From the IMG/VR virus record IMGVR_UViG_3300005293_000016, positions 1 to 22,096 of that record: a stretch of 22,096 nt of DNA; one strand, written 5' to 3'. The translations under genes were made by a program, and so were the position numbers. This document shows positions 1 through 22,096 of the stretch, piece by piece (position 1 is the stretch's first letter; every line of letters begins with the position of its first letter). Origin of the DNA: a virus. The notes below the pieces were generated by a model that saw nothing but the letters and a program-made list of their open reading frames with translations, was not told the DNA's origin and did no database searches.

Positions 1-1
1 G

Positions 2-409
2 GATGAGAAACCGTGGCCAGCACAACCGCTGGTGCCTCGACCGTTCGGCAACAAGCGCCCTGACACCACCGGCTACCCGCTGCGCCACGCTGGCCCAATT
101 GACCAGTTTGCCGAAAACGTTTTCGTTTGGTACGACGAGGTTGAGCTAGTTGGTGGGGCGGCAAATCATTTGGCTGACGCTCAACGTCAACAGCAAGCGT
201 ACGGGGCAACCTTGGTTGGTGACACCCCTGACCACACGTACAGCGAGGCTCAGTTTGCTGGCCTGGGCGCAAAGATTCAGGAAGTTGAGAGTGCGTTGAG
301 TAAGGCCAAGGCGCACGCACGTGCATTGTTGAACAGCTATGACCAGCACGGTGAGGCTGAGTTGTCCTTGTCGATCTATCTGGCGATCTTTGGCGAACTG
401 CCGCAGTGA
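2..409 (+). CDS. Hypothetical protein, 5' end outside the window
   Basis: The reading frame is open from the first full codon (base 2), so the gene most likely starts upstream and only its last 135 codons are here. A GTG at 32 could be read as a start but has no clear Shine-Dalgarno. The visible part is hydrophilic. A central stretch rich in Ala, Gln and Lys (roughly GLGAKIQEVESALSKAKAHA) looks helical and may form a coiled coil. I recognise no family. Its TGA overlaps the GTG of the VRR-NUC nuclease gene (GTGA at 406-409), so the two are probably translationally coupled. A link to DNA metabolism rests on that neighbour alone. Confidence 0.6.
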   Translation, partial: DEKPWPAQPLVPRPFGNKRPDTTGYPLRHAGPIDQFAENVFVWYDEVELVGGAANHLADAQRQQQAYGATLVGDTPDHTYSEAQFAGLGAKIQEVESALSKAKAHARALLNSYDQHGEAELSLSIYLAIFGELPQ

Positions 410-888
410 TCCTGCGCAGTTGGGCGGCAAGACATGGGGTGCCCTTCGGGGCCATCCTTGAACTTGAAACACTGATGGGCGTGACGCACGCGCCTACCCC
501 TAACCCTGACGAGCACCAGCTTGGCAGCGAGGGGCGGCAACAGTCCCTCATTCTGCTTGAGGCTGGCCAGAAGGACATCCATCTATTCCGCAACAACGTT
601 GGTGCGCTTCCTGACAAGGGCGGGCGGTATGTGCGCTACGGCCTGGCCAACGAGTCAAAGAAGCAAAACGATTTGATCAAGTCGGCCGACCTTATCGGTT
701 GGGAACCAGTGGTCATTGCGCAGTGGATGGTGGGTTATAAAATTGCCCGCTTCTTGAGCGTTGAGGTCAAAGAGGAAGGATGGGTGTTCACTGGCGATGA
801 GCACGAGCAGGCCCAACAGACCTGGGCTGACCTTGTGGTTGCCGGTGGCGGTAGGGCGTTATTTGCAACTGGGCCAGGTAGTCTATAA
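406..888 (+). CDS. VRR-NUC domain nuclease
   Basis: 160 aa, with GTG start overlapping the upstream stop. Residues about 42-155 have the layout of the VRR-NUC branch of the PD-(D/E)xK nucleases: a helix with Glu42, then RNNVGAL (62-68), a VRYGL strand (76-80), an Asp in SADLIGW (D95), and the catalytic strand FLSVEVK with E120 and K122. The end (QTWADLVVAGGGRALFA) matches the family's closing helix-strand. Family members are structure-specific nucleases or Holliday-junction-resolvase-like enzymes; phage versions are thought to act in recombination or DNA processing. The first 30 or so residues (WAARHGVPFGAILELETLMG) look like a small extra helical unit. The family call is confident; the substrate is not known. 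Confidence 0.85.
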   Translation: MILRSWAARHGVPFGAILELETLMGVTHAPTPNPDEHQLGSEGRQQSLILLEAGQKDIHLFRNNVGALPDKGGRYVRYGLANESKKQNDLIKSADLIGWEPVVIAQWMVGYKIARFLSVEVKEEGWVFTGDEHEQAQQTWADLVVAGGGRALFATGPGSL

Positions 889-922
889 AGTGTCCGTAAT
901 TAATGCACTAGGAGGTTGCGCG

Positions 923-1438
923 ATGCAACGCGACACGAAACAGGAACTACTGATCAAGGGGCACGCGCTGGCCTTGGTACACGGATTGGGCCACCTGACC
1001 AGCAAGGTTATGAGTGACGCAACCGGCTTCTATCACTTTGCCGTGACCAATCACTACGGCAGCATTGCCAGCTTTCGGGAAGCGGTGAAAGAGTACGGGG
1101 TTAAGAACGGCACCATGGCTGCTGACCTGGCTGTACGGTGTCCACGCCTCAGCCCTGCTGACCGCAAGAATGAAATCCTTGACCATGCTTTCGATCAAGC
1201 GGTTGCTGATGGGTTGTCGAAGGTGACACGAGCCAGCGTGGCAACCGCGCTTGGTATCAGTGACGGGTTGATCAGTCGCTACTTTGGTACGGTGCTCGGG
1301 CTGCGTGATGCGGTGCTTGCAAAGGCCGTGGTGAGCCAGCACGTTGACGTTGTTGCCGACGCCATTGAGTTGGACATGAACATCCATCACGTACCCCCGG
1401 ACCTTGTGTCACGCGCTCGCGAAATCCTAGCCGCTTAA
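923..1438 (+). CDS. Putative regulator with two TetR-like helix-turn-helix units
   Basis: 171 aa. ATG at 923 follows a good Shine-Dalgarno (AGGAGG, 910-915). Residues about 81-135 read like a TetR N-terminal DNA-binding domain: an opening helix (NEILDHAFDQAVADGL), VTRASVATALGISDGLISRYF as helix-turn-helix, then a helix (LRDAVLAKA). Residues about 5-60 repeat the pattern: LLIKGHALALVHGLGHLT, then a degenerate turn region and VTNHYGSIASFREAVKEY. The usual TetR ligand domain is absent, as only about 35 residues follow the second unit. The protein may therefore bind DNA as an internally duplicated unit. No target is known; the palindromic motifs in nearby promoters are possible sites by inference. 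Its stop codon lies inside the following terminator. Confidence 0.7.
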   Translation: MQRDTKQELLIKGHALALVHGLGHLTSKVMSDATGFYHFAVTNHYGSIASFREAVKEYGVKNGTMAADLAVRCPRLSPADRKNEILDHAFDQAVADGLSKVTRASVATALGISDGLISRYFGTVLGLRDAVLAKAVVSQHVDVVADAIELDMNIHHVPPDLVSRAREILAA

Positions 1439-1450
1439 TTGCGGCTTTTT
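1429..1450 (+). terminator. Intrinsic terminator overlapping a stop codon
   Basis: AGCCGC (1429-1434) pairs perfectly with GCGGCT (1441-1446) across the 6-base loop TTAATT, and the T run reaches 1450. The TAA stop of the TetR-like gene (1436-1438) lies inside the loop. Confidence 0.85.
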
Positions 1451-1458
1451 AATACCTG

Positions 1459-1487
1459 TTGACAGACCGTTATTAGCGTTCTATTGT
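1459..1487 (+). promoter_or_regulatory. Sigma70-type promoter with operator-like palindrome (module 1)
   Basis: A consensus -35 TTGACA (1459-1464), a 17-base spacer and TATTGT (1482-1487). The spacer holds CGTTATTAGCG (1468-1478), an imperfect 11-base palindrome that starts 9 bases after the start of the -35, as in the promoters at 5091 and 7504. The leader down to the ATG at 1520 ends CACGGAGCAACGACA, and a similar leader follows the promoters at 5091 and 7504. Confidence 0.8.
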
Positions 1488-1519
1488 TCGCTCACTTGAA
1501 CGCACACGGAGCAACGACA

Positions 1520-2557
1520 ATGCACGCACCAATCATGATCACAGGCGACGGCACCCGCTGGACCCAATGCGCTAAGTGCCGCAAGATTCGCGCACTTGAG
1601 CGTGACGAACTTGAAGGTCACATACTTGAGTGCGCTGATTGCGCTAGCCAACTGTGCCTCAAGAAAATGAGCATGGTTGAATGGGAAGCGCTGACCGAGC
1701 AATACCCGCAACCGCTCAGCCCTGTTGAGGTTCGTATCCCAGCGCACAGCAACGCACTAATCATCAGCACGGTTAGCGGCCTGCGGTACACACAATGCCC
1801 GAAATGCCAAGCTCGCCACGTGCTGCATCTTGGCTTTGTTCACGGCTCACACCTTTGCTGCAATGGCTGTGGTGAGAACCTGTTGCTTCAAGAGCTGAGC
1901 ATGGGCGAGCTGGAAAACTTCAAGGGTGTTGAGCGCGACAGCGCCGAAGCTGATGCAGCGCAAGCACTGTTCGTTGAGTTCGGTTTCAGCAGTCAATGGG
2001 TGATCGCTGAGTGCAACCCGGCAGGCTGGGGTTTGGTTCGATACGCGGACTTCGAACGTTGGTCGCAAAAGCATTACGCTGAGAAGCTGCGCAACTGGTC
2101 GCTTGAGCCTCGCCGGATTCAACCAAGCAAGATGCCAATCTGGGACAACTGCTCGGGTGACGCTGTGCTGACAGCTCGCGAAATGACCAAGCGGCTTCAA
2201 GAGCGCGGGTTTTTGGTGCGCACCAATGTTGGCAGCCAGCCACGGGTTGCAGATATAACCGGGTTCGCGGCAGGTCGGCGGTATGAGTACGATGTTGATG
2301 CAGTCGGCAAGACCGCTGCAATGTTCGGCACCGAGGTTCATCAAGCGATGGACGCCAGCCAACGCAACGAGAAGTTGAAGCAGGAACTTATCCGCCAGTA
2401 CACCAACGCAGCGGCTTTCAAACTTGGGCGCCGCCATGTTGGTGACGAGAAACCAATCAAAGACCAACTTGCGCAGAACCTTAAACTGATTGGCTGCACT
2501 TACACTGAGATTGGCGAAGTCATCAGCGAACTTGTTGAGGGCTTGAAGAATGTTTGA
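1520..2557 (+). CDS. Protein with two tandem zinc-ribbon repeats
   Basis: 345 aa from ATG 1520, with GGAG at 1508-1511. The frame is open further upstream to a TTG at 1484, but that lies inside the -10 box and cannot be the start. The N-terminal 135 residues hold two related units: QCAKC...ECADC (C17, C20, C38, C41) and QCPKC...CNGC (C93, C96, C114, C117). In both, 17 residues lie between the two Cys pairs, and each ends in a similar L-x-x-x-S-M-x-E-x-E helix. This is an internal duplication of a four-Cys zinc site. The remaining 210 residues are hydrophilic and unrecognised; a late segment (AMDASQRNEKLKQELIRQY) looks helical. Nucleic-acid or protein binding through zinc is plausible. First gene of the unit after promoter module 1; its stop overlaps the next start. 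Confidence 0.8.
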   Translation: MHAPIMITGDGTRWTQCAKCRKIRALERDELEGHILECADCASQLCLKKMSMVEWEALTEQYPQPLSPVEVRIPAHSNALIISTVSGLRYTQCPKCQARHVLHLGFVHGSHLCCNGCGENLLLQELSMGELENFKGVERDSAEADAAQALFVEFGFSSQWVIAECNPAGWGLVRYADFERWSQKHYAEKLRNWSLEPRRIQPSKMPIWDNCSGDAVLTAREMTKRLQERGFLVRTNVGSQPRVADITGFAAGRRYEYDVDAVGKTAAMFGTEVHQAMDASQRNEKLKQELIRQYTNAAAFKLGRRHVGDEKPIKDQLAQNLKLIGCTYTEIGEVISELVEGLKNV

Positions 2558-2843
2558 ACTACTGATGGTTTATTGTTTGGCGGGTGAGCCGTGCGTTAAC
2601 GAAACCGTGGCCAACTTCCCGCAGTATGACGTGGGGCAGCATATCTGCAACTTGGCCAAGCCGGGGATTGAACAGGGTGTGCGTAGTCGCTCGCCGGCTG
2701 GCACCCGCATCACCTTCACGTGCCGTGAGGCTGTTGGTAGCGGTCCGGTTGAATACGAGTACCAACAACCCAGGCAAGCGCAACCTGATCTTTTAGACCG
2801 CGTGCCGGGACTACTTCAACAATTCGGGGGATACTTACGATGA
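2550..2843 (+). CDS. Small Cys-containing hypothetical protein
   Basis: 97 aa. ATG at 2550 overlaps the previous stop by 8 bases, with GAGG at 2537-2540. Four Cys (C9, C15, C33, C58) sit in a VYCLAGEPCV...HICN...FTCRE pattern. This recalls a group of small uncharacterised phage proteins that begin with a VYCLA-like segment, but I cannot name a family. The hydrophobic start (FELLMVYCLAG) is too short for a normal signal peptide or membrane span, and the C-terminal third is Gln/Pro-rich. It is coupled to both neighbours, so it is very likely translated. Confidence 0.7.
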   Translation: MFELLMVYCLAGEPCVNETVANFPQYDVGQHICNLAKPGIEQGVRSRSPAGTRITFTCREAVGSGPVEYEYQQPRQAQPDLLDRVPGLLQQFGGYLR

Positions 2844-3229
2844 ACCCACTACAGGCGTATGCGGACTCTTATCGTTTAATGGGTCGCACTGGCGATGGGC
2901 AAATTATGTGTTCAAGTGTCGCGGTTGATATTGAGCGCAACATGATGCCACACGCTGTAACATCCGAACAACTTGAAGGTCTGCGGGATCTTCGGTTGCA
3001 CCACTGGAAAGGGGTGTTGAAGTTTAGCGAGCGTGTATCGGCGCAAGAAATAACCCTAGCGCGCTTCGATAAAGCATACGGGGTTGAGGATCCTGCACGC
3101 CACCGCATAGTTTCTGCGCTTGAATACAGCAAGCGCGTGCATAGCTTTCAAATGAAACAAGTTCAACTGCTCAATGATTTCTTTCCTATTGGCGACACGG
3201 CGGAACATGACAATGCAACCAACCTTTAA
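2840..3229 (+). CDS. Hypothetical protein
   Basis: 129 aa. The ATG overlaps the upstream TGA (ATGA, 2840-2843), with a GGGGG Shine-Dalgarno about 9 bases upstream. It is soluble and probably mostly helical, with no Cys pairs and no membrane segment. I recognise no domain. Its last 17 bases overlap the start of the ParB-like gene, in keeping with one co-translated operon from promoter 1459 to terminator 4372. Confidence 0.7.
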   Translation: MNPLQAYADSYRLMGRTGDGQIMCSSVAVDIERNMMPHAVTSEQLEGLRDLRLHHWKGVLKFSERVSAQEITLARFDKAYGVEDPARHRIVSALEYSKRVHSFQMKQVQLLNDFFPIGDTAEHDNATNL

Positions 3230-4127
3230 ATCCATGCGTCACGACGGCACCGTAAAGCGCGGTGAAGCTAACAGCGTGCGCCTGGAAGACATTCACGAGC
3301 GACCAGGCTTCAACATCGTTCGCGACTACAATTCGCCAAAGTATCAAGAGGATGTTGACGCGCTGGTGGCGTACCTTGAAGCGGGTGGCACCGTTGAGGC
3401 GCTTGAGGTTGTGCCGCGTGCTGAGGGTGGCGTGTGGGTTGTACAGGGGCACACCCGCCGCTTTGCCTTTAAAAAGATGGACGAACGCGGGACGTTGCCC
3501 CGCACCCCGAACAAGGACGACCCGACAATTCTTGAAGCGTGGGTATCAGTCAAACCTTTTGTCGGCAATGACGCTGAGCAACTGTTGCGCCAGGCAACCA
3601 GCACCAAGCGTGCCGAAGTTGACGTGCTCGGGCTCGGGCGGGTCTATAACAAGCTGCTTGGGTTTGGCTGGACACCGCAACAGATAGCTGACCGCAGCGG
3701 TGAGAAGTTGGCCACGATTCAACGCGTCCTTACCCTGGCCAGCGGCAACACCGACGTACACGAAATGGTCAAGGCCGGTGAGGTCAAGCCGACTATTGCC
3801 GCGCAGGCTGTGAAGACTCACGGTGACAAGGCTGGGGCGGTGCTGGGTGCAGCTCTCGTTGAGGCCAAGGCAATCGGCAAGACTCGGGTGACCAACGCCG
3901 TGCTCAAACCTAAGCGCATCCCTGAGGCCCTGGTAGAAGCTATGGGGTTATTGGCTCGGGCGGCATCTGAGATAGGCAGTCTTGCGACTTCCCTGACCAA
4001 TGCCTGCGAGGACTTTGAAGGGCCAGAAGAGGGGGACCCGCAGGCAACCGAAGAGTGCAGCGAGGCCCGAGCACTAGCAGACAAGATCGCAGCTTTCATT
4101 GCGCGCCACGATGAGGTGCCGGTATGA
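3213..4127 (+). CDS. ParB-like protein (ParB/Srx N-terminal fold plus HTH)
   Basis: 304 aa from ATG 3213. The first ATG of ATGACAATG (3207) is in frame but lies too close to the Shine-Dalgarno-like GGCGGA (3199-3204). Residues about 20-90 match the ParB N-terminal domain: an opening strand (VRLEDIHER), a helix (EDVDALVAYLEAGG), EALEVVP, then WVVQGHTRRFAF with the GHTRRFA box (79-85) that corresponds to the ParB G-x-R-R nucleotide-binding motif. A helix-turn-helix follows (TPQQIADRSGEKLATIQRVLTLA, about 154-176). The last 60 residues are acidic and helical. Chromosomal ParB proteins bind parS and CTP; phage relatives vary and some have nuclease activity. No ParA gene is visible, so a partition role is not supported and a regulatory or nuclease role is equally possible. 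Confidence 0.82.
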   Translation: MQPTFKSMRHDGTVKRGEANSVRLEDIHERPGFNIVRDYNSPKYQEDVDALVAYLEAGGTVEALEVVPRAEGGVWVVQGHTRRFAFKKMDERGTLPRTPNKDDPTILEAWVSVKPFVGNDAEQLLRQATSTKRAEVDVLGLGRVYNKLLGFGWTPQQIADRSGEKLATIQRVLTLASGNTDVHEMVKAGEVKPTIAAQAVKTHGDKAGAVLGAALVEAKAIGKTRVTNAVLKPKRIPEALVEAMGLLARAASEIGSLATSLTNACEDFEGPEEGDPQATEECSEARALADKIAAFIARHDEVPV

Positions 4128-4372
4128 GTCTTGAGCCTGTAGACATCACTCGTTGCCAGGCTGAGAAGGCTGACGGAGTGAACGCGTTCACTCTTGGCGG
4201 GCGTCCTCGGATGGTACGGTGCACCAACAAACCAACAACGGTCGCGCATGAGCGTGAGCCAGGGCCTGACGGTCTACGCGGGGCAATGAGCCTATGCGGC
4301 GAATGCCAGTCAGCCTTGATAGAACAGCTTGGGTGCGGGCATTGCGAGTTCGAACCCATACCGCTGCATTGA
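4124..4372 (+). CDS. Small Cys-rich, probably zinc-binding protein
   Basis: 82 aa, with ATGA overlap to the ParB-like gene. Six Cys: C11 and C33 (RC-x-N), then LCGEC (C58, C61) and GCGHC (C71, C74). The two C-x2-C pairs 10 residues apart suggest one compact zinc site; C11 and C33 may form another. Last gene of its operon; the TGA (4370-4372) touches the following palindromic terminator. Function unknown; the layout resembles small phage zinc-finger proteins of unassigned role. Confidence 0.75.
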   Translation: MSLEPVDITRCQAEKADGVNAFTLGGRPRMVRCTNKPTTVAHEREPGPDGLRGAMSLCGECQSALIEQLGCGHCEFEPIPLH

Positions 4373-4403
4373 CAAAAAGCCCTCAAATTTGAGGGCTTTT
4401 TGT
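4372..4403. terminator. Perfectly palindromic, probably bidirectional terminator
   Basis: A 32-base perfect palindrome. The arm ACAAAAAGCCCTCAAA (4372-4387) pairs with TTTGAGGGCTTTTTGT (4388-4403). The GC-rich stem GCCCTC/GAGGGC has an A run before it and a T run after it, so it can work as an intrinsic terminator on either strand. Confidence 0.9.
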
Positions 4404-4419
4404 TACCCGACGAACGGAC

Positions 4420-4448
4420 TTGTAGGCCGTCAATAATACACTACTCTT
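4420..4448 (+). promoter_or_regulatory. Divergent member of the promoter-operator family (module 2)
   Basis: TTGTAG (4420-4425) lies 16 bases from TACTCT (4442-4447). CGTCAATAATA (4428-4438) aligns with the CGTTANTANCG motif of the other promoters, with one base missing between the -35 and the motif. An alternative -10 is TTATAA at 4447-4452. Weaker than the other modules, but it follows the terminator in the same way and precedes the gene at 4501. Confidence 0.5.
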
Positions 4449-4500
4449 ATAAGCAGGCAGGCGATTCGCGCCGGCTTACTGACAGTAGGGGTAAATGACA

Positions 4501-5040
4501 ATGCGCCTTGAACTTGCAACTATCTTTATCGACGCTCAAAAAGCACAGACCAAGCTGACGGCGGCACGCACTGGCCTGGACACCGTAGCAGCTCGCTTTA
4601 TTGCGTACCTGGCCGCTGAGAAGGTTGACACCGTGGAAAAGCTGGACGACGTGGTATCTGCTGCGTACGCGCAGAACAAGTGGACGCGGCGCCAGGGTAG
4701 GCCAAAGGCCGGGGACACCCCAGCACCTCACGTGGTCGGGGTGTACGTGTCCACGGTGCGCAGGGCTTTGGGATTCAAGATCAAGATTGCGAACTGCAAA
4801 AACATGGAAGAAATCCGCAGGGCAATCAATCTGAAAAAGCCTGCACCTAAAGCTGACCCTGCTTTGATTGGCGTACAGGTGACCGAACCGCACACGCTGA
4901 CCGGGGTTCTGTGGCATGACGTGATTGTGGTGCGTGACAACCTCACCGCCAATAAGCAGCAAGAGCTGGAAGCCAAGGTGCGCAAGCTTTTGGATCAGTA
5001 CCTAAAGAGCGCCCAGATGGAGTTGCGCCTTGTCGCCTAG
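4501..5040 (+). CDS. Hypothetical protein, single-gene unit
   Basis: 179 aa from ATG 4501. Another ATG lies at 4495, but AGGGG (4487-4491) is 9 bases from 4501 and only 3 from 4495. The protein is basic in the middle (KWTRRQGRPKAGD) and mostly helical. The segment VVGVYVSTVRRALGFKIKI followed by NMEEIRRAINLKKP could contact DNA, but I recognise no HTH family. The end (NLTANKQQELEAKVRKLLDQYLKS) is a probable amphipathic helix or short coiled coil. It stands alone between terminators 4372 and 5060 behind its own promoter, which suggests independent control. Confidence 0.75.
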   Translation: MRLELATIFIDAQKAQTKLTAARTGLDTVAARFIAYLAAEKVDTVEKLDDVVSAAYAQNKWTRRQGRPKAGDTPAPHVVGVYVSTVRRALGFKIKIANCKNMEEIRRAINLKKPAPKADPALIGVQVTEPHTLTGVLWHDVIVVRDNLTANKQQELEAKVRKLLDQYLKSAQMELRLVA

Positions 5041-5059
5041 AACTCTTTCCGTCGTTAAG

Positions 5060-5085
5060 AGCCCTACCAACCGGTGGGGCTTTTT
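5060..5085 (+). terminator. Intrinsic terminator
   Basis: AGCCCTACC (5060-5068) pairs with GGTGGGGCT (5073-5081), with one T-G wobble and the 4-base loop AACC, followed by TTTT to 5085. It is only 5 bases from the next -35 box. Confidence 0.88.
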
Positions 5086-5090
5086 AATTG

Positions 5091-5119
5091 TTGACAGACC
5101 GTTAATAGAGTTCTATCGT
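5091..5119 (+). promoter_or_regulatory. Sigma70-type promoter with operator-like motif (module 3)
   Basis: TTGACA (5091-5096), a 17-base spacer and TATCGT (5114-5119). CGTTAATAGAG (5100-5110) occupies the same position as the palindromic motif of module 1. From the -35 to base 5121, 27 of 31 positions match module 1. It drives the unit starting at 5154. Confidence 0.78.
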
Positions 5120-5153
5120 TCGCCCTACAAATACGAACAGCACGGGGCAGGAC

Positions 5154-5258
5154 ATGAAACTCTTGAAAGCCATTTTGCAAAAGCTCGCGGGCCAGCCGCG
5201 TTACCCGACCGCTGAGGAAGCGGCCTTGTTGAACGCTCAAGCACTGCGGAGCATTTGA
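5154..5258 (+). CDS. Small protein of 34 aa
   Basis: ATG 5154 follows GGGGCAGGAC and ends at TGA 5256-5258, one base before the next ATG. Residues 1-13 (MKLLKAILQKLAG) form a basic amphipathic helix, followed by PRYPTAEEAALLNAQALRSI. It is the first coding sequence after promoter 5091, has a plausible Shine-Dalgarno, and sits in the leader position that holds genes in the other modules. The N-terminus could associate with membranes. It matches no family I know and is short enough to be missed by automatic gene calling. Confidence 0.6.
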   Translation: MKLLKAILQKLAGQPRYPTAEEAALLNAQALRSI

Positions 5259-5259
5259 C

Positions 5260-5664
5260 ATGTTGATGATCAGTCGCCGTACCGGTGAAACAGACCAAGA
5301 CTTTGCAAATCGTGCATTCCGCTGGAACCGCCTTTGCGGCAAAGCGTTCGAAGACCGCCAAGCCCGTCACGCGCTTTGCAACTGCAATCAAGGCCGCTTG
5401 GCCTGTGGGTGCGGTGATACCTATTCGGCCTCACCGGTGACAGCCGGCAAACTCAACCAGCGCTTGCAATTCGTTGATGGGGTGCTTGACCTGGCGCCAA
5501 CTGGCGCGACACCCCTAACCCTGGAAGACATGCGCGCCATGGGCACCCCGCTCGCGTTCGGTGCAGCCTACCCAATGACTCGTGTTCGTGCCATCTGGTA
5601 CGGCGCAGGCTTGGTGTTCGCGGTGTCGCTGATCGCCGTAGCAGTATTCGGGATGGGGCAATAA
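5260..5664 (+). CDS. Tail-anchored membrane protein with N-terminal Cys cluster
   Basis: 134 aa; ATG one base after the previous stop, with GGAG at 5248-5251. Near residues 26-52, LCGKAFEDRQARHALCNCNQGRLACGCGD carries six Cys, enough for a metal site. The last 27 residues (RAIWYGAGLVFAVSLIAVAVFGMGQ) form a single membrane segment at the very C-terminus with basic residues before it, so a tail-anchored protein with a cytoplasmic N-terminal domain is expected. Function unknown; effects on the host envelope or superinfection are possible. Confidence 0.7.
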   Translation: MLMISRRTGETDQDFANRAFRWNRLCGKAFEDRQARHALCNCNQGRLACGCGDTYSASPVTAGKLNQRLQFVDGVLDLAPTGATPLTLEDMRAMGTPLAFGAAYPMTRVRAIWYGAGLVFAVSLIAVAVFGMGQ

Positions 5665-5670
5665 ACTGCC

Positions 5671-6057
5671 ATGGCTAAGAAGTCCAACGCGCAGTACAAG
5701 GCTGATCAGTACGCCCGAGCAAAGGAACTGGCTGAGAAGCTGGGTATCACCAACCGCACGCTGCCACTGCCGGCCACGATTAACACCATGCTCAACGAGC
5801 TGTGCGAGCGTCACCAGTTCACCGACTGGCGGGAGCTGGTCATCAACATGATTCGTGTTGCCCACGGTGGTGCGGTTGAGCTGGTTGCAATACCTTCAAG
5901 TGGGTTTGTTCCAAGCGAGAAGCAGTTGCGCAAGGTGGGTGACCCTGACGTATGCGCAACTTGCCGGGGTAAGGGCTACATCAAGATTTCAGGTTTAACC
6001 AACGGCGGGATTGGTAACTTTACCGACCCATGCCCCAACTGTTCTGAGGATGAATGA
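5671..6057 (+). CDS. Zinc-ribbon hypothetical protein
   Basis: 128 aa, 6 bases after the membrane protein gene. The N-terminal 65 residues are basic then helical (MAKKSNAQYKADQYARAKEL...). The C-terminus holds CATCRGKGY (C95, C98) and CPNC (C121, C124); the first pair is a DnaJ-like C-x2-C-x-G-x-G zinc half-site. A two-pair zinc ribbon at the end of a small, possibly DNA-binding protein fits. No exact family recognised. The start lacks a strong Shine-Dalgarno and probably relies on coupling. Confidence 0.72.
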   Translation: MAKKSNAQYKADQYARAKELAEKLGITNRTLPLPATINTMLNELCERHQFTDWRELVINMIRVAHGGAVELVAIPSSGFVPSEKQLRKVGDPDVCATCRGKGYIKISGLTNGGIGNFTDPCPNCSEDE

Positions 6058-6058
6058 A

Positions 6059-6529
6059 ATGAAAAAGGTAAAACACTGGCTGCACGCTTTACTTTCGGTT
6101 GTGACCTGCGGGTTGTGGTTGCCGGTCTATGTGATCGTGATTGCGACAACCGAAATGTTCAACCGTGGATACCGCGTAGGCAAAGCGGCGGGTCGGGTTG
6201 AGAAGTCCAACGAGTACGAAGAGCTGCGGGTTGATGTCAGCAAAATACAGTTCAACGGATCCAAGCCGAACACCTTTGTCGATGACGCTGGGCGCCGCGT
6301 TATAGTCGGGGCTGATGGCGAAATGCGGTTCGGTTGCACTATGGTGCCGATTGTTACGTTTGCTGACACCGCCGACAGTGAGCGTGTTGCTGAGGTGCTG
6401 CGGCACAACAAAGACGTCACTACCTTTGAACGCTTCAAGGAACTTGGCGACCGTATGTTGTCGGGTGACCCGCTGGACTCTTACGAGCAGCTTGAGTACC
6501 AAGAGCTACGCAAGGAGGTTGTGCGATGA
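6059..6529 (+). CDS. Membrane-anchored hypothetical protein
   Basis: 156 aa from ATG 6059, with GAGG 9 bases upstream (6046-6049). The same frame has an ATG at 6050, but that is directly against the Shine-Dalgarno. Residues 1-6 (MKKVKH) are basic and are followed by a hydrophobic segment, HALLSVVTCGLWLPVYVIVIATT (about 9-31): an N-terminal signal anchor with no clear cleavage site. The rest is soluble and charged; the middle (FVDDAGRRVIVGADGEMRFG) may be beta and the end (TFERFKELGDRMLSGDPLDSYEQLEYQELRKE) helical. No family recognised. Confidence 0.72.
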   Translation: MKKVKHWLHALLSVVTCGLWLPVYVIVIATTEMFNRGYRVGKAAGRVEKSNEYEELRVDVSKIQFNGSKPNTFVDDAGRRVIVGADGEMRFGCTMVPIVTFADTADSERVAEVLRHNKDVTTFERFKELGDRMLSGDPLDSYEQLEYQELRKEVVR

Positions 6530-6903
6530 GCGTTGGAACTATCAAGCCAGTCGTGACCACCGAGGATGTTGCTGCATTACCAAAGGCTGACTTGCAACTG
6601 CAAGCACGCGCAGCCCTGGCGGCTGGTTACACTGTGGACGTTCGTCACATCCGCTATGAGTTCATGGTGTTCGCGAACGGCAAGCACTTTTACCCGCTGA
6701 CCAATTGGGGCCAGTGCGTGCGGTTGATTGTTGATACCCGCAGCTCATTCAGCATCAACAGCATCGGCCAGGTTTACACCGAGTTCCCCGACGCGCCAAC
6801 CGGTGAGGATTGGGAAGCCAGGCGGCCAAGCACTGATGTTGAGTATCACTTGCAGATGTGCAACGCCGTGGTCACCAACGTTGCAAAGGGGTTTCCGGTT
6901 TGA
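6526..6903 (+). CDS. NinX/DUF2591-like protein
   Basis: 125 aa, with ATGA overlap to the previous gene and a strong AGGAGG upstream. Residues about 40-120 resemble phage DUF2591 (NinX) proteins: a short helical start (KADLQLQARAALAAGY), then FMVFANGKHFYPLTNWGQCVRLIV corresponding to the family's F-x-P-x-x-x-W-x-x-x-x-x-I-I core, an acidic loop, and a closing helix after a Trp-containing stretch. NinX sits in the nin region of lambdoid phages and has no firmly known function. The similarity is one of pattern. Confidence 0.62.
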   Translation: MSVGTIKPVVTTEDVAALPKADLQLQARAALAAGYTVDVRHIRYEFMVFANGKHFYPLTNWGQCVRLIVDTRSSFSINSIGQVYTEFPDAPTGEDWEARRPSTDVEYHLQMCNAVVTNVAKGFPV

Positions 6904-7070
6904 GGTCACCGAGACAGTATTACCTGGGTGTGAAAGCAAGACTTGATGGCGTTGGGAAGTTGACGAACCCGAACGCTTATATGCAATGGGCCTGGTCGTG
7001 GTGGTTGGCCGGCTGGAACGATAAAGACAAGGAACTGATTGATGCAGAAGAAACCCAGCAACACGCGTGA
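6900..7070 (+). CDS. RMF-like small protein 1
   Basis: 56 aa from TTG 6900, overlapping the upstream TGA, with AAAGGGG about 9 bases before it; GTG 6930 is an alternative start. Pattern: YYLGVKARLDGVGKL, then TNPNAYMQW, then WSWWLAGWNDKD. This follows the ribosome modulation factor layout G-x-x-A-x-x-x-G, an N/C-P-[YN] turn, then W-L-x-G-W. RMF binds the 30S anti-Shine-Dalgarno region and drives 100S hibernation dimers. It is the first of three such genes in a row. The call rests on the turn and Trp-Leu-Gly-Trp positions, not on strong identity. Confidence 0.5.
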   Translation: MRSPRQYYLGVKARLDGVGKLTNPNAYMQWAWSWWLAGWNDKDKELIDAEETQQHA

Positions 7071-7239
7071 GCAGTGCGCTTTTGATCGTGGGGTGTACAA
7101 CAAAAAGCTTGCGCGTGTTGCTAGCCAGGCATCGGCGGCTAAAGTTGGGATTGTTGAAAAATGGCGCGAAGTTCACAACCCGCACAAGAAGGGTTCGCCG
7201 GAACATCAATTTTGGAATGAGGGGTTTGACAGCGTATGA
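7042..7239 (+). CDS. RMF-like small protein 2 (most divergent)
   Basis: 65 aa from ATG 7042, with AAGGA at 7029-7033; the TTG at 7039 is not needed. It overlaps the previous gene by 29 bases. A basic N-terminus is followed by CAFDRGVYNKKLAR, a 25-residue insertion (ASQASAAKVGIVEKWREV), then NPHKKGSPEHQFWNEGFDSV. The N-P-x-x-x-G-S and W-x-x-G-F parts sit where RMF has its C-P-Y turn and W-L-G-G-W end. Position between two other RMF-like genes supports the assignment more than the sequence does. Confidence 0.45.
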   Translation: MQKKPSNTREQCAFDRGVYNKKLARVASQASAAKVGIVEKWREVHNPHKKGSPEHQFWNEGFDSV

Positions 7240-7418
7240 CTCAGACACGTTGGTATCACGGCGGGGCCAGTCAGCGCCGCAGCGGCAAGCCATGTATATT
7301 GCCACCAGCCTGTAAGGATTGGGAGCGCCGTCACTGGCTGCAAGGCTACATTGACGCGAACAGTGCCATTGAGGCGCGAGCCAAAGAGCTGCTTGACAGT
7401 GTTCCGGTGAGTGCGTAA
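7236..7418 (+). CDS. RMF-like small protein 3
   Basis: 60 aa, with ATGA overlap to the previous gene and GAGGGG upstream. Best RMF match of the three: YHGGASQRRSGKPCILPP, then a helix, then RRHWLQGYIDA. In E. coli RMF the corresponding features are G-x-x-x-G-R-S-K-x-x-C-P-Y and Q-W-L-G-G-W-R-E-A. The basic residues before Cys fit binding to rRNA. It ends its transcription unit, followed by the strong terminator at 7456. A role in shutting down or redirecting host ribosomes is an inference from the family. Confidence 0.6.
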   Translation: MTQTRWYHGGASQRRSGKPCILPPACKDWERRHWLQGYIDANSAIEARAKELLDSVPVSA

Positions 7419-7449
7419 AGTCGCCCGTGCATTGTCATTGCTTGGCTAC

Positions 7450-7502
7450 ACCTCAAGCCCCGGTTGCTTTCCCCAGCACCGGGGCTTTTCTTTGTCTGTT
7501 AT
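7450..7502 (+). repeat. Direct repeat of terminator flanks, second copy at 7842-7884
   Basis: The 13-base segment starting ACCTCAAGCCCCG and a 22-base segment beginning GGGGCTTTTC and ending GTCTGTTAT occur here (22-mer at 7481-7502) and again at 7863-7884. The hairpin sequence between the two segments differs between copies. This indicates duplication of the terminator/promoter module around the small gene 7567-7830. Confidence 0.85.
7456..7489 (+). terminator. Strong intrinsic terminator
   Basis: AGCCCCGGTTGCT (7456-7468) pairs with AGCACCGGGGCT (7475-7486) as a 12-bp stem with one bulged base, followed by TTTT. It ends the transcription unit of the RMF-like genes. Confidence 0.92.
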
Positions 7503-7503
7503 C

Positions 7504-7532
7504 TTGACGTGGCGTTAATAACGGTCTATTGT
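7504..7532 (+). promoter_or_regulatory. Sigma70-type promoter with perfect operator-like palindrome (module 4)
   Basis: TTGACG (7504-7509), a 17-base spacer and TATTGT (7527-7532). The spacer contains CGTTA-A-TAACG (7513-7523), a perfect inverted repeat with a one-base centre and the cleanest copy of the motif shared with modules 1, 2 and 3. The leader to the ATG at 7567 resembles that of module 1 (CGGAGCAA). Confidence 0.82.
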
Positions 7533-7566
7533 CCGATTACTTAAACGAACAACGGAGCAAGACGAG

Positions 7567-7830
7567 ATGAAAGCCATGCCACCGGGAGTAACGTGCAGAA
7601 CCTGCGGAACCCGTCTAAGGGTGCGCGATGTTTGTAGCGTGTATTGCCCAAACGAACAATGCGGAAAACTCACCGTAGCCGAGCGTATTTGGTGCCGTAG
7701 CCAGCCTACGTTTGCGTACTTTGTTTTGTCAGAGATCATCTATACGAAATGCGGAAAGCGCTTTGCCACCTTCAAGGAGTACCGCGACTGGGTTTATTTG
7801 AGCGAGCTTCTGGAATACGCAGGTGAATAA
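7567..7830 (+). CDS. Zinc-ribbon protein, single-gene unit
   Basis: 87 aa; GGAG at 7554-7557 is 9 bases from ATG 7567. An N-terminal zinc site is clear: CRTCG (C10, C13) with VCSVYCPNEQCGK (C23, C27, C32), a C-x2-C...C-x4-C arrangement like small zinc ribbons. The rest (about 40-87) is aromatic-rich (FAYFVLSEIIYTKCGKRFATFKEYRDWVYL) with another Cys but no membrane helix. It has its own promoter and terminator. Function unknown. Confidence 0.75.
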   Translation: MKAMPPGVTCRTCGTRLRVRDVCSVYCPNEQCGKLTVAERIWCRSQPTFAYFVLSEIIYTKCGKRFATFKEYRDWVYLSELLEYAGE

Positions 7831-7848
7831 CCAACCCCGCCCACCTCA

Positions 7849-7871
7849 AGCCCCGACAGTGCGGGGCTTTT
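7849..7871 (+). terminator. Intrinsic terminator, loop GACAGTGC
   Basis: AGCCCC (7849-7854) pairs with GGGGCT (7863-7868), with the 8-base loop GACAGTGC and TTTT to 7871. The loop is the exact reverse complement of the loop of the terminator at 7987. Confidence 0.88.
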
Positions 7872-7882
7872 CTTTGTCTGTT

Positions 7883-7898
7883 ATTTGTGGTCTATTGG
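7883..7898 (+). promoter_or_regulatory. Shortened promoter-like module (module 5)
   Basis: ATTTGTGGTCTATTGG sits directly after the repeated 22-mer (sharing its last AT), where module 4 has its promoter. GGTCTATTG matches the -10 region of module 4, but the -35 and the CGTTANTANCG motif are missing. Either a decayed promoter or a different kind of site. Confidence 0.35.
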
Positions 7899-7919
7899 TC
7901 GGGCGAGTAACAAAAAGGT

Positions 7920-8012
7920 ATGGCTGTAAGTCAACCAGACAATGCGAGGTCACCCCATGCAACCGCAGCTCTAACCAAGCGCACCGAGCCCCGCACTGTC
8001 GGGGCTTTTTAA
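7920..8012 (+). CDS. Possible 30-aa ORF ending in a terminator
   Basis: ATG 7920 to TAA 8010-8012, 30 codons, starting MAVSQPDNARSPHATAALT and ending in GAF encoded by the terminator stem and T run. AAAAAGG lies only 1 base before ATG, too close for a good Shine-Dalgarno. The stop lies in the terminator T tract, which echoes the TetR-like gene, where the stop is in the loop. It could equally be a non-coding RNA of about 100 bases between the -10-like box at 7893 and the terminator at 7987. Confidence 0.25.
   Translation: MAVSQPDNARSPHATAALTKRTEPRTVGAF
7987..8010 (+). terminator. Intrinsic terminator, loop GCACTGTC
   Basis: AGCCCC (7987-7992) pairs with GGGGCT (8001-8006), with the 8-base loop GCACTGTC and T run to 8010. 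Same stem as the terminator at 7849, with the loop reverse-complemented. Confidence 0.88.
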
Positions 8013-8020
8013 TACCCGTA

Positions 8021-8036
8021 ATTTGTGGTCTACTCA
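8021..8036 (+). promoter_or_regulatory. Shortened promoter-like module (module 6)
   Basis: ATTTGTGGTCTACTCA follows the terminator by about 10 bases and matches module 5 at 13 of 14 leading positions. It has no recognisable -35. It would read into the inverted repeat and the primase gene. Confidence 0.3.
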
Positions 8037-8060
8037 CCCCGCCAAGTTCACCTAATCAGT

Positions 8061-8137
8061 AAAACGCCCGATGCACTCTAGACAGGGGTACTGACCCTTG
8101 GAGCTTGGCAGCCATTCTAGAGTGCATCGGGCGTTTT
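8061..8137. repeat. Perfect 22-bp inverted repeat with structured 33-base loop
   Basis: The left arm 8061-8082 (starting AAAACGCCCGATG) and right arm 8116-8137 (ending CATCGGGCGTTTT) are exact reverse complements. In the 33-base loop, CAGGGGT/ACCCTTG (8083-8089 and 8094-8100) can form a second hairpin with loop ACTG, so the whole folds as a stem with an inner arm. The A run before the GC part and T run after it would also suit a bidirectional terminator. It ends 21 bases before the likely primase start, so it could act in transcription, translation or replication. Confidence 0.9.
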
Positions 8138-8158
8138 CGTTAAAATAAGGCAATGACA

Positions 8159-10780
8159 ATGCTCGCAACAGCTTTGGCGGGAATGACCGCCATCAATCAA
8201 TGGTTCGTGTGGCGTCTGTCACCGGACCCGAAAAAGCCGGGGAAATACCTCAAGGTGCCTGCGCATCCTGACGGTCGAATTGAGTTTGATGAGAACGGAA
8301 AGTTAAAAGGGCCTGACGCCCAAAAGCCGTACGCGTGGTCATCGTTTGAGGTAGCCACGGCTCAGCTCACTGCTCACCTGGGGAGGCTTGACGGCTATGT
8401 CTACACGCTCGGTTTTATGGTTACTCGTGATTGTGGCTATTGGTTCTTGGATGTCGATAGTTGCGTTAATGCTGATGGTCAGCTCACACCCTGGGCAGCG
8501 TGGCTCTATCAAAACTTGCCAGGCGCCTTTTTTGAGTACAGCTCAAGCGGCACAGGCATACACCTCATAGGGCGAGGTTGCCCGCCTGCTGGTCACCGCA
8601 CTCGCCCAACCCAAGCATGGATAGCCGCAAACCCTGGCAATGATCTTGAATTCTACACGGGCGGGCGGGGTATCGCGTTTGGCTTGAACGGTCAGGCATG
8701 GGGCTCAGCCGATACACACCTGGGTCAGCAGACTCAATATATTGTTGACCAAATTTTCACACCTGAGCAGTCAACCGGTGTGGCCTTGGTGGGCGATGGC
8801 CCTCGGGCTGATTGGAATGGCCCGACTGATGACAATGAGCTGATCAGGCGCGCAATGCAGTCTCGCAGTGCCGGGGCGATGTTCTCAGGTAAGGCAACCT
8901 TTGCTGACCTGTGGACGTGCAACGTTCAAGCACTTGCAGCCAGCTACCCCGATGAGGACCGCAGCGACGGCTTACCTTATGGTGGCACCGAGGTTGATTT
9001 CGCCCTTGCTTCCCACCTGGCGTTCTGGACCGGCTGCGATGCTGAGCGCATGGTGCGGCTTATGTGGCAGTCCAAGTTGGTGCGTGACAAATGGACTGAG
9101 CACCGTACGTACCTGGCTGAGCTGACGGTTGACCGTGCCTGCAAGCAAACCCGCAACGTCTGTCAGGACAAGGAAAGCGTGGCCAAGCTGGACGCCACTG
9201 TGACCCTGGCAGCAGGTGTGAGCCGGCAAGAGTATTTTGACCTCATCATGGGTTGCAACGATGACGCGGACATGCGCAATGACGTGGTGCCGCAGATCGC
9301 CGCTGACCGCTCAATTGCAATGCTCGACCGTGACTGGCTGGCAGCGGCTATAAAGAAGCGCATGAGCGATTGGGGGTTCCCGGTCAGCATCAGTGACTGC
9401 AAGGCCATGGTGCGCTTGCAGGTGGTTGAGGATGAGGACGGCGGGATCATTCCTGAGTGGGCAAACCGCCACGTGTACGTCATGGCCACCGATTGCTTCT
9501 TTGACCTGATGACCGCCAGCACGATGAGCCGCACCGCGTTCAATGCGCAATATGAGCGCATGATGCCTCAGAAGCCGAACGGCGACCGTGAGGATGCAGC
9601 CAAGTGGTGCTTGCAGCGTTGGAACACCGCCACCGTGGGCGACACGATGTACCTACCCGGCAAAGAGAGCATTTTCAATCATGAGGGTCGTTGGTACGCC
9701 AACCTGTACAGCCCGAGCACGGTGCCTGAAATCGCCCTCGGCTATACCCAAGGTGGGATTGATGCCATCCAAGCGTTCCTGCGCCACCTGCAAGCGCTGT
9801 GCGGCAACCGGAATGAGGTCTATCTAAACCTGCTGGACTGGATGGCCTGGTGTGCGCAGAACCCTGGCAAGAAGTGCCGGTATGCACCGATCATCAAAGG
9901 CATGCCTGGTGATGGTAAGTCGCTCATCATTAACGTCATGCAGGCGGTGATGGGATTTGCCAACGCAACCAGCGTGGGTGCCAAGTTGGTCTGCTCAGAT
10001 TTCGGGGACTGGCAAGAGGGCTCGTGCGTCACCGCGTTTGAGGAACTGATGATCACCGGGGCCAAGCGTTATGCCGTGGCCAACGCGATCAAAGAGCCCA
10101 TCACCAACAACACGCTTAAGATCAACCGCAAGGGTCGTCCCGCTGGCGCGTCGATCATCAACGTCACCAACTACATTGCGTTCACCAACTTTGTTGATGC
10201 TGTGCCGCTGGAAGACAACGACCGTCGTTGGTGGGTGATCTTTTCCCCGTTCAACAGCCTGACAGGTTTGGCAGGTGCGTTGAGCCTGACGACCGAAGGG
10301 CTGACCGCGCATTACGACATGATCTTTGACAGCCTCACCGATGTGCGCCGGGGCGAGTGGCGCAAGTTCCTAACTGAGTACACGGTTAGCGCGAATTTCA
10401 AGCCAAACTCAAAAGCGCCGGACACCGAAGAGAAACACGAAATGCAAGCGGGCGGGGAAGACGCTCATGAGGCCGTGGCGCGTCAATGTATCGAAACCGG
10501 GGCCGTGGGTGTCGGTCAGTTCGTTTTAAGCTCTAGCAGCTTAACAGCGGCTATGAGGACCGTTTGCGTACAGGACGGGTTAGACATTCCGAAAACGACT
10601 GCGGTTAACCACGTGCTCACGAGAATGGGCTTCTCACCAGTACGTCAGCTCAAGTGGGATGGTAAGCCCCATCGTGTTTGGTGGAAGCGTGGGACGGTGG
10701 CGAACAATGACAACGAGACTCTGCGGTCCATGTTGGAGTTGACGAAAATTCAGCACCTTCAAGCGTTGGTCAATAATTGA
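8159..10780 (+). CDS. Primase-polymerase/helicase, replication protein
   Basis: 873 aa from ATG 8159; AAGG at 8147-8150 is 8 bases from 8159 but only 2 from the in-frame ATG 8153. The N-terminal 200 residues resemble an archaeo-eukaryotic primase (PrimPol): YWFLDVDSC with D98 and D100, SSSGTGIHL with H135, and DLEFYTGGRGIAF with E164 are the likely catalytic positions. A helical linker follows. The C-terminal part (about 530-720) is a superfamily-3/D5-like ATPase: Walker A GMPGDGKS (581-588), an acidic Walker B-like AFEELMI, a sensor region around NVTNYIAFTN and Arg finger DNDRRWW. Similar primase-helicase fusions, including the NrS-1 phage type, start and unwind phage DNA. The adjacent repeat array at 10781 is a natural candidate target. 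The last 100 residues look like a winged-helix tail. Confidence 0.85.
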   Translation: MLATALAGMTAINQWFVWRLSPDPKKPGKYLKVPAHPDGRIEFDENGKLKGPDAQKPYAWSSFEVATAQLTAHLGRLDGYVYTLGFMVTRDCGYWFLDVDSCVNADGQLTPWAAWLYQNLPGAFFEYSSSGTGIHLIGRGCPPAGHRTRPTQAWIAANPGNDLEFYTGGRGIAFGLNGQAWGSADTHLGQQTQYIVDQIFTPEQSTGVALVGDGPRADWNGPTDDNELIRRAMQSRSAGAMFSGKATFADLWTCNVQALAASYPDEDRSDGLPYGGTEVDFALASHLAFWTGCDAERMVRLMWQSKLVRDKWTEHRTYLAELTVDRACKQTRNVCQDKESVAKLDATVTLAAGVSRQEYFDLIMGCNDDADMRNDVVPQIAADRSIAMLDRDWLAAAIKKRMSDWGFPVSISDCKAMVRLQVVEDEDGGIIPEWANRHVYVMATDCFFDLMTASTMSRTAFNAQYERMMPQKPNGDREDAAKWCLQRWNTATVGDTMYLPGKESIFNHEGRWYANLYSPSTVPEIALGYTQGGIDAIQAFLRHLQALCGNRNEVYLNLLDWMAWCAQNPGKKCRYAPIIKGMPGDGKSLIINVMQAVMGFANATSVGAKLVCSDFGDWQEGSCVTAFEELMITGAKRYAVANAIKEPITNNTLKINRKGRPAGASIINVTNYIAFTNFVDAVPLEDNDRRWWVIFSPFNSLTGLAGALSLTTEGLTAHYDMIFDSLTDVRRGEWRKFLTEYTVSANFKPNSKAPDTEEKHEMQAGGEDAHEAVARQCIETGAVGVGQFVLSSSSLTAAMRTVCVQDGLDIPKTTAVNHVLTRMGFSPVRQLKWDGKPHRVWWKRGTVANNDNETLRSMLELTKIQHLQALVNN

Positions 10781-11098
10781 TCAGGTCCCAAGGGTAACAA
10801 GTAGGTCCCAGGTTAAAACGACTTGGGACCCGCTGAGAGCCCCGGTTTATATAGCTTTCTTCTCTTTTAGGTCCCAAGGTCCCAAGTAGAAGTAAAAGTA
10901 GCTACACACACAAGAGACTCACAATTCTGTATAGGTGGTCATCATTTATACTCGTGTATGTCTCGTACATTATGCATTTAGATATTTTCAACTTGGGACT
11001 TGGGACCTTTTGGCTACAGGCCACGGTTTATAAGGGTTTCAGGGGTAACGGACTTGGTACCCCATCTTGGGACCTTTTCACATTTGAGAGCTGAGATT
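10781..11098. repeat. Non-coding region with nine GGTCCCAAG repeats: candidate replication origin
   Basis: Copies (one-mismatch marked *): forward 10784-10792, 10804-10812*, 10870-10878, 10878-10886; reverse 10822-10830, 10992-11000*, 10999-11007, 11053-11061*, 11066-11074. The pairs at 10870-10886 (forward) and 10992-11007 (reverse) face each other across about 105 bases that are clearly AT-richer than the rest of the window. CGGTTTATA occurs after a reverse copy twice (10843, 11024). Tandem iterons beside an AT-rich segment next to the primase-helicase gene are typical of origins. An operator array for the late genes is the alternative. No credible coding sequence is present. Confidence 0.72.
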
Positions 11099-11872
11099 AT
11101 GAAAAAACGTCGAATTTCGAAGGAAGAGGCTGAATTCGCCAAGAAATACGTCGAGTGTGGTAAACCTGGTGAATCTTACAAATTTGCGTACGTCACAAAA
11201 GGGCTCTCAAATTCTGAGATTAGCTCAAAGGGCTATCAGGTTAAGAACCGCAAGCAGGTCAAAGAGCTTATTGAGACGTTGCAAAAAAAGGTGAGCAAGG
11301 ACGCTGAATTTGGAATTAAGCAAATTCTTGAAATTTGGCAGGACATTGCAACCGCTGATCCTAACGAGCTGATGAGCAACTTGAGGCGCTGTTGCCGACA
11401 TTGCTACGGGCGTGGTCACCTTTATCAGTGGAAGGACAAAGCGGAATTCGCGTTCGTGTTGGGCCAGGCACTTAAAAGCAAGCCAGGTAAGGGTGAACCC
11501 CGGCAGGCCATCCCGAGTGATGAGGGCGGCTATGGTTTCAACTTCACGTTCCGCCCTCATCCTGAGTGCACCGAGTGCAAAGGTGAGGGGCATCTAGATA
11601 CGTTCTTTGCTGACACCCGCAAACTGAGCCGTGCAGGCCGGCGCCTGTACGCAGGGGTCAAGCAGACCGCGCAGGGGATGCAGGTACTAACACGCGATCA
11701 GGATGCAGCGCTTGCCAACCTGGCCAAGTTCCACGGTATGACGCCTGACAACCTGCGCGTAACTGGCGCTAACGGTGAGCCATTAGTAACTGCTACTATG
11801 CCGCTACCGGCTGACCCGGTTGAGGCCGCGAACGTTTACGCGGAATTCATCAAAAAGAACGCAAGGGGATGA
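11099..11872 (+). CDS. Terminase small subunit with zinc finger
   Basis: 257 aa from ATG 11099. The frame is open upstream to a TTG at 11000, but that lies within the repeat array. Residues 1-60 match the terminase small subunit (Terminase_2/XtmA type) DNA-binding start: KKRRISKEEAEFAKKYVEC, then an HTH-like part ending in VKNRKQVKELIE. Next come ILEIWQDIATADPNEL and a zinc finger split by an insert: RRCCRHCYGRGH (C98/C99, C102) and HPECTECKGEGH (C157, C160), a known feature of this group. The protein recognises phage DNA and passes it to the large subunit. Unusually, six small genes separate it from the large subunit. The start has only a weak Shine-Dalgarno. Confidence 0.9.
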   Translation: MKKRRISKEEAEFAKKYVECGKPGESYKFAYVTKGLSNSEISSKGYQVKNRKQVKELIETLQKKVSKDAEFGIKQILEIWQDIATADPNELMSNLRRCCRHCYGRGHLYQWKDKAEFAFVLGQALKSKPGKGEPRQAIPSDEGGYGFNFTFRPHPECTECKGEGHLDTFFADTRKLSRAGRRLYAGVKQTAQGMQVLTRDQDAALANLAKFHGMTPDNLRVTGANGEPLVTATMPLPADPVEAANVYAEFIKKNARG

Positions 11873-11874
11873 CA

Positions 11875-12387
11875 ATGCAACGTTACGCAATTGATGCAAA
11901 GGGTAAGTGGGTCGCTGTACCTGTTGCCGCTGGGGCGTTCGTGCGCTATGAGGATGCACAAGCGCTGAGCGTGGCCAACATCCTGTTGGACGTGGTGCCA
12001 GGTGACGGTAGTGGTCACGAGGTTTACGCCAAGTCTGTTGAGGACGTGGTGCAGAAGCTTTCAAGCATGGATGAGCGCATTGAGGATTTAGAGAGCGATT
12101 GGCAATTGCTGAGCGATAAGCACGACAGCATCAGCCGCAACTGCTCAGCGTTCGAAAATGAAATGGGGAACTTGCAGGTTGAGAACGGCAAGATTCGCGA
12201 AGCATATAAAGGGTATTCGTCAAAGCTGGTTGTTGACGCACTGACCCACGAACGCGACACCCTGCGCGATGTGCTGGCCCTCTTGGCTCCTGACCTCAAA
12301 GCGATGGCAATCCTGTACGCGCAGCAAGGGGACCACACGCGGTCGCAGGCCCTGGCCAACATTTGCAAATCTGTAGGGGTGCTGTGA
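11875..12387 (+). CDS. Coiled-coil hypothetical protein
   Basis: 170 aa from ATG 11875. AAGGGG (11863-11868) directly abuts an earlier ATG at 11869 and is 6 bases from 11875, so the second start is favoured. The N-terminal 50 residues look beta-rich (RYAIDAKGKWVAVPVAAGAFVRYED). Residues about 55-115 form a likely coiled coil (VVQKLSSMDERIEDLESDWQ and onward), followed by a helical end (LRDVLALLAPDLKAMAILYAQQ). Phage proteins with this architecture are common near replication or packaging genes and have no defined role. Confidence 0.72.
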   Translation: MQRYAIDAKGKWVAVPVAAGAFVRYEDAQALSVANILLDVVPGDGSGHEVYAKSVEDVVQKLSSMDERIEDLESDWQLLSDKHDSISRNCSAFENEMGNLQVENGKIREAYKGYSSKLVVDALTHERDTLRDVLALLAPDLKAMAILYAQQGDHTRSQALANICKSVGVL

Positions 12388-12611
12388 TGAGCAACCGTGG
12401 CCCTTGCATGACCCTAAAAGAACTGGCCCGCGAAACCGGTGTAACTCAGCAGGCTCTTTCCCGTCGCAGCAAGAAACACCCGCTACCTGCTGAGGTTCTG
12501 TTTGAGGGCAGCGATAAAAAGCAGGTTCATTTGAGCAAGCGCCGGGTCACGCACTCGCGGCAGTTCCGGCGCTCTGAATTGTTGGCATGGTTTGAGGTAT
12601 CTTCGAAATGA
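12387..12611 (+). CDS. Small helix-turn-helix protein
   Basis: 74 aa from ATG 12387, overlapping the upstream TGA by one base, with AGGGG 7 bases before it. Residues 9-30 (TLKELARETGVTQQALSRRSKK) form a clear helix-turn-helix, then the chain becomes basic (KRRVTHSRQFRRSELLAWFE). The size and pattern resemble small MerR/excisionase-like phage regulators. Lying between the terminase subunits, it might tune late transcription. Target unknown. Confidence 0.7.
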   Translation: MSNRGPCMTLKELARETGVTQQALSRRSKKHPLPAEVLFEGSDKKQVHLSKRRVTHSRQFRRSELLAWFEVSSK

Positions 12612-12799
12612 ACAACAACCGCAGTGGTACAAGTGAGCTGCATATGAGCGTTCGCAAATTCCGCGCCAAGATTCACGAGGCCTATAAAGCTGGGCACTTT
12701 GCAGGGGCTTCAAGTGGTGAGCAGGTACCGACGGCTGACAACGAAACCGAGCGCCGTGAGTACGTCAACCAGGCTGTCAAAGATTTGAACTGGAGATAG
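12608..12799 (+). CDS. Small hypothetical protein
   Basis: 63 aa, with ATGA overlap to the HTH gene. A second possible start is ATG 12644 (MSVRKFRAK). Basic helical first half (VRKFRAKIHEAYKAGHFAG), acidic second half. No family recognised. Kept because of the overlap and matching codon use. Confidence 0.55.
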   Translation: MNNNRSGTSELHMSVRKFRAKIHEAYKAGHFAGASSGEQVPTADNETERREYVNQAVKDLNWR

Positions 12800-12803
12800 T
12801 GCA

Positions 12804-12929
12804 GTGCTCACACCTAAGCCCACAAACTGGCGATACGTGCACAAGTCACCCAAGGCTGTCGAGCTGCGCAACTGGTATCGTCACAACCCTCAAGGTGAGC
12901 CGCGCTTACCAACAGCCAAACAACGGTGA
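12804..12929 (+). CDS. Small basic protein of 41 aa
   Basis: GTG 12804 with GGAG at 12792-12795 (8-base spacing), ending at TGA 12927-12929. It fills the only gap between its neighbours. The sequence is basic and aromatic: KPTNWRYVHKSPKAVELRNW, then YRHNPQGEPRLP. The Trp and Arg content suggests nucleic-acid or phage-protein contact, but no family is recognised. Easily overlooked because of its size and GTG start. Confidence 0.5.
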   Translation: MLTPKPTNWRYVHKSPKAVELRNWYRHNPQGEPRLPTAKQR

Positions 12930-12934
12930 CCTTT

Positions 12935-13183
12935 ATGAACATCAACGACGTTAAAGAATTCGTCACGCTACCCAACGGCCTGGTCACGGTGGTCGCCAAG
13001 CCTTGTGAAGTTCCGCCCGAGGGTTGGGCGTGCTCTCGGGATCGCGGTCACAAAGGTCCGTGCGCTGCAACCAGCGGGGCCATCGTTGAACGCTGCGAAC
13101 TCGGTGAGCACTGCCGGTGCAAGAGCTTTGATGCTGCGTACAAAGCGGACTGCTGGAACTGGATAGGTGAGGTGAAGCTGTGA
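12935..13183 (+). CDS. Cys-rich small protein (GW-C-x2-R-x2-GH-x-GPC type)
   Basis: 82 aa from ATG 12935; a GTG at 12926 overlapping the previous stop is an alternative. It contains CEVPPEGWACSRDRGHKGPC, a motif seen in many small uncharacterised phage proteins, then ERCELGEHCRC and a final Cys, seven in all, so a zinc or disulfide-stabilised fold is expected. Function unknown. Confidence 0.65.
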   Translation: MNINDVKEFVTLPNGLVTVVAKPCEVPPEGWACSRDRGHKGPCAATSGAIVERCELGEHCRCKSFDAAYKADCWNWIGEVKL

Positions 13184-13392
13184 AACGCTCAGAAATGACT
13201 ATCCGTGAAACTGCGCATATAAATGGTGGGCGTCACTTCTTTGCATACGAGTTCACCTGCGACCAAGAGCCACGCTTGGTGCGCTACGACCACTACCATA
13301 AGCCAACTCGCTCAGTCACAAGTACGTGGCGCGTTGATGGGATTGACCAGCCTGACTTGAACGCAGCGTTGCACGTGCTCGGGATTGAATAA
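13180..13392 (+). CDS. Small hypothetical protein
   Basis: 70 aa. GTG start overlaps the previous TGA (GTGA), with GAGG upstream. Mixed alpha/beta, rich in His and Arg (YDHYHKPTRS). No membrane segment, Cys pair or family signature. Directly upstream of the large terminase gene, 3 bases before its ATG. Confidence 0.62.
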   Translation: MKRSEMTIRETAHINGGRHFFAYEFTCDQEPRLVRYDHYHKPTRSVTSTWRVDGIDQPDLNAALHVLGIE

Positions 13393-13395
13393 TTA

Positions 13396-14985
13396 ATGAA
13401 CTGGAAAGACCCCGATTACCGGGGCATCCTGCAAGAGCGGTTAGACAACCTGGCCGCTATCCGCAAGAAGCCTGAAATCATCCCCGCGCTCAAGCTCCAC
13501 TATCGCGAGAACCCTGCCGACTTCGTGAACGATTGGGGCGTTACTTACGACCCCCGATTGATTGAGCGCGGCTTGTCGCCCATCGTCCCAATGATCCTGT
13601 TTCCCAAGCAGACTGATTTCATTGAGTGGGTGCTTGAGCGCTGGCGGGCGGGTGAGTCTGCGGTTGCGCCAAAGTCTCGGGATATGGGGCTCTCGGTGGT
13701 CTGCCAGCAACTGGCAGCAACGCTGTGCCTTTTCCGCAACAACATGAACATTGGGTTTGGGTCGCGTAAGGAAGACTTGGTAGACAAGGTGGGCGACCCT
13801 GACACCTTGTTCTATAAAGGACGTATGTTTCTTGACCACCTACCCGAAGAGTTCCGGGGCGGATTCAACTCGGCCAACAAGGACCACAGCAGCCACCTCA
13901 AGATTTTCATTCCTGAAACCCAATCAATCATCAAGGGTGAGGCCGGCGACAACATTGGGCGGGGTGGTCGTACCGCGCTGTACTTCGACGATGAATCAGC
14001 CTTCCAGCCTCGCCCTCAACTGATCGATGCCGCTTTATCGGCAACGACCAACTGCCGGATATCGGTCAGCTCTGTTAACGGTCGTGATAACCCGTTCGCT
14101 GACAAGGTGCACAGTTGGCCAGAACACCGGGTCTTCACGTTCCATTGGCGCGACGATCCTCGCAAAGATGACGCCTGGTATAAGAAGAAATGCGAGGACA
14201 TCGACAACCCAATAATCATCGCTCAAGAGATTGACCTGAATTTCAGCGCCTCTAAATCTGGCATCCTCATCCCAAGCGAGTGGGTGCAGGCTGCGATTGA
14301 CGCGCATGTCAAACTTGGATTCACAGCGAGCGGTGAGCGCCGTGGTGCCCTTGACGTTGCTGACGAAGGCATTGACTTGAACTGCTGGGGCAACCGTCAC
14401 GGCGTGGTCATGGAATTCATAGAAGCCTGGTCAGGTAAAGGTTCTGACACGTTCGCCACGACGGCCTACGCTTTTAAGCTTGCCGACGACAACGGTATAG
14501 ATGATTGGGACTTTGACAGTGACGGCTTGGGTGTTGGTGTTCGCGGTGACGCCAGGGTTCTCAACGAGAAGCGCAACAAGGACAAGCAGAAGGCGAACCC
14601 GTTTCGCGGCTCGGGCGCTGTGATCGAAAAGGACAAAGAAGTTTTTAAGGGCGAGCATGGTCGTAAGGGCCGAACCAACGAGGACTTTTTTGCGAACCGT
14701 AAAGCGCAAGAATGGTGGCGCCTGATGGAACGTTTCAAGATGACGTATCGCGCCGTCGTTGAGGGGCTACCGTATGACCCTGCTGAAATCGTCAGCTTCG
14801 ACAGTAAAAAGATCCCAGCAAAGGCGCTGACTAAATTGACGCAAGAGCTTAGTCAACCTACGTGGTCGCAAAACGGTAGTGGTAAGATCCTCATCGACAA
14901 GGCGCCGCAGGGCTCACGCTCGCCAAACTATGCGGACACCTGCATGATGTTGTATTCCAAGCGCGCACGCCGCTCAGGCTTCTAA
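13396..14985 (+). CDS. Terminase large subunit (packaging ATPase and nuclease)
   Basis: 529 aa, a typical TerL length. ATPase: an adenine-binding Q in LFPKQTDFIEW (Q72), a Walker A variant APKSRDMGLS (K93 to S100) of the form common in this family, Walker B ALYFDDE (D198, D199, E200), and a coupling motif near VSSVNGRDNPF. Nuclease (RNase H fold): D320 in GALDVADEG, acidic residues D374/D376 in DWDFDSDGLG, and D514 in NYADTCMML. It cuts and pumps DNA into the prohead through the portal, which is encoded next. The small subunit lies about 1.5 kb upstream. Start ATG 13396 has a weak Shine-Dalgarno and follows the previous stop closely. Confidence 0.95.
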   Translation: MNWKDPDYRGILQERLDNLAAIRKKPEIIPALKLHYRENPADFVNDWGVTYDPRLIERGLSPIVPMILFPKQTDFIEWVLERWRAGESAVAPKSRDMGLSVVCQQLAATLCLFRNNMNIGFGSRKEDLVDKVGDPDTLFYKGRMFLDHLPEEFRGGFNSANKDHSSHLKIFIPETQSIIKGEAGDNIGRGGRTALYFDDESAFQPRPQLIDAALSATTNCRISVSSVNGRDNPFADKVHSWPEHRVFTFHWRDDPRKDDAWYKKKCEDIDNPIIIAQEIDLNFSASKSGILIPSEWVQAAIDAHVKLGFTASGERRGALDVADEGIDLNCWGNRHGVVMEFIEAWSGKGSDTFATTAYAFKLADDNGIDDWDFDSDGLGVGVRGDARVLNEKRNKDKQKANPFRGSGAVIEKDKEVFKGEHGRKGRTNEDFFANRKAQEWWRLMERFKMTYRAVVEGLPYDPAEIVSFDSKKIPAKALTKLTQELSQPTWSQNGSGKILIDKAPQGSRSPNYADTCMMLYSKRARRSGF

Positions 14986-14996
14986 GAGGGTTCACC

Positions 14997-16850
14997 ATGT
15001 TCAAACGTTTGTGGCGCAAGTGGTTCGGCTCGGTTGGTGATCCCATCCCGCCCATGGAACCAGAAGCCAAAGCGCCTCGTCGCTCAGGTATGTTCTCTAT
15101 TGATCAGGCCGAAGGGCGGCTAGCAGATGATCGCGTGTCACTGCCTGACCGTCTGCGCACCCTGGTTGGTTTGGCGCCAAAGCCTGCCGTCAGTATCGGC
15201 CTCGACAGCCTTGACAGCAGCGAGGGGGCCAACGGGTTTATCAAGCAGGGCTATGGCGTGGGAATCGATCCAGGCCCTATGCCTGCCATCATTGATTGGT
15301 TCCTGAGCCAAACGTTTATTGGTCACCAGTTGGCCGGCATGCTCGCGCAGCACTGGCTGATTGATAAGGGTTGTTTGATCCCGGCCCGTGACGCCGTTCG
15401 CCACGGCTTCGACATTCACGCCCCTGATGGCGGTGACCTTGACGCACCCGACGTGCTCAACATGATGAAACGCCTAGACAAGCGGTTCAAGCTGCATAAG
15501 AACATGGTTGAGCTGATCTATAAGGGCAAGATTTTCGGCATTCGTATTGCGTTCTTCCAGATCGAAAGCACCGACCCTCAGTTCTATGAACTGCCGTTCA
15601 ACATCGACGCGGTGACACCCGGCAGCTACAAGGGGATCGTGCAGGTTGACCCGTATTGGTGCATTCCAGAACTTGACATCGCTGGCAGCACCCGCCCTGA
15701 CTCAATGCACTTTTACGAGCCGAAGTTTTGGGTGATCAACGGCAAGCGCTATCACCGCTCGCACCTCATCATTTACCGTGAGGGTGACGTGATCGACATC
15801 CTCAAGCCGTCCTATCTGTACGGCGGTATTCCAGTTCCGCAAAAGGTTTTCGAACGCGTCTATGCGTCTGAGCGCACAGCCAACGAAGCGCCGCAGCTTG
15901 CCCTGACTAAGCGCACGGTGATCCTGCAAACTGAGCTTGAGGAAGGTATTGCGCTCGGGCCTCGCTACGGTGAGCGCCTTGGTCAACAGGCTGAGCTGCA
16001 AAGCAACTACGCGGTCACGCTCGGTGACACCAACGACAAGTACACGCAGTTCGATACGAGCCTGGCAGACCTTGACGCTGTGATCATGACCAACTTTCAA
16101 TTGGTTGCGGCAATCCTCAACGTCCCTGGCACCAAGTTGCTGATGACAGCACCCAAGGGTTTCAACGCGACTGGTGAGTACGATGAGGCCAGCTATCACG
16201 AAGAGCTTGAATCGATCCAGGCGGGTGCCCCAACCGAGCTGGTTGAGCGTCATCACCAACTGATCATGCATTCGGTCGTGCTGCCGTACATGCGCAAGCG
16301 TGACGTTGAATGGGTGCCGCTGGAAACCGTCATCAGTTGGGCACCGCTCGACAGCCCTACAGCCAAAGAGTACGCAGAAATCAACCTCATCAAAGCGCAG
16401 ACAGGTCAGCAGCTTGTTACGTCCGGCGCCATCGACGGTTACGACGAACGCGACCGCGTGAGGGCTGACAAAGATAGTGGGTACACGGGGATCGCTGAGG
16501 CGCAGCGCCCTGATGAGGACGGCAACGGTGAGCCTGACCCTGCCAAGGTTGGCCAGCCCCCAGCCCCTGCACAGCCAGGTTTTGACGCAGGTATTGATGA
16601 ACCGCAGTTGATCACCAACCAGTTGCGTATAGACCCTCAGATTGTTGAGGCCAAGCGCGGCACCAAGGACTATCAGGTTCAAGTGTCGCCAGTGATCATG
16701 GACGTTGTGACCGGAAAGCAGTACCGCGTGGTCATCGACGGTCACCATTCCCTTGAAGCTGCCAGGTTGGACGGTGTGCCGCCTGAGCTGGTCGAGGGCG
16801 GTTATGGTGAGTCGGATTACTTCGACGCTGATAGTGGCTCGCCGCTGTGA
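14997..16850 (+). CDS. Portal protein (DUF1073 type) with ParB/Srx-like C-terminal domain
   Basis: 617 aa, 11 bases after terL with GAGGG upstream. Residues about 50-500 match the DUF1073 portal family: GLDSLDSSEGANGFIKQGYG, MPAIIDWFLSQTFIGHQLAG and DKGCLIPARDAVRHGF at the start, and NFQLVAAILNVPGTKLLMTA later. Twelve copies form the DNA entry ring at one capsid vertex. A Pro-rich linker (about 505-540) joins an extra domain (about 545-617): VQVSPVIMDVVTGKQYRVVIDGHHSLEAARLDG. I-D-G-H-H-x-x-x-A-A (580-589) resembles the ParB/sulfiredoxin-like fold. Longer than the portal core needs, so a true fusion. The stop overlaps the next start (GTGA). Confidence 0.9.
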   Translation: MFKRLWRKWFGSVGDPIPPMEPEAKAPRRSGMFSIDQAEGRLADDRVSLPDRLRTLVGLAPKPAVSIGLDSLDSSEGANGFIKQGYGVGIDPGPMPAIIDWFLSQTFIGHQLAGMLAQHWLIDKGCLIPARDAVRHGFDIHAPDGGDLDAPDVLNMMKRLDKRFKLHKNMVELIYKGKIFGIRIAFFQIESTDPQFYELPFNIDAVTPGSYKGIVQVDPYWCIPELDIAGSTRPDSMHFYEPKFWVINGKRYHRSHLIIYREGDVIDILKPSYLYGGIPVPQKVFERVYASERTANEAPQLALTKRTVILQTELEEGIALGPRYGERLGQQAELQSNYAVTLGDTNDKYTQFDTSLADLDAVIMTNFQLVAAILNVPGTKLLMTAPKGFNATGEYDEASYHEELESIQAGAPTELVERHHQLIMHSVVLPYMRKRDVEWVPLETVISWAPLDSPTAKEYAEINLIKAQTGQQLVTSGAIDGYDERDRVRADKDSGYTGIAEAQRPDEDGNGEPDPAKVGQPPAPAQPGFDAGIDEPQLITNQLRIDPQIVEAKRGTKDYQVQVSPVIMDVVTGKQYRVVIDGHHSLEAARLDGVPPELVEGGYGESDYFDADSGSPL

Positions 16851-17692
16851 TCAAAAAGAAGGTGCGTCTTGTGCGCCGGCCAGACCCGCTAGGTACTGAG
16901 TCTAAGCGGGCGTTGACCCTCAAGCCCTCGGTGTCGGTGGGGGCTGCGTACGCTCGCGAGCTGGAAGCGCTCACCGCCGAAATGCACGCTGAGGTTGCCA
17001 AGGCAGTATTGGCCGAGTTTTCAAATACTGCCGCAGCAGACGCTGCCGATGATTTCTGGTCGCGGCTTGCTAAACGCCTGGCTTCCAAGTTCGCAGCGAA
17101 AGCAACGCCGTTGGCCACGGGGTTTCTAACTCGCGTAGACCGCAACGCAACCACCAACCTTGAGCGGTCCCTAAAGTCAACGAGCGCCGATATGACGCTC
17201 AAGATGAAAAACACGCCTGCGGTCACAAAGGCTATCAAGTCGCGCATTGCTGACAACGTTGACTTGATTACTCGCATACCCGCTGAGTTTCTGGACAAGG
17301 TAAAGCAGGACGTCAACGATTCGCTGCGTAAGGGTAACGGCCTGGCTGACCTTCAACCCAAGATGGAAGAGCGGTATGGGGAGGCCAAGAGGCACGCGCA
17401 GTTGGTGGCCCTTGACCAGACGCGCAAGGCGTACACCGCGATCAACAGCGAGCGTATGCGCGCCAACGGGGTCACCAAGTTTGAGTGGGTGCACAGTGGT
17501 GGTAGCCAAGAGCCGCGCCCGTATCACATGCACTCACCTGCGCAGGGTGGTTTGAACGGTGGGATATTCGACATCAACGACCCGCCCATTATCGACAAGA
17601 AAACCGGCGAGCGTGGATTGCCTGGTGACGATTACAATTGCCGCTGTACAATGCGACCAATAGTTACGTTTGACGATGAGGACGACGAATAA
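16847..17692 (+). CDS. Phage head morphogenesis protein (SPP1 gp7/Mu gpF-like)
   Basis: 281 aa; GTG start overlaps the portal stop. The N-terminal two-thirds are helical. The conserved C-terminal domain starts near residue 180: HAQLVALDQTRKAYTAINSERMRANGVTKFEWVHSGG, then EPRPYHM and the ending LPGDDYNCRCTMRPIV with C265 and C267. These are the signature R/D-Q, W-x-H-S and P-G-x-x-x-N-C-R-C elements of this minor head protein family, whose members sit near the portal and may be ejected with DNA. Position right after the portal gene is standard. Confidence 0.92.
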   Translation: MIKKKVRLVRRPDPLGTESKRALTLKPSVSVGAAYARELEALTAEMHAEVAKAVLAEFSNTAAADAADDFWSRLAKRLASKFAAKATPLATGFLTRVDRNATTNLERSLKSTSADMTLKMKNTPAVTKAIKSRIADNVDLITRIPAEFLDKVKQDVNDSLRKGNGLADLQPKMEERYGEAKRHAQLVALDQTRKAYTAINSERMRANGVTKFEWVHSGGSQEPRPYHMHSPAQGGLNGGIFDINDPPIIDKKTGERGLPGDDYNCRCTMRPIVTFDDEDDE

Positions 17693-18840
17693 TGGCGAGC
17701 ACGCAACGCGTCGAGGATTTCAACGGCTGGTTTGAAGTTGCGCGCAACCCAATCAGCAAGGTTGGTGTATTCCCGTACCTGGGTTCAAGCCTCGGCCCCG
17801 ACATGATCAAAGAGCAGAACCTTGACCCTGAGAAGGTTTACATGGTTTTCCGTTCGGCTGAGGAACTTGCAAAACCTGAGTTCCTGTTGAGCTGCACGCT
17901 CATCCCGTGGATCAATGACCACACCATGTTGGGTAGCGATGACAAGGGCTACACGCGGCCTGAGGAAAAGGGGATTGGTGGCGTTACCGGTGAGCAAGTG
18001 TTGTTTGATGAGAATGACGAAACGGTTTATTCGAACATCAAGTTGTTTTCCGAAGCGCACAAGAACGAAGTTGCAAACGGCAAGCGCGAATTATCGTTGG
18101 GCTACCAGTGCGCATACGAATGGAAGCCTGGTGAGTACAACGGTGAGAAATATGATTTAATACAGCGGAATCTGCGTGGCAACCACTTAGCATCAGTTGA
18201 TGATGGGCGGATGGGGCCAAGCGTTGCAGTTCTCGACCACAACGACATTAAAGGTGCATCCGCAATGGACGAAATCCAAAAACTCTTGGCCGCATTGGCC
18301 GAGGCAATTGCAAAGCTCGTACCGTCCACCGACCCTGAAAAGGTTGTGGTCGAAGACGAAGAACCAGAAGTCAAAGCCACTGACGAAGACGTCAAGGCAA
18401 CCGACGAAGAACCAGAAGTCAAAGCCACTGACGAAGACGTCAAGGCAACCGACGAAGAACCAGAAGTCAAAGCCACTGACGAAGACGACACCAAGCCGGT
18501 GACCGTCGAAGCGATGGACGCGGCTGTCAACTCCCGCGTGCTGGCGCAGTTCAAAGCCCTGCAAGCAGGTGACGCACTGGCCAAGAAACTGAAACCACAC
18601 GTCGGTGTCTTTGACCACTCGGGCAAGACTGAAGCGCAGATCGCTGCGTATGGCGTCAAGAAGCTTGGTCTTAACGTCGACAAGGGTACTGAGGTTTCGA
18701 GCCTCAAGGGTTGGCTGATCGCCAAGGGCGACCCAAGCAAAGACGTCACCGTGCGCAATGGCATGGTTGACGCAATGGACGCAGCAGACGGCAAGCCGAC
18801 TCTGATGCAACTCAAGCAAGCCGAACGGAGCAAAGCATAA
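17692..18840 (+). CDS. DUF2213-type prohead protease/scaffold fusion
   Basis: 382 aa; starts at the last base of the previous gene's stop. The N-terminal 185 residues match DUF2213: ELSLGYQC with a likely nucleophile S135, and RGNHLASVDDGRMG with H165. These are the typical Ser and His positions of phage prohead maturation proteases. Residues about 222-265 form a highly acidic repeat (see the repeat entry), then a helical part (MDAAVNSRVLAQFKAL...) like an internal scaffold. Such protease-scaffold fusions guide shell assembly and are then degraded. The capsid gene follows two genes later. Confidence 0.88.
   Translation: MASTQRVEDFNGWFEVARNPISKVGVFPYLGSSLGPDMIKEQNLDPEKVYMVFRSAEELAKPEFLLSCTLIPWINDHTMLGSDDKGYTRPEEKGIGGVTGEQVLFDENDETVYSNIKLFSEAHKNEVANGKRELSLGYQCAYEWKPGEYNGEKYDLIQRNLRGNHLASVDDGRMGPSVAVLDHNDIKGASAMDEIQKLLAALAEAIAKLVPSTDPEKVVVEDEEPEVKATDEDVKATDEEPEVKATDEDVKATDEEPEVKATDEDDTKPVTVEAMDAAVNSRVLAQFKALQAGDALAKKLKPHVGVFDHSGKTEAQIAAYGVKKLGLNVDKGTEVSSLKGWLIAKGDPSKDVTVRNGMVDAMDAADGKPTLMQLKQAERSKA
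18355..18486 (+). repeat. 48-bp in-frame tandem repeat in the scaffold gene
   Basis: Units 18355-18402, 18403-18450 and a partial 18451-18486 are identical over the shared length, including silent positions. Each encodes DEEPEVKATDEDVKAT, so the protein gains 16 acidic residues per unit. Identity at the DNA level suggests recent expansion or frequent homogenisation. Confidence 0.95.
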
Positions 18841-19361
18841 TGTTTCAGCAAACCGTGAACAAAGACATTGGCGCGGGTATTCCTGGCGAGCTGGCATTTG
18901 ACGGCCCGCTGCGTGCGACCCCTGGCACCATCGACCCAGCCGCCACTGCCGCTAACTGCGTGCTTGGTCGCTACTTCACCAAGAAGCGCGATACCGGTCT
19001 GTATGGCCCTGGTGGTGACACCGCTGGCAACGCCGACCTGCAATTCGGTGGTATCGCTGGCACTCCAAAAGAGCTGATCAACTACGGCACCGCAGCCGGT
19101 GGCCCACTGGCCCCAAGCCTGCTGGTCAAGCCTGGCAGCATCGCAACCTTCTTCGAAATGGGCATGGTGTGGGTGAGCGTTGCGGCCCCGGCTCAGATCA
19201 GCGACAAAGTGATTTACACCATCGCAACCGGTGTGATCGCAACCGTACCTGCTGAAACCGCAGTACCGGCCTTGAGCCTGGCTGTGCCTAACGCCGTGGT
19301 GTACCGCATCGGCACTGACCTGGCTGGCGGCGACGTCATCTGCATCAAACTGACCAACTAA
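18840..19361 (+). CDS. Structural cement/decoration protein (Gp24-like)
   Basis: 173 aa; ATG shares one base with the previous TAA. The start (FQQTVNKDIGAGIPGELAFDGP) and the Gly/Ala/Pro-rich beta body match phage cement proteins that precede DUF2184-type capsid genes. The second half (GSIATFFEMGMVWVSVAAP...) is beta-rich. Such proteins clamp the mature shell from outside. The gene order protease, cement, capsid strengthens the call. Confidence 0.8.
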   Translation: MFQQTVNKDIGAGIPGELAFDGPLRATPGTIDPAATAANCVLGRYFTKKRDTGLYGPGGDTAGNADLQFGGIAGTPKELINYGTAAGGPLAPSLLVKPGSIATFFEMGMVWVSVAAPAQISDKVIYTIATGVIATVPAETAVPALSLAVPNAVVYRIGTDLAGGDVICIKLTN

Positions 19362-19375
19362 GGGACGCCGCGAAC

Positions 19376-20491
19376 ATGGCACACTTGCAACCGAGCCGCA
19401 CCCGCTCTACTACTCACGCCCGGAATGTTGGCGTGATGAACATCACCCCCGAGGAAATCAAGGCTCACGGTATCCGTGGCTTGGGCCTGGACGCCATCGG
19501 CGTTGACTTGACCGAGGCTGATTTCCGCCGCATGACCATCGCGATGGACGCCGCGATGGTCACCACGCCGAGCGCCGCAACCCTGCTGCAATTCACGCAG
19601 GCGTGGCTACCCGGCACCATCCGTATTCTCACCTCGGCGCGCAAGATTGATGCACTGCTGGGTGAGCGTGTTGTTGGTTCCTGGGAAATGGGCAGCGTTG
19701 TTCAAAAGGTCATGGAATCGGTCGGCGCTGCACAGGTCTACAGCGACCATGGCAACGTTCCGTTTTCCAGCTACAACACAACGTACGAAGAGCGCGACAT
19801 TGTGCGCTTCGAACAAGGTTTCCAAGTCGGTGCACTGGAAGACGCCCGCGCCGCGCTGATGAAAGATAACGCAGCCGGCGAGAAGCGTGACGGGGCCATG
19901 ATGGCGCTGGAAATCTCGCGTAACCGCCTGGGCTTCCAAGGGTTCAACAACGGTAGCAACCGTACCTACGGGCTGCTCAACGACCCTGGTCTGTTGGCTT
20001 ACGCAACCGTGCCTGCTGGCGCTGGTGGTTCCACTAAGTGGATGGATAAAACTTTCCTCGAAATCATCAAAGACCTGCGCACCGCGTTCGCTGCACTGCG
20101 CACCCGCTCGGGCGGCAACATCGATCCGAAGAAAGCGCCAATCACCTTGGCCACGGGTGTCAGCGTCATCGAGTTCTTGAGCATCCCCAACGACCTTGGC
20201 ACCACCACGGTTGGCGAGTGGCTGAAAGAGAACTACCCGAACGTTCGCACCGAAGACGCACCGGAATTCGACGCGGCCAACGGCGGCGCCAACGTCTGCT
20301 ACATCTATGTCGAGAAGGTTGACGCGACCGGTGATGACGCAGGCCAGGTGATTCAACAACTGATCGCTTCCAAGGTCCACCCGCTGGGCATTGAAAAGCG
20401 CGTCAAGACCACCGTCGAGGATTACACCAACGCCCTGGCCGGTGTAATGGTGACCCGTCCGTTCGCCGTGTACCGTATCACTGGCGTTTAA
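19376..20491 (+). CDS. Major capsid protein (DUF2184 type)
   Basis: 371 aa, usual length for HK97-fold capsids without a long delta domain. AGGGA lies about 10 bases before ATG 19376. Recognisable parts: LLQFTQAWLPGTIRILTSARKIDALLGE (N-arm and E-loop region), GSWEMGSVVQKVMESVG, NTTYEERDIVRFEQGFQVG, then the P-domain helix (RDGAMMALEISRNRLGFQGF) and an A-domain end (NALAGVMVTRPFAVYRITGV). It forms the shell. It lies after the protease/scaffold and cement genes, as expected. Confidence 0.93.
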   Translation: MAHLQPSRTRSTTHARNVGVMNITPEEIKAHGIRGLGLDAIGVDLTEADFRRMTIAMDAAMVTTPSAATLLQFTQAWLPGTIRILTSARKIDALLGERVVGSWEMGSVVQKVMESVGAAQVYSDHGNVPFSSYNTTYEERDIVRFEQGFQVGALEDARAALMKDNAAGEKRDGAMMALEISRNRLGFQGFNNGSNRTYGLLNDPGLLAYATVPAGAGGSTKWMDKTFLEIIKDLRTAFAALRTRSGGNIDPKKAPITLATGVSVIEFLSIPNDLGTTTVGEWLKENYPNVRTEDAPEFDAANGGANVCYIYVEKVDATGDDAGQVIQQLIASKVHPLGIEKRVKTTVEDYTNALAGVMVTRPFAVYRITGV

Positions 20492-20500
20492 CAAACCGTC

Positions 20501-20526
20501 AAGGGCGTGCTATGTTGGGCGCCCTT
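20501..20526 (+). promoter_or_regulatory. Hairpin between capsid and next head gene
   Basis: AAGGGCG (20501-20507) pairs with CGCCCTT (20520-20526) over a 12-base loop, with no T run after it. It may be a partial terminator, or an RNA-stability element that lets capsid mRNA outnumber the downstream message. Confidence 0.5.
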
Positions 20527-20552
20527 ACACCAACAAACAAAAGGGCTTTGAC

Positions 20553-20972
20553 ATGCCGCTACTCTTTTCGACCATGACCGGTGCAGTGACTTACACCGAC
20601 TGGAAAACTTCCCCCGGTGGCCTCAGCATTGCGGGCGCTTCGGTGACCATCAATGGTGGCGCCAACGTCGCACACCGCAAGACCATCATTACCCCGCGTG
20701 GTGTTGGTACTCAGGTTACTGACGATGAACTGGCGTTCCTCGAAACCGACCCGACGTTCAAGATGCACAAGCTCAACGGTTTCATCACCATCGACAGCGT
20801 CAAAGACATTCGTGACGCTGACCTGGCGGCAAGCGACATGGAAGGTCGCGACGACTCGGCGCCGGACGTTGAGCAGGACTATTTGGCCGAGGGTTTGAAA
20901 GCCCCCACCGTGGTCAACACTGTGCAGCTCGACACCCCGCCACCAACTGGCGCACGCCGCAACCGCAAATAA
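20553..20972 (+). CDS. Conserved head-region structural protein, function unknown
   Basis: 139 aa; ATG 20553 after AAAGGGCTTTGAC. The first 80 residues are beta-rich and Gly/Thr-rich (GAVTYTDWKTSPGGLSIAGASVTINGG...). The middle (TQVTDDELAFLETDPTFKMHKLNGFITI) looks like a short helix-strand motif seen in phage proteins encoded just after the capsid gene. The end is acidic, then basic (TGARRNRK). Virion protein by position. No confident family name. Confidence 0.7.
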   Translation: MPLLFSTMTGAVTYTDWKTSPGGLSIAGASVTINGGANVAHRKTIITPRGVGTQVTDDELAFLETDPTFKMHKLNGFITIDSVKDIRDADLAASDMEGRDDSAPDVEQDYLAEGLKAPTVVNTVQLDTPPPTGARRNRK

Positions 20973-20983
20973 GGTGAGACATC

Positions 20984-21442
20984 ATGGCCGAGCATACTTT
21001 TAACTCGGTCGCCTTTCGCGAACAGTTCCCAGCGTTCACGAGCACAACCAAATACCCCGATGGGCAACTGTCGGGGTATTTTACTATGGCGACTGCGTAC
21101 ATTTTCCCGAGCGATTGGGGCGGCATGAGCGGGGCGCAACTGCAACTCGCCCTTGACTTGATGACCGCTCACCTTGCGTGGCTCAATCAGCTCATCGTTG
21201 CGGGCAACACCAGCGCAGCGCCGGTTGCCGGGGCCACTATCGACAAGGTATCGGTTAGCCTGGTGCCGCCTGAGAGCAAGAGCGCTTGGGCCTACTGGCT
21301 TAACACCACGCCATACGGCAAGCAACTGTTGGCCTTGCTGCGCATTCTGTCGCGGGGTGGCGGTATCGTCGGTGGAGCGCCTGAGGGCTTGGCGTTCCGG
21401 GGTGTCTTCGGTGTTCCTCGTGGTCGGATGCGCTTACGGTGA
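20984..21442 (+). CDS. Head-tail connector/adaptor (DUF4054 type)
   Basis: 152 aa. Matches the DUF4054 pattern: FREQFPAFTSTTKYPDGQLSGYFTMATAYI, QLQLALDLMTAHLAWLNQLI, GATIDKVSVSLVPPES, and WAYWLNTTPYGKQLLALL, a mostly helical adaptor that binds under the portal. Followed by a Gly/Arg tail. Its TGA overlaps the GTG of the next gene. Confidence 0.88.
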   Translation: MAEHTFNSVAFREQFPAFTSTTKYPDGQLSGYFTMATAYIFPSDWGGMSGAQLQLALDLMTAHLAWLNQLIVAGNTSAAPVAGATIDKVSVSLVPPESKSAWAYWLNTTPYGKQLLALLRILSRGGGIVGGAPEGLAFRGVFGVPRGRMRLR

Positions 21443-21939
21443 TCGTTAGCAGAGGGGCGGGGGTTGGGCGCCAGGTACTGGCCAAGAGGCTTGCCGAGCT
21501 TCAAAGCAAGCAGGCTGCGGTTGGCTGGTTCTCGACTGCCAAATACCCTGACAGCAACGTACCGGTTGCATACGCTGCGGTCATTGCTGAGTTTGGTAAC
21601 CCTGAGAACGGGCAACCCCCGCGTTCCTTTGTGCGCGCAACGCAGACCGAGAAACAGAAGGGGTGGAGCGTTCTCATAGCCAAGGGTTCGAAGTCGGTGA
21701 TGGACGGCAAGCACACCGCGACCAACATGTACGACCTTGTTGGGTTACAGATAGCCGGCGACATTCGCAAGACCCTGGCAACCGCCGAGTTCGAAAAGCT
21801 CGCAGACTCAACTGTTGCAGCTCGGGCAAGGAAGCGGGGGCTCAGTGTTGAGGAAGTGAACAAAGACCCGTTGCACGACACTGGCTATATGCAGACCAGT
21901 TTGACCAACCAGACCACAGCTAAGGATGCAGCGCTATGA
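21439..21939 (+). CDS. HK97 gp10-like neck/tail completion protein
   Basis: 166 aa from GTG 21439. The segments VGWFSTAKYPDSNVPVAYAAVIAEFGNPENGQPPRSFVRAT and, later, a helix (VGLQIAGDIRKTLA) fit the gp10-like/virion morphogenesis family: E-F-G followed by P-P-R-x-F-x-R is diagnostic. The end (HDTGYMQTSLTNQ) matches the family's D-T-G-x-L/M-x-x-S motif. It links head and tail during assembly. ATGA overlap to the next gene. Confidence 0.85.
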   Translation: MIVSRGAGVGRQVLAKRLAELQSKQAAVGWFSTAKYPDSNVPVAYAAVIAEFGNPENGQPPRSFVRATQTEKQKGWSVLIAKGSKSVMDGKHTATNMYDLVGLQIAGDIRKTLATAEFEKLADSTVAARARKRGLSVEEVNKDPLHDTGYMQTSLTNQTTAKDAAL

Positions 21940-22096
21940 GCGTACCCGGCAGCAACCTTTTATCCATCGCGCTCACGGTCATCACACCCCAGCAGATAGC
22001 GCTGAGCCGAGCCACAGCCCGCGTGGAGAACGCTATCGGTGAATGGGTGACCACGTATGCCGCGCAGGCGCCTGTTGAGGGCTCATGGCAGCCGGT
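21936..22096 (+). CDS. Putative collar/neck virion protein, 3' end outside the window
   Basis: The 53 complete codons visible start MSVPGSNLLSIALTVITPQQ and reach EGSWQP. The start resembles phage collar-type proteins found after gp10-like genes, with the pattern N-L-L-x-x-A-x-x-V-I, then a conserved Tyr-Ala segment and G-S-x-Q-P. The rest lies beyond the window, so the identification is provisional. Confidence 0.6.
   Translation, partial: MSVPGSNLLSIALTVITPQQIALSRATARVENAIGEWVTTYAAQAPVEGSWQP

What the first reader, a model, noticed from the sequence alone, without database searches (positions are those of the whole stretch)
6900..7418. Three consecutive RMF-like small genes
Three overlapping ORFs of 56, 65 and 60 codons share a G-rich/basic first half, an N-P or C-x-L-P turn and an ending W-x-x-G-[WYF]. 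This is the layout of ribosome modulation factor. A tandem set would be an unusual dose or diversification of ribosome-hibernation-like proteins, possibly for favouring phage over host translation or for binding distinct targets.
Basis: partly seen in the sequence, partly recalled or inferred. Interest (0 to 1): 0.68.

Follow-up and report, generated by a model that had tools for sequence, protein, structure and literature searches.

The report
Tandem RMF-like phage gene trio
A bacterial virus carries three (in relatives up to four) small neighbouring genes built on the same plan as a bacterial ribosome-silencing protein, but they lack the parts that protein uses to grip ribosomal RNA, so they are probably re-purposed cousins rather than copies of it.

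Summary
Three overlapping, conserved genes (6900-7070, 7042-7239, 7236-7418) encode proteins of 56, 65 and 60 aa. All eight related IMG/VR contigs found carry the same trio; four of them carry a fourth such gene, in one contig at a different place. Family-left-out profile searches tie ORF1, ORF2, ORF3 and ORF4 to one another and to chromosomal ribosome modulation factor (RMF). ORF1's link to RMF is firm, ORF3's good, and ORF2's indirect, resting mainly on ORF4.

The hibernation half is not. In 37 phage proteins aligned to RMF, residues that hold RMF's two helices together are kept (G16 37/37, P30 36/37, W40 37/37, G43 37/37, aromatic at W44 37/37). Residues reported to touch 16S rRNA are mostly absent (R45 0/37, K5 0/37, R3 3/37), as is C29 (4/37), needed for ribosome binding.

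Best reading: a co-translated, diversifying set of RMF-fold binding modules for host takeover, not 100S formation. RMF-like phage proteins are already known to NCBIfam; the tandem, reshuffled set is the new part. Structure prediction was uninformative.

The parts
6900..7070 (+). ORF1, 56 aa, RMF-like (phrog_10492 type); TTG start overlapping the upstream stop (TTGA)
   Evidence: phrog_10492 E 2e-9; that PHROG is also E. coli RMF's best PHROG, E 1.9e-4; profile A6 without RMF rows finds only RMF chains in the PDB, best E 1.4e-4; the Touem01 homologue passes Pfam RMF's cut-off, 28.2 vs 27.9 bits; dN/dS 0.10
7042..7239 (+). ORF2, 65 aa, most divergent RMF-like member; linker of variable length between the first G and the NPHKK turn
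   Evidence: Profile of ORF1+ORF3+ORF4+RMF (no ORF2) ranks all 9 ORF2s at 23-32 of 906 frames with one interloper, best E 3.4e-5; hhalign with ORF4 0/150 shuffles, but with RMF 6/150, ORF1 18/150, ORF3 25/150
7236..7418 (+). ORF3, 60 aa, RMF-like; several relatives keep the same GWNDKD motif as ORF1
   Evidence: NCBIfam RMF model E 0.029, below cut-off; hhalign with ORF1 family E 2.5e-6, 0/150 shuffles; left-out profile E down to 1.4e-7; dN/dS 0.38
5091..5119 (+). candidate phage promoter (TTGACA-17-TATCGT) for the transcription unit that contains the trio; lies in a 35-nt repeat
   Evidence: Consensus scan, 5 found vs 4.1 expected in shuffles; repeat family D1 at 1457, 5089, 7502, 7868
7454..7490 (+). 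intrinsic terminator-like hairpin with T run after ORF3
   Evidence: RNA fold of 7450-7500: -22.8 kcal/mol, z -4.98, 0 of 200 shuffles as good
5671..6057 (+). neighbour in the same unit: 128-aa protein with C-terminal CxxCxGxG motif; its N-terminal part resembles a protein encoded next to an ORF1-type gene in a Pseudomonas prophage
   Evidence: BLASTP 35% over 63 aa, E 9e-10 for the single comparison; Pfam DnaJ_CXXCXGXG E 3.8e-4, below cut-off

Best explanation
The locus is a co-translated cassette of paralogous RMF-fold mini-proteins (Rmf/CrpP-like superfamily) in a phage related to Pseudomonas phages. Shown: one superfamily with RMF; three genes in every relative found and a fourth in half of them, in two positions; the helix-packing residues of RMF kept; the rRNA-contacting residues mostly lost. 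Inferred: each protein is a two-helix hairpin used as a binding module against a host target during early or middle infection, and the cassette grows and diversifies by duplication and exchange. The small ribosomal subunit is still the single likeliest target for at least one member, but 70S dimerisation in the manner of RMF is unlikely.
For: Trio in 8 of 8 related contigs; ORF4 in 4 of 8, between ORF2 and ORF3 in L003, L004 and L006 but after ORF3 in L013. Left-out profile tests rank the held-out family first or nearly so. ORF1 profile versus PDB finds only RMF at low E. Pfam RMF hits ORF1-, ORF3- and ORF4-type genes in 7 of 11 records, 1 over cut-off; Pfam RMF matches 2 of 4 ORF4s, best E 0.0018. 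Residue table: G16 37/37, P30 36/37, W40 37/37, G43 37/37, aromatic at 44 37/37; R45 0/37, K5 0/37, R3 3/37, C29 4/37, set against the mutagenesis in PMC8126665. Purifying selection dN/dS 0.10-0.38. Unit bounded by a strong hairpin.
Against: The window's own three proteins get no Pfam hit and no NCBIfam hit over cut-off. ORF2's direct comparison with RMF, ORF1 or ORF3 is not significant, and a profile of ORF2+ORF4+RMF finds only one ORF1 clearly. AlphaFold models are weak (pLDDT 68.8 and 72.6; ORF3 shows only one confident helix) and Foldseek finds no PDB match. No functional datum exists; host and timing are inferred. Loss of RMF contacts does not exclude other ribosome contacts.
Confidence: 0.55

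Rival explanations
1. True RMF-like translation modulators: the proteins bind the 30S platform near the anti-Shine-Dalgarno region and silence or bias host translation, perhaps with 70S dimerisation, in starved cells.
For: Homology to RMF; basic core up to the motif, +4, +6, +5; [quoted passage not shown]
Against: R45, reported to contact C1536 of the anti-SD, is N in 15/15 ORF1, D in 9/9 ORF2 and never R in the 37 phage proteins; C29, needed for binding, is kept in 4 of 37; the basic N-terminus (R3, K5) is missing (PMC8126665). ORF1 is net neutral.
Confidence: 0.25
2. Role in phage DNA metabolism: ORF1-type proteins partner with SSB or replication proteins, and the RMF fold is incidental.
For: ORF1-type genes directly follow an ssb gene in Pseudomonas prophages L028, L029, L030, L031 and L033, 5 of 6 loci read (Pfam SSB confirmed for the three scanned, L028, L030, L033); near primase/helicase genes in Touem01 and near helicase and ParB in Psp6.
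Against: Small phage genes often sit beside replication genes; no ssb adjoins the trio in the window; gives no reason for three or four paralogues.
Confidence: 0.12
3. ORF2 is not a member: an unrelated small protein sandwiched between two RMF-like genes that shares only the W-x-x-G-F end.
For: Direct hhalign with ORF1, ORF3 and RMF not significant; no hit in Pfam, NCBIfam, PHROGs or PDB sequences.
Against: Held-out profile ranks all 9 ORF2s together with E down to 3.4e-5; hhalign with ORF4 0/150 shuffles; profile A7 without ORF2 rows hits ORF2 in 2 records.
Confidence: 0.2

Closest known systems
Ribosome modulation factor RMF (Pfam PF04957, NCBIfam NF011162)
   Same: Length 52-60 aa; G16, P30, W40, G43 and an aromatic at 44 conserved; only PDB sequences found by the ORF1-family profile
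   Different: No R3/K5 basic tail, no R45, C29 mostly N or P; tandem phage genes instead of a single chromosomal gene; window proteins below family cut-offs
NCBIfam Rmf/CrpP set (NF041886 Rmf_CrpP_fam, NF041887 Rmf_like_phage, NF033696 CrpP family ICE-associated, NF041856 CrpP-related)
   Same: Small RMF-fold proteins of phages and mobile elements; NF041887 weakly hits one ORF4 (E 0.047) and the prophage ORF1-type L029 (E 3.6e-4)
   Different: All matches of our proteins are under the curated cut-offs; no tandem array is mentioned in the model names seen
PHROG phrog_10492 (unknown function)
   Same: ORF1 belongs by score (E 2e-9; L029 2.1e-14); E. coli RMF's best PHROG is the same one (E 1.9e-4)
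   Different: Does not match ORF2 or ORF3; annotated as unknown function, not as RMF-like
Rhizobium phage RHph_I4 gp167 (RMF-like domain protein, MN988552)
   Same: RMF-like motif G..A..G....NPY...W..GF
   Different: A C-terminal domain of a 184-aa protein, single copy in the stretch read

Membership tests
RMF (Pfam PF04957) | Score over Pfam's curated cut-off (27.9 bits) | tested here: not met
   No Pfam hit for the window's ORF1-3; 0 matches in the window record. Only the ORF1 relative in Touem01 passes, 28.2 bits
RMF (Pfam PF04957) | Helix-packing core residues G16, G23, P30, W40, G43, W44 | tested here: met
   ORF1 and ORF3 in the window keep all six, ORF3 with Y for W44; ORF2 keeps G16, P30, W40, G43, has F for W44 and no G23
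RMF (Pfam PF04957) | rRNA-contact and activity residues R3, K5, C29, R45 (PMC8126665) | tested here: not met
   R3 3/37, K5 0/37, C29 4/37, R45 0/37 in the phage families
RMF (Pfam PF04957) | Two-helix fold with connecting loop | tested here: inconclusive
   AF2 models of ORF2 (pLDDT 68.8) and ORF3 (72.6, one helix) match nothing in the PDB; ORF1 was not folded
RMF (Pfam PF04957) | Binds ribosomes and forms 90S/100S dimers | not testable with these tools
   Needs expression and sucrose gradients
NCBIfam NF041887 Rmf_like_phage | Score over curated cut-off (40 bits) | tested here: not met
   1 of 11 records matches at all, 11.8 bits, and it is an ORF4; no window protein matches
Rmf/CrpP-like superfamily (broad sense) | Statistically supported homology to RMF when the tested family is left out of the profile | tested here: met
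   ORF1, ORF3 and ORF4 clearly, ORF2 with one interloper among 906 frames; hhalign ORF1-RMF 0/150, ORF1-ORF3 0/150, ORF1-ORF4 0/150, ORF2-ORF4 0/150

The most novel reading that the evidence does not exclude
A phage-borne, expandable cassette that uses the RMF fold as a scaffold: successive paralogues have shed RMF's rRNA contacts and been re-aimed at different host targets, with genes gained, lost and re-ordered while overlapping starts and stops keep them co-translated.
Probability: 0.35. Interest if true: 0.66.

Novelty: new variant of a known kind. Interest (0 to 1): 0.42.

Why it matters
RMF is known as a single chromosomal gene that shuts ribosomes down in starvation. A phage cassette of three or four RMF-fold proteins that keep the fold but not the rRNA grip would show this small fold being re-used as a binding scaffold. 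It would also give a direct way to ask which RMF features do the work, by testing natural variants that lack them. It further lets phrog_10492, listed as unknown function, be read as RMF-like.

Tried and rejected
Structure route: ORF2 and ORF3 folded with 9-row alignments; weak models, no Foldseek match, VIA-align had nothing to align.

ORF2 and ORF3 profiles against PDB sequences gave nothing or only chance matches to G-protein alpha chains over 22 residues. The ORF4 profile gave one chance match. The A7 profile's hits to RMF in the PDB and to its own training rows are circular and were not used.

tblastn of single proteins against phage records found 3, 8 and 4 records for ORF1, ORF2 and ORF3, of which only Touem01 and Psp6 (ORF1) were followed as relatives; plasmids none. 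Gammaproteobacteria drawn evenly gave RMF in only 3 of 94 genomes at E <= 1e-5, so Pseudomonadaceae were used: 141 of 148 match, 22 with two or more matches, no two listed places within 1 kb, but the listing is cut. DNA-level similarity of ORF1 and ORF3 around the motif was 16-25 of 39 bases in the 7 contigs compared, not enough to show recent gene conversion.

Rows left out: L031 (near-identical to L030) and L032 (no clear start) from the 15 ORF1 rows; L034 (a 29-residue match in a MAG) was never used; of 8 chromosomal RMF rows in A5, 5 were used.

Full report
OBSERVATION. The window is a 22,096-base virus record, which may be a fragment, with terminase, portal, primase and ParB-like genes. 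At 6900-7418 three plus-strand ORFs overlap end to start. The first begins with TTG inside the TTGA that ends the upstream gene; the second begins 29 nt before the first ends; the third begins in the ATGA that ends the second. W-x-x-G-[WYF] is in all three and in 1 of the 29 other genes listed; its chance in one ORF of this size is about 0.005. The layout G...P...W-x-x-G-[WYF] is found in these three of the 32 listed genes and in no other (the pattern was drawn up after seeing them).

CONSERVATION. Protein-guided scans of IMG/VR found eight further contigs, and all eight carry ORF1, ORF2 and ORF3 in the same order. The same eight came back for each of the three family alignments, so no contig with only one or two of them was seen. 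Four of the eight carry a fourth small gene of the same layout, ORF4: between ORF2 and ORF3 in L003, L004 and L006, and after ORF3 in L013. Pooled dN/dS over 21 pairs of the seven closest is 0.10 (ORF1), 0.24 (ORF2), 0.38 (ORF3) and 0.23 (upstream gene). ORF2 varies in length between its first G and its NPHKK turn.

WHAT THEY ARE. ORF1 falls in phrog_10492, E 2e-9, and the best PHROG of E. coli RMF is the same family, E 1.9e-4. A profile of 17 ORF1-type proteins without any RMF row, run against 177,635 PDB sequences, returned three hits up to E 10, all RMF, best 1.4e-4. Pfam's RMF model over 11 related records (all six frames) hit 7, one over the cut-off (Touem01, 28.2 bits). By position (my mapping from locus ranges) the hits are ORF1 type in three records, ORF3 in three and ORF4 in one. 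It found nothing in the window itself.

To test each family without circularity, profiles were trained on the other families and run over 906 open frames of the window and eight loci. ORF1 held out: 9 of 9 at ranks 14-22, E 3.8e-8 to 8e-4, directly behind the training rows. ORF3 held out: 9 of 9 within ranks 14-25, mixed only with ORF2s. ORF4 held out: 4 of 4 at ranks 19-22. ORF2 held out: 9 of 9 at ranks 23-32 with one interloper, best E 3.4e-5, the window's own copy E 0.03. RMF alone ranks one ORF1 first (E 0.007) and ORF3s second to fourth, then noise; a profile of ORF2+ORF4+RMF finds only one ORF1 clearly. Profile-profile comparison, number of 150 column shuffles reaching the observed score: ORF1-RMF 0, ORF1-ORF3 0, ORF1-ORF4 0, ORF2-ORF4 0, ORF3-RMF 4, ORF4-RMF 3, ORF3-ORF4 3, ORF2-RMF 6, ORF2-ORF1 18, ORF2-ORF3 25. 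So ORF1 and ORF3 are secure members of one superfamily with RMF; ORF2 joins mainly through ORF4.

WHAT THEY LACK. Yoshida et al. 2021 (PMC8126665; abstract, Results and Discussion read) changed conserved E. coli RMF residues to alanine. They found G16, C29, W40 and W44 needed for ribosome binding, and nearly all conserved residues needed for 100S formation. They report, citing the cryo-EM structure, that R3 and K5 touch helix 28 of 16S rRNA and R45 touches C1536 of the anti-Shine-Dalgarno sequence, and that G16, G23, G43, W40 and W44 pack the two helices. In 37 aligned phage proteins (15 ORF1-type, 9 ORF2, 9 ORF3, 4 ORF4) the packing residues are kept: G16 37, P30 36, W40 37, G43 37, an aromatic at 44 in 37, G23 24. 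The contacts are not: R45 0, K5 0, R3 3 (all ORF2, where the N-terminal alignment is uncertain), C29 4. R11 is kept in 17. The position of R45 is fixed by the adjacent motif and does not depend on the aligner: N in 15/15 ORF1 and D in 9/9 ORF2. This is what one expects of a kept fold with a changed partner.

SETTING. The trio ends a run of genes from 5260. Upstream is a hairpin at 5057-5084 followed by a TTGACA-17-TATCGT site in a 35-nt repeat; downstream is a hairpin at 7454-7490 (z -4.98) followed by another copy of that repeat. Promoter-like sites as such are no more frequent than in shuffles (5 against 4.1). The closest named phage by DNA is Psp6 of Pseudomonas putida, 74% over part of the primase gene, so a Pseudomonas-like host is likely but not shown. 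Single ORF1-type genes follow an ssb gene in five of the six Pseudomonas prophage loci read (Pfam SSB confirmed for the three scanned).

STRUCTURE. AlphaFold2 gave weak models of ORF2 (pLDDT 68.8, three helices) and ORF3 (72.6, one confident helix), and Foldseek found no PDB match. This neither supports nor refutes the fold.

LITERATURE. Searches of the held library for phage with RMF, with hibernation factors, with 'ribosome modulation factor-like' and with CrpP found no paper, among the titles listed, that describes phage RMF-like proteins or tandem sets (listings seen, plus passages of PMC5014867, PMC11100668 and PMC10502375). NCBIfam already names an 'Rmf_like_phage' family, so the kind is known; the library lacks most subscription papers.

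MECHANISM. Most likely: host-takeover accessory proteins on an RMF-fold scaffold, co-translated, with partners still to be found. Shown: homology, conservation, gene gain and re-ordering, the pattern of kept and lost residues. Inferred: fold in the cell, timing, host, targets.

Noticed in passing
window 1457-1491, 5089-5123, 7502-7536, 7868-7902: A 35-nt repeat with TTGACA- and TATTGT-like boxes recurs (91%, 71% and 66% identity to the first copy); the copies at 5089, 7502 and 7868 follow a terminator-like hairpin: a likely repeated terminator-promoter module.
   Followed up: partly
window 18355-18498: Three tandem 48-nt copies (two identical) inside the gene 17692-18840, giving a repeated acidic stretch in the protein.
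   Followed up: no
L019 2962-3168 (Pseudomonas phage Psp6, MG251388, about 14458-14664): An ORF1-type RMF-like gene is not annotated in Psp6; the annotated Psp6_00022 starts inside it in another frame.
   Followed up: yes
L028-L031, L033 near position 2500 (L033 near 1430): In Pseudomonas prophages the single ORF1-type gene directly follows ssb and precedes a small gene; the small gene in L033 resembles the window's 5671-6057 protein.
   Followed up: partly
L089 2569-3123 (Rhizobium phage RHph_I4 gp167): RMF-like motif as the C-terminal end of a 184-aa phage protein, so the module also occurs fused.
   Followed up: partly
L043 (Pseudomonas guariconensis, same contig as L028, about 12.6 kb away): A second, weak RMF-like match (Pfam RMF E 0.0016, profile E 0.065) in the same contig as an ORF1-type prophage gene.
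   Followed up: no

Follow-up and report, generated by a model that had tools for sequence, protein, structure and literature searches.

Iteron array downstream of the primase-helicase gene

The window analysed here, a viral contig of 22,096 bases taken at its full length, carries terminase, portal and major head genes. At 8153..10780 on the plus strand it encodes an NrS-1 polymerase-like primase-helicase of 875 amino acids (Pfam PF22763, 4e-18; DUF5906, 1.6e-12; PHROG DNA primase families), the ATG start codon of which was found at 8153 and not at 8159 as given in the original prediction. The terminase small subunit (TerS; Pfam PF03592) is encoded by the next gene, at 11099..11872 (+). Elsewhere in the window, a ParB-like protein (phrog_1033, 7e-53) is encoded upstream at 3174-4127, and the protein encoded at 17692-18840, between the portal and major head genes, contains an internal acidic repeat, KATDEDVKATDEEPEV.

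The region between the primase-helicase and TerS genes (10781-11098) harbours an array of 9 bp repeats (iterons). Six exact copies of GGTCCCAAG and three copies with one mismatch had been noted within 291 bases, and our count agreed. The exact copies start at 10784 (+), 10822 (-), 10870 (+), 10878 (+), 10999 (-) and 11066 (-), and the one-mismatch copies at 10804 (+, GGTCCCAGG), 10992 (-, AGTCCCAAG) and 11053 (-, GGTACCAAG). When the window was shuffled 300 times with a Markov-1 model, no 291-base stretch contained more than 3 matches with up to one mismatch, as against the 9 observed. A search of the entire contig (the 22,096-base record) for the 9-mer found exact GGTCCCAAG only at the array.

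The array lies directly 3' of the primase-helicase gene, as originally described; the gene ends at 10780 and the first iteron begins 4 bases past the stop codon. From left to right, the left outer iteron (10784..10792, +) and the copies at 10804..10812 (+) and 10822..10830 (-) are followed by the left inner tandem pair (10870..10878 and 10878..10886, both +, period 8). The right inner tandem pair faces it on the opposite strand (10992..11000 and 10999..11007, both -, period 7), and the copy at 11053..11061 (-) and the right outer iteron (11066..11074, -) complete the array, 25 bases ahead of the TerS gene. The periods of 8 and 7 were as first reported, and the core between the facing pairs (10887..10991), put earlier at about 105 bases, measured exactly 105. 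It is 66.7% AT as compared to 44% for the window, a richness reached by about 0.01% of the 105-base stretches of the window, and is the predicted site of melting. Within it, a box TATAGGTGGTCATCAT containing GTGG (10930..10945) is largely conserved among close relatives only and, speculatively, might be a priming site.

A 21-nt direct repeat, GCCCCGGTTTATATAGCTTTC, is also present in the same orientation once in each half of the array, at 10839..10859 (+) and, with 81% identity, at 11020..11040 (+). No match of the array region was found in Rfam up to an E value of 0.5. Cumulative GC skew, which had been suggested as a check, rose through the array with no inflection, and the GC-skew test was thus uninformative here.

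Primase-helicase and its C-terminal winged helix

The primase-helicase comprises an N-terminal primase-polymerase region, a helix-bundle domain (HBD; residues 280-336, 8990..9160, +, PF22763), an SF3-type helicase and a C-terminal winged helix. The DUF5906/helicase core covers residues 582-692 (9896..10228, +, PF19263), with a match to the 6k9e helicase over residues 500-696. PF22763 and PF19263 both scored above cut-off, placing an HBD and a DUF5906/D5-like helicase in one protein, and a profile of the primase-helicase matched solved NrS-1-type primase chains in the PDB.

An AlphaFold2 model of the last 176 residues showed a winged helix following helices, with a mean pLDDT of 83 overall and about 90 in the winged part. 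This winged helix, at about residues 762-846 (10436..10690, +), is the predicted origin-binding domain. It contains a predicted recognition helix (residues 815-824, 10595..10624, +) and a wing hairpin (residues 827-845, 10631..10687, +), the strands of which were modelled at residues 827-835 and 838-845. Residues 700-875 gave no match to NrS-1 in the sequence searches run. The best Foldseek match of the C-terminal model was Orc1/Cdc6 bound to origin DNA, a weak one (E 4.9e-3), and a fold search of the PDB returned generic winged helices only, the P4 alpha domain being absent among the matches listed. Sequence and fold searches thus gave no firm tie of the C-terminal domain to a solved origin-binding domain.

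The array in related phages

Relatives were drawn from IMG/VR and from named phages; a scan of genome contigs gave none, and plasmid records gave partial relatives only. In nearly all of 30 core-family loci (the family extending to about 33% identity) an array was present 3' of the primase-helicase gene, one exception being L035, with neither gap nor array at the end of its primase gene. The layout was a common one. Besides outer copies, the arrays had one tandem pair to the left and another, oppositely oriented, to the right of an AT-rich gap of about 65-135 bases. The repeat sequence was uniform inside each array and differed between phages. With a de novo repeat finder, the scores of most core-family loci exceeded those of shuffles by a wide margin; lower ones were obtained for L036, L038 and L042, which were read partly by eye. 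More distant primase families (profile score about 250-430) mostly gave shuffle-level repeat scores and no array, and the array is absent from Acinetobacter phage Scuro and Shewanella phage SppYZU01, both of which differ in the C-terminus.

Iterons were compiled in a table of 42 loci, for which registers and consensus seeds were set by hand and then refined by a script. The iteron of the window, GGTCCCAAG, is shared with L007 and L016, while L008 and L014 carry GGTAACAGG. Other types are GGTTACAAG (a repeat type of the family, also seen in L270), GGTCACAAG (L010), CCATACAAG (L029), CATTACAGT (L034), CCTCTCAGG (L043 and L052), GGTTTGAG (L042 and L184), GGTCGGAG (L200, L202 and L203), AGTTACAGT (L265), TATTACAAG (Klebsiella phage S9a) and AGTAAGAAG (L274).

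Several loci depart from this arrangement. The ORF of L200, L202 and L203 consists of the helicase and winged helix without the N-terminal primase, and is yet followed by the same kind of array (GGTCGGAG). In a part of Casjensviridae (L267-L271 and L274) the array is separated from the primase gene by about 0.4-0.7 kb of extra sequence, probably inserted genes. In a set of distant prophages (L074-L094), for which a phage search suggested a Listeria type, repeats occur just 3' of the primase gene at shared positions but with several sequences (AGTGCAGG, AGGGCAGG, AACTATCC, TGTATAGT and AAGGTGGA); these prophages offer a second natural series for testing recognition.

GTGG was present in 23 of 40 cores as compared to 13.7 expected, the cores not being independent of one another. 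Since it is kept only among close relatives, a priming motif in the core stays a lead.

The C-terminus of the primase-helicase follows the iteron type

Ten close relatives were compared to see which part of the protein tracks the iteron type. Residues 801-860 did so clearly, with an identity of 0.902 within and 0.778 between types (0 of 5000 permutations), and residues 701-800 weakly (p 0.003). Residues 1-200, 201-380 and 381-700 showed no tracking among the same ten, p values lying in the range of 0.5-0.8, TerS included. Two natural recombinants were informative as well. The protein of L016 is 94-98% identical to that of L012 at residues 1-380 and identical to the window protein at residues 381-860, and L016 bears iterons of the window type. 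Conversely, the window protein and that of L014 are 95-98% identical over residues 1-700, but their C-termini share only 73-77% identity and the two phages have different iterons. By covariation, the C-terminal domain of the initiator appears to determine iteron specificity.

Wing residues co-change with iteron bases

As co-segregation of adjacent sequences might reflect linkage, co-changes were counted on a tree of the 42 loci from which the C-terminal domain had been left out, and about 800 alignment columns were ranked. Residue 834 was the top column for base 1, residue and base each changing on six branches and on the same six (6/6, p 2.9e-9), whereas the next best column gave about 1e-3; it was also the top column for base 2. 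For base 4 (9/13) and base 5 (7/7) the first place went to residue 832, and for base 6 (3/3) to residue 841. T815, at the start of the recognition helix, came top for base 8, weakly. In the window protein the corresponding wing residues are Q832 (bases 4-5), K834 (bases 1-2) and R841 (base 6), and from the register of the modelled hairpin all three should face the same side of the wing.

The results for 834, 832 and 841 survived the use of a helicase-only tree and the removal of near-duplicates. Without the Casjensviridae clade, 834/base 1, 832/base 5 and 841/base 6 remained, and 832 lost the top place for base 4; 834/base 1 and 841/base 6 were stable in every robustness run.

At bases 1-2, K834 pairs with GG, W with CC or CA, S with AG and C with TA. 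At base 6, R841 pairs with C, and T or H with G. At base 4, V832 pairs with T and L832 with A, but Q832 occurs with C, T or A, and 832 is thus not a strict code. In the Nazgul-like loci L259, L280 and L283, Arg at the 832 position was found with CC at bases 4-5 (GGTCCGAAT, ATACCGAAT and GGGCCGAA), a pairing that perhaps extends the code.

Prediction of iterons from the protein

Predictions were written from the proteins of further Casjensviridae relatives ahead of reading their DNA. GGTTAC was predicted for L267, L268 and L270, and GGTTACAAA, GGTTACAAA and GGTTACAAG, respectively, were found. GGTAAC was predicted for L269 and L271, which carry GGTAACAGA and GGTAACAAA. For L265 the prediction was not-GG/T/C and the iteron AGTTACAGT, and for L274 not-GG/A/not-C and AGTAAGAAG. 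With iteron registers assigned by eye, the predictions were correct in 7 of 7 loci, 6 of them nonredundant, and the probability for those 6 under base rates, relatedness ignored, was about 7e-7. Psp6 (residue L832, GGTAACAAG) and Silvanus (residue V832, GGTTACAGG) fit too, protein and DNA having been read together in these two. The outcome suggests that a few wing-loop residues set the letters of the repeat, enough to predict unseen repeats from the protein.

Putative fossils of a specificity switch

The array of the window also contains two copies of a foreign GGTAAC type, absent from the original prediction: GGTAACAAG at 10793..10801 (+), in register with the iterons of L008 and L014, and GGTAACGGA at 11044..11052 (+), likewise in register with the array. 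Such copies recur at matching positions in L007 and L016 (+12 and about +262 after the gene, as in the window), and the three arrays contain no further GGTAAC. In L008 and L014, these two places hold their native GGTAAC iterons. Moreover, the adjoining GGTACCAAG of the window (11053..11061, -) combines base 4 of the old type with base 5 of the new, and L007 and L016 have GGTCCCAAG there. On the simplest reading of these sequences, the two copies are apparently fossils of an incomplete switch of specificity from GGTAAC to GGTCCC; alternatively, they may hold a special role.

Alternative explanations for the array

In the window phage, as in its close relatives, terS follows closely on the array, which puts the array in a usual place of cos, as would be expected if the repeats were binding sites of the terminase small subunit (cosB or pac type) for packaging. 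The repeat type, however, does not follow TerS (identity 0.809 within and 0.814 between types in the 10 close relatives, p 0.50). In distant relatives the array is followed not by terS but by an amidase-like gene (L038), an endolysin gene (Silvanus) or others (L031-L033), the array staying with the primase, and cos overhangs are annotated beyond the array in the BcepNazgul and PatoteraRojo records. Packaging sites are thus a highly improbable explanation. Initiators of iteron replicons often double as transcription regulators, and the primase-helicase, or another phage protein, could bind the repeats to control transcription of the late operon or its own gene in place of replication; the array indeed sits in the gap ahead of the structural operon. 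Two weak terminator-like sites were found in the array region. Sigma-70-like promoters, on the other hand, numbered 0 there (0.7 in shuffles), the gene after the array differs between phages, and an AT-rich stretch with an iteron set on each side, located 3' of a helicase gene, is the layout of proven SaPI/PICI origins (PMC6092414), all of which makes a purely regulatory array unlikely.

Two further explanations were weighed. The folding of the strand is far stronger than that of shuffled sequences (z -4.97), and the origin of pRN1 is a stem-loop 3' of orf904 (PMC4234260). The facing repeats could accordingly make up a large stem-loop of DNA serving as origin, like those suggested for pRN1 and phage BIP-1, in which the structure and not the sequence is recognised. 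The strong fold, however, follows from the copies being inverted and facing, and a pure hairpin predicts neither same-strand tandem copies changing in step nor the co-change of specific bases with wing residues; we consider it very improbable. The co-segregation of C-terminus and iterons could also be due to physical linkage only, the gene end and the gap recombining as one block. The two are adjacent, and intragenic recombination is evident in L016 and in the window phage. Yet single wing positions beat every neighbouring column of the same linked domain across deep branches, and the predictions held in a different phage family, leaving little probability to linkage alone.

Two other candidates were tried and rejected. 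The repeats were considered as the NrS-1 template motif TTTGGTTA, which was dropped as the specificity tracks the C-terminus and not the HBD. In phage BPP-1 (L320, NC_005357 26300-30200), facing tandem pairs of GTTTGCCTC are present about 0.47 kb 3' of bbp29, between the primase gene and terS, and are unmentioned in the consulted passages of the stem-loop origin paper on the near-identical BIP-1. Given the distance of about 0.47 kb, the facing iteron pair is probably not the BIP-1 stem-loop element of PMC4234260.

Proposed origin and recognition code

Comparative evidence strongly supports an iteron-type origin served by the adjacent primase-helicase, with paired arrays around an AT-rich core, as was originally proposed: in distant phages the array remains with the gene even where the following gene is a different one, changes in its sequence go with changes in the wing of the same protein, and its layout is that of a demonstrated origin in SaPIs/PICIs (PMC6092414, PMC7581432). 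From sequence comparison and analogy, we consider it very likely that 10784-11074 is the replication origin of the phage, or the initiator-loading part of it, with the primase-helicase as initiator. Its type is best read as an initiator-binding origin of the SaPI/PICI (and P4 crr) kind, occurring in tailed phages with an AEP-type primase-helicase.

By analogy with SaPI Rep/Cch2 and PICI origins, the C-terminal winged helix would bind each 9-bp iteron in double-stranded form; bases 1-6 would be read by the wing, while the 3' end would probably fall to the recognition helix. The protein bound in the two opposed sets would then assemble SF3 helicase rings on each side of the AT-rich core, providing two-sided loading; the rings would melt the core, and the N-terminal primase-polymerase would begin DNA synthesis there. 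That priming takes place at the GTGG box of the core is a guess, made because GTGG is a priming motif of NrS-1 polymerase in vitro (PMC8718748). In a switch of specificity, changes of residues 832, 834 and 841 would go along with a concerted replacement of the repeats; many initiator-origin pairs, probably not interchangeable, would arise in this way.

We think it likely, with somewhat less confidence than for the origin itself, that these phages possess an evolvable origin-recognition code, in which iteron bases are specified by 832, 834 and 841 on one wing face together with the start of the recognition helix, making origin identity predictable from the protein. Switches would proceed by wing changes and stepwise conversion of the array, leaving fossils like the two GGTAAC copies. 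If the code is true, many mutually incompatible phage replicons would exist on one shared replicase scaffold, and the joint change in specificity of an initiator and its many repeats becomes directly testable. It would also provide a route to locating phage origins by protein sequence and foretell which phages (or satellites) could share replication machinery and which could not.

Comparison with known systems

Several known systems share a part of this organisation. In P4, alpha is likewise a primase-helicase with a C-terminal DNA-binding domain, and crr, directly 3' of alpha, has short repeats in both orientations (GGTGAACA type). In contrast to the present phages, the ori of P4 is a separate element about 2 kb past the start of alpha, the alpha primase is of the bacterial (Toprim) type (PMC4234260), and the C-terminal profile of the window protein family gave no match in P4 alpha. 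ORF904 of pRN1 resembles the window protein in uniting an AEP primase, an SF3 helicase and a winged helix, and the pRN1 origin, like the one proposed here, is situated 3' of the gene (PMC4234260). The pRN1/BIP-1 origin, however, is described as a stem-loop without iterons, whereas the window array has iterons, though the strand can fold. NrS-1 polymerase matches the window protein in sequence in its HBD and helicase domains, but its motifs (TTTGGTTA and GTGG) are read on a single-stranded template and attributed to the HBD (PMC8718748), whereas the iterons here follow the C-terminus. In the RepA-ori of V. cholerae PLE, the origin varies in step with the DNA-binding domain, the two are exchanged as one module, and only cognate pairs replicate (PMC8263062). 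Unlike here, that initiator is an unrelated RepA_N protein, the iterons are longer and the covariation is at the level of the domain only.

The closest likeness is to the SaPI/PICI Rep-ori and to SCCmec Cch2 with its putative ori, in which the iteron array is immediately 3' of the helicase/initiator gene as well. The C-terminal domain of SaPI Rep and of Cch2 binds iterons directly downstream of the gene (PMC7581432), PICI origins have two iteron sets around an AT-rich region (PMC6092414), and the iteron sequence varies among SaPI/PICI members as it does here (PMC6092414, PMC7581432). A residue-to-base code for SaPI/PICI or Cch2 was not found in the literature searched. More generally, searches of the open-access literature returned no residue-to-base code with blind prediction, and the family-wide recognition code is what is new here. 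The origin type itself is already known from SaPIs/PICIs and, in part, from P4 crr. The hosts of the array nevertheless differ from SaPI/PICI elements, which are small satellite islands without virion genes: they are tailed phages (siphophage-like, Casjensviridae), the window has terminase, portal and major head genes, and an AEP/NrS-1-type primase is in the same protein as the helicase. This type of origin organisation has been called unique to PICIs (PMC6092414); a PICI-like organisation is present in tailed phages with an AEP-type primase-helicase.
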